From Angustibacter sp. Root456 (GTDB lineage: Bacteria > Actinomycetota > Actinomycetes > Actinomycetales > Angustibacteraceae): a DNA stretch of 64,000 nucleotides. A program made the position numbers and the translations under genes. The stretch spans positions 169,318 through 233,317 of the forward strand of contig NZ_LMER01000017.1 in assembly GCF_001426435.1 (NCBI RefSeq), in the 5' to 3' direction. Under the pieces are notes generated by a model. It ran no database searches. It had not been told where the DNA came from and saw only the letters and a program-made list of their open reading frames with translations. Below are positions 1-64,000 of the stretch, piece by piece. Positions within the stretch are counted from its first letter, which is position 1, and the number at the start of each line of letters is the position of its first letter.

Positions 1-663
1 ATGGCGCCGTCAGGGATTCCTCTTGCCTCCGGCGCGCCGGATCGCGACGGGCTGGAGATGGACGTCCTGCAGGTTCCGTTGGGTCCGGTGCTCGTCCACT
101 GGCCGGCGGGGCTCCTGCTGCGGTGCACCCTCGCGGGCGATGTCGTTACCTCGGCCGAGGCGCAGCTGCTGCGCGGCGGCGACCTCGGGCCGAGGACCGA
201 GCAGCCGTCCGGGACGGAGCGGGCGGCGCGCAGTCTCGACGCCGCGAGCTCGGTGCTCGCGCTCACCGGCTGGTCCGATCCGGCCGGGACGGCGCAGCGC
301 CTGCGTGACCGTTTGGTGGTCGACCCTCCCGCCGAACCAGCGTCGCTCATCCCCGATGTGGAGGCGTTGCGTCGGCAGGTGACCAGGTCGCGCATGCTGC
401 GGTGGACGCTGCGGCGCACCGGGCCGGCGTCCGGGGCGCTCGCCACGGGTTCGGACGTGTACGCGCGGCTGCTCGCGCTGCTGGACGACGCCACCGCCCA
501 TCTCCGTGGCGATCTCCCCTCGCCGGATCTCGACCCCGCCAGCGCTCTTGAGGGGCTGTGCGACGCGGTCACGGGCCTGGAGCTGGCCGCCGTCCGCCTC
601 GTGGTGGCGTCCCTGGACCTGCGAACCGACCGGTTGCCGGCCGAGGCGGTGCTCCATGGGTGA
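1..663 (+). CDS. Complex I-cluster accessory protein (5' end possibly outside window)
   Basis: The first in-frame ATG is base 1 of the window, so the true start may lie upstream and these 220 residues may be only the C-terminal part. I do not recognise the family firmly. Residues about 22-50 (VPLGPVLVHWPAG, then LRCTLAGDVV) recall the small beta-domain that opens NuoD-type and hydrogenase large-subunit-like proteins (PxGP followed by GDxV). No CxxC nickel ligands, Walker motif or transmembrane segment follow; the rest is Ala/Leu/Arg-rich and helical. It overlaps the NuoH-like gene by 8 bases, so it is translated as part of the same operon and is probably an assembly or peripheral-arm partner of the complex. 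Function is inferred from context only. Confidence 0.6.
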   Translation: MAPSGIPLASGAPDRDGLEMDVLQVPLGPVLVHWPAGLLLRCTLAGDVVTSAEAQLLRGGDLGPRTEQPSGTERAARSLDAASSVLALTGWSDPAGTAQRLRDRLVVDPPAEPASLIPDVEALRRQVTRSRMLRWTLRRTGPASGALATGSDVYARLLALLDDATAHLRGDLPSPDLDPASALEGLCDAVTGLELAAVRLVVASLDLRTDRLPAEAVLHG

Positions 664-1603
664 CTCCGCAGTGGCGGCCGTGACGTCGAGCTGGTGGGCT
701 CCCGCTCTGGTTGCGGCGTGGCTCCTCGTGCTCGCGCTCGGCGCCGCCTGCCTGGACGCCGTCCTGGCCACGCGCGGCCACGGCCTGCCGGTCGGTCGAC
801 GCGCCGCGGCGCCGCTGCAGGAGGCCGCGCGCCTGCTGCACCAACAGCGCCGGACGACGCTGCAGGCCGACACGCTGCTGTGGCGGGTCACCGGCCCCGG
901 CCTGGTGGTCGCCGCAGTGTTGATGGTGGCCATCGTCCCCTGGGGGCACCAGGTGGTTGCCGACCTGGACGTCGGGGTGGTGTGGTTCAACGCCATGGAC
1001 GTGACCGTCTGGGCATTCGTCTGGCTGGCCGGCTGGGGCCCCAACTCGGCCCACGCGCTGGTCGGTGGTTACCGTTTCCTGGCGCTGGCTCTGGGCTATG
1101 AGCTGCCGTTGATGTTTGCCCTCACGGCCCCGGCCGTCGGCGCGGGGAGCCTGCGGCTGCTCGACATCGCACAGGCGCAGGATCACCTGTGGTTCGTGGC
1201 CTGGATGCCGGTGGCCTTCCTCGTGTACTGCGTCGGGGTCCTCGGGTTTTCCGTCTCCGGTCCCTTCTCCACGCCGGCGGGTGCGGACGTGTCCGGCGGC
1301 GTGCTCGCCGAGACCTCCGGTGTCGACCGCCTGCTGCTGCAGGCGGGGCGTTACGCCTTGCTGTCGGCCGGGGCGGCGTTCGCTGTCCCGATGTTTCTGG
1401 GTGGAGGCGGCGGACCCGTTCTGCCGCAGTGGCTGTGGAGCGTCGTGAAGACGTGTCTGCTGTTAGCAGCGCTGGTTGCCGCACGCCGCCGCCTGCCCGC
1501 CGTGCGGCCCGAGCGGTTCGCGGAGGTCGGCTGGATCGTGCTGCTGCCCGCCACGTTGCTGCAGCTGCTCGTGGTTTCCGTCGTCGTGGTCGTGAGGAGC
1601 TGA
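656..1603 (+). CDS. nuoH: NuoH-like membrane subunit of a complex I-type oxidoreductase
   Basis: 315 residues with about eight hydrophobic helices, the size and shape of NuoH, the subunit that links the quinone site to the proton-pumping arm. Recognisable pieces are WGPNSAHALVGGYRFLA (family form GWxSNxKYxxLGxxR) and GYELPL, which keeps the Glu of the usual ISYEVPL loop. The sequence is divergent from respiratory NuoH, as expected for a second complex I-like system. The ATG at 656 overlaps the previous stop; the longer upstream reading frame lacks a matching protein. The stop is followed one base later by the GTG of the NuoJ-like gene, so H-J-K-L-M-N form one operon. Confidence 0.8.
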   Translation: MGDSAVAAVTSSWWAPALVAAWLLVLALGAACLDAVLATRGHGLPVGRRAAAPLQEAARLLHQQRRTTLQADTLLWRVTGPGLVVAAVLMVAIVPWGHQVVADLDVGVVWFNAMDVTVWAFVWLAGWGPNSAHALVGGYRFLALALGYELPLMFALTAPAVGAGSLRLLDIAQAQDHLWFVAWMPVAFLVYCVGVLGFSVSGPFSTPAGADVSGGVLAETSGVDRLLLQAGRYALLSAGAAFAVPMFLGGGGGPVLPQWLWSVVKTCLLLAALVAARRRLPAVRPERFAEVGWIVLLPATLLQLLVVSVVVVVRS

Positions 1604-1604
1604 C

Positions 1605-2171
1605 GTGCTGACAGGGATCGTCTTCTGGGTGCTCGCTGTCGTCTCAGTGGCGGCCGGTGTGGCGGTGTTCCGCGTCGACTCCATGGCCCGTGCGACGTAC
1701 GCGCTAGCCGTGTCGTTCGTTGCCGTGGGTCTCGCGCTGCTCCTGGTCGACCTGCACTACGTCGGCGTGGTCACCGTGCTCATGATGGTCATGGAGATGG
1801 CCGTCATGGCTGTCTACATGGTGATGTTCATGGGGATGAACCCCGCGCTCATGCCCATGAGCATGGTGCACGACAACCGCAAAGCCCTCGCCGCCGCGAT
1901 CGGCTGCTTCGTCGTCCTGGGGGCAGGGGCGCTCCTGGTCCCGTGGCCCGTGCGGCCGCCCAGCCACCGTGCCGGCGACGCCACGGTGGCGCTCGGGCAC
2001 GCCCTCATGGGCTCCAAGATGCTCGTGATGATGGCCCTCAGCCCCGTCATGGTCGCGGCCATCGTCGGCGGCGTCGGGCTGGCCAACCCCGGCGGCCGGT
2101 ACGACCGCTTGGGCGACGACCTGCGCCGCCGGCCCACCGCCGACCCGATGCCCGGAGGGGTGGGCCGATGA
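1605..2171 (+). CDS. nuoJ: NuoJ-like membrane subunit
   Basis: 188 residues, about five transmembrane helices, in the standard J position between NuoH and NuoK. Helix 2-3 contains VDLHYVGVVTVLMMVMEM, corresponding to the NuoJ region that normally reads LxxPFLAVxQVxVYAGAVM; the aromatic and glycine pattern is replaced by a run rich in Met plus one Glu. The C-terminal 35 residues are a polar tail ending in RRRPTADPMPGG. GTG start at 1605, one base after the NuoH stop; its stop codon overlaps the NuoK ATG (ATGA). Assignment rests on order, length and topology more than on identity. Confidence 0.75.
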   Translation: MLTGIVFWVLAVVSVAAGVAVFRVDSMARATYALAVSFVAVGLALLLVDLHYVGVVTVLMMVMEMAVMAVYMVMFMGMNPALMPMSMVHDNRKALAAAIGCFVVLGAGALLVPWPVRPPSHRAGDATVALGHALMGSKMLVMMALSPVMVAAIVGGVGLANPGGRYDRLGDDLRRRPTADPMPGGVGR

Positions 2172-2470
2172 CCCTGCAAGCTGTGCTCCTCGTCGCCGCC
2201 GCGCTGTTCAGCGTCGGCCTGTACGGCGCCATCTCCCAGCAGGTCGTCGTCATGGTGATGATGGGCCTGGAGCTGATGATCAACGCCGTCATCCTGGCTG
2301 CGGCGGCGTGCTGGTGGTACTTGGCGCCCGCGCCCACCGGGCAGGTGCTCCTGCTCGTCGTGATCGCCGCGATGACGATCGAGATGGCGATGGGCTTCGC
2401 CGTGGCCACGCTGCTGCACCGTTCACGCGGCGCCGACATGACCGACATGGCCTCGGAGCTCTCGCGATGA
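2168..2470 (+). CDS. nuoK: NuoK-like membrane subunit
   Basis: 100 residues with three transmembrane helices, the exact size of NuoK (MrpC-like). Both glutamates needed for proton transfer in the family are present at the canonical positions: E35 in MGLELMINAV and E72 in AMTIEMAMGF (Glu36 and Glu72 in E. coli). This subunit therefore looks competent, in contrast to the NuoN-like one downstream. Start and stop both overlap neighbours by four bases (ATGA), indicating translational coupling with NuoJ and NuoL. Confidence 0.88.
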   Translation: MTLQAVLLVAAALFSVGLYGAISQQVVVMVMMGLELMINAVILAAAACWWYLAPAPTGQVLLLVVIAAMTIEMAMGFAVATLLHRSRGADMTDMASELSR

Positions 2471-4332
2471 CGGCAGCGCTGTGGGCCCTGGTGCTGTTGC
2501 CCCTGGTCGTCGGAGGACTGCTGTGCCTCGTCGGGCCGCGCGCCGACCGGGTCGCCTCGACCGTCTCTACCGTCTGCGCCGCAGCGGTTCTCGCGCTCGC
2601 GATCGTGACGGCGACCTCGCACCCGCGGGTCGCTGCGCCGTTCCTCGCGGGCAGCAGCTTCGGCCTGGCGGTCGACGGCCTCGCCGCGGTCCTGCTCGTG
2701 ACCGTCGCGGCCGTCGCCCTGCTCGTGCTGGTCTTCGCGAGCGTTGACGTCGGCTCGGCGCGCTGGCGGTTCCACGGCCTCATGCTGCTGTTCGAGGGGG
2801 CGGTGCTCGTCACCGTCACGGCCACGACGCTGCCCACCCTGCTGGCCGCCTGGGAGGTCATGGGAGCGACGTCGTACGCACTCATCGGCTTCTGGTGGCA
2901 GGAGCCGCGCCGACTGGCCTCCGGAGCGGTGGCTTTCCTCACGACCCGGACCGCCGACCTCGGCCTGTACGCCGCCGCGGGCGCCGCCCTCGCCGGGGGG
3001 CACGGTCTTGCCCTGGCGGACCTCGCCTCCGCGCCGCCGGGCTGGCGCGATGTCATCGCGGTGGGCGTGCTGGTGGCCGCTCTCGGCAAGGCCGCGCAGC
3101 TGCCGTTCTCGTTCTGGCTCTCCCGGGCGATGGACGGTCCGAGCCCGGTCAGCGCCCTGCTGCACTCGGCCGCGATGGTGGCCATGGGCGGCTACCTGCT
3201 GCTGCGCCTGGAGCCCCTGCTGGCGGCCACCCCGTGGGTCGCGGACGTCGCGGCCTGGCTAGGGGCGGCGACCGCCCTGCTGATGGGGGTCGTCGCGGTC
3301 ACCCAACGGGACCTCAAGCAGCTGCTCGCTGCGTCGACCGCCTCCCAGCTCGGGTTCGTGGTCGCCGGCGCGGGCGTCGGTGCGGTGGCCGGTGGCACGG
3401 CCCAGCTCGTCGCCCACGCCGCGACGAAGGCCGCGCTCTTCCTGGCCGCCGGTGCGTGGCTCACGGCCCTCGGGACCCGACATCTCGTCGGGTTGCGGGG
3501 CGTCGCCCGACGCTGGCGCACGCTGGGCGTCGCGGCGAGCGTGGCCCTGCTGTCGCTCGCCGGGCTGCCGCCGCTGGCTCTGTGGGCCACGAAGGACGAC
3601 GTCCTCGCCGTCGCCCGGCACCGGTCTGTGCCGTTGTTCGGCCTGCTCCTCCTTGCCGCCGTCGTCTCGGCGGCGTACGCCGGCAAGGCCCTGGTACAGG
3701 TCTGGCGCGCTCCGCTGTCCACGACGGCTGACGCCTGGGACGACGAGCACGCCGGCACCCGGCACGTCGGCGGTCTCGAACGGCTCCCGGTGATGGTGCT
3801 GGCGGCCGGTGCCGCCGTGCTCGAGCTGCTGGTGCTGCCGCCCTTCGGGGACCGCCTCCGCGGGGTGCTCGGGCGCCCCGACGAACCCTCGGCCTCGGCC
3901 GCCGAGATGGCGGTGACCGGGCTGCTGGCCACAGCGGTTCTCGGGCTGACCGTGGTGGTGGCCCGGCGTCCGGCGTGGCTGGACCGGCTACCGCAACCGG
4001 ACTGGGCTGTTGGGTGGCTCCGGCTCGAGAGGGCGGCCGACGCTGTGGTCGCGCAACCCACAGCGGCTCTGGCGCAACGGTTGTCGTCGTTCGACGACGC
4101 CGTCGTCGACGGCGCGGTCCGCGGCGCGGTACGCCTTGCGACGGCCGGTGCGCGCGCCGCCGGCCGGTGGGACGAGGGCGCCCTCGACGCTGCCGTCGAG
4201 CGGCTCGCCTCGGCGGTACGCGGAGCGGGGCGCCTCGCGCGCCGGCCCCAGACCGGCCAGCTGCACCAGTACTACCTGCAAGCCGTCGCGGTGCTCACCG
4301 TGGCCGTCGTGCTCCTGATCGTGGTGAGGTGA
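2467..4332 (+). CDS. nuoL: NuoL-like antiporter-type proton-pumping subunit
   Basis: 621 residues. The core (residues about 1-480) is a Proton_antipo_M domain: LLAAWEVMGATSYALIGFWW carries the TM5 Glu, ALGKAAQLPFSFWLSRAMDG the TM7 Lys, TQRDLKQLLAASTASQLGF the TM8 Lys and HAATKAALFLAAG the TM12 Lys. These are the charged residues of the antiporter-like pumping channel. The C-terminal 150 residues contain a polar stretch and a last helix (QYYLQAVAVLTVAVVLLIVV) consistent with the lateral helix and anchor of NuoL. Starts at ATG 2467 overlapping NuoK and ends in a GTGA overlap with NuoM. Confidence 0.9.
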   Translation: MTAALWALVLLPLVVGGLLCLVGPRADRVASTVSTVCAAAVLALAIVTATSHPRVAAPFLAGSSFGLAVDGLAAVLLVTVAAVALLVLVFASVDVGSARWRFHGLMLLFEGAVLVTVTATTLPTLLAAWEVMGATSYALIGFWWQEPRRLASGAVAFLTTRTADLGLYAAAGAALAGGHGLALADLASAPPGWRDVIAVGVLVAALGKAAQLPFSFWLSRAMDGPSPVSALLHSAAMVAMGGYLLLRLEPLLAATPWVADVAAWLGAATALLMGVVAVTQRDLKQLLAASTASQLGFVVAGAGVGAVAGGTAQLVAHAATKAALFLAAGAWLTALGTRHLVGLRGVARRWRTLGVAASVALLSLAGLPPLALWATKDDVLAVARHRSVPLFGLLLLAAVVSAAYAGKALVQVWRAPLSTTADAWDDEHAGTRHVGGLERLPVMVLAAGAAVLELLVLPPFGDRLRGVLGRPDEPSASAAEMAVTGLLATAVLGLTVVVARRPAWLDRLPQPDWAVGWLRLERAADAVVAQPTAALAQRLSSFDDAVVDGAVRGAVRLATAGARAAGRWDEGALDAAVERLASAVRGAGRLARRPQTGQLHQYYLQAVAVLTVAVVLLIVVR

Positions 4333-5819
4333 CTGTGCTCAGCCTGCTCGTCGTCCTGCCCCTCGTGGCCGCCCTGGTCGCTGCCGCTGTCCCGCGCCTG
4401 CCGTCGGCGGCAGTGCGCTGGTGGTGGCTGGGCGTCACCGGCGTCGAGGTGGTGCTCGTCGCCGTTCTCTGGGCCGGCTACCGGACGCCGGCCTCGGGGT
4501 CCCTGGCCTACGAGGAGCGCGTGCCGTGGATCCCCGGAGTCCGCAGCAGCTACCACGTCGGCCTCGACGGTCTGTCCCTACCGTTGGTCGCCCTGACCTG
4601 CGTGGTGTTCCTGGCCTGCGCCGTCTACGCGCTCCGCGACGACGAGCGCCCACGTCCGCGCGCCGCGCTCTTCCTGTTCCTCCAGGCGACCTGCATCGGC
4701 CTGTTCATCGCCGCAGACCTGCTGGTGTTCTTCGTGTGGTTCGACCTGTCGATCGTCGGCATGTACCTGGTGATCGCCGGCTGGGGACACGGCGACGCGG
4801 CCCGCTCGGCGCTGAAGTTCTTCCTGTACACGTTCCTGGGCTCGCTGGCCCTGCTGCTTGGCTTCATCGGCCTCTACGTCGGCTCGTCACCGCACACCTT
4901 CGACATGCTGGAGCTGGCGGCGCACCCGCCGCTCTCGGGGACAGCCGGAGGGCTCGTGCTGGCGGCGGTGCTGCTGGGCCTGGCGGTCAAGACGCCGACC
5001 TTCCCCTTCCACACCTGGCTGCCGCCGGCGCACACCGACGCCCCGGCGATCGGGTCCGCGGTGCTGGCCGGCGTGCTGCTGAAGATGGGCACCTACGGGT
5101 TCGTGCGCATCGCGATGCCGATGCTCCCGGCGTCCTGGCGGGCGTGGTCGGGCGTCATCCTCGCCGTCGGCATCGTCTCGGTGCTGTACGGCGCACTGGT
5201 CGCCCTGGCGCAGAAGGACTTCAAGCGGATGGTGGCGTACACGTCGGTCAACCACATGGGGTACGTGGTGGTCGCCGTGGGAGCAGCGGGCTTCGTGTCG
5301 GGCAGCGACGCGCACGCGCGGTCGGTGGCGGTGTCCGGTGCGGTGACGCAGATGGTCAGCCACGGCCTGATCACGGCGGCACTGTTCCTGCTCGCCGGCG
5401 TGCTGCACCGGCGCGCCGCAACCTACGACTTGGGAGCATTCGGCGGCCTTGCCGGTCCGGCCCCGCGGTTCACCGCCCTGCTGGCCGTCGCGTCCTTCGC
5501 CTCGCTCGGGCTCCCGGGGTTCAGCGGCTTCATCGCCGAGTTCCAGGTGTTCACCGGCAGCATCGCCGCCGTTCCGGTGGCGCTGCTGGCCCTGCCCGGC
5601 ATTGTCATCACCGCCGCGCTGTTCCTCGTTGCGCTGCAACGGTTGGTCGCCGGCCCGGTCCGAGGTCGCTCCGAGGAGTTCACCGACCTCGTCGGCACCG
5701 AGACGTGGTCCGTGCTGCCGCTGCTGGCGCTGTCCCTGCTGATCGGCGTGCTGCCCCGGGTGCTCCTGGACGTCGTCGAGCCGGCCGCTGACGCCGTCGT
5801 GCGGCTGGTGGGACGCTAG
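4329..5819 (+). CDS. nuoM: NuoM-like antiporter-type proton-pumping subunit
   Basis: 496 residues with 14 predicted helices and the Proton_antipo_M motifs VKTPTFPFHTWLPPAH (TM7 Lys) and QKDFKRMVAYTSVNHMGY (TM8 Lys). The TM5 glutamate, which sits in FFEAMLxPMYF in most NuoM proteins, is aspartate here (D139 in VFFVWFDLSIVGMY), a conservative change. In LPPAH the usual LPDAH Asp is Pro. GTG 4329 is chosen because it overlaps the NuoL stop (GTGA) and gives a normal membrane N-terminus; an upstream extension in this frame would only re-read NuoL. The TAG stop shares its last base with the GTG of NuoN. Confidence 0.88.
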   Translation: MTVLSLLVVLPLVAALVAAAVPRLPSAAVRWWWLGVTGVEVVLVAVLWAGYRTPASGSLAYEERVPWIPGVRSSYHVGLDGLSLPLVALTCVVFLACAVYALRDDERPRPRAALFLFLQATCIGLFIAADLLVFFVWFDLSIVGMYLVIAGWGHGDAARSALKFFLYTFLGSLALLLGFIGLYVGSSPHTFDMLELAAHPPLSGTAGGLVLAAVLLGLAVKTPTFPFHTWLPPAHTDAPAIGSAVLAGVLLKMGTYGFVRIAMPMLPASWRAWSGVILAVGIVSVLYGALVALAQKDFKRMVAYTSVNHMGYVVVAVGAAGFVSGSDAHARSVAVSGAVTQMVSHGLITAALFLLAGVLHRRAATYDLGAFGGLAGPAPRFTALLAVASFASLGLPGFSGFIAEFQVFTGSIAAVPVALLALPGIVITAALFLVALQRLVAGPVRGRSEEFTDLVGTETWSVLPLLALSLLIGVLPRVLLDVVEPAADAVVRLVGR

Positions 5820-7249
5820 TGCCGGCCGTCACCGAAGCCCAGATGGCGATGCACCCGCTTGCCCTGCTGCCGGAGCTGCTGCTGCTGGTCGGTGCGCTGT
5901 CGGCGCTGGTGCTGGGCTCGTTCGTGCCGCGGCGGCGCCAGTGGCTGCCGCGGCTGGTGGCCGTGGCGGCCCTGCTGGCCTCCGGCGCGGCCGCCGGGGT
6001 GGGGCTCGCCGGGCCAGTGCGCCTCGTCTACTCCGGCACCTTCACCGTCGACACCGCAACGGGCGTCGTGCGACTGGTCGTCGCGGCGTCGACGCTGCTC
6101 GTCATCGGGCTCGGCGTGGACGAGCTCGCCGACGACGTCCGCGAGAGCGAGACCTACGCGCTGTTGCTCCTCTCGGCTGCCGGCGCCATGCTGCTCGCCG
6201 GCGCCAGCGACTTGCTCGTCCTCGCCGTCGCCTTCCTGCTCACCAGCGTGCCGCTCTACGGCCTCATCGGTCTGCCACGCACGCCGGGTGCTGGCGAGGC
6301 GGCGCTGAAGACCTACCTTCTCGGTGCTCTGTTCGGCATCGTCATGCTGCTCGGCGTCACGTTGCTCTACGGTCTCGCGGGCGGCACCACGTACGCCGAG
6401 CTGGGGCAGGGGCTGGGTCGGGCGCCGTCCGCGGCCCTCGCCGTCGGCGTGGTGGCTGTGCTCGGTGGGCTGCTCTTCGAGTCCGGCGCCGTCCCGGCCC
6501 ACTTCTGGGTCCCGGACGCCGCTCAGGGCACGGGTGCGACCGCGGCCGCGTTCCTGACCACCGTGCCCAAGGTGGGCGCCCTGCTGGCGACGTACCGGTT
6601 CGTCGACGCACTGCCCGGCCCCTTGCGCTGGTGGCTGCTCGTCGGCGTCGTGGCGGCCGCCAGCATGACGCTGGGCAACCTGGCTGCCTACTCCCAGCGC
6701 GACCCGCGGCGGCTGCTGGGGTGGTCGACGGTCAGCCAGGTCGGCTACCTGCTGCTGCCCGTGGCCGTGGCCGGCCACTCCGACCTTGCACGCCCAGCGC
6801 TGCTCGTCTACCTCGCGGCGTACGCCGTCACGAACCTCGGAGCGTTCGCTGTCACGGCCGCCTTCCCGCAGCGGCGTGATCTGTCCGCGTACCGGGGCCT
6901 CGGCCGGTCGCGCCCGGCACTGGCCGCCGCGTTGCTCGTCTGCCTGCTTGGCCTGGTCGGCACGCCGCCCACCGCCGTCTTCGCGGGCAAGCTCCTCGTC
7001 TCGGCGGCGGCCTGGGACGGTGGCGCGGCGTGGCTCGTCGTCGTGCTGGTGGTGAACTCCGTCGCCAGCCTGTTCTACTACCTGCGCTGGATCGCGCCGC
7101 TCTACGAGCGGGGCCTGGGAACCGAGCGGACAGCACGAGGCGCGTTCGTACCGCGCCCGTGGGCGGCGCGAGCAGCCGTCGCCGCCGCCGTCTGCTCCGT
7201 CGTCCTGGGTGTGCTGACCGGCCTGGCCTCGCGGCTCGCCGCCTCCTGA
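5819..7249 (+). CDS. nuoN: NuoN-like subunit with altered channel residues
   Basis: 476 residues, 13-14 helices, last gene of the operon and of NuoN length. PAHFWVPDAAQGTGATAAAF matches the PFHxWxPDxYEGAPTPVTAF signature, and QRDPRRLLGWSTVSQVGYLL the TM8 region. Two channel residues are changed: the TM5 Glu of the LGLELLSLPLY motif is Leu (L140 in VAFLLTSVPLY) and the TM7 Lys of FFKxSxVPFH is Glu (E221 in LLFESGAVPAH). The next Lys (K251, TTVPKVGAL) and the late Lys in FAGKLLVSA remain. GTG start 5819 shares a base with the NuoM stop. It ends three bases before the convergent multicopper oxidase gene. Confidence 0.87.
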   Translation: MPAVTEAQMAMHPLALLPELLLLVGALSALVLGSFVPRRRQWLPRLVAVAALLASGAAAGVGLAGPVRLVYSGTFTVDTATGVVRLVVAASTLLVIGLGVDELADDVRESETYALLLLSAAGAMLLAGASDLLVLAVAFLLTSVPLYGLIGLPRTPGAGEAALKTYLLGALFGIVMLLGVTLLYGLAGGTTYAELGQGLGRAPSAALAVGVVAVLGGLLFESGAVPAHFWVPDAAQGTGATAAAFLTTVPKVGALLATYRFVDALPGPLRWWLLVGVVAAASMTLGNLAAYSQRDPRRLLGWSTVSQVGYLLLPVAVAGHSDLARPALLVYLAAYAVTNLGAFAVTAAFPQRRDLSAYRGLGRSRPALAAALLVCLLGLVGTPPTAVFAGKLLVSAAAWDGGAAWLVVVLVVNSVASLFYYLRWIAPLYERGLGTERTARGAFVPRPWAARAAVAAAVCSVVLGVLTGLASRLAAS

Positions 7250-7252
7250 CCG

Positions 7253-8731
7253 CTACGTCGCCTGGTAGTCCAGTCGGGTCATCATGCCGGCCTCGGCGTG
7301 GTAGGCGTTGTGGCAGTGGACCATCCACCGGCCGGGGTTGTCGGCCAGAAGGTCGGCCTCCAGGCCGCCCATGGGTGGGACCAGGACGGTGTCTTTGCGT
7401 GGACCCCTACCGCCGGCGGGGCCGAGCTGGAAGGTGTGGCCGTGCACGTGCAGCGGGTGGCCCATCATCGAGTGGTTCGTGATGCGCAGACGCGTCATCT
7501 GCCCCTGGCGCACGGTGAGTGGTCGCGTCTTGTCGTAGGTGCGGCCGTTGATCGTCCAGACGTAGCCGCTCATGCTGCCGCTGAGCGCGACGTCCTGCCG
7601 TGAGTCCGGCGACCGGGCGGGCAGCGCAGACCCGGACGCGGCGGACAGATCAACGACGGTCAACGGCGGGGTGTCCAGCTCGGGCGGCCGGTATCCGGAT
7701 GGCGGCACCGGACCGGACGCGGTGCGCACGAGCGCCACGGCCTGCCCCTGCTTGCCCAACGGCTGTGCGGCGAGGGGGAACACGCCCGAGCCGAGGGTGA
7801 CGACGACGTCGTAGCGCTCCCCCATGCCCAGACGCAGGGACCCTGTCTGGGCCGGCTCCACCGGATACCCGTCGCTGTGCGTGACCGTCATCCGGTGAGC
7901 GCCGAGCGCCATGTCGAAGATGGTGTCCGCGGCGGCGTTGATCAACCGGATGCGCACGCGCTGGCCGGCCTTGGCCCGCAAGACGTCGGGATCGGTGGGT
8001 GCCCGGCCGTTGACGAGGTACAGCGGGTACCTGACGTCGCCACCGTCCCCGCCCATGCCCATGCCGCCCATGGAGCCGTCCCCCATGTCCATGCCACCCA
8101 TGGAGCCGCCGCCGCGCTTGAGGTCGGCGAAGATCTGCTCAGGCGTCGGGCCGACCCCGTCCGTCCAGTCGTCGAGCACCACGACCCACTCGGCGTCGTA
8201 GTCGCCGGGCTCGCTCGGGTCGTCGATGACGAACGGGGCGTACAGCCCGCGGTCGAGCTGCAGGCCGCTGTGCGGGTGGAACCAGTAGGTGCCGGGGTCG
8301 GGGACGGTGAAGTCGAAGTCGAACCGGCCACCGGCCGCGACCGGCTCGCTCGTCAGGTGCGGGACGCCGTCCATGTCGTTGCGGATGGCGAGCCCGTGCC
8401 AGTGGACGCTGGTCTCCTCAGGCAGCTCGTTGGTGAACGCCACCCGCACACGGTCACCCGCGGTGGCGCGCAGCATCGTGCCCGGGACCTGGTCGCCGTA
8501 GGCCCAGGTGTCGACGACTCGGCCGCCGAGGTCGACCTGCGCACGTCGTGCGTTCACCCGGTAGGTGCGCGTGCGCCCGCTGGTCGGTCGGGCCGACTCC
8601 GCAGCCGCGATGGCACCGGCTCCCACCGGCCGATCTCCGGAAGAGCACGCGGTCAGGGCTGCTGCGCCGCCGGCGCCCAGCAGCACCAAGCCGGTCAGCG
8701 CGGTACGCCGGGAGATCGGGGATGACGTCAT
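7253..8731 (-). CDS. Tat-exported multicopper oxidase lipoprotein (CueO/laccase type)
   Basis: 492 residues. The N-terminus has a twin-arginine signal (SRRTALTG), a hydrophobic stretch and a lipobox-like LTACSS, so the protein should be exported folded and probably anchored. All four copper motifs of three-domain multicopper oxidases are present: VHWHGLA near residue 107, WFHPHSGLQ near 149, HPLHVHGHTF near 423 and HCHNAYHAEAGM near 470, giving one type 1 and a trinuclear centre; the T1 axial ligand is Met. Residues about 206-231 form a Gly/Met-rich loop (about eight Met) like the Cu(I)-binding insert of CueO. Likely role: cuprous oxidase in copper tolerance; laccase-type oxidation of phenolics is the alternative. 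Divergent from the SHOCT-protein and two-component genes. Confidence 0.93.
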   Translation of the reverse strand: MTSSPISRRTALTGLVLLGAGGAAALTACSSGDRPVGAGAIAAAESARPTSGRTRTYRVNARRAQVDLGGRVVDTWAYGDQVPGTMLRATAGDRVRVAFTNELPEETSVHWHGLAIRNDMDGVPHLTSEPVAAGGRFDFDFTVPDPGTYWFHPHSGLQLDRGLYAPFVIDDPSEPGDYDAEWVVVLDDWTDGVGPTPEQIFADLKRGGGSMGGMDMGDGSMGGMGMGGDGGDVRYPLYLVNGRAPTDPDVLRAKAGQRVRIRLINAAADTIFDMALGAHRMTVTHSDGYPVEPAQTGSLRLGMGERYDVVVTLGSGVFPLAAQPLGKQGQAVALVRTASGPVPPSGYRPPELDTPPLTVVDLSAASGSALPARSPDSRQDVALSGSMSGYVWTINGRTYDKTRPLTVRQGQMTRLRITNHSMMGHPLHVHGHTFQLGPAGGRGPRKDTVLVPPMGGLEADLLADNPGRWMVHCHNAYHAEAGMMTRLDYQAT

Positions 8732-8771
8732 GAGCCAACCCTCGCCGCCGGAACCCTGGCGAACCGTGGTC

Positions 8772-8825
8772 GTTCCATGAAGGTTGGGTCAAGACCAACC
8801 AGGCTTGACCCAACCTTCATGGAAC
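8772..8825. repeat. Perfect 22-bp inverted repeat in the divergent promoter region
   Basis: Arms 8772-8793 and 8804-8825 are exact reverse complements (22 of 22), separated by a 10-base spacer (accaaccagg). Each arm reads outward as CTTGACCCAACC..., so each strand carries a TTGACC resembling a -35 box pointing toward the nearest gene: the oxidase on the left, the SHOCT protein on the right. The element lies 41 bases from the oxidase start and 64 bases from the SHOCT start. It could be a bidirectional operator, a transposon-derived miniature repeat, or a hairpin in RNA; position favours regulation. Confidence 0.8.
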
Positions 8826-8888
8826 CTCGCCCCTAGCAGCGGAACTGCACTGCGACGCTCGAGTCATCAACGAGGCCGGGAGGTCGAC

Positions 8889-9152
8889 ATGATGGGTTGG
8901 TACGGCGACGGCGGCTGGTGGGTCGGCATGATCGCCATGGTGCTGTTCTGGGTCGTGGTCATTGGCGCCATCGTCTGGGCCGTGGTCCGTCTGACGAACC
9001 GCCCGCAGCCACCGGCAACGCAGGCAGCACCGGCAGGTGACTCGCCGCGCGAGATTCTGGACCGTCGGTTCGCCGCCGGTGAGCTCAACGAACAGCAGTA
9101 CCTCGAGGCCCGGCGCCTGCTGGAGCTCGACCCGACGACCACGCAGCGCTGA
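8889..9152 (+). CDS. Small membrane protein with C-terminal SHOCT domain
   Basis: 87 residues: a Trp/Gly-rich N-terminus (MMGWYGDGGWW), one transmembrane helix (about residues 12-34), a Pro/Ala linker and a C-terminal SHOCT motif (EILDRRFAAGELNEQQYLEARRLL written across residues 55-78). SHOCT proteins are short, often paired with membrane or oligomerisation functions; no enzymatic role is known. Start is ATG 8889 or 8892; the GGGAGG at 8878-8883 is well spaced for either. It stands alone between the inverted repeat and the two-component system, and the context suggests membership of the same metal or envelope-stress response. Confidence 0.82.
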   Translation: MMGWYGDGGWWVGMIAMVLFWVVVIGAIVWAVVRLTNRPQPPATQAAPAGDSPREILDRRFAAGELNEQQYLEARRLLELDPTTTQR

Positions 9153-9214
9153 GTCCTGGTGCTCGGCCTGCGCGCCGACCTCTACGGCCCGGCCGGGCGC
9201 GGGAGACTGGTCCC

Positions 9215-9964
9215 ATGAGTCAGCCGTCAGGCCGGAGCGCCGCGCGCCCGTTGACAGAGCGCCAACGTCGAGTGCTGGTGGTCGACGACGAGCAGCCGCT
9301 GGTGACCTTGGTGGCCGGCTACCTGGAGCGCGACGGCTTCGAGGTCTCCACCGCTCACGACGGCGGCACCGCACTGGAGCTCGCCAGGACCGCGGACCCG
9401 GACGTCGTCGTGCTGGACCTGGGCCTACCGGTCGTGGACGGCGTCGAGGTGTGCCGCCGGCTTCGGACGTTCTCCGACTGCTACGTCGTGATGCTCACCG
9501 CCCGCGCGGAGGAGGTGGACAAGCTCATCGGGCTGTCCGTCGGTGCGGACGACTACATGACCAAGCCGTTCAGCCCGCGTGAACTGGTCGCGCGGATTCA
9601 CGTCATGCTGCGCCGGCCGCGCTTGACGACCGACCCGTTGCCGCCGCTCGAGGAGCAGCCGCCCCGCGTCATCGGCGGGCTGGTCCTCGACCTCGCGGGC
9701 CACGAGGTTCACCTGGACGGGGAGCCCGTCCCCTTGACCCCGACCGAGTTCGACCTGCTCGCCACGCTGGCCGGCCGCCCGAAGCTGGCCTTCACCCGGC
9801 GCCAGCTCATCGACGCCGTCTGGGGTGAGACGTGGGTCGGTGACGAGCACCTCGTCGACGTCCACGTCGCCCACCTTCGACGCAAGCTGGGCGACGATCC
9901 GGCAGCCCCGCGGTTCGTCCGGACGGTCCGCGGCGTCGGCTACCGGCTGGGGACGGGGACGTGA
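9215..9964 (+). CDS. OmpR-family response regulator
   Basis: 249 residues. Receiver domain about residues 22-135 with acidic pair in LVVDDEQ, phospho-acceptor D68 in VVVLDLGLP, MLTARAEE and the Lys of DYMTKPFSPRELVAR. A Trans_reg_C winged-helix domain fills residues about 150-248 (PLTPTEFDLLATLAGRP, VDVHVAHLRRKLGD, VRTVRGVGYRL). Start ATG 9215 follows a short intergenic space after the SHOCT gene; the stop overlaps the kinase GTG (GTGA), so regulator and kinase are translationally coupled. Adjacent oxidase suggests control of copper or redox stress genes, but this is inference. Confidence 0.95.
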   Translation: MSQPSGRSAARPLTERQRRVLVVDDEQPLVTLVAGYLERDGFEVSTAHDGGTALELARTADPDVVVLDLGLPVVDGVEVCRRLRTFSDCYVVMLTARAEEVDKLIGLSVGADDYMTKPFSPRELVARIHVMLRRPRLTTDPLPPLEEQPPRVIGGLVLDLAGHEVHLDGEPVPLTPTEFDLLATLAGRPKLAFTRRQLIDAVWGETWVGDEHLVDVHVAHLRRKLGDDPAAPRFVRTVRGVGYRLGTGT

Positions 9965-11076
9965 CCCGCGTGCGGGAGTCCTGGACGGGCAACCTGACGG
10001 TCCGGCTCCTGCTTGCCCAGTTGCTCGTGCTCGTGGCCGGCGCGGTCACCGCCTGGGTGGTCACGGTGGCGATCGGCCCACCCCTGTTCCACGAGCACCT
10101 GCGGCGCGCCGGTGTCGCCGCCTCGCCGGCCGAGGTGACGCACGCCGAGGAGGCGTTCCGCTCGGCGACCGTCATCTCGCTCACCCTCGCCTTGCTGGCT
10201 GCTCTGGCCACAGCCCTGGGCGTCAGCATCTACGTCACGCGCCGCGTCGGCCGGTCCGTGGCCGCCGTGGCTGACGCGGCGACTGACGTCGCCGCCGGGC
10301 ACTACGAGGCGCGCGTGCCGCCGGCCGGGCTCGGCGAGGAGTTCGACGAGCTCGGTGGCGCCTTCAACGCGATGGCGGTGCGCCTCGGCAGTGTCGAGCA
10401 GACCCGCAGCCGCCTGCTCGCCGACCTGGCGCACGAGCTTCGTACGCCGGTCACCACCCTGGACGCCTACCTGGAGGGCCTTGAGGACGGCGTCGCGGTG
10501 CTGGACGCTGAGACCCTCGCGGTCCTGCACGAGCAGACCCGGCGGCTGACCCGACTAGCCTCCGACGTCAGCGCCGTCTCCAGCGCGGAGGAGTACCGGC
10601 TGGAGCTGCGCGCTCAACGGACCCCGCCCGAACAGCTCGCCCGCGCAGCGGCCGCCGCCGCTGCCGACCGCTACGCCGCCAGGGGCGTCGAGCTCCAGGT
10701 CGTGGCAGCGCCCGGCACGCCCGCCGTCGACGCCGACCCGGATCGCATGGGCCAGGTGCTCGGCAACCTGCTCGACAACGCTCTGCGCCACACCCCTCCG
10801 CATGGTGCGGTCACGATGTCCGTGGAGCCACGCGCCGGGGGTGTCGCCATCGCCGTGTCGGACGACGGCGAGGGAATCGCCGCCGAGCACCTGCCGCACG
10901 TCTTCGAGCGGTTCTACCGCGCCGACGCCGCCCGCAGCCGCTCCGACGGCGGCTCCGGCCTGGGGCTCGCGATCGCCAAGGCCCTCACTGACGCACACGG
11001 CGGCCACATCTCAGTCACCAGCGACGGCGCCGGGAAGGGCGCGACGTTCACCGTCTGGCTACCCGCAGCGCACTGA
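9961..11076 (+). CDS. Sensor histidine kinase (HAMP-HisKA-HATPase, BaeS-like)
   Basis: 371 residues. Two transmembrane helices (about 12-35 and 65-90) flank a very short extracytoplasmic loop of about 30 residues, followed by a HAMP linker, HisKA with H158 in LLADLAHELRTPVTTLDAYL, N box LGNLLDNALRHTPP, G1 box VSDDGEGIAAEHLPHVFERF and G2 box GGSGLGLAIAKAL. The small external loop suggests sensing through the membrane or by a partner such as the adjacent SHOCT protein rather than a classical periplasmic sensor domain. GTG start overlaps the response regulator stop. Confidence 0.94.
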   Translation: MTRVRESWTGNLTVRLLLAQLLVLVAGAVTAWVVTVAIGPPLFHEHLRRAGVAASPAEVTHAEEAFRSATVISLTLALLAALATALGVSIYVTRRVGRSVAAVADAATDVAAGHYEARVPPAGLGEEFDELGGAFNAMAVRLGSVEQTRSRLLADLAHELRTPVTTLDAYLEGLEDGVAVLDAETLAVLHEQTRRLTRLASDVSAVSSAEEYRLELRAQRTPPEQLARAAAAAAADRYAARGVELQVVAAPGTPAVDADPDRMGQVLGNLLDNALRHTPPHGAVTMSVEPRAGGVAIAVSDDGEGIAAEHLPHVFERFYRADAARSRSDGGSGLGLAIAKALTDAHGGHISVTSDGAGKGATFTVWLPAAH

Positions 11077-11282
11077 GGCCAGCGCAGCCGGAGACCGGCG
11101 CCGCCACCCCCGCCGCGTGGCACAGCTTTCGCACAAGCCAGCCCCATCGGGACCCGATCAGGCGCCTACCGCCGGTCCGGCGGCTGTGAGAACGTGCAGG
11201 TCAGCGGCATGACGGCTGCTTCGGAGCCCCGGAGGACCAGTGTTACTTCGACATCTGAGAAGCGCGGCGGCCCACGCTCACG

Positions 11283-11326
11283 ATCGTGGCAGCTGCGGTC
11301 AGCCCGCTGACAGCAGCTGCCACGAT
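11283..11326. terminator. Long hairpin downstream of the SGNH hydrolase
   Basis: Arms 11283-11296 (ATCGTGGCAGCTGC) and 11313-11326 are perfect complements; pairing continues inward with one mismatch to a 4-base CCCG loop, giving about 19 of 20 pairs. It sits 17 bases beyond the stop of the minus-strand SGNH gene and about 200 bases beyond the kinase stop, so it can end transcription from both sides. No clear U-run on either strand. A related hairpin lies at 14080-14119. Confidence 0.6.
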
Positions 11327-11342
11327 GTGCGTCCCGAAGACC

Positions 11343-12458
11343 TCACCAGTCCCCCAACGCCGCGAACCGCTCGCCGATGAGGCGGTGCGTGGCGGCGTCG
11401 GGGTGCAGGTTGTCGGGCAGGGGAAGTCGCTTGGCGTCCTCGGCGCCGTAGAGGCCCAGCCCGTCGACGCAGGACAGGTGCGGATCACGCCGCTGCTCGA
11501 CGACCTCGCCGAGCACCTCGCGCACCACCTCGAGCGTGAGCGCACCACGGGCCACCTCCTGGGGGTCGCCGGTGGCGACGAAGGCGACCCGGCCCTCGGC
11601 CATCGCGGCCAGGTCCGGCGCGCCGGGACCAGGCGTGCGCTCGTGGATGCCGCAGAACAACGGGGTGATGAGGCGCACCGGCGTGTCCGGGTGCCTGTCG
11701 CGGATGGTGTCGAGCCACCCGTGGACGGCCGGGCCGAGAGCACGGCGACGCATCAGGTCGGCGTTCACCAGGTTGATGCCCAGCTCGAGGCTGATGCGCT
11801 CGGCGGGGGTGTCGCGGATGGTGCGGGCGATGAACGGGTCGAGCAACGCGCTACCGCCGAGACCGAGGTTGACGAGGTCGAGTCCGGTGAGGCGCGCAGC
11901 GACCACGGGCCACGTGCCGGTGGGATGGGCGGCGTTGGAGCCCTGGCTGATCGAGCTGCCGTGGTGAACCCACCGCGGTCGCTCCGAGGCGGCCGGCGTG
12001 AGGGGTGCGTCGGCCCGCAACGCAAGCAGCTCGGTCTGCTCGTCGTGAGGCAACCAGATCTCGACCGTCTTCTCCCCCGGCGCCAGGTCGACGACCAGGC
12101 TGCTCGAGCCGCCCGGCTCGACGGTCCGCGCGCCGGACATCATGTCGACCGTCAGCACGTTGCCGTCAGGTGCTGTGAGCTGGTGGGTGAGCTGTCCGTC
12201 GACGAGTACGTCGAACACGCCGTCGGGTCGAGGCGGAGCACCGACGTAACGCCGCTTCGTGGGCAGCACGTCGAGCTCAAGGTGACGCGCCGCGGTACGG
12301 AACGCCAGGCGCACGCCGGCTGGCTGAGCCTCGACCATGTGCAGCTGCTGGTCGTCGGACTGTGCCCGAGCGGCCGCGGGGATGCGGTGCGGCAGCAGGC
12401 CCCCACGGTCGGTGCGCTCGACCTCGAGCGCTCCGACGACGAAAGCGGGATCGATCAT
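11343..12458 (-). CDS. SGNH/GDSL-family hydrolase with N-terminal beta-domain
   Basis: 371 residues, no signal peptide. The C-terminal half (from about residue 165) is an SGNH hydrolase: block I HHGSSISQGSN with the catalytic Ser, GLGGSALLDPFIAR with the oxyanion Gly, and LPDNLHPDAATHRLIGERF with the catalytic Asp-x-x-His. The N-terminal 160 residues form a beta-rich jelly-roll-like region with RRYVGAPPRPDGVFDVLVDG. This two-domain layout occurs in carbohydrate or acyl esterases of actinomycetes. It is a single gene with its own hairpin downstream; substrate unknown. Confidence 0.85.
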   Translation of the reverse strand: MIDPAFVVGALEVERTDRGGLLPHRIPAAARAQSDDQQLHMVEAQPAGVRLAFRTAARHLELDVLPTKRRYVGAPPRPDGVFDVLVDGQLTHQLTAPDGNVLTVDMMSGARTVEPGGSSSLVVDLAPGEKTVEIWLPHDEQTELLALRADAPLTPAASERPRWVHHGSSISQGSNAAHPTGTWPVVAARLTGLDLVNLGLGGSALLDPFIARTIRDTPAERISLELGINLVNADLMRRRALGPAVHGWLDTIRDRHPDTPVRLITPLFCGIHERTPGPGAPDLAAMAEGRVAFVATGDPQEVARGALTLEVVREVLGEVVEQRRDPHLSCVDGLGLYGAEDAKRLPLPDNLHPDAATHRLIGERFAALGDW

Positions 12459-12538
12459 GAGCCCTCCCTAGCGCTCAGACGGACGTCGACCGTATCGACT
12501 GCGTGGCCGCTGACCTCTGGCGCCCGGGGTCGGCGCCG

Positions 12539-13504
12539 TCAGCCCGGGGAGCGCAGAGCCTGCACGACGATGCGCGTCGCCGCTGCCACGAGCTCGTCGT
12601 CCGGCTCGGCGTCAGCTGTCTCGTGCGACGTCATGACGGCCAGGATCCACGGCGCCCGACCGCCCGGAGGGCGCACGATGGCCACGTCGTTGCGCACGCC
12701 GTAACGGGCTGTGCCGCTCTTGTCCTCGACGACGAACCCGTCGGGTACGCCGGCTCGCACGAGCCCCGCTCCGGTGACGCTGTCGCGCATCGCACGTTCG
12801 AGGACCAGCCGGTCCGCAGGCTCCAGGACGTCGCCACGAACGAGGGTCGCGAGGGTTCCACCCAGGGCTCGCGGCGTCGAGGTGTCCCTGGTCTCCCCCG
12901 GTGCCCAATCGTTGAGGGCCGGCTCCCGGCGATCCACCGAGGTGATGTCGTCACCTGCGGCGGCGACGAAGTCGCCCACCGTCGTGGGGCCACCCACCTG
13001 CTCGAACAGCAGGTTGGCCGCCGTGTTGTCGCTCCTGGTCAGGGACGCGTCGATCAGCTGGCGAATGGTCATCCCGCGATCGACGAACCGCTCGGTGACT
13101 GGTGAGTGGGCGACCAGGTCGCCCGACGTCCAACGCAGTCGGCGCCCCAGGTCGGCTGCCGACAACCGGTCGAGCAGGGCGGCGACGGCCAGCACCTTGA
13201 CGGTGGACGCCATGGCGAACCGCTCGTCGCCCCGGTGCGAGAGGCTGCGGTCTGATCCGGTGTCGAGCGCGTAGACGCCGAGCCGGCCGCCCCGCCGTCG
13301 CTCGAGCGCCGTGAACTGCGCCTCGAGCTGCGCGGCGGCCTGCCCCTCGACGCCGGCCCTGGATGACGACGGCGACGCGCTCGCCTCGGCGGTCGGCTGT
13401 GACGAGCTACCGGTCGGGGCCGACGACTCGGGTGAGCAGCCCGCCAGCAAGGGAAGGAGCAGCGCGGCGCCCGCAGCGGTCAGGCGAGCCGTGGCGGAGG
13501 TCAT
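12539..13504 (-). CDS. bla: Class A beta-lactamase, lipoprotein
   Basis: 321 residues from ATG 13504. Signal peptide with lipobox LLAGCSPES, then a Ser/Pro/Thr-rich linker, then a complete class A serine beta-lactamase fold. Catalytic motifs: MASTVKVL (Ser70-x-x-Lys), RSDNTAAN (SDN loop), EPALND (Glu166-x-x-x-Asn of the omega loop) and EDKSGTARYG (the KTG motif, here KSG). It should hydrolyse penicillin-type beta-lactams outside the membrane. A second ATG at 13516 would add four residues, but the GGAG at 13517-13520 directly abuts it, so 13504 is preferred. No regulator (BlaI/BlaR) adjoins it. Confidence 0.93.
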   Translation of the reverse strand: MTSATARLTAAGAALLLPLLAGCSPESSAPTGSSSQPTAEASASPSSSRAGVEGQAAAQLEAQFTALERRRGGRLGVYALDTGSDRSLSHRGDERFAMASTVKVLAVAALLDRLSAADLGRRLRWTSGDLVAHSPVTERFVDRGMTIRQLIDASLTRSDNTAANLLFEQVGGPTTVGDFVAAAGDDITSVDRREPALNDWAPGETRDTSTPRALGGTLATLVRGDVLEPADRLVLERAMRDSVTGAGLVRAGVPDGFVVEDKSGTARYGVRNDVAIVRPPGGRAPWILAVMTSHETADAEPDDELVAAATRIVVQALRSPG

Positions 13505-13883
13505 GAGGACGAGCATCTCCGCCCACCGGCCCGTCGTCCAAACCGCTAGGGGGTCAGCCCACGGCCGCGAGCGGGCCGGTCACCTTGGCGAGGGCTCTCT
13601 CGGCGACCACCCACCGGACGACCAGGCGTTCTCGTGCACCCACGTCGTGGACGACGGCGAGCCGTTGCTGTGGGCCGCCCGTCAACCAGCAGCAGAGCGC
13701 GGCGAGGACTGGAGCGCCCACTGCGGCGCCGGTAGTCACCCGACCGATGACATCCGTCTCGTGCACTTCGCCCACCTGGTGCGCGCCGCACCCGGGCTAC
13801 GGCAGCTCAGCGATCTGGCGATGGACGAGGAGGCCTGGCGCGATGACGCGGACTCGGACTGGCAACGGGCACCGATCGCCTGA
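13503..13883 (+). CDS. Hypothetical small protein, DUF2185/Imm-like
   Basis: 126 residues, third positions GC-rich in this frame, so probably coding. The core from about residue 25 (GEGSLGDHPPDDQAFSCTHV, then VDDGEPLLWAARQP, WSAHCGAGSH, IRLVHFAHLVRAAPGL, LSDLAMDEEAWRDD) has the rhythm of small cytosolic proteins of the DUF2185/immunity-like group, where a Cys/His pair, a DxxxW turn and a final ExAWR recur. ATG 13503 has GGCGGAGG two bases upstream and overlaps the divergent beta-lactamase start by two bases; no better start exists in frame, so a 5' truncation is possible. Function unknown. Confidence 0.42.
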   Translation: MRTSISAHRPVVQTARGSAHGRERAGHLGEGSLGDHPPDDQAFSCTHVVDDGEPLLWAARQPAAERGEDWSAHCGAGSHPTDDIRLVHFAHLVRAAPGLRQLSDLAMDEEAWRDDADSDWQRAPIA

Positions 13884-14079
13884 CGACCTCGAGCCGTCGA
13901 GGTTCAGCGACCCACGCTGACTGCGAGCGCGAACGTACCGACGACAACCGCGAGGGTCACGATCGAGTGGCGGACGGGTCCCGTCCGCCCGCCCGCACGT
14001 CCACCCGGGCAGCAGTCAGGGGGGTGGTGTCGACCACCGCCGCCGCAGGGCGGCCCATGTGTCCCCCCGGCGCCGTGAG

Positions 14080-14119
14080 CGTGGCAGCGGCGGTCATCGC
14101 GCTGACCGCCGCTGCCACG
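14080..14119. terminator. Strong hairpin downstream of alpha-amylase
   Basis: Perfect 17-bp stem: arms 14080-14096 and 14103-14119 with loop tcgcgc. It lies about 36 bases beyond the amylase stop (minus strand) and is very similar in sequence to the hairpin at 11283-11326 (both centre on GTGGCAGC...GCTGCCAC with internal GGTCA/TGAC). The surrounding 13884-14154 holds no convincing gene; a minus-strand frame there ends in a hydrophobic stretch but lacks a start. Confidence 0.65.
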
Positions 14120-14154
14120 TTCTACCCCCGCTGCTGGACGGCGACCGGTGCGGG

Positions 14155-15921
14155 TCAGCTGCGCCAGGTGTCGTCGAGCGTCACCGTGCCGGACGACGGC
14201 ACCGTGGCTGTGCGGTTGCCACCGCTCTCCCACGTGACGCTGCCGGAGCCGTCCTTCTTGACGTACTTGTACTCGAACGCCGTGCCCGCCGGCATCGAGA
14301 CCGAGCCGGTCCACACGGGGTAGGAGGCCGCCGACAGCGGCACCGCCTTGGCGGGGTCCCAGCCGCCGAGCGCGGCGGTGTTGCCGACCACGTAGACGTT
14401 CTGGCCCCACGTCGTCGAGGCGTTGACGGCGAACGACGCGCTGGTGGCCGACGTCGTCGCCGTGCCCTTCGCACCCACGTGCAGCGCGACGGTGTCCTGC
14501 GCGCCGACCGTGGCAGTGAAGCGCCCGCTGCCGTCGACGGTGAACGCCTGGCCAGCGCACCTGCTGCCCGACGGCCGCCCGTCGGTGACGTCGCAGTAGG
14601 TGCCCGCCGGCAGGGAGGTCTGGAACGTCCGGGTGAACGCCGAGCCCGTGTGGTTGATGACGAGGTAGCCCGCTGATCCGCGCCCGAAGGCGATGCGGTT
14701 GCTGCCGTCGTCCCACCAGCTCGTGACGCCGGTGCCGCGCACGGTGTTGTGGAAGCCGACCATGCCGCTGATCTGCGACCACGCGTGCTGGCACTTCCAG
14801 CCGTCGGTGTAGCAGGCGTTGACCTGACCGCCGTTCGGGGGCCCGGCGTCGTTGTTGCTGAACTCGTAGCCCGAGTGCACGGCAGGCGAGCCGTAGTCCC
14901 AGCCGAGCATGAAGACGTTGGCGAGCGTGTACGTCGCCCCGTCCTTGTAGGTCAGGGTCGAGCCGTTGCGCTCGGTGTCGTGGTTGTCGACGAACACGGT
15001 GGCGTCGGCCGACGGCAGCATGCCCCAAGACTGCCCGAAGGCGTTGAGGTCCTTGAGGTTCCCGCTCGTGAACACCCGCTTGAGGTTCGTGCCGTAGCGG
15101 AACTCGTGGACGTCGCCGGTGCCGGTGTACTCGTCGGGCTGGATCGGCTCACCGGATCCGTAGATGACCTCCTGCACCCAGTAGGCGTTCGGGTCGCTCA
15201 TCCGTGACTTGATGGCCTGCAGGTCGGCGGCGGCAATGTGCTTCGCCGCGTCGATGCGGAACCCGTCGACGCCGAGCGAGCGCAGGTCGTCCAGGTAGCG
15301 CGCGATCGTCGACTGCACGTACGCGCTGCCGGTGTTGAGGTCGGACAGGCCCACCAGCTCGCAGTTCTGCACCTGCCAGCGATTGGTGTAGTCGCTGATC
15401 GACGTGCGGCAGGAGTGGAAGTCCTGGTCTTGGTACAGGCCCGGGTAGGTGTACTTGGAGTACGTCGTCCCCGCCGTCCCCGTGCCGGAGCCGGCGCTCA
15501 TGTGGTTGATGACCGAGTCGGCGATCACCTTGACGCCGGCCGCGTGGCAGGTGCTCACCATGCTGGCGAACTGCGAGCGGGTGCCCTGACGGTTCCCGAT
15601 CTTGTATGACACCGGCTGGTACGACGTCCACCACTGGCTGCCCTGGATCGTCTCCTCAGGCGGCGACACCTGCACGTAGCCGTACCCGGCCGGCCCGAGG
15701 GTGTCAGTGCAGGCCTTGGCGACCGACGGCCAGTTCCACTGGAACAGCACCGCGGTGACGTCGCGGCTCGACGGCGGCGAGGCCGCGGCTGGCGCGCTCG
15801 TCGTGACGCTCGCGGCGAGGGCCGAGGTGGCGGCGACCGCCAGCGACAACGCTGCGGCCCAGCGGCGGCGCCGGGGCGCACCGCGACCGGGTCGGATTCG
15901 GGTGATCGAGCAGGGGGCCAC
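14155..15921 (-). CDS. amy: Secreted alpha-amylase (GH13) with C-terminal CBM20
   Basis: 588 residues. GTG 15921 is chosen because GGAGG lies at 15926-15930 and the product then begins with a basic n-region and hydrophobic signal ([17 protein letters not shown]) ending before APAAASPP. The catalytic domain (about 45-480) starts [18 protein letters not shown] and contains the GH13 conserved regions: [18 protein letters not shown] (nucleophile Asp), VQEVIYG (acid/base Glu) and FVDNHDTER (transition-state Asp). The last about 95 residues are a CBM20 starch-binding domain ([20 protein letters not shown] ... AFEYKYVKK). It degrades starch outside the cell. Two palindromes upstream fit sugar-responsive repression. 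Confidence 0.95.
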
Positions 15922-16028
15922 ATCGCCTCCAAGGCAGGGTCGGCGCCCGGCCCGCCTCGTTGCGGGTCGGGAGGGCACCGTCCCCCCGAGCAGGAGTGCG
16001 GTGCACGATGTGGTCGCCGGCGACCGGC

Positions 16029-16044
16029 CTGCAAGAAGTTGCAG
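16029..16044. promoter_or_regulatory. Palindrome CTGCAA-N4-TTGCAG upstream of amylase
   Basis: CTGCAAGAAGTTGCAG at 16029-16044 has perfect 6-base arms around GAAG, 108 bases upstream of the amylase GTG. From memory, MalR/Reg1 (LacI family) operators near amylase and maltose genes of Streptomyces contain TTGCA-rich repeats of this kind; the match is by eye. The 324-base space 15922-16245 between amylase and the MarR gene holds this site, the second palindrome at 16059-16074 and no recognisable gene. Confidence 0.55.
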
Positions 16045-16058
16045 ACGCTGGGCGGAAC

Positions 16059-16074
16059 TTTCGTCCTGACGAAA
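16059..16074. promoter_or_regulatory. Palindrome TTTCGTC-N2-GACGAAA upstream of amylase
   Basis: TTTCGTCCTGACGAAA at 16059-16074 has perfect 7-base arms. It is 15 bases from the CTGCAA/TTGCAG palindrome, and both lie where an upstream or core promoter site for the minus-strand amylase gene would be. The half-site TTCGT/ACGAA also makes up the MarR-gene operator at 16778-16789, so the MarR-family regulator next door is a second candidate ligand. Confidence 0.5.
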
Positions 16075-16245
16075 CGTGATGTCAAGGGGGCACACCGGAC
16101 ATCCGTCGCGAAGCGGCCGCCCGACCGCTCGCTGCGCCGCGTCCCGAGGCTGCTCGGCTCCGCCGCACCGCGTCGGCGGGGACGCGAAAGTCCCGCGCGG
16201 ACGCGGACCAGGCGGTCGTTCCCTCCCAGGCGCGAAGTCCAGTGC

Positions 16246-16755
16246 TCAGGGCGTCGCGGACTCGATGTGCAGCGTCAGCTTCTTCAGCAACCGGTTCAGC
16301 GTGGCGAGCTCGCGGGGCGAGAGGACGTCGGCCAGCTGGTTCTCGGCCGCGCCCCGCAGGTGCATGGCCCGGCGCCAGATGTCGACACCGGCTCGGGTCG
16401 CCTCGACGTCGACGCGCCGGCGGTCGCCCGGGCTCGGCGTCCGCTTGAGCCAGCCCTTGCGCTCCATGGCATCCAGCCGTCCGGTCATGCCGGCGTTCGA
16501 CGTGTGCGTGGCCTCCGCGAGGTCGCCGGGTGAGGCCTTGCCGGGGGTGTCGCGGATCATCAACGCGTGCAGGGTGGCGTACTCGAAGTCCTGCAGGCCG
16601 ACCTGCGCGACCGCCTCCTTCGTCGTGTCGTCGAACCACCGCACGACGCGCATCAGCCGGACGGCAGCGGCCTCGACGGCGTCGTCGAACGGCTCATCGA
16701 GCACCCAGTGGTCGCGCCAGCGCTCGACGTGCAGGTCGGCGGCGTCGCGAGGCAT
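16246..16755 (-). CDS. MarR-family transcriptional regulator
   Basis: 169 residues from ATG 16755. A winged helix-turn-helix occupies about residues 50-125: DFEYATLHALMIRDTPGKAS, then the recognition region DLAEATHTSNAGMTGRLDAM and wing RKGWLKRTPSPGDRRRVDVE, with DxRxxxV typical of MarR. Flanking helices would form the dimer interface. No Shine-Dalgarno precedes either ATG (16755, 16767); a TATGCT -10 at 16768-16763 places transcription start at about 16756, so the mRNA is probably leaderless and 16755 is favoured. It is divergent from an MFS exporter and presumably represses both. Confidence 0.9.
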   Translation of the reverse strand: MPRDAADLHVERWRDHWVLDEPFDDAVEAAAVRLMRVVRWFDDTTKEAVAQVGLQDFEYATLHALMIRDTPGKASPGDLAEATHTSNAGMTGRLDAMERKGWLKRTPSPGDRRRVDVEATRAGVDIWRRAMHLRGAAENQLADVLSPRELATLNRLLKKLTLHIESATP

Positions 16756-16777
16756 GCCGGAAAGCATACGACGAAAC

Positions 16778-16811
16778 TTCGTTGACGAATATTTCGCTGG
16801 CTAACTAATCT
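16778..16811. promoter_or_regulatory. Shared operator and promoter between MarR and MFS genes
   Basis: TTCGT (16778-16782), a 2-base gap and ACGAA (16785-16789) form a palindrome, extended by outer CGAAA (16772) and TTTCG (16796). On the plus strand TTGACG (16782-16787) and TAATCT (16806-16811) make a -35/-10 pair with 18-base spacing, and the predicted transcription start falls on 16818, the GTG of the MFS gene. The operator therefore covers the -35 box of the exporter and lies upstream of the MarR -10. Confidence 0.6.
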
Positions 16812-16817
16812 GCAGCC

Positions 16818-18053
16818 GTGACCGACACTTCCTCGCGTCCCCTGCGCTTCTCGAGCTACCGATGGCTCCTGTCCGGAACGACGGTCAACACGCTGGGGAA
16901 CAGCATCGCGCCGGTCGCCATCGCCTTCGCGGTGCTGGACGTCGGCGGGACGGTCACTCAGCTGGGGCTGGTCGTCGCGACCTACGCGCTGGCCGACATC
17001 GCTGCTGTGGTGGGCGGCGGCGTGCTGGGCGACCGGCTCCCCCGCCAGGTCATGATGCGCGGAACCAACGCGGCCGCGGGCGTCGTCCAGGCCGCCCTCG
17101 CGGTGAGTTTGCTGACCGGCGTCGCCTCGGTGTGGCTCATCGCCGTCGCCGGCGCCGTGAACGGCGCGCTCGGCTCGCTCGGCGGCCCCAGCGCGCAGGC
17201 CATCACGCCGCAGACGGTGCCAGGCGACGTCCTGAGGCAGGCGATCACGCTGCGACGCCTGGCGCAGAACGCCGCCAGCATCCTCGGGTTCGCAGGCGCC
17301 GGCCTCGTCGTGGCCTGGGTCGGCTCGGGCGGGGCGGTGCTGGTCGACGCGGCGACCTTCGTGGTCGCGGCCGCCTGCTTCACGCGCATCTCGGTGCCGC
17401 CGGTCACCGCGCCCGCCGCGCGGCGGCACCCGTTCGCCGAGGCCGTCGAGGGCCTGCGCGAGGTGCTGCGGCGCTCGTGGTTGTGGGCCGGCATCGCCAT
17501 GGCGCTCGTCTACCACCTGTTCTACGGCGGGGCCCAGGGCGTGCTGGGACCGGTGGTGGTGGGCGAGGGCATCAGCCGCCCGGCGTGGGGGTACGCGCTG
17601 TCGGCGATGATGCTCGGCTTCGTCAGCGGTGGTCTGCTCAGCCTGGCGTGGAAGCCACGCCGCATCCTCCTGGTCGGCGAGCTGTTCCTGATGCTCACCA
17701 TCTGCTTCCCCCTGGCCATGGCCTGGAGCACGTCGCTGTGGCTGGTCGTCGCCGGCGCGTTCCTGCACGGCTTCGGGCTGGAGATCTTCAGCGTCGGCTG
17801 GGACCTCGCGATCCAGGAGAACGTGCCGGAGCACCTGCTGGCGCGCGTGTACTCGTTCGACCAGCTCGGCTCGTTCCTCGCGCGCCCGGTCGGGCTGGCG
17901 CTCACCGGCCCACTCGCCGCCGCAGTCGGTGCGCGCGAGTGGCTCGTCGTCGTCGCGGTGGCGATGCTCGTCGCCGAGGCGGTGCCCTTCGCGGTGCGGG
18001 AGGTGCGGCGGCTGGAACGGCGCTCCCTGCCCGACGACGTTCCGGTGACCTGA
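16818..18053 (+). CDS. MFS transporter, probable drug exporter
   Basis: 411 residues with about 12 transmembrane helices. The A-like motif GGGVLGDRLPRQVMMR lies between helices 2 and 3, and the fold resembles the MFS_3/enterobactin-exporter-like group (LRFSSYRWLLSGTTVNTLGN at the start, VGWDLAIQENVPEHLLARVYS late). GTG 16818 coincides with the predicted transcription start, so translation is probably leaderless. Divergent pairing with a MarR regulator and a shared operator suggests induction by a toxic or phenolic ligand. Could export the product of the chorismate-derived cluster next door, but that cluster has its own MFS gene. Confidence 0.88.
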   Translation: MTDTSSRPLRFSSYRWLLSGTTVNTLGNSIAPVAIAFAVLDVGGTVTQLGLVVATYALADIAAVVGGGVLGDRLPRQVMMRGTNAAAGVVQAALAVSLLTGVASVWLIAVAGAVNGALGSLGGPSAQAITPQTVPGDVLRQAITLRRLAQNAASILGFAGAGLVVAWVGSGGAVLVDAATFVVAAACFTRISVPPVTAPAARRHPFAEAVEGLREVLRRSWLWAGIAMALVYHLFYGGAQGVLGPVVVGEGISRPAWGYALSAMMLGFVSGGLLSLAWKPRRILLVGELFLMLTICFPLAMAWSTSLWLVVAGAFLHGFGLEIFSVGWDLAIQENVPEHLLARVYSFDQLGSFLARPVGLALTGPLAAAVGAREWLVVVAVAMLVAEAVPFAVREVRRLERRSLPDDVPVT

Positions 18054-18093
18054 GCTGGAGGGCGGCCCCCACCGCCTGCGAGGATGCGGGGCC

Positions 18094-18390
18094 ATGACGG
18101 CTGGATCGTTCCCTGACCTCGCCTCGGTGCGAGCAGCGCTCGACGAGCTCGACGGCCGCGTGGTCGAGCTGCTCGTCGAGCGCCAGCACCTGGTGGCCCA
18201 GGCCGCGGCGTTCAAGCACACCGACTCCGAGGTGCAGGCACCGCAGCGCGTCGCAGCGGTCGTGCGCCGGGCCCGCCAGCTGGCCGAGCAGCACGGCGGG
18301 TCCGGCGACCTGGTCGAACAGGTCTACACCGCGCTCGTCGCCGCGTTCGTCGCGCACGAGCGGGCCGCCCTGCGCGCCAGCACGACCTGA
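18094..18390 (+). CDS. Free-standing AroQ-type chorismate mutase
   Basis: 98 residues, all-helical, the length of a monofunctional AroQ chorismate mutase domain. ALDELDGRVVELLVERQHLV gives the N-terminal helix with the Arg of LxxxDxxxxxLxxxR, AAAFKHTDSEVQAPQRVAAV the second, with Lys of the active site and the PxR, and the third helix runs AEQHGGSGDLVEQVYTALVA. It would convert chorismate to prephenate (or an amino-deoxychorismate analogue). The 3' end overlaps the tail of the convergent MFS gene by 67 bases. It faces the anthranilate-synthase-like operon, suggesting a shared pathway, though a housekeeping role is possible. Confidence 0.85.
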   Translation: MTAGSFPDLASVRAALDELDGRVVELLVERQHLVAQAAAFKHTDSEVQAPQRVAAVVRRARQLAEQHGGSGDLVEQVYTALVAAFVAHERAALRASTT

Positions 18391-19538
18391 GCGGCGGCCA
18401 CCAGCCACGCCACCAGCACGAGGGCACCACCGACGTACCCGAGCTCCGGTGCCGAGACGTGTCCGAGGGCGAGGCCGCCGCAGGCCCCGGCCGCCCCGAT
18501 CCCGAGGAACACCGCGGCGCTGTTCAGGCCTATCGCCACCTGCGCAGCCTGCGGAGCGATGGCCACGAGCCGGTGCTGCTGCGGCACCGTCAAGCTCCAG
18601 GCCGAGAGCCCCCACACCGCTAGCACCGCAGCGGTTCCGGCCACCGACCGCGTCGCGATGGGCACCGCCAGGAGCGCTGCCGCGAACACGACCAGCCCGC
18701 CCAGGAGCACGACGTCGGGCCCGATCCGGTCGGTCAGCCGGCCGCCCAGCGCGTTACCGACCACACCGCAGGCCCCGAACACCAGCAGCAGCCAGGTGAG
18801 GCCCGTGCCCGTCACCCCGGCGTTCACCGCCACGACCTGCCCCACGTAGGTGTAGACCGTGAAGCCACCGAGGAACAGCAGCACCGTCGTGGTGATCACC
18901 GCCAGCACCCGCCGGTCGGCGAGCACCGCCAGCCGGGCCCGCAGCGTCGCGATCGGGGGCGTCGGCAGCGCCGGCAGCCGCGCGGCCAGCACCGCGAGAG
19001 CGACCCCGGCGGTGGCGGCGACGAGGCCGAAGCTGCCCTGCCAGCCCACCGCGTTGCCGACGTAGGTGCCGACCGGCACGCCCAGCACGGTCGCCGCGGT
19101 CGTGCCCCCGAGCACGACCGCCAGCGCGCGCCCGCGCCGTTCGGGAGCCACCAGCGTGACGGCCGCCGCGGCCGCCGCGGGCGTGTAGAGGGCCGCGCCG
19201 GCGGCAGCCAGCACCCTCGTCGCCAGCAGGACGGCGAACCCCGGCGCCAGCGCGGACCCGACGTTCGCCAGCGCGAAGAGCGCGAGCGCGCTGAGCAGCA
19301 GCGTCCGTCGCGCGACCCGTGCGGTCGCGGCGGCCAGCACCGGCGCGAGCACGCCGAACGTCACGGCGAACACCGTGACAAGCTGGCCCGCCTCGGCCAG
19401 CGACACGTGCAGGTCCGCGCCCAGACGGCGCAGCACGCCCGCGACGACGAAGGTGTCGGTGCCGATCGCGAACGACCCCAAGGCCAGGACGGCGACCAGG
19501 CGCAGCACGCTGCGGTCATCGCTTCGGTGGGCGCTCAT
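18324..19538 (-). CDS. DHA1-type MFS exporter (AraJ-like), last gene of the cluster operon
   Basis: 404 residues, 12 helices. Starts MSAHRSDDRSVLRLVAVLAL; helix 1 GSFAIGTDTFVVAGVLRRLG and helix 4-5 motif C-like region GGTTAATVLGVPVGTYVG place it with AraJ/DHA1 sugar or drug efflux pumps. Its ATG overlaps the amidohydrolase stop by four bases, so it is co-translated with the cluster genes and is the natural candidate to export the pathway product. The C-terminal 22 codons lie opposite the chorismate mutase 3' end. Confidence 0.9.
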   Translation of the reverse strand: MSAHRSDDRSVLRLVAVLALGSFAIGTDTFVVAGVLRRLGADLHVSLAEAGQLVTVFAVTFGVLAPVLAAATARVARRTLLLSALALFALANVGSALAPGFAVLLATRVLAAAGAALYTPAAAAAAVTLVAPERRGRALAVVLGGTTAATVLGVPVGTYVGNAVGWQGSFGLVAATAGVALAVLAARLPALPTPPIATLRARLAVLADRRVLAVITTTVLLFLGGFTVYTYVGQVVAVNAGVTGTGLTWLLLVFGACGVVGNALGGRLTDRIGPDVVLLGGLVVFAAALLAVPIATRSVAGTAAVLAVWGLSAWSLTVPQQHRLVAIAPQAAQVAIGLNSAAVFLGIGAAGACGGLALGHVSAPELGYVGGALVLVAWLVAAAQVVLARRAARSCATNAATSAV

Positions 19539-20812
19539 GCCGCCACCTGCGCGCCGCTCGCCGTGCGATCGCGGACGACGCGTCCGTCGAGGAGGACCAT
19601 CTCGATGTCGTCCGGGCGCGAGAGCACCGTGATGTCTTGCGCCGGGTCGCCGTCGGTCACGACGAGGTCGGCGAGACGGCCGGCCTCGACGATGCCGGCG
19701 GTGTCGCCGCGCCCCGCCAGCGCCGCGCCGTTCGCCGTGGCCCAGGTGAGCACCGTCGCCGGGTCGATACCTGCCAGCTCGACGTACGCCGCGAGCTCAC
19801 GGGCGTAGGTGCCGTGCGGCGTCCACGCGAAGCCGAAGTCGTCGCCCGCGACGATCTTGATGCCCAGCTCGACGGCGCGCGGCAGCATCCAGATCGTGTT
19901 GTCGATCTCGGCCTGGTAGTCGAGCTTCTCGAGGTACTCGGGCGTCTTGCCGTGCTCCGCTCCGTGCAGCAGGAGCTGTCGCGGTTGGTAGAGACTCGGG
20001 ACAACGTAGATGCCCTGTGCCGCAATGGCTTGCAGCGCTTCCTCGTCGGCGTACGACGCGTGGTCGATGACGTCGACCTCGGCGCGGATCGCGTTGCGGA
20101 TGCCCTCGACACCTCGGGAGTGGGCGCGCACCATCACGCCCCGGGGCCGTGCCGTGCGCACGACTGCCTGCAGCTCCTCGAGCGTGTAGAGGATCTCGTC
20201 GGACTTCGCGTTCGGGTAGGTGTCGTCGCCGGACGAGAACGTCTTGATGATCTGCGCGCCCTGGTCGATCTCGATGGTGGTGCGCTCGACCATCTCGGCC
20301 ACCGTGTCGACGATCGGCATGAGGTCGGCCGGGAACCGCCCCGCCACCTCAGGGTTGCGGCGCTCCGGGGGTGCCGACACCATCAGGTCGCGACTGCAGG
20401 CGGTGATGCGCGGGCCCTCGATCCACCCATCGGCGATGGCCCGCCTCAGCACCATGTCGAGGCCAGAGACCGACCCCGCCCCGACCAGCCCGGTGTAGCC
20501 CAGCTGCACCATCGCGGCGGCGTTGCGCGCCGCTCGCAGGGTGAGCTCGGGCAGCGAGTACTTGAACATCGTGTCGCGAGCGGTGACGACGTCGATGTAG
20601 GCGATGTGGCTGTGGCCCAACGTCATCCCGGGCATGACCGTACGGCCGCTCAGGTGGCGCACGTCCAGGTCGGGGTCGTCGACAGGTGCGTCGGCGGCCG
20701 GGAGCACGGCCGAGATCGTCGTGCCCTCGACCAGCACGCTCTGGTGCGGGACGGACGCACGGCCGCGGCCCTCCTGGACCGCGACGTCGTGCAGCAGGAT
20801 GCGGGAGGTCAT
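19535..20812 (-). CDS. Amidohydrolase, imidazolonepropionase/prolidase-like
   Basis: 425 residues from ATG 20812. A metal-dependent TIM-barrel amidohydrolase: HxH in MTLGHSHIAYID, the bridging Lys in AQIIKTFSSGDD, His in MVRAHSRGVEG, His in VDVIDHASYADEE and Asp in IVAGDDFGFAW, with a beta-sandwich made from both termini (VLLDGRVVRDR at the end). Substrates of this clade are small amides, lactams or peptides. Start overlaps the stop of the prephenate-dehydratase-like gene (ATGA), and its stop overlaps the exporter start, so it is firmly in the operon. It could hydrolyse a cyclic or amide intermediate, or confer self-resistance. Confidence 0.9.
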   Translation of the reverse strand: MTSRILLHDVAVQEGRGRASVPHQSVLVEGTTISAVLPAADAPVDDPDLDVRHLSGRTVMPGMTLGHSHIAYIDVVTARDTMFKYSLPELTLRAARNAAAMVQLGYTGLVGAGSVSGLDMVLRRAIADGWIEGPRITACSRDLMVSAPPERRNPEVAGRFPADLMPIVDTVAEMVERTTIEIDQGAQIIKTFSSGDDTYPNAKSDEILYTLEELQAVVRTARPRGVMVRAHSRGVEGIRNAIRAEVDVIDHASYADEEALQAIAAQGIYVVPSLYQPRQLLLHGAEHGKTPEYLEKLDYQAEIDNTIWMLPRAVELGIKIVAGDDFGFAWTPHGTYARELAAYVELAGIDPATVLTWATANGAALAGRGDTAGIVEAGRLADLVVTDGDPAQDITVLSRPDDIEMVLLDGRVVRDRTASGAQVAA

Positions 20813-21492
20813 GTGGGTTCCTCTGGGTGGGGGTCGGGAGTGGGATCGGTGAGGTTGCGGTGTTCGCTCGGTGCACGCGCGAACACCAGCCAGACGATGT
20901 CGACGCCCGGCCGGCAGCTCAGCCACACCAGGCCGGCCTCCCTGCGGCTGGGTTCGTTCGTCACGGCGACGTCGGCGGCTCCGCGCCGCACCAGCTCGGC
21001 GGCGTGCCGCGTGGAGCGGGCCGCCACGCGCACCACCTCGCGGTGGGCCAGCGGCGGTGGGACGAGGCCGGCGTACAGGTGGTCGACCTCAGCCATCGCC
21101 GCCACCCGAAGAGGTTCAGGTGCCGCCGGCAGCCGGCGAGCGGCGAGCCCGTACGGCGGTGTGCTGCGCGCGAAGTGGAACAGCAGCCGCAGGTCGTCGT
21201 GCCAGTGGAACGCCGTCGCACCGCGGTAGGCGCTGGGCACGAGCGCGAGGCACGACGCGTCGGCCGCGGCTCGCTCGAGGACGACGTCGAACGTGTCGTA
21301 CAGCTCGAGCGGCAGCGGCGGGCCACCGCCAGCCTCGACGAGCCGCGTCTGGAGGTGGCGCGCTGCGTCGTGACTGCTCGTGCCGGCTGGCCCGAGGGTG
21401 ATGACGCGCGCGCCCTCCGTGTCGGCCCTGCGGCACAGCTCGTCCCACCCAGCCGGCTCACGCGCGGTCACGGCGGGGGTCTGCTCGACCAT
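20809..21492 (-). CDS. Prephenate dehydratase-like protein lacking the TRF motif (BacA-like)
   Basis: 227 residues. VITLGPAGTSSHDAARHLQT is the start of a prephenate-dehydratase-type fold (PheA: LGPxGTFSHxAA) and LVPSAYRGATAFHW matches its VPIENSxxG position, but with AYRG in place of the substrate-binding ENS. The essential Thr-Arg-Phe of dehydratases is absent; the domain ends ADVAVTNEPSRREAGLVWLS. Loss of TRF and a GTSS start are what I recall of BacA-type prephenate decarboxylases, so a non-aromatising reaction on prephenate or an analogue is plausible. No ACT domain. Lies between the adenylating enzyme and the amidohydrolase in the operon. Confidence 0.72.
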   Translation of the reverse strand: MVEQTPAVTAREPAGWDELCRRADTEGARVITLGPAGTSSHDAARHLQTRLVEAGGGPPLPLELYDTFDVVLERAAADASCLALVPSAYRGATAFHWHDDLRLLFHFARSTPPYGLAARRLPAAPEPLRVAAMAEVDHLYAGLVPPPLAHREVVRVAARSTRHAAELVRRGAADVAVTNEPSRREAGLVWLSCRPGVDIVWLVFARAPSEHRNLTDPTPDPHPEEPT

Positions 21493-21502
21493 CCGCCGGC
21501 CC

Positions 21503-22921
21503 TCAGGTGTCGTAGCCGCGACGGGTGGCCATCGCGGCCGCCACCTCTTCCTCGTGGTCGCGCGCGCGCCGTCGGTCGAGGATCCGAGCCGCCTTCCAGC
21601 TCACGAACGCCCCGGTGCTGGTGATCTGGTCGACCTCGTCGACGAACTCGACCTCGCAGCGCACCCCCAGACGCTCGGCGAAGCGCGTGACGACGCCGGA
21701 CGCGACCTGCTCGTCACGAGCTCCCGGCAGCATCTCCAGGCGCACCGTCACGACGTCCGCGCCGTCGACGCGGTCGATGACGACCTGGAAGCCGACGCAC
21801 CGCGTGACGCCGTCGAGCACGGCCTCCTCGAGGTCGCTGGCGAGCAGCCGCGACCCCCCGAGCTCGATGCGGTCGAGCACGCGGCCCACCACCTCCAGCC
21901 GGTCGCCGGGCAGCTCGCAGTCGCAGTCGCTATCGGACAGCCGGACGACGTCGCCCGTGCGGTATCGCACGAGTGGCTTGATGCCGGCGACGACCGTCGT
22001 GACGCACAGCTCGCCGGTTCCGCGGGAACCGAGCGACTCGCCGGTGTCGGGGTCGAGCACCTCGGCGATGTAGTTCGGCGCCGACAGGTGCATGGCACCG
22101 TTGCGACAGGCCGTGCCCATGACGAACGCCTCCTGCGAGCCGTACAGGATGTTGTAGGTGGTGGTGCCCCACACGCTGTCGATGGTGGCCGCGAGCGCGG
22201 GGGTGCACATCTCGCCGGTGAGGAAGAACAGCTTCACCGCGAAGTCCTTCTCCAGGTCGTAGCCGTGGAACCGCGCTGCCTTGGCGAGGTTGAGGCACAC
22301 GCCGGGCGTGCAGCAGATGACCTCCAGCCGCAGGTCCTTCATGAGCTGCAGCGCCTTGGCGAAGCCCATGACCGGCGAGTACGGCCAGATCTTGGCGTTG
22401 CACGAGCCGACGTTGCGGGCGACGTCGCCGAGCGTGTCGCCGAAGCTGTGCACCTCGGTGGGCCCCATGAGCCCGATCGCCGGCCGCTGGTCGCCGAAGT
22501 GGTGGTCGAAGATGCTGGCCCACGACGCCGTCACGTGCGCGTTGCTGGCGATCACCTCCTTGCCGTCGCGCGGGCACGGCGTGGCCGCGCCGGTCGTACC
22601 GGTGGTCTCGTAGAAGAACACGGCGTCATGCACGTCGCCGGACAGCACGTCGAGCAGGTGGGTGCGCAGGTCCTGCTTGGTCGTGAAGGGCAGGGCGGTG
22701 AGGTCGTCGAGGGTGAGCGCCGCCGCGTCGACGCCGGCGAGGTGGTCCGCGTAGAAGGGCGAGCGGGACTGCACGTGTCCCACGACGCGGCGCAGCGCCG
22801 TCTCGTACCACTGCGTCCAGTCCGCCGCGCTGAGCTCGCGGGCGTAGTACCGCTCGGTGAAGGGCAGGAACTCCGCGAGGAACTCCCGGTGCCGCTCGTC
22901 GGTGGGCAGCCACATGTCCAT
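21503..22921 (-). CDS. Adenylate-forming enzyme, PaaK/EhpF family
   Basis: 472 residues, ANL superfamily but of the short phenylacetate-CoA-ligase type. Motifs: ATP loop FYETTGTTGAATPCP, acidic ATP-binding YGSQEA, the YRTGDVVRL hinge region and the C-terminal STGAFVSWKAARI with a terminal Lys. This family activates aryl acids (phenylacetate, griseoluteate in EhpF, coumarate-like acids) as AMP esters for CoA transfer or reduction. In this operon anthranilate or another chorismate-derived acid is the obvious substrate. Starts MDMWLPTDER at 22921 with no strong ribosome site; 31 bases follow the flavoprotein stop. Confidence 0.88.
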   Translation of the reverse strand: MDMWLPTDERHREFLAEFLPFTERYYARELSAADWTQWYETALRRVVGHVQSRSPFYADHLAGVDAAALTLDDLTALPFTTKQDLRTHLLDVLSGDVHDAVFFYETTGTTGAATPCPRDGKEVIASNAHVTASWASIFDHHFGDQRPAIGLMGPTEVHSFGDTLGDVARNVGSCNAKIWPYSPVMGFAKALQLMKDLRLEVICCTPGVCLNLAKAARFHGYDLEKDFAVKLFFLTGEMCTPALAATIDSVWGTTTYNILYGSQEAFVMGTACRNGAMHLSAPNYIAEVLDPDTGESLGSRGTGELCVTTVVAGIKPLVRYRTGDVVRLSDSDCDCELPGDRLEVVGRVLDRIELGGSRLLASDLEEAVLDGVTRCVGFQVVIDRVDGADVVTVRLEMLPGARDEQVASGVVTRFAERLGVRCEVEFVDEVDQITSTGAFVSWKAARILDRRRARDHEEEVAAAMATRRGYDT

Positions 22922-22952
22922 CAGGCGTCGCTTTCGGGTCGGGGTCGGTGGG

Positions 22953-23624
22953 TCAGAACCGAAGCGCGGACCGCTCGGTGCCCGCCGGTCGGGGAAGGGA
23001 CTCGCCGGTCACCGTGAGGTGGCGGCGCAGGAGCAGGATCATCTGGACCATCCGGGTGACCATGTGGGTCACGGCGGCCAGCCCCTCGGCGTCCGTCATC
23101 GCCTCACCGGGCGCTCCGCCGTGGACGACGGCCGGGTACCCGCTGCCGACGAGGATCATCCGGTTGAGCAGCACGTTGTGCACCAGCTGGGCGTGGACGT
23201 CGGTGTGCCCGTACCGGCGTCCGGTGACGATGACGCCGCCGACCTTGTTGGTGAGCGGGCGCTCGAAACGCAGGTAGCCGACCCCCGCCCGCTCGACGAA
23301 GCGCTGCATGATGCTCGACATGCCGTAGCCGTGCACGGGGCAGGCGTAGATCACGCCGTCGGCTGCCCGCATCCGGCGCACCACCGCCGCGACGTCGTCG
23401 TCGAGGGCGCACGGGACGCGACGGCTGTTGCAGTCACCGCAGGCCGCGCAGTCGTCGATGGTGTGGCGACGCAGGTCGACGACCTCGACGCCCGCGCCCA
23501 GCTCCCGCGCCACTCGCGTGACGTGCTTCAGGACCTGCTCGGTGTTGCCACCGACCCGCTCCGAGCCGTTCAGAGCGACGATCGTGGGACGCCACGGCTC
23601 AGCACCGACGCCGTTCACCGTCAT
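22953..23624 (-). CDS. NADPH-dependent FMN reductase-type iron-sulfur flavoprotein
   Basis: 223 residues. Flavodoxin-like fold opening with IVALNGSERVGGNTEQVLKH (FMN phosphate loop), followed by CAACGDCNSRRVPC, a C-x2-C-x2-C-x6-C cluster typical of iron-sulfur flavoproteins that bind [4Fe-4S] at the dimer interface. GVIYACPVHGYGMSSIMQRF and GGVIVTGRRYGHTDVHAQLV are further FMN-site pieces. It probably supplies electrons to, or itself performs, a reduction in the pathway. Same operon, 26 bases after the glutamine amidotransferase gene. Confidence 0.87.
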   Translation of the reverse strand: MTVNGVGAEPWRPTIVALNGSERVGGNTEQVLKHVTRVARELGAGVEVVDLRRHTIDDCAACGDCNSRRVPCALDDDVAAVVRRMRAADGVIYACPVHGYGMSSIMQRFVERAGVGYLRFERPLTNKVGGVIVTGRRYGHTDVHAQLVHNVLLNRMILVGSGYPAVVHGGAPGEAMTDAEGLAAVTHMVTRMVQMILLLRRHLTVTGESLPRPAGTERSALRF

Positions 23625-23650
23625 GCGATCCCCCCTTGCCGACCGCGTGC

Positions 23651-24241
23651 TCAGCGCGCGCCGGGTGAGCCGATGGCACCGTGCAGGAACGAGCGGAAGA
23701 TCTCCAGCCCCAGCTCGGTCGTGATGCTCTCGGGGTGGAACTGCACGGATTCCAGTGGCAGCTCGCGGTGCCGCAGTCCCATGACGTAACCGTCGTCGCA
23801 CGAGCGCGCGGTGACTTCGAGCTCGCCCGGCACGGTGCCCTCCTCGACCACGAGCGAGTGGTAGCGCGTCGCGAGGAATCCCTGCGGCTGCTGGGCGAAG
23901 GCACCACGACCGTCGTGCTCGATGCGGCTGGTCTTGCCGTGCATGAGGTGCTGGGCCGGGCTGACGCGGGCGCCGTAGGCCACGCCCAGCGCCTGGTGCC
24001 CGAGGCACACGCCGAAGATCGGCAGGCTGGTGGCGAACGCGCGCACCAGCTCCACGTGGCCGGAGTCGACCGGGTGGCCGGGCCCGGGGCCGAGCACCAG
24101 CAGGTCGGGAGCCTCGGCGCGCACCCGCTCGACCGTCGCGGCGTCGGAGCGGATCACGACCGGGTTCGCTCGCAGCGTGCGCAGGTACTGGTCGATGATG
24201 TGGACGAAGCTGTCGTAGGCGTCGACGACGACCGTCTTCAC
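23651..24241 (-). CDS. Glutamine amidotransferase subunit (TrpG/PabA type)
   Basis: 196 residues from GTG 24241, which overlaps the stop of the synthase subunit (GTGA). Class I amidotransferase: DAYDSFVHIIDQYL at the start, LGPGPGHPVDSG oxyanion region, nucleophile Cys in IFGVCLGHQALGVAYG and catalytic His-x-Glu in VQFHPESITTELG. It releases ammonia from glutamine for the adjacent chorismate-using subunit. DAYDSFVHII, rather than the usual DNYDSFTxNL, marks it as a divergent copy, consistent with a secondary-metabolic paralogue rather than the housekeeping TrpG. Confidence 0.92.
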   Translation of the reverse strand: MKTVVVDAYDSFVHIIDQYLRTLRANPVVIRSDAATVERVRAEAPDLLVLGPGPGHPVDSGHVELVRAFATSLPIFGVCLGHQALGVAYGARVSPAQHLMHGKTSRIEHDGRGAFAQQPQGFLATRYHSLVVEEGTVPGELEVTARSCDDGYVMGLRHRELPLESVQFHPESITTELGLEIFRSFLHGAIGSPGAR

Positions 24242-25722
24242 GTGAGCTCCTCGCCTGTCACGGCCCAGTAGGCCGCGCTCAGCTTCGACAGGGTCTCGCG
24301 CCACTCGCCGTCCGGCGTCGAGTCGGCCACGACGCCGGCCGAGGCGCGGGTGCGGTACGTCGTGCCGCACCGGAAGAGCGTGCGCAGGCACAGCCCGAGG
24401 TTGACGTAGCCACCGAAGCCGATGAGCCCGAAGGCGCCGGCGTAGAGCTCGCGGCGGCGGTCCTCGAGGCCTTCGATGATCTCCATCGCTCGGATCTTGG
24501 GGGCACCGGTCATCGTGCCGGCGGGGAACGTCGCCGCCACGACGTCCTGCGCGTCGACGCCCGGCACGACGCGAGCGGTCACGTTGGACACGAGGTGGAA
24601 CACGTGCGAGTAGTCCTCGACCACCATCAGCTCGTCGACGTCGATGCTGTCGACCTGCGCGACCCGGCCGAGGTCGTTGCGGCACAGGTCGACCAGCATC
24701 GTGTGCTCGGCGATCTCCTTCTCGTCGCCGCGCAGCCGGCGTCGGGCGTCGTGGTCGCGCGCCTCGTCGCCGCTGCGCCGCACCGTCCCGGCGATGGGGC
24801 GCATCGTCATCAGGTCGCCCTCGATCCGCAGGAACAGCTCGGGGCTGGCGGAGATCATCGTCAGGTCACCGACGGGCACGATGGCCATGTACGGCGACGG
24901 GTTGCGTTCACGCAGCCTGCGGTAGACGGTGAGCTCGTCGACGGCGGACTCGACGGTCAGCTCGTGACCGAGCTGCACCTGGTAGATGTCGCCGATCGCG
25001 ATGTGGCCCAGGGCCGTGGTGACGTCGTCATGGAACCGCTCCGGCGTCGTGGAGTCGGCGACGGACTCGGGCGGGGGCAGGTGCGTCGAGCCGCTGCCCG
25101 GCGCCGGCGCAGGTGACGCGAGCTGCTGCAGCAGCGACTCCACGTCGACCTCGGGCAGACCCTCCCCCTCGACGAGGGTCAGGGTGACCTCGCCGCCCGC
25201 CAGGTCGAACACCGCGACACCGCGGTGCACCACCAGCGTGAGGTCAGGTGCGGCGTCCGGACGGGCCGGGATCGCCCGGGGCAGCCGCTCGACGTGCTGC
25301 ACCACGTCGTAGCCGTAGATCGCCAGGTACCCGAAGCCGAAGGCGCGGGCATCGAGGTCGAACGCACCGAACACGCGCTCGACGGCCCGCGGGACGTCGA
25401 AGAGCGAGCACGTGGCCGTCAGCCAGAGCTCGCCGGACCGCTCGGCCGCGCCCGCCTCGCCCAGCGCCGCGCGCACAGCGCGCACCAGCACCTCAGTGCC
25501 TGCGACGTCGATGCGCTCGCCGTGCACCGAGACCGTCAGGACGGGGTCGAACCCGACGAGCGCCGAGCGCCGATCGGCTGTCGGGCCGGCGAGCGACTCG
25601 AGCAAGAAGACCGCCCGCTCGCCCCAGCTGGCGCGCAGGGCCAGGTAGGCGGCGTACGGGTCGCCCGCAACGGCTCGGTGGCGACGCAGCGACAGCTCGA
25701 GCGCGGATCGGTCCCCAGGCAC
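24238..25722 (-). CDS. Chorismate-utilising synthase subunit, anthranilate-synthase-like (TrpE/PabB family)
   Basis: 494 residues. N-terminal domain carries AVFLLESLAGPTADRRS, the LLES element of tryptophan-sensitive anthranilate synthases. The catalytic chorismate-binding domain has GDIYQVQLGHELTV, NPSPYMAIVPVG, SPELFLRIEG, RPIAGTVRRSG, EHTMLVDLCRNDLGRV and the end block FPAGTMTGAPKIRAMEIIEG. The A in PIAGT is the anthranilate/ADIC-type residue; aminodeoxychorismate synthases of the PabB type have Lys there. Predicted product: anthranilate or 2-amino-2-deoxyisochorismate with the adjacent amidotransferase. GTG 25722 is the start; there is no Shine-Dalgarno and a palindrome lies 7 bases upstream. 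First gene of the cluster operon. Confidence 0.88.
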   Translation of the reverse strand: MPGDRSALELSLRRHRAVAGDPYAAYLALRASWGERAVFLLESLAGPTADRRSALVGFDPVLTVSVHGERIDVAGTEVLVRAVRAALGEAGAAERSGELWLTATCSLFDVPRAVERVFGAFDLDARAFGFGYLAIYGYDVVQHVERLPRAIPARPDAAPDLTLVVHRGVAVFDLAGGEVTLTLVEGEGLPEVDVESLLQQLASPAPAPGSGSTHLPPPESVADSTTPERFHDDVTTALGHIAIGDIYQVQLGHELTVESAVDELTVYRRLRERNPSPYMAIVPVGDLTMISASPELFLRIEGDLMTMRPIAGTVRRSGDEARDHDARRRLRGDEKEIAEHTMLVDLCRNDLGRVAQVDSIDVDELMVVEDYSHVFHLVSNVTARVVPGVDAQDVVAATFPAGTMTGAPKIRAMEIIEGLEDRRRELYAGAFGLIGFGGYVNLGLCLRTLFRCGTTYRTRASAGVVADSTPDGEWRETLSKLSAAYWAVTGEELT

Positions 25723-25729
25723 GTCAGTA

Positions 25730-25742
25730 GCATGTCACATGC
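25730..25742. promoter_or_regulatory. Palindrome at the head of the cluster operon
   Basis: GCATGTCACATGC at 25730-25742 has perfect 6-base arms around one base, in the 56-base space between cobQ and the synthase gene. It ends 7 bases before the GTG. On the minus strand CATGCT, within and beside the palindrome, sits at -12 to -7 relative to the GTG, which suits a leaderless transcript. A repressor bound here would block the operon promoter. Confidence 0.5.
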
Positions 25743-25778
25743 GGCATTCCACCCCCGAGCCGCCTGCACGCGAGGGCG

Positions 25779-27260
25779 TCAGGCCAGCACCGGCAGCCCG
25801 GGGGGCGCACCGCGCTCCACCAGACCCAGCACCGCGTCGAGATCAAGGTGCTCCTCGACCGCGTCGGCCAGGGCGTCGATGCGCTGCTCGCGCGCGGCCG
25901 CGAAGCCCACCGACCCGGGCGTGAACGGCCGCGCCGATGAGCCTGCCACCTGTGCGAGCCAGGCCCGGCGCAGCGCGTCGCCCTCGAGGCTGCCGTGCCA
26001 CATGGTGCCGTAGACCGCACCGCGGCGGGCCCCACCGAGGAAGGGCTCGTCGGCACCGAGCCGCACCCGGCCGTGGTGGATCTCGTACCCGCCGGCCACG
26101 ACGCCGAGCGCCTCACCACGCGGCAGCCGCAACACCTTCTCGCGCTCGAACCGAGTGGTGACGTCGAGCAGCCCCAGGCCCTGAGCGCACGCACCCGCCG
26201 GGCCCTCGACGCCGTCGGGGTCGCTGACCTCGCGACCCAGCATCTGAAAGCCCCCGCAGATGCCCAGCACGGCGCCCCCGCGCGCGGTGTGCGCGGTCAC
26301 CGCGTCGGCCAGCCCCCGGGCACGCAGCCACGCCAGGTCGTCCAGGGTCGCGCGCGTGCCGGGCAGCACCACGACGTCGGCCGAGGCCAGCCCGCGGGCG
26401 TCGCGCACGAACTCGACGTCGACGTCGGGCTCCAGGCACAGCGCGTCGACGTCGGTGAAGTTGCTGACGCGGGGCAGGACGACGACGGCGACACGCAGCC
26501 GCTGCGTGGCCGCGGCTGGGTCCGGGCGCGGCCGCGACTCCAGCGCGAGGGCGTCCTCGGAGTCGAGCCACAGGTCGTGCAGCCACGGCAGGACGCCGAG
26601 CACCCGCCGGCCGGTGAGCTGCTCGATCGAGTCCAGACCCGGTTGCAGCAACGAGACGTCGCCGCGGAACTTGTTGATGACGAAGCCGCTCAGCAGCGCC
26701 TGGTCGTCGGCGTCGAGCAGCGCGACGGTGCCGTAGAGGGCGGCGAACACGCCGCCGCGGTCGATGTCGCCCACGACCAGCGTCGGGATGTCGGCGTGGC
26801 GCGCCAGGCCCATGTTGACGTAGTCGTGGCGGCGCAGGTTGATCTCCGCCGGGCTTCCCGCGCCCTCGCACACGACGACGTCGTAGCGGCTGCGCAGGTC
26901 GTCGAAGGCCGCGAAGGCGGCCCGCGCCAGCTCGGCGCGGCCCGCCACGAAGTCGCGCGCCTCGAGCACCCCGTGCGGGCGGCCCATGACCACCACGTGA
27001 CTGCGCTCGTCGCTGCCCGGCTTGAGCAGCACCGGGTTCATCGCGGCCTCGGGCTCGGCCCCTGCCGCGATTGCTTGCACCCACTGCGCACGCCCGATCT
27101 CGGCGCCGTCGGCGGTGACCATCGAGTTGTTCGACATGTTCTGCGCCTTGAACGGCGCGACCCGCAGCCCGCGCCGTCGCAGGGCGCGGCACAGTGCGGT
27201 CGTCACCACGGTCTTGCCGGCGTCCGACGTCGTGCCGGCGACCAGCAGCGTGCCGGTCAT
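25779..27260 (-). CDS. cobQ: Cobyric acid synthase, glutamine-hydrolysing
   Basis: 493 residues, full length. N-terminal dethiobiotin-synthetase-like ATPase: LLVAGTTSDAGKTVVTTALC (P-loop), VAPFKAQNMSNNSMVTADG, VVCEGAGSPAEINL and the GDIDRGGVFAALYGT site. C-terminal amidotransferase domain from about 255: ADVVVLPGTRATLDDL, nucleophile Cys in AVLGICGGFQMLGREV and His in VYGTMWHGSLEGD. It amidates four side chains of adenosylcobyrinic acid in cobalamin synthesis. The upstream thioesterase gene stops two bases before its ATG, so the two are co-transcribed; no cobalamin riboswitch is visible. Relation to the cluster downstream is probably only positional. Confidence 0.96.
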   Translation of the reverse strand: MTGTLLVAGTTSDAGKTVVTTALCRALRRRGLRVAPFKAQNMSNNSMVTADGAEIGRAQWVQAIAAGAEPEAAMNPVLLKPGSDERSHVVVMGRPHGVLEARDFVAGRAELARAAFAAFDDLRSRYDVVVCEGAGSPAEINLRRHDYVNMGLARHADIPTLVVGDIDRGGVFAALYGTVALLDADDQALLSGFVINKFRGDVSLLQPGLDSIEQLTGRRVLGVLPWLHDLWLDSEDALALESRPRPDPAAATQRLRVAVVVLPRVSNFTDVDALCLEPDVDVEFVRDARGLASADVVVLPGTRATLDDLAWLRARGLADAVTAHTARGGAVLGICGGFQMLGREVSDPDGVEGPAGACAQGLGLLDVTTRFEREKVLRLPRGEALGVVAGGYEIHHGRVRLGADEPFLGGARRGAVYGTMWHGSLEGDALRRAWLAQVAGSSARPFTPGSVGFAAAREQRIDALADAVEEHLDLDAVLGLVERGAPPGLPVLA

Positions 27261-27262
27261 CG

Positions 27263-28048
27263 CTAGGACCGGGACGGCTCAGGCCCGGGGCGCACCGTCA
27301 GCGCCTGGTTCAGCGTGCCGAACGGGCCCGAGACGTCGTGGAGCACGCTCGTGGTGAGGCCGAGGCCGGTCGGCCCGAACGACACGCTGGTGTCGCAGCC
27401 CAGCCACTCCCCCTGCGGCGCACGGAAGAGGTGCGCGGTGAGGTCGACGTTCGGGAAGGCGACGTCGCGTGGGTCGACCCGCACGGTCATGCCGTTGGCG
27501 ATGTCGAGCAAGCCGCACAGGCGGGCGAGGTCGCTCACCGGCTCGTCGACGAGCGGGACGTCGGTGCGCGCCCAGAACCGCGCGCGACCCGGCTCGTCCT
27601 GGGCGCGGCGCACCTCGGCGCTGCGGATGAAACCGCCGGGCCACACGGCGCCCGCGTCCCACGCCGGCAGCTCGTGCGGTGCCGGGATGGACGGCAGGGG
27701 CGTCCCGGCCAGCGCGGCGGTGTCGTGACGCTGCAGCAGCCAGGCGCGCGTCACCACCACCGCCCGGCCCGCGTGCGAGAGCACCGCCTCGACCAGCTCG
27801 ATGGTGCGTCCGGGCCGCGTCACCCGCACCTGCACCGCCACCTCGGCCACCGGCACCGTGCCGAGGATGTCGTGCGAGACGCGGACGAGCTGCAGGTCGT
27901 CGTCGCGGCGTCGGTCGCGGTCGAGCTCCACGCAGTGCACCAGCAGGCCGAGCGCCGGCGCGATGTGCTGCTCGCTCAGCTCCCACGCCCCGCCGACGTG
28001 CTCGGTGGCCAGGAACCGGTCGCCGTCCAGCCGCTCGAAGTACGCCAC
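27263..28048 (-). CDS. Acyl-CoA thioesterase-like protein (double hotdog)
   Basis: 261 residues. Two hotdog-fold halves of the TesB-like/4HBT_3 type: FLATEHVGGAWELSEQHIAP gives the N-terminal hotdog with ALGLLVHCVEL helix, and the C-terminal half runs from about 140 (PVSDLARLCGLLDIANGMTV, FPNVDLTAHLFRAPQGEWLG, GPTGLGLTTSVLHDVSGPFG). Catalytic residues of this family (Asp/Gln/Ser-Thr) are plausible in the C-terminal half. It should hydrolyse acyl-CoA esters; substrate unknown. Two bases separate its stop from cobQ. It might serve the neighbouring aryl-acid pathway, but nothing proves that. Confidence 0.8.
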   Translation of the reverse strand: MAYFERLDGDRFLATEHVGGAWELSEQHIAPALGLLVHCVELDRDRRRDDDLQLVRVSHDILGTVPVAEVAVQVRVTRPGRTIELVEAVLSHAGRAVVVTRAWLLQRHDTAALAGTPLPSIPAPHELPAWDAGAVWPGGFIRSAEVRRAQDEPGRARFWARTDVPLVDEPVSDLARLCGLLDIANGMTVRVDPRDVAFPNVDLTAHLFRAPQGEWLGCDTSVSFGPTGLGLTTSVLHDVSGPFGTLNQALTVRPGPEPSRS

Positions 28049-28251
28049 GGGGTCACTTCATCACACGCCGTCAGCCCGTCACACGACCGGCCTCTGCGCA
28101 GCCGGTCGCGCCGCCGTCACCCTCTTCCGATCAGTGACGCCGCTGGGTTAGTGTCCGCTCTGTCCGATGTGCATGGACGCAAGTGTGGGGGGTACTCCCC
28201 CGCTCAGTACGCCCGATCGGGGGCGGGCATCGATCCCACAAAGGGGAAGCG

Positions 28252-30942
28252 ATGCAGAAGTCGTTCACGCGGCGGCGCAGAACCGTCGCCGCAGTGGCGG
28301 GCGTGGCCCTGGCCACAACCGCGGTGGGGGCCTTCCAGGGCCGCCACGAGCTGCGCGAGAAGTGGCTGGAGCACCAGTGGGAGGGCCGCGGCTACAACGC
28401 GGCCGTCATGGAGAAGGCTCTGATGATCGCCGGCGGCAGCCCCGCTGAGGCGCAGAAGGAGTCCAAGGAGGCGTTCACCATCGCCGACGAGTTCCAGCAG
28501 GCGCGCACCGCGCCGTCCGGGATCGTCGCGCCCGGGGCCTACGGCTCGGCCTTCCGCGAGCTCACGTCCATGCCGCGCACTGCCGGCACCTGGCACGAGG
28601 TCACCAAGGTGCCCTACAACGCCGACGACCCGCGCTACCGCGACTGGTACTCCAACTCCAGCGGTGGTGCAGGGTACGTCACCGGCCGGATCACGGGCCT
28701 GGCCGCCGACAGCGCAAACCACGTGTACGCCGCCGGTGCCAACGGCGGCGTCTGGCGCTCGTCGCAGGGCGGTGGCAACTGGTCGCCCATCGCCGACGCC
28801 CTCCCCTCGCTGAGCGGTGGCGACCTGCAGCTCGCCACCGACGGATCCCTTTGGTACGCAACGGGTGAGGCGAACACCGGCGGCACGTCGTACGTCGGTG
28901 CGGGCGTCTACCGGCTCGCCAAGCCGTCGACTGGCACGTTCTCGCCGAGCGACCGCGTGGGCGGCCAGGAGCTCGAGTCGACGACGATCGGACGCGTGCG
29001 CGGGACGACGGGCTCCACCGTCTTCGCCGCCACCAACCGGGGCATCTGGTACCACTCCGCCACCTCGAACGCCGGCGCCTGGACGTTCGGCTTCGCGCCC
29101 AACATGTCGTGGATGCCGCAGATCAAGGACGACGACGGCAACGTGCTCGTGGCGGCCGGCTCCAACTGGAAGGGCGACACCGCCTCCGGCCCGACCAACG
29201 CGGCGTACAAGAACATCGTCAACGACATCGCGATCGACCCGAAGAACCCCAACCACGTCATCGCCGCCATCGGCTGGCGCTCAGGCGACACCTACAACGG
29301 GTTCTACGAGACGAACGACTTCGCGAAGGGCCCGTCGAGCTGGCACAAGCTCTCAGTGACCCTCGGCGGGATCACCAACACCAGCGACATCGGGTACACG
29401 ACCTTCGCCTTCAGCAAGACCGGCGACAAGCTGTACGCGATGGTGCAGCAGCCCAGCAAGATCAACGGCTCCAGCTCGCTCGCCGGGATCTTCGTGTCGC
29501 GCAACGGCTCGCCAAGCGGTCCGTGGAACCAGATCGCCAACCAGCAGCAGCTGCACAACAGCGGCTCTGCCCTCGACCGCAAGGGTTACGGCGTCGGTGT
29601 CCAGGCCTGGTACAACCAGTTCCTCGCCGTCGACCCGGCTGACTCGGGCCACGTGTGGGCAGGCCTGGAGGAGGTCTTCGAGACCACCGACACCGGCTCG
29701 CACTGGAACGCGGTGTCGCCGTACTGGAACTTCTACTTCCCGTGCTGGAACATCGACGACGAGAAGAACACGTGCCCCCTCGCCGGGCACCCCGACCAGC
29801 ACTCCGTGACGGTCGGAACCAAGAACGGCGCGCCGTACGTGTTCTTCGGCAACGACGGCGGCGTGTACAGCCGCCCGGTGCACGGCCAGGTCAACCGCAA
29901 CGGCAACGCCACCGACCTGCAGTCGGAGTCGGCCGACGGCACGATGGACGCGCTGCAGTACTACTCGGTGTCGGTCGGAAAGAACCCCGAAGGCGGCGGC
30001 GTCGTCGTCTCCGGCGGCCTGCAGGACAACGGCGTCTCGAACCTGTTCGCCGTGAAGCCGGACGGCAGCAACGCCGACACCGAGATGGGCTCCAACTTCG
30101 GTGGTGACGGCGGCGACGGTGCCGCCGACCCCGCCAACGGCTGCAACCAGCTGCAGGAGTACGTCGCCCTCGCCATCAAGATCACGAACAACTGCGCCAA
30201 GAACCCCGGCGCGCTCAGCGAGGACGACGCCACCAGCCGGAGCCTCGACCCGGGTGACCCGTCGCCGCGGTTCATCGCGCCGATCGCGATCGACTCGAAG
30301 GACTCGAACGGGTTCATCACCGGCGGTCAGTACGTCTACACGTCCACCAAGGGGTGGGGCATGAAGGACGCCTCGGAGTGGACCAAGGCGTGGGACCTCG
30401 GCGTGGGCCACTCGGCCACCGCGGTCGCGATGCACGACGGTGTCGGCTACGTCACCTGGTGCGGCCCCTGCAACAACAGCGGGTTCACCCGGGGCGTCGC
30501 CACGAACGCCGGAGGCAAGTGGCACGACCTCACGCTGCCGGCCGACTTCCCGAACCGGTACCTCGCCGGCGTGGGCGTCGACCCGACGAACACCGACCAC
30601 GCCTACATCGCGGTGAACGGCTTCTCCCGCCGCTTCACCGAGGGTCCGGGCGCCGGTGTCGGCCACGTCTACGAGACCGAGGACGGTGGTAAGACCTGGA
30701 CCAACACCTCGGCGAACCTGCCCGACGTGCCGGCCAACTCCATCCGCCAGCTCAGCAACGGCGGGGTCGTGCTCGGCACCGACCTGGCGACCTTCTACCG
30801 CGCCAAGGGTGAGACGCAGTGGCAGGTGCTCGGCACCGGCCTGCCGACCACCACGGTGATGGACGTCGAGAGCGGCCCGGACGGGAACGTCTACGTCGCC
30901 ACGCACGGCCGCGGCATCTGGAGCATCGCTTCGCCGAAGTGA
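28252..30942 (+). CDS. Large secreted BNR/VPS10-type beta-propeller protein
   Basis: 896 residues from ATG 28252 (AAGGGGAAG at 28241-28249). Signal peptide MQKSFTRRRRTVAAVAG followed by a hydrophobic run. The rest is WD40/YVTN-like propeller with repeated sialidase/sortilin blades: VWRSSQGGGNWSPI, VFETTDTGSHWNAV, VYETEDGGKTWTNT each hold the S/T-x-D-x-G-x-x-W Asp-box, together with DPxNPxHV strand starts. Such proteins are annotated as glycosyl hydrolase BNR, xyloglucanase-like or VPS10 domain. No catalytic acid pair of GH74 can be pinned down, so enzymatic activity is uncertain. Extracellular polysaccharide or protein binding is the likely role. Stand-alone gene with a strong terminator. Confidence 0.85.
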   Translation: MQKSFTRRRRTVAAVAGVALATTAVGAFQGRHELREKWLEHQWEGRGYNAAVMEKALMIAGGSPAEAQKESKEAFTIADEFQQARTAPSGIVAPGAYGSAFRELTSMPRTAGTWHEVTKVPYNADDPRYRDWYSNSSGGAGYVTGRITGLAADSANHVYAAGANGGVWRSSQGGGNWSPIADALPSLSGGDLQLATDGSLWYATGEANTGGTSYVGAGVYRLAKPSTGTFSPSDRVGGQELESTTIGRVRGTTGSTVFAATNRGIWYHSATSNAGAWTFGFAPNMSWMPQIKDDDGNVLVAAGSNWKGDTASGPTNAAYKNIVNDIAIDPKNPNHVIAAIGWRSGDTYNGFYETNDFAKGPSSWHKLSVTLGGITNTSDIGYTTFAFSKTGDKLYAMVQQPSKINGSSSLAGIFVSRNGSPSGPWNQIANQQQLHNSGSALDRKGYGVGVQAWYNQFLAVDPADSGHVWAGLEEVFETTDTGSHWNAVSPYWNFYFPCWNIDDEKNTCPLAGHPDQHSVTVGTKNGAPYVFFGNDGGVYSRPVHGQVNRNGNATDLQSESADGTMDALQYYSVSVGKNPEGGGVVVSGGLQDNGVSNLFAVKPDGSNADTEMGSNFGGDGGDGAADPANGCNQLQEYVALAIKITNNCAKNPGALSEDDATSRSLDPGDPSPRFIAPIAIDSKDSNGFITGGQYVYTSTKGWGMKDASEWTKAWDLGVGHSATAVAMHDGVGYVTWCGPCNNSGFTRGVATNAGGKWHDLTLPADFPNRYLAGVGVDPTNTDHAYIAVNGFSRRFTEGPGAGVGHVYETEDGGKTWTNTSANLPDVPANSIRQLSNGGVVLGTDLATFYRAKGETQWQVLGTGLPTTTVMDVESGPDGNVYVATHGRGIWSIASPK

Positions 30943-30954
30943 CCGCAGCCTGAA

Positions 30955-30992
30955 CGCCGGTGGCCGTCCGCAGCAGCGGGCGGCCACTGGCG
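30955..30992 (+). terminator. Hairpin terminator after the BNR protein
   Basis: Arms 30955-30971 and 30976-30992 pair over 17 positions with three mismatches or wobbles and a 4-base loop (agca), starting 13 bases after the stop codon. No U-run, as is common for actinobacterial terminators. It separates this gene from the ATPase operon that begins near 31150. Confidence 0.65.
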
Positions 30993-31149
30993 TCTGCCGG
31001 CAGCCCTAGCGGCCGAGGGCCGCCGCGCGCTCGGACCATCGCTTCCCAGCGGTCGGCGCCGCGCACCTGCCGTTCAGCGGACCTTCGTCCCAGCCAGCGG
31101 CCCCGGCACCGACCCATGATGTGGGCGTCGGCCCAGGACGGTGGTGGCG

Positions 31150-31587
31150 ATGACGACGGCGCGTGACCTGCTCGAGCGCTTCCGTCCGGCCGGCGCGCCC
31201 GGATCTCCAGCGGCAGCTGGGGTGCCCGCCGACCGCGAACGGTCGCTGCGTGAGGAGCTCGAGCCGGTGCTCGACCTGCTCTCCCCCACCGAGTCCGAGT
31301 GCGACAACGCGCGCCAGCAGGCGCAGGCCGTCGCCGACCGGCTGCGCGCTGACGCCGCCGCCCGCGTCGCCGCCACGCTCACCTCGGCTCACCAGCGAGC
31401 GGAAGTGGCCCGGACCGAAGCCGCCGCCCGACAACGACGACATAGCGACCACGCCGCCGCCGCCGAGCTCGACGCAGCACACCACTGCGCGGCCACGGTG
31501 GCGAGCCGCGCCGCCGAACGCAGCCCGGCGCTGGTCGTCCGGGCCGTGGCCGCGGTGCAGCGGTTACTCGACGAGGCGCCGTCATGA
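31150..31587 (+). CDS. V/A-type ATPase peripheral-stalk subunit (H/G-like)
   Basis: 145 residues from ATG 31150 (a GTG at 31141 would add three). Almost entirely Ala/Arg/Glu-rich helix with long heptad stretches (about residues 35-125: EECDNARQQAQA-like pattern through ALVVRAVAAVQRLL), as expected for the coiled-coil partner of subunit E in the peripheral stalk. No catalytic motif. It is the first gene of the ATPase operon and overlaps the AC39-type gene by four bases. The assignment to H/G is by position and composition. Confidence 0.65.
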   Translation: MTTARDLLERFRPAGAPGSPAAAGVPADRERSLREELEPVLDLLSPTESECDNARQQAQAVADRLRADAAARVAATLTSAHQRAEVARTEAAARQRRHSDHAAAAELDAAHHCAATVASRAAERSPALVVRAVAAVQRLLDEAPS

Positions 31588-32076
31588 GCGCCGGCTGGGT
31601 GGCCGGTGGGGTGCGCGCGCAGGCGATGTCGCGCCGCCGCCTCGGCGAGCAGGGTGCGCGCGACCTCGTGGCGACGGCCGATCTCACGGCCGCCGTCGAC
31701 CGGCTCGTCGCCTCCCCCTACGGCCACGACGTCCGCCGCGGCATGGATCTCGCCGCTGCTCAGCACGCCGTGAGCCGAACCTACCTGTGGAACCTGCGCG
31801 TGCTCGCGGGGTGGCTGCCGAGGCCCGGCGTCGAGACGGTGCGGCTGCTGGCCGGCTGGGCCGAGCTCGCCAACCTCGAGCACCTGGTGGCGACCTTGCG
31901 CTCAGGCGCCGGCCCAGCCGGCCCCGTCGGCCCAGCCGGCCCCGTCGGCCCAGCCGGCGCGGCCACGCTTGGCCCGGCGCCGGTCGTCGGGCAGGTGGCC
32001 GCCCTCGCCGCTGACGCCTGGCTCACGCGGGCGGCCTTGGCCGCGACGTCGCGCGCCCAACCGCCGGAGGTGCTCG

Positions 32077-32090
<14 letters not shown>
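31584..32090 (+). CDS. V/A-type ATPase subunit C (AC39 family), shortened
   Basis: 168 residues, about half the usual 330 of the AC39/AtpC subunit that caps the central rotor onto the proteolipid ring. GGVRAQAMSRRRLGEQGARD and LVASPYGHDVRRGMDLAAAQ match the start of actinobacterial V0D/AC39 proteins; LWNLRVLAGWLPRPGVETVR LLAGWAELANLEHL the following helix bundle. A Gly-Pro-Ala/Val repeat (residues about 110-125) interrupts it, followed by a helical end. The family repeat normally occurs two or three times; here only one copy is evident. ATG 31584 overlaps the previous stop. Confidence 0.72.
31911..31958 (+). repeat. 18-bp tandem repeat encoding GPAGPV
   Basis: GGCCCAGCCGGCCCCGTC occurs at 31911-31928 and again at 31929-31946 without change, followed by two thirds of a third copy. 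It encodes the collagen-like GPAGPVGPAGPVGPAG inside the AC39-type subunit. Exact copy identity suggests recent slippage. Confidence 0.85.
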
Positions 32091-33827
<1,737 letters not shown>

Positions 33828-33828
33828 C

Positions 33829-34059
33829 ATGGGAGGCATCGCGGTGCTGGGGGAACGTACCCGCATCCCCGACCTGGCGGCTGGCGGAGCCGTGGCCTAC
33901 ATCGCCGACACACCGGAGGACGTGCGTCGCGCGTGGACCGAGCTGCTGGTGGACACCGCCGTGGTCGTGCTGACACCCGCTGCGGCACAGGCACTCCATG
34001 ACCAGCTGGAGGTGCCGCCAGCTCCGGACCGGCCGCTCGTGGTGGTGATGCCGTCGTGA
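33829..34059 (+). CDS. ntpF: V/A-type ATPase subunit F
   Basis: 76 residues, compared with about 100 for typical subunit F. IAVLGERTRIPDLAAGGAVA is the family start (VIGDxxxxxGFxLAG), then DTPEDVRRAWTELLVDTAVVVLT, equivalent to the TEexA region, and it ends DRPLVVVMPS, the xPxVxxIPS end of the family. Sits one base after K and overlaps E by four bases. It is part of the central stalk that links D to the proteolipid ring. Confidence 0.87.
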   Translation: MGGIAVLGERTRIPDLAAGGAVAYIADTPEDVRRAWTELLVDTAVVVLTPAAAQALHDQLEVPPAPDRPLVVVMPS

Positions 34060-34613
34060 CCGTGTCAGCGCACACGCCCACTGCCCCACCACCGGACGCG
34101 CCGGCCGCAGCGGCCCTCGGCCCTGTGCGCGCGGCACTGATGGACCACGCCCGCGCCGAGGGTGACGAGCTCGTGCGGGCCGCTCGCCGGGAGGCCGACG
34201 AGCTCATCTCACGCGCCGACGGTGAGGCGCGTGCGCTGGCGGCCCGCGCCGCCGCCGAGGGCCAGGCCGACGCCGCGGCCGCCCTGGCTGCCGACCAGGC
34301 GCGGTCCCGGCGCCGCGCCCGTGGCGTCGTCCTCGCGGCCCAGGCACGGGCCTACCGGGCGCTGCGTGAGCAGGTGCGGGCCGAGGCTCGACAGCTCGCC
34401 GACAGCGCGGGGTGGAGCCGCTGGTGCGACGCTCTGGAGATCCTGGCCCGCCAGGCGCTCCAGCCGGCCTCCTACGACCCGCAGGTCGAGCGGCTCCCCG
34501 ACGGCGTGCGGGCCACGAGCGGCACCCGCAGCATCACGGTGACCCTCGCTGACCTGGCCGACGCGGCGGTCGACGAGCTCGGCGCTGACGTCGAGGAGCT
34601 GTGGCGGCCGTGA
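34056..34613 (+). CDS. ntpE: V/A-type ATPase subunit E (peripheral stalk)
   Basis: 185 residues from GTG 34056. A long Ala/Arg/Glu coiled coil (about 20-115: LVRAARREADELISRADGEA and similar heptads) is followed by a globular C-terminal domain (RWCDALEILARQALQPASYD, RSITVTLADLADAAVDELGA) that contacts subunits A/B. Length matches the family. Its stop overlaps the GTG of subunit A (GTGA). Confidence 0.87.
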   Translation: MTVSAHTPTAPPPDAPAAAALGPVRAALMDHARAEGDELVRAARREADELISRADGEARALAARAAAEGQADAAAALAADQARSRRRARGVVLAAQARAYRALREQVRAEARQLADSAGWSRWCDALEILARQALQPASYDPQVERLPDGVRATSGTRSITVTLADLADAAVDELGADVEELWRP

Positions 34614-36445
34614 CCGGGGTGGTGACGCGGGTCAGCGGGCCGCTCGTCGAGGTCGACGCCCTGCCCGGCGCCGCGATGGCCGAGCTCGTCACGCTCGGGC
34701 CACGCCGCCTGCTGGCCGAGGTGGTGGGGCTCGACGACGGGGTCGTGCGGACGCAGGCCTACGAGTACACGGGCGGTCTGCGTCCCGGAGACGCGGTCGA
34801 GCGCACGGCGCACCCGCTGTCGGCGCGGCTGGGTCCTCACCTGCTGGGTGGCGTCTTCGACGGCCTGCTACGACCGCTCGCGCGGGCGGGCGTCTGGCTC
34901 GGGCCCGGCGACGCGGCACCCATCGACGCGGCACCCATCGACGCGGCACCAATCGACGCGGCGGCGACCGACCCTGCACCGATCGACCCTGCACCGACCG
35001 ACCCTGCACCGATCGACCCTGCACCGGCCGGTGACCCGGCCGCAGCGCGATGGCGCTGGGAGCCTGCGACCGCCACCGGCCGGCGCGTCGCGCCCGGTGA
35101 CCTGATCGGCACGGTCTCCACCTCGGCCGCCCTGCCCCATCGCGTGATCGTGCCCCCGGACTGCGCCGGCCTCGTCACCGACGTCGCCCCTCCCGGCCCG
35201 GTCGAGGCCAGCACGGACGTCGCGGTGGTCGACGGCCACAACATCCCGCTCACGTCGTGGTGGCCGGTGAGGCACCCGCGGCCGGTGCGCGAGCGGCTCG
35301 AGACGCAAGCCCCCCTCGTCACCGGGCAACGCGTGATCGACCTGCTCTTCCCGATCGCCCGCGGCAGCACGGTTGCCGTCCCCGGAGGCTTCGGCACCGG
35401 TAAGACCGTTCTGCTGCAACAGGTGGCGAAGTGGTGCGATGCCGACGTCCTCGTCTACGTCGGCTGCGGTGAGCGCGGCAACGAGATGGCCGACGTCCTG
35501 GCGGAGCTCGCGACCATCGACGACCCGCGCACCGGCGGCCGCCTGCTCGAGCGGACGGTGATCGTGGCGAACACCTCCAACATGCCGATGATGGCGCGCG
35601 AGGCCAGTGTCTACGCCGCCGTCACGGTCGCCGAGTACTTCCGCGACATGGGCCTGCACGCGGTGGTGGTGGCGGACTCCACGTCGCGGTGGGCGGAAGC
35701 GTTGCGCGAGATGGCGTCTCGCTCCGGCGAGCTTCCGGCCGAGGAGGGCTACCCGGCCGGTCTGTCGTCGGCGTTGGCGGCGTTCTACGAGCGGGCGGGC
35801 CGATTCCGGACGCTCGGCGGACAGGAAGGCTCGGTGACGATCGTCGGGGCGGTGTCGCCACAGGGCGGCGACTTCACCGAGCCCGTCACGGCTCACACGC
35901 AGCGCTTCGTCCGGGCGCTGTGGACGCTCGACCGCGACCTCGCCTACGCCCGGCACTACCCCGCCGTCTCGTGGGCCGGCTCGTTCTCGCGGGACGTCCC
36001 CCACCTGGCCGCGTGGTACGCCCGTGCCGGCGACCCGGCGTGGGCGCGCCGGCGGGCGCGTGTCGCCGCCATGCTGGCCGAAGCCGACCGGCTCGCCGCG
36101 CTGGCCGACCTCATGGGGGTCAGCGCCCTTCCCGGTCACGAGCGGGTCGTCGTGCTTGGGGGCCGCCTGCTGCGTGAAGGCGTCCTGCAACAGTCCGCGC
36201 TCAGCGTGACCGACGCCCGGTGCGGCGCGGAACGGGCCGCCGCTCTCGTGGAGGCCGTGCTCGATGTCGTCGACACCTGCCACGCACTCGTCGCGCGCGG
36301 AGTGCCTGCTGCGGCGGTGGAGGAGGTCGACCTCACATCGATCCTGCGAGCGCGCGAGCTACCGGGCGGCGAGACCGCCGAGGCGCTATCGGCCATCGCC
36401 GCCGCCCGCGACGTCGTGCTCCGACGGCTCGAGGAGCTCACATGA
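34610..36445 (+). CDS. ntpA: V/A-type ATPase catalytic subunit A with pentapeptide-repeat insertion
   Basis: 611 residues. GTG 34610 overlaps the E stop; the alternative GTG 34601 adds three residues. Beta-barrel domain [20 protein letters not shown], then a repeat insertion at 101-140, then the nucleotide-binding domain with P-loop [14 protein letters not shown] at about 257-270, [35 protein letters not shown] and [21 protein letters not shown]-terminal helical domain complete. It is the catalytic ATP-hydrolysing or synthesising subunit. Canonical A subunits read [16 protein letters not shown] is a mild variant. The usual bulge region is replaced by the repeat. Confidence 0.95.
34910..35029 (+). 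repeat. 15-bp tandem repeat (8 units) inside subunit A
   Basis: Eight 15-base units run from 34910 to 35029 and encode DAAPI three times, [20 protein letters not shown] and DPAPA. The first two units are identical at base level and the third differs by one base. Units with DAA precede units with DPA, so two blocks were amplified separately. Located in the non-homologous region of ATPase subunit A. Confidence 0.9.
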
Positions 36446-37848
36446 GCCGGGCGACGTACCCGCGGGTCGAGCACTCCGCCGCCCAGCGCCTGCGCGGCCC
36501 GCTGCTCGTGGTGCGCGACGTCAAGGGCGTGGGGTGGGACGAGTACGCACGCATCCGGCTCGACACGGGCGAGGTGCGCCACGGTCTGGTGCTCGAGGTG
36601 ACCCACGACCTCGCCGTTATCGAGGTGCTCGAGGGCACCGACGGCATGGGCCGGACGGCGACGCACGTGGCCTTCGACGGCGTGCCCCTGCGGGTACCGG
36701 TCGGCGAGGCCTGGCTCGGGCGCACCTGCAACGGGCGTGGTGAGCCGGTAGACGACGGGCCGCCCGTGCTGTGCAACGTCGACGCGGCCGTCGCCGGACG
36801 TCCCCTCAACCCGGTGCACCGCCTGCCGCCCAGCGAGCCGGTGCTCACGGGCGTCTCGGTGGTCGACGCGCTCACCACCTTGGTGCGCGGGCAGAAGCTG
36901 CCGATCTTCTCGTCCGCCGGCCTGCCCCATCTCGAGCTGGCGACGCAGCTCGCCGCGCAGGCGTCCGCCGGCGACGAGCCCTTCTGCGTGGTGTTCGCGG
37001 GCATCGGCCTGACGCACGCCGACGCCGCCTCGGTGCGTGATGCGCTCGAGCAGCGGTCGGCGTCCGGTGAGCTGGTGCTCGTGGTCAACACCGCCGACGA
37101 CCCGGTGGTGGAGCGGGTGCTGACGCCCCGCATCGCGTTGACGTTGGCCGAGCACCTGGCCTTCGTGGGCGACCGGCACGTCCTGGTGGTGCTCGCCGAC
37201 ATGACGAGCTACTGCGAGGCGGTGCGTGAGGTGTCGGCCGCCCGCGGCGAGATCCCGGCGCGCCGGGCGTATCCCGGCTACCTCTACAGCGACCTCGCCT
37301 CCCTGTACGAGCGCTGCGGTCGCATCGCCGGACTCCCCGGTTCGGTGACGCTGGTTCCGGTGCTCACCATGCCCGGCGGCGACATCACCCACCCAGTACC
37401 CGATCTCACCGGCTACATCACCGAAGGTCAGATCGTGCTGTCTGCGACCGTCTCCGCACGGGGCACGTATCCGCCGGTCGACCCCCTGTCGTCGCTGTCG
37501 CGGCTGATGCGCCGAGGGGCCGGGCCGGGCCGCACCCGCGACGACCACCTCGACGTCGCCGCGCAGCTACTGTCGGCGCTGGCCCGCGCGCGGCAGGTCC
37601 GCGAGCTGGCCGAGCTCGTGGGCGAGGCGGCCCTGGGGGCCACCGACCGGCTGTACCTGCAGTTCGCGGAGGCCGTCACCGACGTGCTGGTGACCCAGCG
37701 GGTCGACGAACGGCGCAGCCTCGACGACACCCTGGACCGCGCGTGGCAGGCGCTGTCCGCGCTACCGCGCCAGGAGCTCGCCATGCTCTCCCCGGCCCAG
37801 CTCGACGCCCACTACGCCGTGGCGGTCCCCAGCGGCGGCGCACCGTGA
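36442..37848 (+). CDS. ntpB: V/A-type ATPase regulatory subunit B
   Basis: 468 residues, complete. YPRVEHSAAQRLRGPLLVVR starts the barrel; GRTCNGRGEPVDDGPPV, GQKLPIFSSAGLPHLELATQ (P-loop position without GKT, as in all B subunits), VVFAGIGLTHADAASVRDAL, VLADMTSYCEAVREVSAARG and PARRAYPGYLYSDLASLYER are family landmarks. It alternates with A in the hexamer head and binds nucleotide without hydrolysis. ATG 36442 overlaps the A stop (ATGA); the GTG of D overlaps its own stop. Confidence 0.95.
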   Translation: MSRATYPRVEHSAAQRLRGPLLVVRDVKGVGWDEYARIRLDTGEVRHGLVLEVTHDLAVIEVLEGTDGMGRTATHVAFDGVPLRVPVGEAWLGRTCNGRGEPVDDGPPVLCNVDAAVAGRPLNPVHRLPPSEPVLTGVSVVDALTTLVRGQKLPIFSSAGLPHLELATQLAAQASAGDEPFCVVFAGIGLTHADAASVRDALEQRSASGELVLVVNTADDPVVERVLTPRIALTLAEHLAFVGDRHVLVVLADMTSYCEAVREVSAARGEIPARRAYPGYLYSDLASLYERCGRIAGLPGSVTLVPVLTMPGGDITHPVPDLTGYITEGQIVLSATVSARGTYPPVDPLSSLSRLMRRGAGPGRTRDDHLDVAAQLLSALARARQVRELAELVGEAALGATDRLYLQFAEAVTDVLVTQRVDERRSLDDTLDRAWQALSALPRQELAMLSPAQLDAHYAVAVPSGGAP

Positions 37849-38453
37849 GCACCGTCCGGGGACTGCCGCCCGGCCGGGCCGGCCGCACGTGGCTGGCCGG
37901 CCGCCTGCAGGCCAGCCGCCGCGCCGGCGACCTGCTCGACCGCAAGCTGCGGATCCTGCGCCACGAGCGCGCCCGCGCCGCACACCGGGCCGCGCAGGCC
38001 GAGCGGCTGTGGATCGCCGCGTGGCGCGACGCGGAGTGGTGGGGGCTGCGGGCGAGCCTGCTTGCGCCCCCGGGTGGTCAGGCCGTGAGCCGCCAGGCTC
38101 GGGTGAGCGTCCGGTGGGCTGCCGTGATGGGGGCGCGGTACCCCAGTTCGGTGCAGGTGAGCCGCGACGACGACCCGACCGCGCCGCTCGCGGTGTCAGC
38201 GGCGGCCACCTGCGCCGCGCACGCGGCCGCCGAGGCCGTGGCCCGGGCGGCCGACGCGGCCGCGGCACGAGCCGCGCTCGGTGCGGTCGACCACGAGATC
38301 GAGGGGACGCAGCTACGGCTGCGGGCGATCGAGCACAGCTGGGTGCCGCGGCTGCAGCAGCAGGCCGACGCCCTCGACCTCATCCTGGCCGAGAACGAGA
38401 CGACCGAGGCGGTACTTCGCAAGCTGGCCGCGGGAGGGCCGAACGATGACTGA
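37845..38453 (+). CDS. ntpD: V/A-type ATPase subunit D (central rotor)
   Basis: 202 residues from GTG 37845. Two long antiparallel helices: GRTWLAGRLQASRRAGDLLD KK-type start (family: LxxLKxRLxxAxxGxxLLKxKR) with DRKLRILRHERARAA, and a C-terminal helix EIEGTQLRLRAIEHSWVPRL QQQADALDLILAENE. The family pattern RRVNALExVxIPxL is visible as RLRAIEHSWVPRLQ. It is the shaft turning inside the A/B head. Overlaps UspA by eight bases. Confidence 0.9.
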   Translation: MSTVRGLPPGRAGRTWLAGRLQASRRAGDLLDRKLRILRHERARAAHRAAQAERLWIAAWRDAEWWGLRASLLAPPGGQAVSRQARVSVRWAAVMGARYPSSVQVSRDDDPTAPLAVSAAATCAAHAAAEAVARAADAAAARAALGAVDHEIEGTQLRLRAIEHSWVPRLQQQADALDLILAENETTEAVLRKLAAGGPNDD

Positions 38454-38901
38454 CGCACCCGCCCCGTCCGGGCAGCCCAGCCGTGTCGTGGTGGGGGTCG
38501 ACGACTCCCCCGCGGCGCTTCGCGCGGCCCGCGTCGCCGTCGCGGTGGCTGCCACGGCCCACTGCCCGCTGCTCGTCGTCACGGTGCTCAGCGACGGCGT
38601 GCTGGCGCGCGCCCTCGGCCGGGCAACGAGCGAACCGCTCACCGAGCAGCGCCGCGTGGCCGCCGCAGGGTCGATGGTGCGGCACACCGTGCAGCTCGCC
38701 CGCGACGTCGGCCTCGACGTCGAGGGCCGCGAGGTCGAGGGATCGCCAGGCGAGGCGCTGCTGACGGCCGCCCGCCGGTGGGGCGGCGACCTGGTGATCC
38801 TCGGCCGCAACCAGGCCGGTGCGCACACCTACGGCCGGGTCGGCGGCGTGGCGTTGCACGTCCTCGAGCTGAGCGACGTCCCCGTGCTCGTGGTGCCCTG
38901 A
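38446..38901 (+). CDS. UspA-family universal stress protein
   Basis: 151 residues, one UspA domain. RVVVGVDDSPAALRAARVAV gives the first strand and helix. The ATP-binding G-x2-G-x9-G-(S/T) motif is modified: VILGRNQAGAHTYGRVGGVA keeps the first Gly but lacks the exact spacing and Ser/Thr, so nucleotide binding is doubtful. ATG 38446 lies inside the subunit D gene, hence the protein is the last product of the ATPase operon. Coupling of a stress sensor to a V-type pump suggests the pump is expressed under energy or acid stress; inference only. Confidence 0.88.
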   Translation: MTDAPAPSGQPSRVVVGVDDSPAALRAARVAVAVAATAHCPLLVVTVLSDGVLARALGRATSEPLTEQRRVAAAGSMVRHTVQLARDVGLDVEGREVEGSPGEALLTAARRWGGDLVILGRNQAGAHTYGRVGGVALHVLELSDVPVLVVP

Positions 38902-38912
38902 AGCCCGCGCGG

Positions 38913-40151
38913 TCAGGCGTAGGCACGCTCGGCGGCCGCGCAGAGCTGCTGCTGCGGCCACCGGAGCCGCACGACCACCAGCACGAGCAGGGTCGCGGCG
39001 GCGGCCAGCACCACGGCGAAGGCCGGGCTCGTCGCGTCACTCAGCGCCCCGACCACCACGAAGGCCACCGCCGACACCAGCGCGAATCCCGATCCAGCCA
39101 GGGCGCTCAGCCGCCCGCGCAGGTGGTCGGGGCTGAGCAGCGAGAACGTGGCCATGAGCGGCACCATGAAGCCCTGGAAGGCGCCCGCGAGGAAGAACAG
39201 CACCACCGCGACCGGCCACGGCGGCGCGATCGCGAGCACCAGCAGCGGCACGGGCACGCACATCGCCAGCAGCACGAGCCGCCGGACCTGCACCACCGGC
39301 TGCCACCGGCTGATCACCAGCACGCTCACGAAGGCACCGAAGGGGCTGGCCGCCAGCAGCAGACCGCCGGCCGCCGTCGACGCACCGTGCGACGCGGCGT
39401 ACGGCAGCGCCACCGCCTCGGGAGCGATGAACACCAGCAGCATCAACCAGGCCAGCAGCATCAGGGCGCGCAGGGACACGTCCGTGCGCAGGTAGGCGAT
39501 GCCGATCCGCACGTCGTCGACGAGGTCGCGCACGCCCGGCACCCCGCCGTCCGAGGCCGCTGGCCGCGGCCGGACGAAGGCAGCGATGAGCACACCGGAC
39601 ACCGCGAACGTCGCGGCGTCGACCCACAGCGCGCGGTCGGCGCCGAGAGCCGCGACGACCACCCCACCGAGCGCTACGCCTGCGACCTGGTTGAACTGGA
39701 ACGACATCTGCATGAGCGAGCTCGCCCGCAGGTAGAGAGCTCGCTCGTGGAAGAGCTCGGTGAGCAGGGCCCTGCTGGCCGCGAAGAACGGCGCTCCCGC
39801 CAGCTCGACGAAGAAGAGCAGCACCAGCAGCCCGGCGGTCGACATGCCGCGGATGACAGCCACCACCAGCAACGTCAGCGCCGCCGCGCGCAGCACGTCG
39901 CAGCCGACCATGAGCGTGCGGCGCGGCAACCGGTCGGCGTACGGCCCGAGCAGCGCCTGCCCGAACACCTTCGGCAGGAAGCTGACGGCGAAGACGGCCG
40001 CGGCGAAGAACGCCGAACCCGAGCGGTGCAGCACCAGCGCGGCGATGGCGACCCGGGCCAGCTGGTCGCCCCAGTCCGACAGCACGCGGGCGAGGTACAG
40101 CCCGAAGAACTCGCGGCTGCGCAGCGCCCGAGCGTAGGACGGCATGCGCAT
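38913..40151 (-). CDS. MFS transporter (MFS_3/MdtH-like)
   Basis: 412 residues from ATG 40151 (a second ATG at 40145). Twelve helices; starts RALRSREFFGLYLARVLSDW GDQLARVAIA, with loop GQALLGPYADRLPRRTLMVG between helices 2 and 3, both typical of the MFS_3 group. Ends converging 11 bases from the UspA stop. The long upstream frame extends well past 40151 but overlaps glnE antisense and is not a credible protein. Substrate unknown. Confidence 0.88.
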   Translation of the reverse strand: MRMPSYARALRSREFFGLYLARVLSDWGDQLARVAIAALVLHRSGSAFFAAAVFAVSFLPKVFGQALLGPYADRLPRRTLMVGCDVLRAAALTLLVVAVIRGMSTAGLLVLLFFVELAGAPFFAASRALLTELFHERALYLRASSLMQMSFQFNQVAGVALGGVVVAALGADRALWVDAATFAVSGVLIAAFVRPRPAASDGGVPGVRDLVDDVRIGIAYLRTDVSLRALMLLAWLMLLVFIAPEAVALPYAASHGASTAAGGLLLAASPFGAFVSVLVISRWQPVVQVRRLVLLAMCVPVPLLVLAIAPPWPVAVVLFFLAGAFQGFMVPLMATFSLLSPDHLRGRLSALAGSGFALVSAVAFVVVGALSDATSPAFAVVLAAAATLLVLVVVRLRWPQQQLCAAAERAYA

Positions 40152-40267
40152 GTCGCCCCCGTCCGCCGTCCCCGCGCTCACCGGCCGAACGCTACCGGAT
40201 CGGACATTGGGCGCGAGTCTCCTGCCGTCTGTGCCATTGGCAGTCCGCATGGCTCGGTGGGTGCCGC

Positions 40268-43200
40268 TCATCCGTAGAACACCCGCTCGACCACCGCGCG
40301 AGCACGTCGCGTGGTGCGCCGGTAGTCGTCGACCAGCTGCGCGGCCGACCCCGGCGGGTAGCCCACGATCCGGGCGACGCCCTCGAGGTCGCGCAGGTCG
40401 CTCGGCAGCGCGTCGACCGGGCGGCCGCGCCACAGCACGGCCGCGTTGCGCAGCCGCGAGGCCAGCTGCCACGCCGCAGCCATCGCCTCTGCGTCCGCCT
40501 GGTCGATCAGGTCGTGCTCGTGGGCGACCCGCAGCGCCGTCATGGTGCCGGTGTGCCGCAGCCCTGGCACGTCGGCGGCGTGCCGCAGCTGGAGCAGCTG
40601 GACGGTCCACTCGACGTCGGCGAGGCCGCCTCGGCCCAGCTTGAGGTGCCGGCCGGGATCCGCGCCGCGCGGCAGGCGCTCGGACTCGACACGAGCCTTG
40701 ATGCGCCGCACCTCGCGCACCTCCGCGTCGCTCAGCCCTGCCGCGGGCCAGCGCACGGCGTCGATGAGCGCCCGGAAGCGCTCGGCCAGCTCCGCGTCGC
40801 CCGCTACCGGCGTCGCCCGCAGCAGGGCCTGCGCCTCCCACACGAGCGACCACCGCTCGTAGTAGGCGGCGTACGACGCCAGCGAGCGCACGAGCGGCCC
40901 CTGCTTGCCCTCGGGTCGCAGGTCGGCGTCCAGCTGCAGCGACGGGTCGGGCCCCGGGCCGGCGAGCAGCCGCCGCAGCTCGCCTACCACCGCCAGCGCA
41001 GCCGCCTGCGCCTCCTCCTCGTCAGCGCCCTCGACCGGGTCGTGCACGAACACGACGTCGGCGTCGCTGCCGTAGCCCAGCTCGCGGCCGCCGAAGCGAC
41101 CCATCGCGACAACCAGCAGGCGCGTCGGCAACGGCCCGCCGCGCTCGGCCTCGACGACCCGGACGGCGACCGCCAGCGCTCCCTCGACCACCGCGGCCGC
41201 GACGTCGGTGAGGGCCCGCTCGACGTCGTCGAGGTCGAGGCGACGCAGCAGGTCGGCGGTGGCGACCCGGAACAGCTCGCGCCGGCGCACGCTGCGCGCT
41301 GCGGTCACGGCCTTCTGCGGGTCGTCGAAGCGGCGGACGACGGCGCTCACCTCGGCCCGCAGCGCCTCGCCGGTGCGCGGCAGGAGGCCGCCGTCGTCGG
41401 CCAGCAGCTGCACCGACTCGGGCGCTCGCAGCAGCAGGTCGCCGGCGAAGCGGCTGCGGGCCAGGACGTGCGCGAGCCGCTCGGCCGACGACCCCTCGTC
41501 GCGCAGCATCTTGAGGTACCAGTGCGTCGTGCCCAGCTCGTCACTGACCCGACGGAAGGCCAGCAGCCCGGCGTCCGGGTCGGCCTCGTCGGCGAACCAG
41601 CCCAGCATCACCGGCAGCAGCTGGCGCTGGATGGCCGCGCGGCGGCTGACGCCGTCGGTGAGGGCGGCGAGGTGGCGCAGGGCACCGGCGGGGTCGCGGT
41701 AGCCCAGCGCGAGCAGCCGCGTCGAGGCCGCCTCCGGCGTCATGCGCACCTGGTCGCTCGAGAGGCGGGCCACGGCGCTCAGCAGCGGGCGGTAGAAGAG
41801 CCGCTCGTGGATGCGACGCACTTCGCGCGCCTGCGACCTCCAGGCCGCCGCCACCGCCTGCTCGGGGTCGGCGCGCTCGCCGAGCTGGCGGCCCAGGCGG
41901 CGCAGGTCGACCGCGGACGTCGGCATCAGGTGGGTGCGCCGCAGGCGGAACAGCTGGATGCGGTGCTCGAGGGTGCGCAGCAGGCGGTACGCGGCGTCGA
42001 GCACCGCGGCGTCGTCGCGGCCGACGTAGCCTGCGCGCGCGAGCTCGGCCAAGGCCTCCAGCGTGCTGCCCGAGCGCACGGCGTCGTCGACGCGACCGTG
42101 CACGAGCTGCAGCAGCTGCACGCTGAACTCCACGTCGCGCAGGCCACCGCGACCGAGCTTGAGCTGGCGGTCGGCCTCGGCGGCGGGGACGTGCTCCTCG
42201 ACCCTGCGGCGCATCGCCTGGACGTCCTCGACGAAGTCCGGCCGCTCCGCCGCCGACCACACCAGCGCCGACGTCAGCTCGACGAACCGGCGCCCCAGGT
42301 CGGTGTCGCCGGCTACCGGCCGGGCCTTCAGCAGCGCCTGAAACTCCCAGGTCTTGGCCCAGCGCTCGTAGTACGCGGCGTAGCTGTCGAGCGTGCGGAC
42401 GAGCGGGCCATCACGGCCCTCGGGGCGCAGGTTCGCGTCGACCGGCCACAGCGTGCCCTCGGTGGTCGACACCGAGCACGCGCGCATCGTGCCCGTCGCG
42501 AGCTGCTGGGCCGTAGCCAGGGCCGCCTGACCCGTGTCGCCGTCCATCTCTTGCGCTGCAACGGGTTCGGCGATGAAGAGGACGTCGACGTCGCTGACGT
42601 AGTTGAGCTCGCGGCCACCGCACTTGCCCATGCCGATGACGGCGACCCGGCATGGGGCGGCCCCGGGGGGCAGCTCGGCTCGCGCCACCGCCAGGCCGGC
42701 CTCGAGGGCTGCGGCCGCGAGGTCCGCGAGCTCGCGGGCGACGCTGTCGACGACGGCCGTCGGCTCGGGCGTGGTCAGGTCGCGGCCGGCGATGGCCAGT
42801 AGCTGGTGCCGGTAGGCCACCCGCATGCGGTCGTGCGCCTCGTGTCCGGCGCAGTCGGCGACGGGCTCAGGCGCGGCCGGGTCGGCACCGACGGCCCGCA
42901 GGAGGCCCGCCCGCAGCTCGGCGGCGTCAGCAGGGGTGTCGCGGGTGAGCGCCGTCCAGTGCTCCGGGTGCCGCGCGAGGTGGTCGGCCAGCGCGGACGA
43001 CGAGCCGAGCACCGCGAACAGCCGGTCGCGCAGCGGACCCGCGACGCGCACCGCCTGCAGGAGGTGACCAATGTCCGCCTGCCGCACGAGGGGGTCGTCG
43101 GGATCGCGACGTGCCATGTCGCGCAGCGACTCCATGAGCCGGACGAGCCCGAGCAGGGCGAGGTCGGGGTCGGGGCTCTCGGCGAGGTCGCGCACGATGT

Positions 43201-43339
43201 CGTCGTCGAACACCTCGTCGAGGGGGTCGAGCAGGCCGGTCACCGCGGGATCGGACAGCAGCCGCTCCGCGCGCCCAGGGTCGGCGAACCCGAGCCGCAC
43301 CAGGCGTGCGGCGCGGCTGCTTCCGCGCGACGACGTCAC
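40268..43339 (-). CDS. glnE: Bifunctional glutamine-synthetase adenylyltransferase/deadenylase
   Basis: 1023 residues, full family length. Two nucleotidyltransferase halves: the N-terminal de-adenylylating domain with GMGKCGGRELNYVSDVDVLF near residue 240, and the C-terminal adenylylating domain with AMGRFGGRELGYGSDADVVF near residue 746, joined by a helical regulatory region. Each half also has the LKLGRGGLRDVEFSVQLLQL / LKLGRGGLADVEWTVQLLQL block. It switches type I glutamine synthetase by transfer of AMP to tyrosine. GTG 43339 follows the glnA2 stop by seven bases, so both are co-transcribed. Confidence 0.97.
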   Translation of the reverse strand: MTSSRGSSRAARLVRLGFADPGRAERLLSDPAVTGLLDPLDEVFDDDIVRDLAESPDPDLALLGLVRLMESLRDMARRDPDDPLVRQADIGHLLQAVRVAGPLRDRLFAVLGSSSALADHLARHPEHWTALTRDTPADAAELRAGLLRAVGADPAAPEPVADCAGHEAHDRMRVAYRHQLLAIAGRDLTTPEPTAVVDSVARELADLAAAALEAGLAVARAELPPGAAPCRVAVIGMGKCGGRELNYVSDVDVLFIAEPVAAQEMDGDTGQAALATAQQLATGTMRACSVSTTEGTLWPVDANLRPEGRDGPLVRTLDSYAAYYERWAKTWEFQALLKARPVAGDTDLGRRFVELTSALVWSAAERPDFVEDVQAMRRRVEEHVPAAEADRQLKLGRGGLRDVEFSVQLLQLVHGRVDDAVRSGSTLEALAELARAGYVGRDDAAVLDAAYRLLRTLEHRIQLFRLRRTHLMPTSAVDLRRLGRQLGERADPEQAVAAAWRSQAREVRRIHERLFYRPLLSAVARLSSDQVRMTPEAASTRLLALGYRDPAGALRHLAALTDGVSRRAAIQRQLLPVMLGWFADEADPDAGLLAFRRVSDELGTTHWYLKMLRDEGSSAERLAHVLARSRFAGDLLLRAPESVQLLADDGGLLPRTGEALRAEVSAVVRRFDDPQKAVTAARSVRRRELFRVATADLLRRLDLDDVERALTDVAAAVVEGALAVAVRVVEAERGGPLPTRLLVVAMGRFGGRELGYGSDADVVFVHDPVEGADEEEAQAAALAVVGELRRLLAGPGPDPSLQLDADLRPEGKQGPLVRSLASYAAYYERWSLVWEAQALLRATPVAGDAELAERFRALIDAVRWPAAGLSDAEVREVRRIKARVESERLPRGADPGRHLKLGRGGLADVEWTVQLLQLRHAADVPGLRHTGTMTALRVAHEHDLIDQADAEAMAAAWQLASRLRNAAVLWRGRPVDALPSDLRDLEGVARIVGYPPGSAAQLVDDYRRTTRRARAVVERVFYG

Positions 43340-43346
43340 GCGGGGC

Positions 43347-44681
43347 TCACAGCATCGGCAGGTAGCGATCGAGCTCGAACTGCGTGATCTGCGCGCGGTA
43401 CTCCTGCCACTCCGCGCGCTTGTTCCGCAGGAAGAAGTCGAAGACGTGCTCCCCGAGCGTCTCGGCGACGAGCTCGCTGTCCTCCATGACGTGGATCGCC
43501 TCGGCCAGGGACGTCGGCAGCTGGCGGATCCCCAGCGCCTTGCGCTCGGCCTCCGACAGCGACCACACGTCGTCCTCGGCCTCGTCGGGCAGCTCGTACC
43601 CCTCCTCGATGCCCTTCAGCCCGGCGCTGAGGACGACGGCGAAGGCGAGGTAGGGGTTGCAGGCGCTGTCGATCGAGCGCATCTCGATGCGCGTCGACTG
43701 GCCCTTCGACGGCTTGTACATCGGGATCCGCACGAGCGCCGAGCGGTTGTTGTGCCCCCAGCAGACGTAGCTCGGCGCCTCGCCACCACCCATGAGGCGC
43801 TTGTAGGAGTTGACCCACTGGTTGGTGACGGCGGTGATCTCGGCGGCGTGCCGCAGCAGGCCGGCGATGAACTGGCGGCCGGTCTTGCTCAGCTGGTACG
43901 GCGCGCCCGCCTCGTGGAAGGCGTTGCCGTCGCCGGCGAACAGCGACAGGTGCGTGTGCATGCCCGAGCCCGGGTGCTCGGTGAACGGCTTGGGCATGAA
44001 GGTCGCGTAGATGCCCTGCTCGAGCGCGACCTCCTTGATGACCGCGCGGAAGGTCATGATGTTGTCGGCCGTGGTGAGCGCGTCGGCGTAGCGCAGGTCG
44101 ATCTCGTTCTGGCCCGGGCCGCCCTCGTGGTGGCTGAACTCCACCGAGATGCCCATCGACTCCAGCAGGGTGATGGCCTGGCGCCGGAAGTCGTGGGCCG
44201 TGCCGTGCGGCACGTGGTCGAAGTAGCCGGCCTGGTCGACCGGCACCAGCGGCTCACCCGCCTTGCGCTTCTCGAGCAGGAAGAACTCGATCTCGGGGTG
44301 GGTGTAGAAGGTGAAGCCCAGGTCGGACGCCTTGGCCAGCGCGCGCTTCAGCACGTTGCGCGGGTCGGCGAACGACGGCGTGCCGTCGGGCAGCAGGATG
44401 TCGCAGAACATCCGTGCGGTGCCTGGGCTCTCGCCGCGCCACGGGAGCACCGAGAACGTGCTCGGGTCGGGGCGCACGAGCATGTCGGCCTCGTAGACCC
44501 GGGCGAAGCCCTCGATGGCGCTGCCGTCGAAGCCGATCCCCTCGGCGAACGCCCCCTCGAGCTCGGCCGGCGCGACGGCCACCGACTTCAGGGTGCCGAG
44601 GACGTCGGTGAACCACAGCCGCACGAAGCGGATGTCCCGCTCCTCGATGGTGCGGAGCACGAACTCCTGCTGCCTGTCCAT
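43347..44681 (-). CDS. glnA2: Glutamine synthetase, GlnA2 type
   Basis: 444 residues from ATG 44681 (MDRQQEFVLRTIEERDIRFV), the same start as known GlnA2 proteins; an ATG three codons upstream is possible. Conserved GS motifs: ATP and glutamate sites in GFDGSAIEGFARV, HHEGGPGQNEIDLRYADALT, PFTEHPGSGMHTHLSL, NRSALVRIP and EMRSIDSACNPYLAF. The adenylylation loop NLYDLPPEE of GlnA1 is absent (GYELPDEAEDDVWSLSE instead), so this enzyme is not a target of GlnE at the usual Tyr. Streptomyces GlnA2 acts as gamma-glutamylpolyamine synthetase, a possible role here. Confidence 0.93.
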   Translation of the reverse strand: MDRQQEFVLRTIEERDIRFVRLWFTDVLGTLKSVAVAPAELEGAFAEGIGFDGSAIEGFARVYEADMLVRPDPSTFSVLPWRGESPGTARMFCDILLPDGTPSFADPRNVLKRALAKASDLGFTFYTHPEIEFFLLEKRKAGEPLVPVDQAGYFDHVPHGTAHDFRRQAITLLESMGISVEFSHHEGGPGQNEIDLRYADALTTADNIMTFRAVIKEVALEQGIYATFMPKPFTEHPGSGMHTHLSLFAGDGNAFHEAGAPYQLSKTGRQFIAGLLRHAAEITAVTNQWVNSYKRLMGGGEAPSYVCWGHNNRSALVRIPMYKPSKGQSTRIEMRSIDSACNPYLAFAVVLSAGLKGIEEGYELPDEAEDDVWSLSEAERKALGIRQLPTSLAEAIHVMEDSELVAETLGEHVFDFFLRNKRAEWQEYRAQITQFELDRYLPML

Positions 44682-44745
44682 GCGCGTCATCCTAGGGTCC
44701 GCACGTTGCGCCGACGTTTCGTCGTCCACACCGGGTTCGTGCGGC

Positions 44746-44804
44746 GATGGGTGCGGCGGGGTGGTCGTGATCGCGACACCTTCGCCGCACCCACGCCCGC
44801 TCGC
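44746..44804. repeat. 59-bp palindromic repeat, copy 1
   Basis: A copy of the element at 45842-45900; 53 or so of 59 bases agree, the differences being confined to a 5-base patch after GGTGCGGC and one later base. It contains a stem GGGTGCGGC (44749-44757) with GCCGCACCC (44784-44792) around a second small palindrome TCGTGATCGCGA. It sits between the glnA2 start and the AbiEi-like gene. Confidence 0.85.
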
Positions 44805-44866
44805 GTCGTCCACAGATCGTCCACGTGCCCTTTCGGGGCGTGCCGGCGTCGGCCAGCCTCGTCGAC

Positions 44867-45819
44867 ATGGACGACGGGGCCGGGGTCGCCGCGCTGTTCG
44901 CCCGCCAGCACGGCCTCGCGACGCGGGCCCAGCTCTACGAGCTCGGGCTGACGAGGGCCGCCCTTCGCTGGCGGCTGGGGAGGGGCTGGCGCGCCGTCGC
45001 CGGACCGGTCGTGAGCTCGAGCACCCAGCGGCTGTCGCCTCGCCAGCGGGTGGTCGCGGCTCAGCTGCTGGCTGGCCCGGACGGTGTGCTGTCCGGTGAC
45101 CACGCCGTGCTGTTGCACGGGCTCTCGGCCGGGCGCGGCCACCGACCGGTGCACGTGCTCGTCCCCATGAACCGGGACTCGCGATCGGTGGCCTTCGTGC
45201 AGGTCACGCGGACGCGCCGCCCGGTCGAGCGCCCGCTCCGAGACGGCCTCCTGCGTGTCGCCCCGCTACCGCGCGCCGTGGTCGACACCGCGCGCTGGGC
45301 GTCGACCCTCGACCACGCCCGGGCCGTCGTCATCGAGGCGGTGCAGACCAGACGCGCCGACCTCGATGACCTCCAGCACGAGCTGGACGCCGGACCCCGC
45401 CGCGGCAGCGCCCTCGCGCGCCAGGCGATTGCCGACGCGCGCGCCGGCGCGTGGTCGGCGCCCGAGGCCGAGCTGCTCGACGCGCTCGGGGCGAGCACGC
45501 TGCTGCCACCTGTGGTCGCGAACCCCGTGCTGACTGTGGCCGGGCAGCAGCTGCTCTCACCGGACCTCTGGATCGACGATGTCGCTCTCGCCCTCATGGT
45601 GCACTCACGGCGACACATGAGAGCGGCGCCGATTGGGAGTCCACGGTGGAGGACGACGGCGAGCTCACGGCGCACGGCGTGACCGTCCTCGCCTTCACCC
45701 CGCGCTCCATCGCCCTGCGCCCTGGGCACGTGCGACACCGCGTGGAACGCACCTACCTCGAGCTCAAGGGCTCGGGACGGCGGCGGCCGGCGGTCCTGAT
45801 GACGCCTCGCCTCGGCTGA
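44867..45819 (+). pseudogene. AbiEi/DUF559-like protein, split by a frameshift
   Basis: From ATG 44867 a frame reads 271 residues before running out of register at 45682; the last sensible residues are IDDVALALMVHSRRH. The neighbouring frame picks up at once with ESGADWESTVEDDGELTAHG and ends ELKGSGRRRPAVLMTPRLG at 45819. One missing base after cgacac (about 45621) restores a continuous protein of about 317 residues reading SRRHHESGADWES. The N-terminal part (LFARQHGLATRAQLYELGLT RAALRWRLGRGWRAV) is a winged-helix AbiEi antitoxin-type domain and the C-terminus an endonuclease-like DUF559 fold. Either a true pseudogene or an assembly error. Flanked by two repeat copies. Confidence 0.82.
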
Positions 45820-45841
45820 CGCGCCGGCCCGACGATACGGG

Positions 45842-45900
45842 GATGGGTGCGGCTATCGGGTCGTGATCGCGACACCTTCGCCGCACCCACGTCCGCTCGC
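45842..45900. repeat. 59-bp palindromic repeat, copy 2
   Basis: Same orientation as copy 1 at 44746-44804. Shares CGTGATCGCGACACCTTCGC and the flanking GGTGCGGC/GCCGCACC stem. It begins 23 bases after the restored stop of the AbiEi-like gene and ends six bases before the stop of the minus-strand FAD oxidoreductase, for which it may act as terminator. Confidence 0.85.
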
Positions 45901-45905
45901 CGGCG

Positions 45906-47471
45906 TCAGCCCGCGGCGAGGACCGCCATGGCTGCGGCCCGGCCGGGGATGCCGCTCACTCCCCCGCCCCGCCGCGCGCCGGCGCCGCACAGGAGCACGC
46001 GCGGGTGCGCCGTCTCGACCCCCCAGCGGCCGACGTCGGCAGCGTCCTCGGCCCACGGCCACGACAGGTCGCGGTGGAAGATGTTGCCGCCCGGCAGGCC
46101 GACGTCACCCTCGAGGTCGACCGGAGTGCGCGCCTCCACGGCCGGCTCGCCCGACGCCGTGCGCAGCAGGCAGTCCTCGATCGGCTCGGCCAGCACGGAG
46201 TTCAGCGAGCGCAGCGTGGCCGCGAGCGCCTGCTCGCGAGCGCCGTCGTTGTCGTCGCGGAACAGCCGCGCCGGCATGTGCAGCCCGAAGAGCGTGAGGG
46301 TGTGCGCACCCGCGGCCCGCAGCTCGGGCCCGAGGATCGAGGGGTCCGACAGCGAGTGGCAGTAGATCTCGCACGGTGGCACGTCGGGGATGCGCCCCGC
46401 CGAGGCCTGCTCGTACGCCACCTGCAGCTGGGCGTAGCCCTCGTTGACGTGGAAGGTGCCGCTGAAGGCAGCGGCCGGGTCGACGTCGCCGTCGCGCAGC
46501 CGGGGCAGCCGGCTCAGCAGCAGGTTGACCTTGAGCTGCGACCCTTCGGGCGCCTCGCCGGCGTCCTCCCCCAGGAGCCGGGCGAGGGTGGACGGCGCGC
46601 ACCCGGCGAGCACGTGACCGGCGCCCACCGTGTGCTGGGCCCCCGAGTCGTCGGTGTACGTCACCTCGCCGTCCGGGCTGACCGCGGTGACCTCCGCGCG
46701 CGTCACCAGCCGCGCGCCGGCGCTGCGGGCGGCGTCCGCGAGCGCCCCGCTCACCGCGCCCATGCCACCCACCGGCACGTCCCAGTCGCCGGTGCCGCCG
46801 CCCACCACGTGGTAGAGGAAGCAGCGGTTCTGGCGCAGGTCGGCCGACCCAGCGGACGCGAAGGTGCCGATGAGTCCGTCGGTGAGGACGACGCCGCGCA
46901 CCGTGTCGTCGGCGAAGGAGCGCTCGACGAGGTCGCCCAGCGGCTGCTCGACGACGCTCGCCCAGGCCTCGTCGTCGTCCACGCGTCGCCGCATCGCCTC
47001 GGCTGACAGCAGCGGCTCGGTCATGGTCGGGAAGACGCGCTGGGCGATCCGGCCGGTCATGGCGTAGAAGCGCTGCCACGCAGCCGCGTCGGACGCCGAG
47101 GCCGCGCGTTCGAACGACCGTGCGGTGGCCTCGGGGTCGCCGTTGTCGACGAGCAGCCCGCGCTCCGGAGCTCCCGGAACCGGTGTGTACGAGGAGTACC
47201 GACGCCGCACCAGCTGCAGCGACAACCCCAGCTCGTCGACCACCTGGCGCGGCAGCAGCGACACGAGGTAGCTGTAGCGCGACAGCCGCGCGTCCAGGCC
47301 CTCGAACACCGGAGCCGACACGGCGGCTCCGCCCACGTGGTCGAGCCGCTCGAGCACCAGCACCGACCGGCCGGCGCGCGCGAGGTAGGCCGCAGCCGTC
47401 AGGCCGTTGTGCCCGCCGCCCACCACGACCACGTCGTACCGATCTCCCCGGCCGCGCCGCTGCTCGCTCAT
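45906..47471 (-). CDS. NAD(P)/FAD-dependent oxidoreductase, phytoene-desaturase-like
   Basis: 521 residues from ATG 47471. Rossmann FAD motif VVVVGGGHNGLTAAAYLARA with the Glu of VLVLERLDHVGGAA, and the C-terminal GRAAAMAVLAAG after LLCGAGARRGGGVSGIPG. The arrangement matches the PYROXD2/CrtI-like group rather than a true carotenoid desaturase, and no carotenoid genes lie nearby. The reaction is unknown. Divergent from nadE with 75 bases between starts. Confidence 0.88.
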   Translation of the reverse strand: MSEQRRGRGDRYDVVVVGGGHNGLTAAAYLARAGRSVLVLERLDHVGGAAVSAPVFEGLDARLSRYSYLVSLLPRQVVDELGLSLQLVRRRYSSYTPVPGAPERGLLVDNGDPEATARSFERAASASDAAAWQRFYAMTGRIAQRVFPTMTEPLLSAEAMRRRVDDDEAWASVVEQPLGDLVERSFADDTVRGVVLTDGLIGTFASAGSADLRQNRCFLYHVVGGGTGDWDVPVGGMGAVSGALADAARSAGARLVTRAEVTAVSPDGEVTYTDDSGAQHTVGAGHVLAGCAPSTLARLLGEDAGEAPEGSQLKVNLLLSRLPRLRDGDVDPAAAFSGTFHVNEGYAQLQVAYEQASAGRIPDVPPCEIYCHSLSDPSILGPELRAAGAHTLTLFGLHMPARLFRDDNDGAREQALAATLRSLNSVLAEPIEDCLLRTASGEPAVEARTPVDLEGDVGLPGGNIFHRDLSWPWAEDAADVGRWGVETAHPRVLLCGAGARRGGGVSGIPGRAAAMAVLAAG

Positions 47472-47546
47472 GGGCGCTGACCCTAGCCTCCGGTGTGACG
47501 ACGGGCACGGGTCGCGACGGCACCCGCTGCCCCTAGGCTCGGGGGC

Positions 47547-49370
47547 ATGCCGCAGCTGCGACTCGCGCTCGCCCAGGTGGATGCCGTCCTCGGGGACCTC
47601 GAGGGCAACGCCCGCATGATCCGCGAGTGGACCGCTCGCGCCGCCGACTCCGGCGCCCAGCTCGTCGCGTTCCCCGAGATGGTGCTCACCGGCTACCCGG
47701 TCGAGGACCTCGCGCTGCGTCGGTCCTTCGTCGACGCCTCGCGCTCGGCGGTGCTGCGGCTCGCCGCCGACCTCGCGAGCGACGGCTTCGGGCAGTTGCC
47801 GGTCGTGGTCGGGTACCTCGACCGCGCCGAGGGCCGCGACGCCGACACCGACGGCGACGGCGTCTCGGAGGACGGCCGCACCGGCATCCCGAAGGGCATG
47901 CCGCAGAACTGCGTGGCGGTGCTGCACCAGGGGCGCGTGGCGGCCCGGTACGCCAAGCACCACCTGCCGAACTACGGCGTCTTCGACGAGTTCCGCATCT
48001 TCGTGCCGGGCCACGGCCTCACGGTGGTGCGCGTCGGGGACGTCGACGTCGCGCTCGCCATCTGCGAGGACCTCTGGCAGGACGGCGGCCCGGTGGCCAG
48101 GACGCGCGAGGCGGGCGCCGAGCTGCTCCTGGTGGTGAACGGCTCGCCGTACGAGCGGTGCAAGGACGACACGCGGCTCGACCTCGTGCGACGGCGTGCG
48201 GCGGAAGCCGGCTGCACCCTGGCCTACCTCAACCTCGTCGGAGGCCAGGACGACCTCGTCTTCGACGGCGACTCGGTGGTCGTCTCTGCCGGCGGCGAGG
48301 TGCTGGCCCGCGCACCGCAGTTCACCGAGCACCTGCTGACGGTCGATCTCGACCTGGCGGCCTCGACGGTCGACGCCGACGGGGACGGACCCGACGTCCG
48401 GCACGTGGTGCTGAGCGAGGAGCCCTTGCCGGAGCGCACGCCCGAGCCCCCGACGATCGCGACCCGGCTGGACGACGACGCCGAGGTGTGGTCGGCGCTG
48501 GTCACGGGACTGTCGGGCTACGTGCGCAAGAACGGCTTCTCGTCGGTGGCTATCGCGATGTCGGGAGGTATCGACTCGGCGGTGGTCGCCGCCCTGGCCG
48601 CCGACGCGCTCGGCGGTCGGCACGTCTTCGGCATCTCGATGCCCAGCGAGTACTCCAGCGACCACAGCAAGGACGACGCCGCAGACCTCGCGCAGCGCAT
48701 CGGCGCCGACTACCGCGTCGAGCCCATCGCCGACGCGGTGGCGGTGCTGCAGCGCCAGCTCGGCTTCACCGGTGTCGCCGAGGAGAACCTGCAGGCCCGA
48801 GTGCGCGGTCTGATCCTCATGGGGATCTCGAACTCAGAGGGCCACCTGGTGCTGGCCACCAGCAACAAGAGCGAGCTCGCCGTCGGCTACTCCACGCTCT
48901 ACGGCGACAGCGTCGGGGGCTTCGCGCCGCTCAAGGACGTGCCGAAGACGCTGGTGTGGCAGCTGGCGCGCTGGCGCAACGCCGAGGCCGAGCGACTCGG
49001 GCAGACGCCACCGATCCCCGAGCGCTCGATCGCCAAGCCGCCCTCGGCCGAGCTGCGGCCCGGCCAGACCGATCAGGACTCGTTGCCGCCGTACGAGGTG
49101 CTCGACCCCGTGCTCGAGCGCTACGTCGTCGAGGCCGAAGGGCGCTCCGAGCTCGTCGAGGAGGGCTTCGACCCCGAGGTGGTCGACCGCGTCGTGGGCC
49201 TGGTCGACCGCGCGGAGTGGAAGCGGCGGCAGTTCGCACCGGGTCCCAAGATCTCGCGCGTCGCCTTCGGCCGCGACCGCCGTCTGCCCATCACGAGCCG
49301 TTGGCGGGAGAACGAGCCGGGGTCCCCGGCCGCGCCCGCCGACCAGCCGACCGCCAAGGAGCCCCAGTGA
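47547..49370 (+). CDS. nadE: Glutamine-dependent NAD+ synthetase
   Basis: 607 residues. N-terminal nitrilase-type glutaminase with the Glu-Lys-Cys triad in [27 protein letters not shown] and [13 protein letters not shown]-terminal ATP-pyrophosphatase synthetase domain with [18 protein letters not shown] near residue 335, [18 protein letters not shown] and the [20 protein letters not shown] loop. It converts deamido-NAD to NAD using glutamine nitrogen. A Pro-rich 25-residue tail ends it. Its stop overlaps the GTG of panB by four bases, linking NAD and pantothenate synthesis. Confidence 0.96.
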
Positions 49371-50257
49371 CCGAGCACCCGAGTGACCCCGCGGCCGAGC
49401 AGCCCGCGCCGTACGGCACCGGGCCGCAGCACCAGGCCGGCGCCGGGGCGGTGCCCGCGCGTCGCGTGCGCGTGCACCACCTGCAGCAGGCCAAGGAGCG
49501 CGGCGAGCGCTTCGCGATGCTCACGGCCTACGACCAGATGTCGGCGGAGATCTTCGACGAGGCCGGCATCGACGTCCTGCTCGTGGGTGACTCGGCAGCC
49601 AACAACGTGCTCGGGTACGAGACGACGGTGCCGATCACGGTCGACGAGATGATCCCGCTGGTGCGCGCCGTCGCCCGCAGCGCCCGACGCGCGCTGGTGA
49701 TCGCCGACCTGCCGTTCGGGTCCTACCAGGGGTCACCGCAGCAGGCGCTCGCCACCGCGACCCGCATGATGAAGGAGGGCCTCGCGCACGGCGTGAAGCT
49801 CGAGGGCGGACGTCGCGTGGCCGAGCACGTGGAGGCCGTCGTGGCCGCCGGCATCCCCGTCATGGGGCACCTCGGCTTCACGCCGCAGAGCGAGCACGTG
49901 CTCGGCGGCTACCGCGTGCAGGGGCGCGGCGACCAGGGCGAGCAGCTCGTGAAGGACGCCTGCGCGCTGCAGGACGCCGGCGCCTTCTCGGTGGTGCTGG
50001 AGATGGTCCCCGCGCCCGTGGCCGCGCAGATCACCGAGGTGCTCAAGGTGCCCACCATCGGCATCGGGGCCGGGCCGGACTGCGACGCCCAGGTGCTCGT
50101 GTGGCAGGACATGGCGGGCCTGCGCGGCGGCAAGATGGCGCGGTTCGTCAAGCAGTACGCCGACCTGCGGGGCACGCTGCTGCAGGCGGCCCGCGCCTAC
50201 GCCGACGACGTGCGGGGCGGCGCCTTCCCCACCGCGGAGCACTCCTTCGAGTCCTGA
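49367..50257 (+). CDS. panB: 3-methyl-2-oxobutanoate hydroxymethyltransferase
   Basis: 296 residues from GTG 49367. After a 30-residue disordered start, the (beta/alpha)8 barrel runs from [20 protein letters not shown]: metal ligands Asp in [17 protein letters not shown] and Asp in [13 protein letters not shown], Glu in [13 protein letters not shown] and [16 protein letters not shown], with [20 protein letters not shown] and [19 protein letters not shown]. It makes ketopantoate, the first step of pantothenate and CoA synthesis. The alternative reading of a much longer protein in the same frame is an artefact of GC bias inside nadE. Confidence 0.96.
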
Positions 50258-50335
50258 CCTCTTCTCATCGCGCCCGATTCGTGCCAGGGTCGGCCCACCG
50301 TTGCTCGGGGGAGCCACCTGGAAGGACTCGTCGAC

Positions 50336-51391
50336 GTGACCCGCTCGAGGCGCCTGTACTGCACCGTCGTCACCACCACCGCCGCCGCGCTCGCCGTGGC
50401 CTGGGCCGCACCCGCCGGAGCCGCCTCGAGCGGCAGCACCGGCAGCACCGGCAGCACCGGCAGCGCCAGCGTGTTCAAGGTCAACCCCGTGCAGTCGTCC
50501 GGCGACCAGTCGCTCACGGACAGCAAGGACTCCGCGACCGCCGTCCCGGTGAGCGAGTACGCCACCGTGACGCTCACGAACCTCGACGGCTCGGGCTACC
50601 TGCGTGGTGACTGGGCCAACGTCGTCAGCGAGACCGGCCCGGCCGCCTACTCCCCCACCAACATCTTCACCTACCGGCGCGACGACGACCGGTTCGAGCA
50701 GGTCATGGCGTACTACTGGGTCACCCAGGCCCAGCTGTACCTGCGCTCACTCGGTTTCGGCGCCGACCTGCCCGCCGTCAACGCCGAGAGCCAGGACGTG
50801 CGCACCAACCAGTACGGCGTCGACAACTCCTACTCCACCGACCACAAGGACTTCCTGCGCTTCGGCAAGGGCGGGGTCGACGACGCCGAGGACGCCGAGG
50901 TGATCGTCCACGAGTACGGACACGCGGTGCACGACGCCCAGGTGCCCGGCTTCGGCTCGTCCCTGGAGTCGGGCAGCATCGGCGAGGCCTTCGGTGACTA
51001 CCTCGCGGTGACCGTCAGCGAGCACGTCCGCCAGCAGCAGGGCTGGCCGCTCAACGCGGCGGTCACGTGCGTCGCCGACTGGGACTCGACGTCGTACACC
51101 CGGGCGCCGCACTGCCTGCGCACGCTCGCCGAGAACAAGCACTACCCCGAGGACGTCGTGGGAGAGGTGCACGCGGACGGCGAGATCTGGTCGCAGGCGC
51201 TGTGGAGCATCCGGACGGCGCTCGGCGCCACCCGGGCCGACCGGGTCATCGTCGACGCGCAGTTCCGCTTCGCGCCGGACACCTCGTTCGCCGCCGCCGC
51301 CCAGCAGACCGTCGCCACCGCTCGCAGCATGTACGGCAAGCAGGCCGCGGACGCCGTCACCGCCGCGTTCCACGCCCGCGGCATCCTCTGA
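50336..51391 (+). CDS. Secreted gluzincin metallopeptidase (M4/M36-like)
   Basis: 351 residues from GTG 50336 with GAAGGA at 50321. Signal peptide (LYCTVVTTTAAALAVAWAAP AGAA) then a Gly-Ser-Thr linker and a thermolysin/fungalysin-type domain: zinc motif VIVHEYGHAVHD near residue 196 and the third ligand Glu in SGSIGEAFGDYLAV about 23 residues later. VHADGEIWSQALWSIRTALG carries the late His/Asp region of M36. No long propeptide (FTP) is present, so it is shorter than fungalysins. Substrate unknown; acts outside the cell. Confidence 0.87.
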   Translation: MTRSRRLYCTVVTTTAAALAVAWAAPAGAASSGSTGSTGSTGSASVFKVNPVQSSGDQSLTDSKDSATAVPVSEYATVTLTNLDGSGYLRGDWANVVSETGPAAYSPTNIFTYRRDDDRFEQVMAYYWVTQAQLYLRSLGFGADLPAVNAESQDVRTNQYGVDNSYSTDHKDFLRFGKGGVDDAEDAEVIVHEYGHAVHDAQVPGFGSSLESGSIGEAFGDYLAVTVSEHVRQQQGWPLNAAVTCVADWDSTSYTRAPHCLRTLAENKHYPEDVVGEVHADGEIWSQALWSIRTALGATRADRVIVDAQFRFAPDTSFAAAAQQTVATARSMYGKQAADAVTAAFHARGIL

Positions 51392-51460
51392 CTCCCGTTC
51401 GGCGCGCCGGCGCCGGGAAAGCACTGGGGTTCTCACCGTGAGACAAGGCAGGATGAGGGC

Positions 51461-51649
51461 ATGAGCGGACAGTCGAAGAACTCGGGCCAGGGCGCCTCGG
51501 ACGACGTGAAGGCCAAGTTCCGGGAGGCGCTGGCCCGCAAGAACGGTCGGCACGAGGAGCACGAGGGCGATCGGCCGGACTCCGTCGTCCACGCCCACAC
51601 CGGCCCGGCGAAGGCGCAGCGGCAGTTCCGCCGCAAGTCCGGCGGCTGA
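51461..51649 (+). CDS. DUF5302 family small protein
   Basis: 62 residues, highly charged. SDDVKAKFREALARKNGRHE followed by a short acidic stretch and HTGPAKAQRQFRRKSGG is the pattern of DUF5302, small actinobacterial proteins of unknown role found singly beside housekeeping genes. No transmembrane or catalytic features; likely disordered with one helix. It lies alone between two larger genes. Confidence 0.85.
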   Translation: MSGQSKNSGQGASDDVKAKFREALARKNGRHEEHEGDRPDSVVHAHTGPAKAQRQFRRKSGG

Positions 51650-51733
51650 GGGGTCCGGCCCCGGCAGGCTCGAACCGTGGCATGACTCACCTTGACGTGT
51701 CCGGCGTCGGCGGCAGGCACTAGCGTCGGGGCC

Positions 51734-52735
51734 ATGAGCGACCTCACCGTCGGCTACGCCGCCATGCTGGAGCAGTTCCACCCCGCCGAGTGCGTGCGCC
51801 TCACCGCACTCGCCGAGGAGCACGGGTTCTCGGGCTGCATGGCAGCCGACCACTTCCAGCCCTGGGTGCCGCAGCAGGGCCAGGCGGGCTTCGTCTGGAA
51901 CGTGCTGACCGCCGTGGGCGAGCGCACGCGTGGTGACCTCGGCCCGGGCGTCACCTGCCCGAGCTTCCGGTTCCACCCGGCGATCGTGGCGCAGGCGGCG
52001 GCGACGCTCGAGGCGATGTACCCAGGCCGCTCCTGGCTCGGGCTCGGCACCGGCGAGGCGCTCAACGAGCACATCGTGCCGGGCTACTGGCCCGAGGCCG
52101 GCGAGCGCTCGCTGCGCATGTGGGAGGCGATCGAGCTCATCAACAAGCTCTTCACCGCCTCGCTCGAGGGCAAGGACGTCAAGCACGACGGCCGGTGGTT
52201 CAAGATGGAGACCACGCGCCTGTGGACCATGCCCGAGCAGGCACCGCCGATCATGGTGGCCACCGCCGGGCCGATCAACGCCAAGAAGACCGGCAAGTTC
52301 GCCGACGGCATGATCACGGTGGGGGCCCCGCTCGAGAAGATCGACGGGCTGTTCGGCAAGTTCGCCGAGGGCGCGCGCGAGGCCGGCAAGGACCCCGACT
52401 CCATGCCGAAGGTGCTGCAGCTGCACCTGTCGTGGGCTGAGACCGACGAGCAGGCGCTCACCAACGCGATGACGGAGTGGCCGAACGGCGGCATGAAGTT
52501 CGGCAAGGCCGACATCCGCAGCCCGCACGACTTCGCTGCGATGGCCCAGCTGGTGCGACCCGAGGACTTCGAGGGCCGCATGGTCATCTCGTCCGACCCC
52601 GACGTGCACCGGGCCGCCATCCAGAAGTTCGTCGACCTCGGCTTCGACCGCGTCTACCTGCACAACGTCGGACGCAACCAGGAGGACTGGATCCGCGTCT
52701 TCGGCGAGCAGGTCCTGCCCAAGCTGCACCGCTGA
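51734..52735 (+). CDS. F420-dependent glucose-6-phosphate dehydrogenase-family oxidoreductase
   Basis: 333 residues from ATG 51734. Luciferase-like TIM barrel of the FGD group: CMAADHFQPWVPQQGQAGF carries the His and Trp of the FGD active site, and WLGLGTGEALNEHIVPGYWP the catalytic Glu. GERSLRMWEAIELINKLFTA, MVATAGPINAKKTGKFADGM and VRPEDFEGRMVISSDPDVH fit the TIGR03557 type (F420-dependent, G6PDH-like). It reduces F420 with a sugar phosphate or another alcohol, so the organism is likely to make F420. Upstream sequence up to 51692 in frame is not a better start. Confidence 0.92.
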   Translation: MSDLTVGYAAMLEQFHPAECVRLTALAEEHGFSGCMAADHFQPWVPQQGQAGFVWNVLTAVGERTRGDLGPGVTCPSFRFHPAIVAQAAATLEAMYPGRSWLGLGTGEALNEHIVPGYWPEAGERSLRMWEAIELINKLFTASLEGKDVKHDGRWFKMETTRLWTMPEQAPPIMVATAGPINAKKTGKFADGMITVGAPLEKIDGLFGKFAEGAREAGKDPDSMPKVLQLHLSWAETDEQALTNAMTEWPNGGMKFGKADIRSPHDFAAMAQLVRPEDFEGRMVISSDPDVHRAAIQKFVDLGFDRVYLHNVGRNQEDWIRVFGEQVLPKLHR

Positions 52736-52787
52736 TCGGGTGAAATCGACGAGAAGCGCCCGGGGGCCAGGTGGCAGGATCTAGCCC

Positions 52788-53501
52788 ATGGACTCTGAGC
52801 GCGTAGCCGCACTGCGCGACGCCCTCGTCCACACGAGCTGGTGGTCGCGGGCGAGCGAGCTCGGCCGGGCCGTGCGCAGCACCCCCGGCCCCGGGCACCT
52901 GCTGCTCGTGGGGACGCCGCGCGTGGAGCCCTGGCACCTCGCGGCCCATCTGGACGACGAGGCGCGGCTCAACGCGCTGCCCCAGATCGCGCCACAGCTC
53001 GTGCGCTGGAACCCACCCGAGCAGGCTCCCGACCACCTCACCATCGGCCTCGGCCGGCTCGAGCAGGTCAGCCGCGGCGAGACCGTCTTCGTCGTCGCCC
53101 CGGACGCCGCCCCCGACCCGTTGCTCGAGCGCGTCGACGACGCCCGGCGGATCGGCGCGACGGTGTTGGCCCTCGACGGCGGCGACGAGCAGCTGGGATC
53201 GCTGGCGCACGAGCGGATGACCGTGAGCAGCAGCGGGCTCGTGGTGCCCGAGGGGCTGCTGCCTCACGCGCCGCGAGCCGCGCGGCCGCTGTTCTCCATC
53301 AACGAGGACGACGATCGCGGACTGCCGCCGGAGGTACTGGCTGGGCTCGCCCTGCCTGCCTCGTTCGACCTCGCTCAGCACTTCGTCAGCGCGGCGGCCG
53401 GCTTGCCGCCCGTGGGCGGCCGCCGCGGGTGGCGCGACCGGCTCGGCCACCTCATCGACCTGATCAGCGGACCCTCGCCCCGGCAGAACACGGGTCAGTG
53501 A
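52788..53501 (+). CDS. Conserved hypothetical protein, actinobacterial
   Basis: 237 residues from ATG 52788. I cannot name the family with certainty. It opens MDSERVAALRDALVHTSWWS, has alternating helix and strand pattern (HLLLVGTPRVEPWHLAAHLD, RGETVFVVAPDAAPDPLLER, GATVLALDGGDEQLGSLAHE) of a Rossmann-like domain and a helical end. Not a membrane protein. The stop overlaps the first of four GTCAGTGA copies that precede the MFS gene. Function unknown. Confidence 0.75.
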   Translation: MDSERVAALRDALVHTSWWSRASELGRAVRSTPGPGHLLLVGTPRVEPWHLAAHLDDEARLNALPQIAPQLVRWNPPEQAPDHLTIGLGRLEQVSRGETVFVVAPDAAPDPLLERVDDARRIGATVLALDGGDEQLGSLAHERMTVSSSGLVVPEGLLPHAPRAARPLFSINEDDDRGLPPEVLAGLALPASFDLAQHFVSAAAGLPPVGGRRGWRDRLGHLIDLISGPSPRQNTGQ

Positions 53502-53532
53502 GTCAGTGATGTCAGTGAGTACCGGTCAGTGA
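53494..53532 (+). repeat. Four copies of GTCAGTGA before an MFS start
   Basis: GTCAGTGA occurs at 53494-53501, 53502-53509, 53511-53518 and 53525-53532. The first contains the stop of the upstream gene and the last contains the GTG start used for the MFS gene. The tandem arrangement duplicates potential GTG start codons in several frames. Confidence 0.85.
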
Positions 53533-54824
53533 GCAAGTTCCACGTCGACGTCTCGCCGCTGCGGGCGTCGCGCGACTTCCGGTTGCTGCTGTCGGCCGGC
53601 ACGGTCTTCTACGTCGGCGGCATGGTCACCTACGTCGCCGTGCCGTTCCAGCTCTACCACCTCACCGGCTCCAACTTCGCCGTCGGCGCCGTCGGGCTCG
53701 TCGAGCTCGTGCCCCTCGTGGTGTTCGGGCTGTACGGCGGTGCGCTGGCCGACCACGTCGACCGCCGGGCGATGCTCGTGGTCACCGGCCTGGCCCAGAT
53801 CGCGCTCACGACGGTGCTGCTCGCCAACGCCGCCGTCTCCCGCCCTCAGGTGTGGCTGATCTACGTCGTGGCTGCGCTGCTCTCGGTGGCGCAGTCGCTG
53901 CAGCGTCCCAGCCGCGAGGCACTGATCCCCCGCGTCGTGCCGCACCACCTGCTGTCGTCGGCGGTCGCGCTGTCGTCGTTGGGCATGGAGGTCGGCGCGG
54001 TCATCGGTCCCACCATCGGTGGCCTGCTGCTGGCCGGCCCGGGGGCGGCCTGGGCCTATGGCGTCGACGTCGCCGGCCTGGTGGTGGCCACCGCGCTGTT
54101 CTTCGCGCTGCGCCGCTACCCGCCGTCCGAGCACAGCACGCCACCCAGCCTCGCCGGCATCCTCGAGGGCATCCGGTACGCCGTCGGCCGCCGCGACCTG
54201 CTCGGCACGTACCTGGTCGACCTCGTCGCCATGTTCATGGCCGTCCCCGTCGTGCTCTTCCCGGCGCTGGCGTCGCAGGTGTTCCACCGTCCTGAGCTGC
54301 TGGGGGCGCTCTACACCGCCGAGACCGTCGGAGCGCTGGTCGCGAGCGCCACGAGTGGCTGGGCTGCGCACGTCACGCGTCACGGGCGCGCCATCGTGAT
54401 CGCCGCGATGTGCTGGGGCGGCGCGGTCGCGCTCGCCGGCCTGGCGCCGTCGATCTGGATCGCGGTGGTGCTGCTGGCCGTCGCGGGTGGCGCGGACTCG
54501 ATCAGCGCGATCTTCCGCGGCACCGTGTGGCACCAGACCATCCCCGACACCATGCGGGGCCGCATGGCCGGCATCGAGATGCTGTCGTACTCCCTCGGCC
54601 CCCTCGGCGGGCAGGCGCGCAGCGGCATCGTCGCCGACCTGACGTCAGTGCGGGCGTCGATCGTCAGCGGCGGAGCACTCTGCGTCGTCGGGGTGGCGGC
54701 GACCGCGGCCTCGCTGCGCAGCTTCTGGCGCTACGACGCCCGCACCGACGAGCACGCGGTGCGCGAGCGCGAGCGCCGCGCGGCGGCCGGTGAGGTGAGC
54801 GGGCCGATGTCGGAGCCGGCCTGA
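53529..54824 (+). CDS. MFS transporter (MFS_3, enterobactin-exporter-like)
   Basis: 431 residues, 12 helices. FHVDVSPLRASRDFRLLLSA at the start and GLYGGALADHVDRRAMLVVT between helices 2 and 3 place it in the MFS_3/EntS group; the late segment TIPDTMRGRMAGIEMLSYSL GPLGG is typical. GTG 53529 is inside the fourth GTCAGTGA repeat; no canonical ribosome site is visible, and coupling to the upstream stop is the likely means of initiation. Substrate unknown; siderophore or drug efflux are the usual roles. Confidence 0.87.
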   Translation: MSKFHVDVSPLRASRDFRLLLSAGTVFYVGGMVTYVAVPFQLYHLTGSNFAVGAVGLVELVPLVVFGLYGGALADHVDRRAMLVVTGLAQIALTTVLLANAAVSRPQVWLIYVVAALLSVAQSLQRPSREALIPRVVPHHLLSSAVALSSLGMEVGAVIGPTIGGLLLAGPGAAWAYGVDVAGLVVATALFFALRRYPPSEHSTPPSLAGILEGIRYAVGRRDLLGTYLVDLVAMFMAVPVVLFPALASQVFHRPELLGALYTAETVGALVASATSGWAAHVTRHGRAIVIAAMCWGGAVALAGLAPSIWIAVVLLAVAGGADSISAIFRGTVWHQTIPDTMRGRMAGIEMLSYSLGPLGGQARSGIVADLTSVRASIVSGGALCVVGVAATAASLRSFWRYDARTDEHAVRERERRAAAGEVSGPMSEPA

Positions 54825-54837
54825 GCCGGCGCAGGGA

Positions 54838-55023
54838 TCACTCGTCGTCGCCGCGCCATTCGCGGTCCTCGCGGTCCCAGTCCTCGGTGCGCTGGTGCGC
54901 CGACTCCAGCGCCTGCTCGGCCTCGGCCCGGGTGGCGTAAGGGCCGAGCAGGTCCTTGCTCTGGCTCTTGTCCGCGATCTCCTCGACCTGGCCGGTGCGC
55001 GTGTTGAAGTAGTACTCACCCAT
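54838..55023 (-). CDS. Small SPOR-domain-like protein
   Basis: 61 residues from ATG 55023. [40 protein letters not shown] is the actinobacterial short SPOR-like motif (tyrosine-rich strand, GPYxTxAEAxxAL helix) with an acidic tail. No membrane segment. Peptidoglycan or division-site association is the general property of SPOR domains; here role is unknown. Divergent from map with 64 bases between. Confidence 0.82.
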
Positions 55024-55087
55024 GTCGCGCATCCTGCCGCCTGCGGCCGCGACGCGCATCCTGCGGCGCCCACCTAGACTCGACGGC

Positions 55088-55963
55088 ATGTCGACCACCC
55101 TGGCCAGCGTGACTCCCGGCAGGATCTCGCCCCGGCGCCCGGTGCCGGCGTCCATCGTGCGGCCCGAGTACGTCGACCAGCCGGCCCCGGAGCGCTTCAC
55201 CGGCCCGGAGGTGAAGTCCCCGGAGATCATCGAGCGCATGCGCGTCGCCGGACGCCTTGCGGCGCAGGCGATGGCGGCGGCTGCAGAGGTGATCGCGCCG
55301 GGCGTCACCACCGACGAGATCGACCGCGTGGGTCACGAGTTCCTGCTCGACCACGGCGCGTACCCGTCGACGCTCGGCTACCGCGGCTTCCCCAAGTCGT
55401 TGTGCACCAGCGTCAACGAGGTGGTGTGCCACGGCATCCCTGACGACCGCCGGCTCGAGGACGGCGACATCGTCAACATCGACATCACCGCGTACGTCAC
55501 GATCGACGGCATCGGGGTGCACGGCGACACCGACGCCACCTACCTGGTGGGCGACGTCGACGAGGAGTCGCGACTGCTCGTCGAGCGCACCCACGAGGCG
55601 ATGATGCGCGGCATCAAGGCGGTGCGGCCGGGCCGGCAGATCAACGTCATCGGCCGGGTGATCGAGTCCTACGCCAAGCGCTTCGGGTACGGCGTGGTGC
55701 GCGACTTCACCGGGCACGGCATCGGCACCGCGTTCCACTCCGGTCTCGTCGTGCCGCACTACGACGCGGCACCGCACTACAGCGACGTCATCGAGCCGGG
55801 CATGACCTTCACGATCGAGCCGATGCTCAACCTCGGCACGCACGAGTGGCAGATGTGGGACGACGGCTGGACCGTCGTCACCAACGACCGCAGGCGCTCG
55901 GCGCAGTTCGAGCACACGCTGCTGGTCACCGACACCGGCGCCGAGATCCTGACCCTGCCGTGA
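55088..55963 (+). CDS. map: Methionine aminopeptidase, type I
   Basis: 291 residues from ATG 55088. Pita-bread fold with the five metal ligands: Asp in [11 protein letters not shown], Asp in [12 protein letters not shown], His in [11 protein letters not shown], Glu in [11 protein letters not shown] and Glu in [12 protein letters not shown] 40-residue N-terminal extension ([20 protein letters not shown]) is typical of the actinobacterial MapA/MetAP1c with an SH3-binding-like Pro-rich start. It removes the initiator Met. The longer frame from 55022 lacks a ribosome site and overlaps the SPOR gene start. Confidence 0.95.
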
Positions 55964-56006
55964 GCGCCGCTCACCGCCCCACCGTCCACCGCCTCGGAGG
56001 CACCTG

Positions 56007-56195
56007 ATGACCCGCTCCCTGAGCCGTCCCCGCCGCGGCCGCGTGATCGCCGGTGTGTGCGCCGGCCTCGCGCGCCGCTTCGGCCTGAGCGCCGGCACGG
56101 TGCGGCTGATCTTCGTGCTCTCGTGCCTGCTGCCGGGACCGCAGGTGCTGGTGTACCTCGTGCTGTGGGTCGTGATGCCGCAGGACGCCGAGTGA
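56007..56195 (+). CDS. PspC-domain small membrane protein
   Basis: 62 residues: [20 protein letters not shown] then [17 protein letters not shown], a transmembrane helix, and [12 protein letters not shown], the full PspC motif. PspC domains sense envelope stress together with PspA-type proteins; short single-domain copies are common in actinomycetes. The GTG of ppgK overlaps its stop by four bases, so both are co-translated. Confidence 0.9.
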
Positions 56196-56968
56196 GCGGC
56201 GAGGCGCACCCCGCGGCGCTCGGCATCGACGTCGGCGGTTCGGGCATCAAGGGGGCCCCCGTCGACCTGCGCACCGGCGCGCTCACGGCTGACCGGCTGC
56301 GCATCGAGACGCCCCAACCTGCGACGCCGTCCGCCGTCGCCGACGTGGTCGGCGAGATCGCGCGGCACTTCGCCGACGAGCTGGGCGACGGGCCGATCGG
56401 TGTCACGGTGCCCGGCGTCGTCACCCGAGGCATCGTGCGCAGCGCCGCGAACATCGACCCCACCTGGATCGGCACGGACGCCGACACCCTGCTCAGCGAG
56501 CGCGTGGGCCGGGACGTCCACGTGGTCAACGACGCCGACGCGGCCGGCGTGGCCGAGGCGCGCTTCGGGGCCGCCCGCGACCAGCGCGGGCTGGTGCTCG
56601 TGACCACCCTGGGCACCGGGATCGGCACGGCCCTGCTGCTCGACGGCCGGCTCGTGCCCAACAGCGAGCTGGGCCACCTCGAGATCGACGGCCACGACGC
56701 CGAGTCGCGGGCTGCGGCGTCGGCGCGCGAGCTCGAGGATCTGTCGTGGGAGGAGTGGGCCGAGCGCCTGCAGCGGTACTACGGCGTGGTCGAGGACCTG
56801 CTGTGGCCGTCGCTGATCGTCGTCGGCGGTGGCGTCAGCCGCAAGGCCGACAAGTTCCTGCCCCTGCTGCACCTGCGGGCCCCCATCATCCCGGCCGGGC
56901 TGCGCAACCAGGCCGGCATCGTCGGGGCGGCGCTGCTCGCCTACGAGGAGCGCGGCAGCCGGCCCTGA
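56192..56968 (+). CDS. ppgK: Polyphosphate/ATP glucokinase
   Basis: 258 residues from GTG 56192. ROK-fold kinase: [20 protein letters not shown] phosphate loop, [18 protein letters not shown] (catalytic Asp), [20 protein letters not shown], and [20 protein letters not shown] in place of the zinc-binding ROK signature, as in PpgK proteins. It phosphorylates glucose with polyphosphate. The GTG overlaps the PspC stop by four bases and its tail overlaps the convergent ImmA/IrrE-type gene by 28 bases. Confidence 0.95.
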
Positions 56969-57456
56969 CGACGCACGACGTCCGTCAACCGCACGCGCAG
57001 CATCTCCGCAGTGACGTCGAGCTCGGCGGCCGCTGCGGCCTCGTCGTCGGGATAGAGCGCCAGCGCGCGCCGCAGCTCGGGGCGCGGCACCAGCCTCCGG
57101 GCCGCCCACTGGTCTGCGGCCACCTCGGCCCGCGCCGAGAGCCGGTCGGCGCCCGTGACGTCCGGCAGGCCGGTGTGCCCGAGGACGACGTGCCCCAGCT
57201 CGTGCGCGAGCACGCAGCGGGCGGCGCGCCGGTCGAGCCGGTCGTCGAGCAGGATCACCCGCTCGTCAGGGCACCACCATCCCCGGCCCTCGTCGAGCCG
57301 GCAGCGGTGCAGCAAGATGTCCGGACGCCGGGCCAGCTCCGCCCACGGCGACCACGCCGTGCGCCTGCGCCGATCGCTCGCCCACGACACCCGCACCTCC
57401 ACCGCACCCGGCGCCCGGCCGAGTGCCGGGAACCTGACGATGGTCGCGGCCGGCAC
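56941..57456 (-). CDS. ImmA/IrrE-type metallopeptidase
   Basis: 171 residues. Zinc motif [13 protein letters not shown] near residue 85 with a downstream acidic region [15 protein letters not shown] (the third ligand E, family pattern ExxAdxxAaxLL). The N-terminal [18 protein letters not shown] is unusual for the family and ends in a helix-rich tail. Eighteen bases after the XRE gene, so the pair probably works as in ICEBs1/DdrO systems: the peptidase cleaves its repressor after a stress cue. It could alternatively be a toxin-antitoxin-like module. Confidence 0.85.
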
Positions 57457-57474
57457 TGACAGCGGCCGGCTGGG

Positions 57475-57957
57475 CTACCGCTGCGGCTCGTCGCCCCTGC
57501 GCACGCGCTGCGCCGTGGCAGTCGCCTTGCGCGCGCCGGCCGCCGAACCCCCGGCGCGCCGGGCACCCTTCGCCACGGCGCGCAGCTCCTCGTCAGTCGG
57601 CCGCTCCTTCTCGGCGGCGTCGAGGATGGCGTCGATCACCGAGAGCACGACGGCGCGCTCGGCCTTGGTGAGGGTGTCGGCCCGGCGGGGCAGCTCGAAG
57701 GGGCCCTGCGGGATGCGCTGCCCGGCCACCTCGAGGATGTCCTGCAGCGGCAGGTCCAGCGCGAGGGCCAGACCCTCCGCCGTCTCCAGCGTGATCGACC
57801 CGGAGTGCCGGCCCAGCTTCAGCAGCCGCAAGGTCTCGTACGAGATCTTGCCCTCCGAGCGGGCGGCGGCGCGGCGCGTGGGCATCGGCCCGCGGTGGTC
57901 GCCGAGCTCCTTCAGCCGTCGGTCGACCAGCTGCTGCAGGTGCCGAGCGTTCTTCAC
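57475..57957 (-). CDS. XRE-type DNA-binding regulator, partner of the ImmA-like peptidase
   Basis: 160 residues from GTG 57957, preceded by GGAGAGGA. Helix-turn-helix about residues 35-75 (ARSEGKISYETLRLLKLGRH then GSITLETAEGLALALDLPLQ) and a C-terminal helical tail with a Lys/Arg-rich end. It is likely the repressor of the divergent promoter at 58106-58130. A longer reading begins at 58137 but has no ribosome site. The protein lies before the ImmA-like gene in one operon. Confidence 0.82.
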   Translation of the reverse strand: MKNARHLQQLVDRRLKELGDHRGPMPTRRAAARSEGKISYETLRLLKLGRHSGSITLETAEGLALALDLPLQDILEVAGQRIPQGPFELPRRADTLTKAERAVVLSVIDAILDAAEKERPTDEELRAVAKGARRAGGSAAGARKATATAQRVRRGDEPQR

Positions 57958-58105
57958 AGTCGTCCTCTCCGGCCACTCGCGGTGGCGTTCTCCGGGCCAG
58001 CCATTCACCGTCGCGATGGCTACGTCGAGCCGGCGCTGACAAGCCCCGCGCCGCAGCGGCCGCCGCACACCGCGACTGACCTGCGGCCCGATCATGAAGG
58101 GGTGG

Positions 58106-58120
58106 TTGTCACCCTGACAA
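58106..58120. promoter_or_regulatory. Palindromic operator TTGTCA-N3-TGACAA between XRE genes
   Basis: TTGTCACCCTGACAA at 58106-58120 has perfect 6-base arms; a further TTGTCA half-site lies at 58147-58152. A TATTCT -10-like box at 58122-58127 sits directly after it, pointing toward the plus-strand XRE gene. The whole 264-base space 57958-58221 separates the divergent XRE genes and holds no other recognisable gene. Confidence 0.65.
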
Positions 58121-58221
58121 CTATTCTGTATTGCCATGCCTGCCGTTTGTCAGCGGTGTCCGGATCGGGCAACATGTCCGCCGTCGATGTCGCGCGTGGG
58201 GAACCAGCCGAAGGGGGCCGG

Positions 58222-58434
58222 ATGAAGGTCAGGGACGCCGCCACGATCCGTCGGGTACGTGAGCTGCGCGGGCTCAGCCAGCGCGAGCTGGCGTACCTGT
58301 GTCGGCCGTGTTCGCAGACCACGATCTACCTGCTCGAGAGCGGGCGGATGCGCTCGCTCAGCCCGCAGCTCGCCGTCCGGATCGCCAAGCGACTCGACGC
58401 CGACGTGCTCGACCTGTTCGTCGAACGCCCCTGA
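58222..58434 (+). CDS. Small XRE-family transcriptional regulator
   Basis: 70 residues, essentially one helix-turn-helix: ATIRRVRELRGLSQRELAYL CRPCSQTTIYLLESGRMRSL SPQLAVRIAKRLDADVLDLF. ATG 58222 has AAGGGGG upstream. The recognition helix region SQTTIYLLESGRM is typical of Cro/XRE. Single-domain regulators of this size act as small repressors or phage-like Cro partners. It is divergent from the XRE-ImmA pair and may antagonise it at the shared operator. A 13-bp hairpin follows. Confidence 0.87.
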   Translation: MKVRDAATIRRVRELRGLSQRELAYLCRPCSQTTIYLLESGRMRSLSPQLAVRIAKRLDADVLDLFVERP

Positions 58435-58463
58435 TTCGCACAGCGGCACTCACCCCCTAAGCC

Positions 58464-58512
58464 GCGGACGGCGGAGTCGGTGGTCTCCCCCACGGCCGGC
58501 TCCGCCGTCCGC
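58464..58512. terminator. Hairpin between XRE gene and rnpB
   Basis: GCGGACGGCGGAG (58464-58476) pairs perfectly with 58500-58512 around a 23-base loop and is followed on the plus strand by TTCTC. It ends the plus-strand XRE gene 30 bases after its stop and could also end the minus-strand RNase P RNA, whose 3' end is about 45 bases away. Confidence 0.7.
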
Positions 58513-58556
58513 TTCTCACTACGCTGACGACACCCCGGCAGCCGGTTGCTCGAGGT

Positions 58557-58942
58557 GCGGACGAGCCAGCCGGTACGCCGGGTTCTGTCCCCGCGCGCGG
58601 TCACCCGCGCGCGGGTGGCGACCATCCATCTCGGCGGACCGTTGCCGGCCCGCTCCAGCGGTCTACCCGGGAGCTCGGGCGGGCCGCCCTCGAACGCTCC
58701 CTGTCTGACCTTGCTCCGGGTGGGGTTTACCGAGCCACCCCCGTCACCGGGGGTGCTGGTGGTCTCTTACACCACCGTTTCACCCTTACCGGGCCGGCGA
58801 ACCGGCCCGGCGGTCTACTTTCTGTGGCACTGTCCCGCGGGTCACCCCGGGTGGGCGTTACCCACCACCCTGCCCTGCGGAGCCCGGACGTTCCTCGGCA
58901 CCGGACGAACCGGTGACGCGGCCGCCTGGCTGACTCGTCCGC
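58557..58942 (-). ncRNA. rnpB: RNase P RNA (class A)
   Basis: Read on the minus strand, the sequence has the conserved RNase P RNA core in order: GAGGAACGTCCGGGCTCC near the 5' end, ACAGAAA, AAGGGTGAAACGGTGG followed by GTAAGAGACCACCAGC, AGATGGATGGTCGCC, and ACAGAACCCGGCGTACCGGC at the 3' end. The ends pair as P1 (GCGGACGAG...CTCGTCCGC), which defines the coordinates to within a few bases; total about 386 nt with GC-rich P12-like stems. It processes tRNA 5' leaders. Divergent from nothing; it is followed by the hairpin at 58464-58512. Confidence 0.95.
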
Positions 58943-58996
58943 GGGGTCATCGTAGCGCCCGCGGCCTGGGTGGCGGAAAGGGTTCGGTGGCGGCGG

Positions 58997-60397
58997 TCAG
59001 CGCAGACGGCGGCGGCGGGGCTTCGGCGGGGCGGTGCCGACCAGGACGGCGGCGAAGCGCGCCAGGTGGTAGCCGCCGATGGTGACCACGCTGCCGAGCG
59101 CGATCCCGGTGAAGGCGTAGTTGTCACCGAACTTCAGCGAGATGCCACCTCCGATGGCCACGACGACGCCGGCGGCCACCGGCACGAGGTTCACCGGCTC
59201 CCCGAAGTCGACCCTGTTGACCAGCCAGATCTTGGCCCCCAGCAGGCCGATCATGCCGTACAGCACCACGGTGATACCGCCGATGACACCGCCCGGCGTG
59301 GCCTCGATGATCGCGCCGAACTTCGGGCTGAGACCGAGCACGATCGCGATCACCGCCGCGACGTAGTACGCCGCGACCGAGTACACCCTGGTCGCCGCCA
59401 TGACGCCGATGTTCTCGGCGTAGGTCGTGGTCGGCGCGCTGCCGACGGCGCTGGCGAGCACGGTCGTGATGCCGTCCGCGGCGATCGTGCGGCCGACGTA
59501 CGGGTCGAGGTCGCGGTCGATCATCTGCGACACCGCCTTGACGTGCCCGAGGTTCTCGGCCACCAGTGCCACCACCGCCGGCACGACGAGCAGCACGAAC
59601 AGCCAGTGGAACTGCGGCAGGTGCCAGCCCACGATGGGCGTGCCGTCGGAAGTCACTCCTCCGGTGTGCGGGGGCAGGCCGATCCACGGCGCGTCGTGCA
59701 GGCGCGACCAGTTGACGCGGTCGCGGGTGCGCAGGGTGAGGGTGTTGGGGTCGATCGAGTTGATCGGCCCGGTCAGCCGGTCGAGCACGAACGACAGCAC
59801 GTAACCGAACACCAGGCCGATCAGCACCGCCATCCGCCCGAAGGTGCCGCGCCCAGCGACGAGCAGCACGGTGACGAACACCATCGTCGCGAACGCCACC
59901 CAGGGATCCTGCGGCCAGAACTTCTGCCCCACCAGCGGCGCGAGCGCGAGGCCGATGAGCATGACGACGGCGCCCGTGACCACCGGTGGCAGCACCGCCT
60001 CGACGACCGGCGCGCCGAGGAAGTGGATGACGACTCCCACCAGCGCGAGCACCACGCCGGCCACGAGGATCGACCCGGTGACGTCCGCCTCCCGGCCCCC
60101 CTGGTTGTAGATCGCCGCCGCACCGCCGACGAACGCCGCCGAGGAGCCGAGGTAGCTCGGCACGCGCCCGCGCACGATGAGCAGGAACAGGATGGTCGAC
60201 ACCCCGCTGGTCATGATGGCCAGCTGCGGGTCGAGGCCCATCGACACCGGGAAGAGGAACGTCGCGCCGAACATCGCGACCACGTGCTGCGCGCCGAACC
60301 CGATCGTGCGCGGCCACGACAGCCGCTGCTCAGGCAGGACGACCGGTCGCTCGCGCAGGTGACGACCTGACTTGCGGGCGTTGAACTCCAACGTCAC
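58997..60397 (-). CDS. uraA: Nucleobase:cation symporter, uracil permease-like (NCS2)
   Basis: 466 residues with 14 helices. Starts RTIGFGAQHVVAMFGATFLF, with TM8 IVALVAENLGHVKAVSQM, the uracil/xanthine-permease ENxGHVxAV motif containing the substrate Glu, and TM10 GVIGGITVVLYGMIGLLGAK containing GGIT. This places it in the UraA/RutG group of the NCS2 family. It imports uracil or another pyrimidine using proton energy. Ends with a Lys/Arg tail PPKPRRRRLR. No pyrimidine genes adjoin; rnpB lies downstream. Confidence 0.93.
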   Translation of the reverse strand: MTLEFNARKSGRHLRERPVVLPEQRLSWPRTIGFGAQHVVAMFGATFLFPVSMGLDPQLAIMTSGVSTILFLLIVRGRVPSYLGSSAAFVGGAAAIYNQGGREADVTGSILVAGVVLALVGVVIHFLGAPVVEAVLPPVVTGAVVMLIGLALAPLVGQKFWPQDPWVAFATMVFVTVLLVAGRGTFGRMAVLIGLVFGYVLSFVLDRLTGPINSIDPNTLTLRTRDRVNWSRLHDAPWIGLPPHTGGVTSDGTPIVGWHLPQFHWLFVLLVVPAVVALVAENLGHVKAVSQMIDRDLDPYVGRTIAADGITTVLASAVGSAPTTTYAENIGVMAATRVYSVAAYYVAAVIAIVLGLSPKFGAIIEATPGGVIGGITVVLYGMIGLLGAKIWLVNRVDFGEPVNLVPVAAGVVVAIGGGISLKFGDNYAFTGIALGSVVTIGGYHLARFAAVLVGTAPPKPRRRRLR

Positions 60398-60432
60398 GGG
60401 CGGATCCGCTCTGCTCGTCCGGCCGTTCTGGG

Positions 60433-61905
60433 TCAGGCCGGGGTGAACTCCACGCGCCGCTGGTCGACGTCCGCCGCTGCGAGGCGCACGCGCAGTGTCG
60501 CACCGAGCTGCACGTCACCCGTCACGGGCGCCAGCACCGGCGGCTCGGTCAATTGAACGACGCCGCCCGTGCTGCTGTCCGGGACTTCGCCGACCTTCGC
60601 CGCATCGGCTCGTCCGTCGACGTCCACCACGACCGCCTCGAACGTGTCGCCGACCCGGTGCGCCAGCACGGCCGCCTCGACCGCATCGGTGCAGGCGCGC
60701 TCGAGCCGGCCGGCCTGCTGGTCGGAGGTCGCCATGGCCGAGGCGAGCGTGGGCAGGGCCTCGCGCACCCAGCCGGGCACGTCGGCGTCGCGGCACAGCG
60801 CCTCGCACACCACCAACCCGAACCGGTCGACCAGCCGGCGCAGCGGCGCGGTGACGTGGGCGTACTGGTCGGCCACGGCCGCGTGCCCGGTGGTCTCGGG
60901 CACCGCACCGTCGAACGGCGTGTAGCCGGCCCCTCGGAACAGCGCCGTGGCCTCGTGGATCAGCGCGAGATGGTGGGGGTTGCTGCGGTCGAGGCCGCGC
61001 AGGAAGTCGCCGTACGCCTGCTCGGCCGGCCAACGGGCGCCCAGGGCCACGGCCTGACGGCGAAAGCGCGCCACGGCCCGGTGGTCGGGGTCGGGCATGG
61101 TGCGCAGGATGCCGACCTGACCGGCGAGCATCATGTCGGCGGCGGCCATGCCGGTGAGCAGCGAGATCTGGGCGTTCCAGTCCTCGACCTGCGACGGCGG
61201 CCGCCAACGCAGCACGTAGTGGCCGTCGTCGAGCTCGACCTCCTGCTCGGGCATCGGCAGGCTGGCCCCGCCGCGCGCCGACTCCAGGGCGATCCGCCGC
61301 TCGCCGACCTCACGCAGCAGCGCGATCCGCTCGTCGACGCGGCCGGCGTCGAGCTCGGCCTGCAGCGAGTCGTAGTCGAGCCGGTCGACGCTGCGCACCA
61401 TGGCGCGGCGCACGTCGGCGCCCCGCAGCTCGCCGTCGCCGTCCAGCCGCAGGTCCCAGACGAACGCCGGCCGCACCTGGCCGGGCAGCAGGCTGGCGGC
61501 GTCCTCACTGATCACCGGCGGGTGCAGGGGGGTGCGGCGGTCGGGCGCGTAGAGGGTCTGGCCCCGGCGGCGCGCCTCGAGGTCGATCGGGCCACCCGGC
61601 GCCACGAAGGCCGGGACGTCGGCGATCGCGTACCGCACGCGAAAGCCTGCGCCCTCGCGGTCGAGGGCCATGGCCTGGTCGAGGTCGGTGGAGCCGGCCG
61701 GGTCGATGGTGAAGAACGCGACGTCGGTGAGGTCGCCGGTCGGCACGTCCGGATCGGCCGCGGCCGTGCGCGCGGCGTCGAGGACGTCATCCGGGAACGC
61801 CTGGGGCACACCGAGCTCGGCGCGGATGGAGTCGAACACCGCGTCGAGGTGCGCCGCAGCCGCACGCTCGTGGTCGACGCGGAGGCGGACACGTCGCTGA
61901 GCCAT
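60433..61905 (-). CDS. RNB-domain ribonuclease (RNase II/R-like, short)
   Basis: 490 residues from ATG 61905. An RNB catalytic domain occupies most of it: FFTIDPAGSTDLDQAMALDR has the metal-binding Asp cluster, followed by YAIADVPAFVAPGGPIDLEA RRRGQTLYAPDR and VISEDAASLLPGQVRPAFV, then VPETTGHAAVADQYAHVTAPLRR. No N-terminal cold-shock domains and only a short S1-like end (FEAVVVDVDGRADAAKVG), so this is the truncated actinobacterial RNB type. It degrades RNA 3' to 5'. The longer reading above 61905 lacks a convincing start. Divergent from yaaA. Confidence 0.92.
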   Translation of the reverse strand: MAQRRVRLRVDHERAAAAHLDAVFDSIRAELGVPQAFPDDVLDAARTAAADPDVPTGDLTDVAFFTIDPAGSTDLDQAMALDREGAGFRVRYAIADVPAFVAPGGPIDLEARRRGQTLYAPDRRTPLHPPVISEDAASLLPGQVRPAFVWDLRLDGDGELRGADVRRAMVRSVDRLDYDSLQAELDAGRVDERIALLREVGERRIALESARGGASLPMPEQEVELDDGHYVLRWRPPSQVEDWNAQISLLTGMAAADMMLAGQVGILRTMPDPDHRAVARFRRQAVALGARWPAEQAYGDFLRGLDRSNPHHLALIHEATALFRGAGYTPFDGAVPETTGHAAVADQYAHVTAPLRRLVDRFGLVVCEALCRDADVPGWVREALPTLASAMATSDQQAGRLERACTDAVEAAVLAHRVGDTFEAVVVDVDGRADAAKVGEVPDSSTGGVVQLTEPPVLAPVTGDVQLGATLRVRLAAADVDQRRVEFTPA

Positions 61906-61969
61906 GCGCGTCACCCTAACGACGGTGGCCGGTGAGGGCATCGTGGAACGGCGCGACTACGCTCCCTGC

Positions 61970-62758
61970 GTGCTGGTGCTGCTGCCGCCCTCGGAAGGCA
62001 AGTCCCGCCCGTCGGCGCGCCGGGGCCGCCTCGCCCTCGAGCGTCTGTCGTGGCCCGAGCTCACGCCCGCTCGCCAGCAGGTGCTGCACGCGCTGGAGCA
62101 GGTGAGCGCCCGGCCCGACGCCCTCGCCGTCCTCGGCGTGGGCGCGTCGCTGGCCGGCGAGGTCGCGGCCAACACCTCGCTCGCGACCGCTCCTGCGGCC
62201 CCGGCGTCAGAGATCTACAGCGGCGTGCTCTACGACGCGCTGGATGCCGCGACGCTCTCGGCCACCGGCCGCCGTCGGGCGATGCGCCGGCTGGTGGTGG
62301 TGTCGGCCCTGTGGGGCGCCGTGCGGTGGGGCGACCGCATCCCCGCCTACCGGTTGTCGATGGGCACGACGCTGCCGGGCGTGGGCCCACTGGCGACCTT
62401 CTGGCGGGCCCGTCTCGACGGCGTGCTCGACGCCGCAGCGGGCTCCGGTCTGGTGGTCGACTGCCGGTCGTCGACCTACCAGGCGGCCTGGCAACCCCCT
62501 GCGTCCATCGCGCGGCGGACAGTGGGCGTCCGCGTGCTCCAGGACGTCGACGGCGAGCGCACCGTGGTGTCGCACATGGCCAAGCACACCCGCGGGCTCG
62601 TCGTCCGACAGCTGCTGGAGGCCGATGCCGAGCCGCGCACGCCCCGCGCGCTGGCTGCCGCAGTAGGGGCCGGGCTCGGTGGGGCGTTCGAGTGCGAGCT
62701 GGTCGAGCCCCCGCGATCCGGGCGTCCCTGGACCCTCGACGTCGTGGTGCGGCCGTGA
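61970..62758 (+). CDS. yaaA: YaaA-family peroxide stress protein
   Basis: 262 residues from GTG 61970 (the family start LVLLPPSEGKS). DUF328/YaaA landmarks are PPSEGKSRPSARRGRLALERL, SEIYSGVLYDALDAA, VVSALWGAVRWGDRIPAYRL SMGTTLPGVG and VVSHMAKHTRGLVVRQLLEA. In E. coli YaaA limits free iron during peroxide stress and binds DNA. An upstream frame from 61904 overlaps the RNB start and is not preferred. Eight bases before the transporter gene, so the two are probably co-transcribed. Confidence 0.92.
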   Translation: MLVLLPPSEGKSRPSARRGRLALERLSWPELTPARQQVLHALEQVSARPDALAVLGVGASLAGEVAANTSLATAPAAPASEIYSGVLYDALDAATLSATGRRRAMRRLVVVSALWGAVRWGDRIPAYRLSMGTTLPGVGPLATFWRARLDGVLDAAAGSGLVVDCRSSTYQAAWQPPASIARRTVGVRVLQDVDGERTVVSHMAKHTRGLVVRQLLEADAEPRTPRALAAAVGAGLGGAFECELVEPPRSGRPWTLDVVVRP

Positions 62759-62765
62759 TCGGCCC

Positions 62766-63896
62766 GTGACCGCGGCCTCGCTGGCAGCCGACACCGGCGT
62801 GCTCGTGAGCCTGCTCGACGACCTGGCGCACCGCGTGGTTCCGGTGCTGGCGTTCCTCGTGGCCATCACGGTGGTGGCCGAGCTCAGCGAGGCCGCCGGG
62901 GTGTTCGAGGTGGCCGCCGCCCGGGCGGCGCGGGTGGCCCGCGGGCGGGTCTGGCTGCTGTGGGCCCTGGTCGTGGCGCTCTCGACGGCGGCCACGGTCG
63001 TGCTGTCGCTCGACACCACCGCGGTGCTGCTCACCCCGGTGGTGCTCACGCTGGCGCGCCGGCTCGGCGTGTCGACCGCGGCCTTCGCGATGACCACGGT
63101 GTGGCTGGCCAACACCGCCTCGCTGCTGCTGCCGGTGTCGAACCTCACGAACCTGCTTTCGCTGCACCGCATGCACGACCTCGGCGTCGACGTCGGCGGG
63201 TTCGTCCGCCTCACGTGGCTGCCGGCGCTGGCCGCGGTCGTCGTCACCGTAGGGGTGCTCGCGGTGATGTTCCGTCAGGAGCTGGCGGGCCACTACGAGC
63301 ACCCGCCTCTGCCCGAGCCCCACGACCGGCTGCTGCTGGTGCTCTCGGCGACCGTGTGCGTGCTGCTCGCTCCCGCCTTCGTGTCGGGGGTCAACGTGGC
63401 GTGGCCCGCCGCGGCCGCGGCCGTGCTGCTGGTGACGCTCTTCGCGTGGCGCGACCGGCGGCCCCTGCGGTGGTCGCTGCTCCCGTGGCGTGCGGTCGCG
63501 CTGGTGGCCGTGCTGTTCACCGTGGTCACGCTGCTGGGCCGCGCCGGCCTCAGCACGCTGCTCGCCACCGCCGCCGGTTCCGGCGAAGGCTTCTGGCCCT
63601 ACCTGCGCCTGGCCGCGGCCGGCGCCGTCACGTCAAACGGCCTCGACAACCTGCCCGCCTACCTGGCGCTCGAGCCGGCCGCGGCGTCACCGACCCGGCT
63701 GGTGGCCCTGCTCGTGGGCGTGAACTGCGGTCCGCTCGTGACGCTCTGGGCGTCGCTGGCGACGCTGCTGTGGCGCGAGCGCTGCCGCTCGGCCGGTGTG
63801 TCGGTGACATGGTGGCGCTTCGCCCTGCGGGGCCTGGTGGTCGTGCCGCTGCTGCTCCTCGCCTGCAGCGCTGCCCTCACCCTCTCTCGCCCGTGA
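62766..63896 (+). CDS. ArsB/NhaD-type ion transporter (SLC13-like)
   Basis: 376 residues from GTG 62766. About 10-11 helices; helix pattern VWLANTASLLLPVSNLTNLL with the SNLTNL motif of ArsB/CitM-type transporters, and the mirrored second half AAAGAVTSNGLDNLPAYLAL with the SNxxDNLPA signature near residue 290. Transport of arsenite, sodium/proton or dicarboxylate is possible; no arsenic genes (arsR, arsC) lie nearby, so specificity is open. Follows yaaA by seven bases. Confidence 0.88.
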   Translation: MTAASLAADTGVLVSLLDDLAHRVVPVLAFLVAITVVAELSEAAGVFEVAAARAARVARGRVWLLWALVVALSTAATVVLSLDTTAVLLTPVVLTLARRLGVSTAAFAMTTVWLANTASLLLPVSNLTNLLSLHRMHDLGVDVGGFVRLTWLPALAAVVVTVGVLAVMFRQELAGHYEHPPLPEPHDRLLLVLSATVCVLLAPAFVSGVNVAWPAAAAAVLLVTLFAWRDRRPLRWSLLPWRAVALVAVLFTVVTLLGRAGLSTLLATAAGSGEGFWPYLRLAAAGAVTSNGLDNLPAYLALEPAAASPTRLVALLVGVNCGPLVTLWASLATLLWRERCRSAGVSVTWWRFALRGLVVVPLLLLACSAALTLSRP

Positions 63897-63935
63897 TCAC
63901 CGCAGAGGTCAGCCGAGGGTGGCCCAGACGGGGGG

Positions 63936-64000
63936 TCAGACGGGGAGGACGGAGACGATGGAGATGTCGCCGCTCGGGTAGCCCTTGGGTGACACGGTGA
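63936..64000 (-). CDS. 3' end of a minus-strand gene, unidentified
   Basis: The minus strand reads TVSPKGYPSGDISIVSVLPV followed by a stop (63936-63938). The reading is open from the window edge and resembles the ordinary C-terminus of a protein, with Gly/Pro/Ser/Ile composition unlike shadow frames, but only 20 residues are visible. Product unknown. Confidence 0.35.
   Translation of the reverse strand, partial: TVSPKGYPSGDISIVSVLPV

Follow-up and report, generated by a model that had tools for sequence, protein, structure and literature searches.

The window analysed here, a 64,000-nucleotide stretch of the genome of Angustibacter sp. Root456, carries what is probably (at a probability of roughly 0.7, judged from the predicted proteins) a biosynthetic operon of the benzoxazolinate superfamily, gained by horizontal transfer and working in the order of steps proposed below. 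The four-gene benzoxazolinate cassette that it contains is already known; what is new is the co-conservation with that cassette of a BacA-like protein, an amidohydrolase and a PchB-like enzyme. Seven minus-strand genes form one operon (25722 to 18324), neighbours either overlapping by 4 bases or lying no more than 31 bases apart, and an AroQ-type gene on the plus strand (18094-18390) overlaps the 3' end of the exporter gene by 67 bases. The original prediction had described both the tightly packed set of seven and a gene of the chorismate mutase family converging on its exporter end; this layout holds, with coordinates refined as follows.

24238..25722, minus strand: ADIC-synthase-like TrpE homologue (SgcD type), operon gene 1 (PF00425, 268 bits)
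23651..24241, minus strand: glutamine amidotransferase partner (TrpG/PabA type), GTG start, 4-base overlap with the synthase gene (TIGR00566, 179 bits)
22953..23624, minus strand: Fe-S/FMN flavoprotein, predicted SgcG-type ADIC dehydrogenase (PF03358), gap of 26 bases after the amidotransferase gene
21503..22921, minus strand: PaaK-like acyl-AMP ligase, predicted ring-closing enzyme (XsbC/NatL2 type), gap of 31 bases after the flavoprotein gene
20809..21492, minus strand: BacA-like protein, prephenate dehydratase fold without TRF, gap of 10 bases after the ligase gene
19535..20812, minus strand: amidohydrolase, binuclear metal site intact (PF01979), 4-base overlap with the BacA-like gene
18324..19538, minus strand: MFS exporter, final operon gene (PF07690), 4-base overlap with the amidohydrolase gene
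18094..18390, plus strand: PchB-like AroQ pericyclase, cluster member, converging on the exporter gene
16818..18053, plus strand: second MFS transporter, possible member (PF07690), 40 bases upstream of the PchB-like gene
16246..16767, minus strand: MarR-family regulator, possible cluster regulator by position only (PF01047), divergent from the MFS/PchB-like pair

The operon is surrounded by genes for cobyric acid synthase, an acyl-CoA thioesterase family protein, an MFS transporter, MarR and an alpha-amylase. CobQ, which lies upstream, was rejected as an operon gene since it is absent from the other clusters, and the second MFS transporter is not conserved elsewhere, BLAST at 1e-6 giving no match to it in those related loci that were examined. 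A promoter and terminator scan found none.

The benzoxazolinate cassette has been defined by three genes, of the SgcD/ADIC-synthase, SgcG and XsbC types, and both the SgcD/SgcG chemistry and the need for the XsbC ligase have been reported (PMC10098953). The TrpE-like synthase of the window shares about 49-52% identity with SgcD, against 37% with the genome's own TrpE, and clusters with SgcD in a tree, apart from the genome's TrpE, PabB and MenF; its PIAGT motif is shared with the own TrpE, while the own PabB has PIKGT. It is thus a putative component I of the SgcD/ADIC-synthase type. Its amidotransferase partner scores above the TIGR00566 family cut-off and is 64% identical to the amidotransferase adjoining sgcD. 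The flavoprotein, 56.9% identical to the annotated SgcG of Streptomyces globisporus C-1027 and retaining the CxxCGxCN...C cluster, is a candidate SgcG-type FMN-dependent Fe-S dehydrogenase, although at 53-57% identity its substrate could be related yet distinct. Its tree was weakly resolved, and a genome-contig scan with this protein gave a sole match (28%) in a Clostridia bin. A flavin-dependent reduction had been proposed at this point; the match to the four-gene cassette instead leads us to expect oxidation of ADIC.

The ligase is 48-50% identical to the ligase encoded between sgcG and sgcD and to its plasmid homologues. In the ligase tree it falls in a grouping (100/100) with the sgc, Pseudomonas-plasmid and BacA-associated ligases, whereas the second AMP ligases of the same plasmids fall away from these cluster-type enzymes. 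Aligned with the PaaK-like ligase 6siw, it shows a complete Cys-His-Cys-Cys Zn tetrad (C272-H278-C333-C335), a feature reported for XsbC (PMC10098953) and missing from the sgc ligases. This tetrad, together with an SWK conserved in the C-terminal stretch, marks it as an acyl-AMP ligase of the XsbC type, XsbC itself lying outside the alignment and the extension being compared roughly. The enzyme had been labelled an EhpF-like adenylating ligase; given the cassette match, we instead expect it to form a lactam ring within a single molecule. Some members of the same family are partnered by a BacA-like protein and an aminotransferase where neither an ADIC synthase nor SgcG is annotated in the vicinity, so the ligase could instead serve a BacA branch. 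Viral contigs searched with the ligase gave no match.

The first half of the pathway can be proposed from these four proteins. The TrpE-like synthase and amidotransferase would convert chorismate and glutamine to 2-amino-2-deoxyisochorismate (ADIC) with retention of pyruvate (step 1), the Fe-S/FMN protein would dehydrogenate ADIC to 3-O-enolpyruvoylanthranilate (OPA; step 2), and the ligase would adenylate the enolpyruvyl carboxylate at the expense of ATP, attack by the ring amine giving the benzoxazolinate bicycle (step 3). These three steps are likely, since their proteins are homologues of enzymes that have been tested in C-1027 and Xenorhabdus.

The AroQ enzyme had been taken for a free-standing chorismate mutase supplying a prephenate branch, which its active-site Val and best matches speak against. 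Where AroQ chorismate mutases have Glu (EcCM position 52), it has Val, equivalent to position 55 of PchB and part of the Ala51/Val55 pattern of that enzyme; Val55 occurs in all eight cluster enzymes (that of the window and seven others), and Glu in all seven other CM_2 proteins from the order. Its PDB matches were to PchB only and its top NCBIfam match was isochorismate lyase PRK07075, making lyase activity a putative assignment. The score (63.6 bits) lies below the 126-bit cut-off of that isochorismate lyase family and Val is found at this site in about 8% of AroQ proteins, and for these reasons we do not file the enzyme as PchB; its features suggest a PchB-type enzyme with a substrate similar to isochorismate. 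The mutase Glu contacts the 4-OH of chorismate, a group that ADIC does not have, and we infer that ADIC rather than isochorismate is the likely substrate. The gene is kept in every cluster that is not cut off by a contig edge, seven besides that of the window (8/8 in total). It is the genome's only CM_2 gene, but the idea that it is the sole mutase was rejected, an AroH-type chorismate mutase being encoded elsewhere.

The protein described earlier as prephenate-dehydratase-like does not hold as a dehydratase: its Pfam PDT score (14.5 bits) is under the 25.2-bit cut-off, and it has IVW where prephenate dehydratases have the catalytic TRF. As a BacA-like branch member the label stands, since this PDT-fold protein without TRF (model pLDDT 86.6; best PDB matches mostly prephenate dehydratases) is related, at 27-31% identity, to proteins annotated as BacA or PDT-domain; prephenate decarboxylation is its putative activity. 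Identity to its cluster homologues is 38-50%. The metal-site residues of the amidohydrolase (H67, H69, K190, H231, H251 and D324) are invariant across ten loci, and its closest solved relatives include arginine carboxypeptidase and ochratoxinase; plasmids searched with it gave no match. The MFS exporter has the Cmx/CmrA efflux family as its top NCBIfam match, under the cut-off of that family, and shares 46-50% identity with those cluster relatives for which the whole gene was recovered. In the less certain second half of the pathway, which family membership and co-conservation suggest, the PchB-like pericyclase and BacA-like protein may act on an ADIC- or isochorismate-type intermediate or make a second unit (step 4), the amidohydrolase may trim or release an amide (step 5) and the MFS protein may export the product (step 6).

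Nine further actinobacterial genomes each have a locus with all seven genes together, a grouping that exceeds chance; a search for the set in other actinomycetes had been suggested with the original prediction. A larger version of the cluster (seven loci) has additional B3/B4, ATP-grasp, TrpB-like and mostly also UbiD genes, and G210-type clusters have a small cupin and an ATP-grasp ligase. In a class-level sample, all three genomes with an SgcG homologue, besides that of the window, have this cluster type, and neither the genus mate nor the remainder of the sampled order has the cluster. Synteny with the genus mate was limited to whole-gene alignment of the CobQ region, with different neighbours there, and hence no empty site is demonstrable. 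Nothing in the minimal cluster is an obvious second half for coupling to benzoxazolinate, which counts against our best explanation. A literature search found no paper on this gene combination.

A tentative wider reading, less likely than not, takes the eight-gene core as an undescribed chorismate branch, in which ADIC would pass through the PchB-like pericyclase, the BacA-like enzyme and the OPA/benzoxazolinate machinery to a new scaffold, the larger Streptomyces-type version adding UbiD and TrpB-like chemistry to give an amino acid that needs B3/B4 (PheRS-editing-like) self-protection. Within step 4, it is somewhat unlikely that two branches run in parallel, AroQ and the BacA-like protein taking chorismate through prephenate to dihydro-4-hydroxyphenylpyruvate, as in bacilysin, for joining to the benzoxazolinate unit: one cluster does hold both a BacA-like protein and a chorismate-mutase-family gene, a BacA homologue elsewhere adjoins cupin, SDR and aminotransferase genes, and the cupin and ATP-grasp ligase of the G210-type clusters would fit, but the AroQ enzyme does not have the mutase-typical Glu and the window operon has no cupin, SDR, aminotransferase or coupling enzyme. 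Less probable still is a new ADIC branch making no benzoxazolinate, with a Claisen-type step of the PchB-like enzyme from ADIC to amino-isoprephenate, decarboxylation or isomerisation by the BacA-like protein, and the flavoprotein and ligase following. The consistent Val55 of the cluster enzymes against the Glu of other CM_2 proteins of the order, the co-conservation of the AroQ and BacA-like genes with the ADIC synthase, the pairing of ligase and BacA-like genes also where ADIC genes are not annotated, and a layout resembling PapA-PapB-PapC of the 4-amino series all speak for it. Against it, the similarity of flavoprotein and ligase to their C-1027 counterparts is roughly what identical reactions would lead one to expect, BacA chemistry uses the quaternary carboxylate of prephenate, which isoprephenate does not have, and the core set has no aminotransferase. 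That the genes are a second housekeeping set, serving tryptophan, phenylalanine or folate synthesis, was rejected as highly improbable: TrpE, TrpG, AroQ and the PDT fold are primary-metabolism families, but the genome encodes TrpE-, PabB- and isochorismate-synthase-like proteins of its own, a separate prephenate dehydratase (PDT 172 bits) and the AroH-type mutase elsewhere, and the cluster is missing from the genus mate and other sampled members of the order.

These separate copies, found for each of the Trp, Phe and folate enzymes tested, place the operon in specialised metabolism and, with the genes staying together elsewhere, uphold the predicted chorismate-derived metabolite cluster. The claim that it matches no named pathway does not survive, four of the seven genes corresponding to the benzoxazolinate cassette, with C-1027 and benzobactin as the nearest known chemistry; a phenazine, chloramphenicol or aurachin type was rejected, no supporting genes being seen. 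Benzoxazolinate is rare; in the antitumour agent C-1027 it is the moiety that binds DNA, and it confers both DNA and apoprotein binding on that agent. The preferred benzoxazolinate reading describes a conserved actinobacterial cluster type in which this core is joined by three co-conserved enzymes, offers a testable case in which an aminated isochorismate would be the substrate of both an AroQ enzyme and a BacA-like enzyme, and gives product discovery a defined target.

Among known systems, PchB isochorismate-pyruvate lyase shares the AroQ fold and Ala51/Val55 pattern with the window enzyme, around which the salicylate siderophore context of PchB was not seen. Bacilysin-type BacA clusters share the PDT-fold protein without TRF; unlike them, the window operon has no BacB-type cupin, SDR or aminotransferase, and identity to annotated BacA/PDT-domain proteins is low (see above). 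The cassette of the Pseudomonas syringae group (TrpE, TrpG, ligase and SgcG-like protein) shares four core families but sits on conjugative plasmids with different companions (an acetyltransferase or hypothetical protein, an iron-containing redox enzyme, an EamA transporter and an alpha/beta hydrolase). In a published survey, Actinobacteria yielded homologues of C-1027 and ashimide, and other phyla yielded benzobactin clusters (PMC10098953). The xsb/benzobactin clusters of Xenorhabdus and Pseudomonas have, as the window does, an SgcG-type dehydrogenase and a PaaK-family acyl-AMP ligase, but they also have NRPS genes, and xsb borrows the phenazine-pathway ADIC synthase (PMC10098953), whereas the window operon has its own synthase pair, no NRPS and three extra families. 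The C-1027 cassette of S. globisporus (sgcG, ligase, sgcD and amidotransferase, in a single run on the sgc plasmid) shares four families as neighbouring genes at 48-64% identity. No enediyne PKS or chromophore genes lie near the window operon, which is therefore not an enediyne cluster of the C-1027 type; compared with C-1027, it adds the BacA-like, amidohydrolase and PchB-like genes, and its ligase retains the Zn tetrad.

The layout of the original prediction, seven minus-strand genes and one converging plus-strand gene, was borne out, and the gene contents were as it had described:

25722 to 18324, minus strand: operon of TrpE-like synthase, amidotransferase, Fe-S/FMN flavoprotein, PaaK-like ligase, BacA-like protein, amidohydrolase and MFS exporter
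18094 to 18390, plus strand: PchB-like AroQ gene, sharing 67 bases with the 3' end of the exporter gene
25779 to 27260: cobQ-type cobyric acid synthase, 56 bases upstream of the operon and adjoining a thioesterase-family gene

After start correction, the operon spacing was -4, +26, +31, +10, -4 and -4 bases in gene order. The genus-mate homologue of the cobyric acid synthase is 64% identical and has different neighbours.

The operon is not primary metabolism. The genome (20 contigs, estimated 100% complete) encodes three further chorismate-binding enzymes (TrpE-, PabB- and isochorismate-synthase-like), a strong prephenate dehydratase (172 bits) and an AroH-type chorismate mutase. Since the window AroQ gene is the sole CM_2 gene of the genome, and the genus mate has AroH and no CM_2, this copy is accessory.

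In a protein search of plasmids, the window flavoprotein matched the annotated SgcG of Streptomyces globisporus C-1027 (56.9%). On that plasmid, the genes next after sgcG are one of the phenylacetate-CoA-ligase family, then sgcD and one for an amidotransferase. Identity to the C-1027 counterparts was approximately 49-52% for the synthase, 64% for the amidotransferase and 48% for the ligase. Trees united the synthase with SgcD and separated it from the TrpE, PabB and MenF encoded elsewhere in the genome; the ligase joined benzoxazolinate and BacA-associated ligases, and grouping of the flavoprotein was poorly resolved. Residue-by-residue alignment to the PaaK-like ligase 6siw, which we take to be NatL2, located a Cys-His-Cys-Cys zinc tetrad in the window ligase, whereas C-1027-type ligases (L005, L006 and L007) lack it; this tetrad, called diagnostic for XsbC/NatL2 (PMC10098953), may thus not be essential across the whole ligase family. 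SgcD is reported to form 2-amino-2-deoxyisochorismate (ADIC), which SgcG oxidises to 3-O-enolpyruvoylanthranilate; the ligase XsbC is reported to be required for benzoxazolinate and to yield it in E. coli when combined with an ADIC synthase and a dehydrogenase (PMC10098953). The SgcG/SgcD character of the flavoprotein and synthase is the reason for keeping benzoxazolinate first among the readings of the operon. A benzoxazolinate-like cassette on conjugative plasmids of P. coronafaciens (L008) and P. syringae pv. actinidiae (L085) comprises TrpE, TrpG, ligase and SgcG-like (40%) genes, plus iron-containing redox enzyme, EamA transporter and hydrolase genes.

Ligase and BacA-like genes are also paired in loci with no annotated ADIC genes, so the window ligase may instead serve a BacA-branch substrate. 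One recurrent set (L017, L018, L083 and L084) encodes Dabb, (DUF2000), PaaK-like ligase, aminotransferase, BacA-like and ornithine-cyclodeaminase-like proteins; it is found within NRPS/PKS clusters of Streptomyces and on one plasmid of Pseudomonas aeruginosa, with a similar set in Pantoea. The BacA-like protein encoded by the fifth operon gene shares 27-31% identity with proteins annotated as BacA or PDT-domain, contains the conserved LGPxGTS motif and carries IVW at the position of the catalytic TRF of prephenate dehydratase. Its AlphaFold model (pLDDT 86.6, pTM 0.75) best matched prephenate dehydratases, and GqqA, a prephenate dehydratase-like quorum-quenching acylase, was also among the matches. 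The amidohydrolase retains all metal ligands.

The AroQ protein, predicted originally to be a chorismate mutase, matched only PchB in the PDB. All eight cluster copies carry Val where 7/7 other CM_2 proteins of the order carry Glu. In the E. coli mutase this Glu touches the chorismate 4-OH, and in PchB the Val is positioned against C4 of isochorismate (PMC12329711). As approximately 8% of AroQ proteins carry Val (PMC12329711), the residue is suggestive, not proof, of a PchB-like rather than a mutase type.

Besides the window's own genome, a search of 395 class-level genomes found an SgcG homologue in three, all with the full seven-gene set. The amidohydrolase (E < 1e-90) occurred in seven of the 396 genomes of one related family (that of carrier genome G210, itself included), each time within the same set. 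Within the window's own taxonomic order, the cluster occurred in the window's genome alone (1/396), as it did in the phylum sample (1/397). This sporadic distribution suggests horizontal gain; synteny comparison with the genus mate demonstrated no empty site. Across the ten loci, window counted, the order of ligase, BacA-like and amidohydrolase genes is unchanged, and the positions of synthase pair, exporter and flavoprotein vary. Eight of them carry the PchB-like gene; in the other two (G314 and G787) the cluster lies at a contig edge.

In six of the seven family-level loci, and in G225, the set is enlarged by genes for a B3/B4 protein, an ATP-grasp ligase, a second MFS protein and a TrpB-like protein; where the contig extends far enough, genes for a UbiD decarboxylase and a small cupin are present too. 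This larger type (L020/L048/L049 in G210, L021/L050/L051 in G225, L060-L063 and L065) resembles a pathway for a non-protein amino acid that includes self-protection. MocR-type regulators lie at its ends, and its B3/B4 protein is PheRS-editing-like. An NRPS protein of A-methyltransferase-T-TE architecture and an SDR are encoded in G314, and G575 has the short form with upstream B3/B4 and oxidoreductase genes. At the G575 locus (L064, 3211-9125) the synthase, amidotransferase, ligase and MFS genes, as called by a simple gene caller, seem shortened or split, through either sequencing errors or decay. Given this richer content of related loci, the window cluster is close to the minimal form.

The original prediction had the kind of cluster right and overlooked the match to benzoxazolinate, with its SgcG/SgcD-type core. 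The cluster is a conserved variant of the benzoxazolinate type, apparently undescribed in the open-access literature searched, in which three further co-conserved enzymes stand beside the benzoxazolinate-type core.
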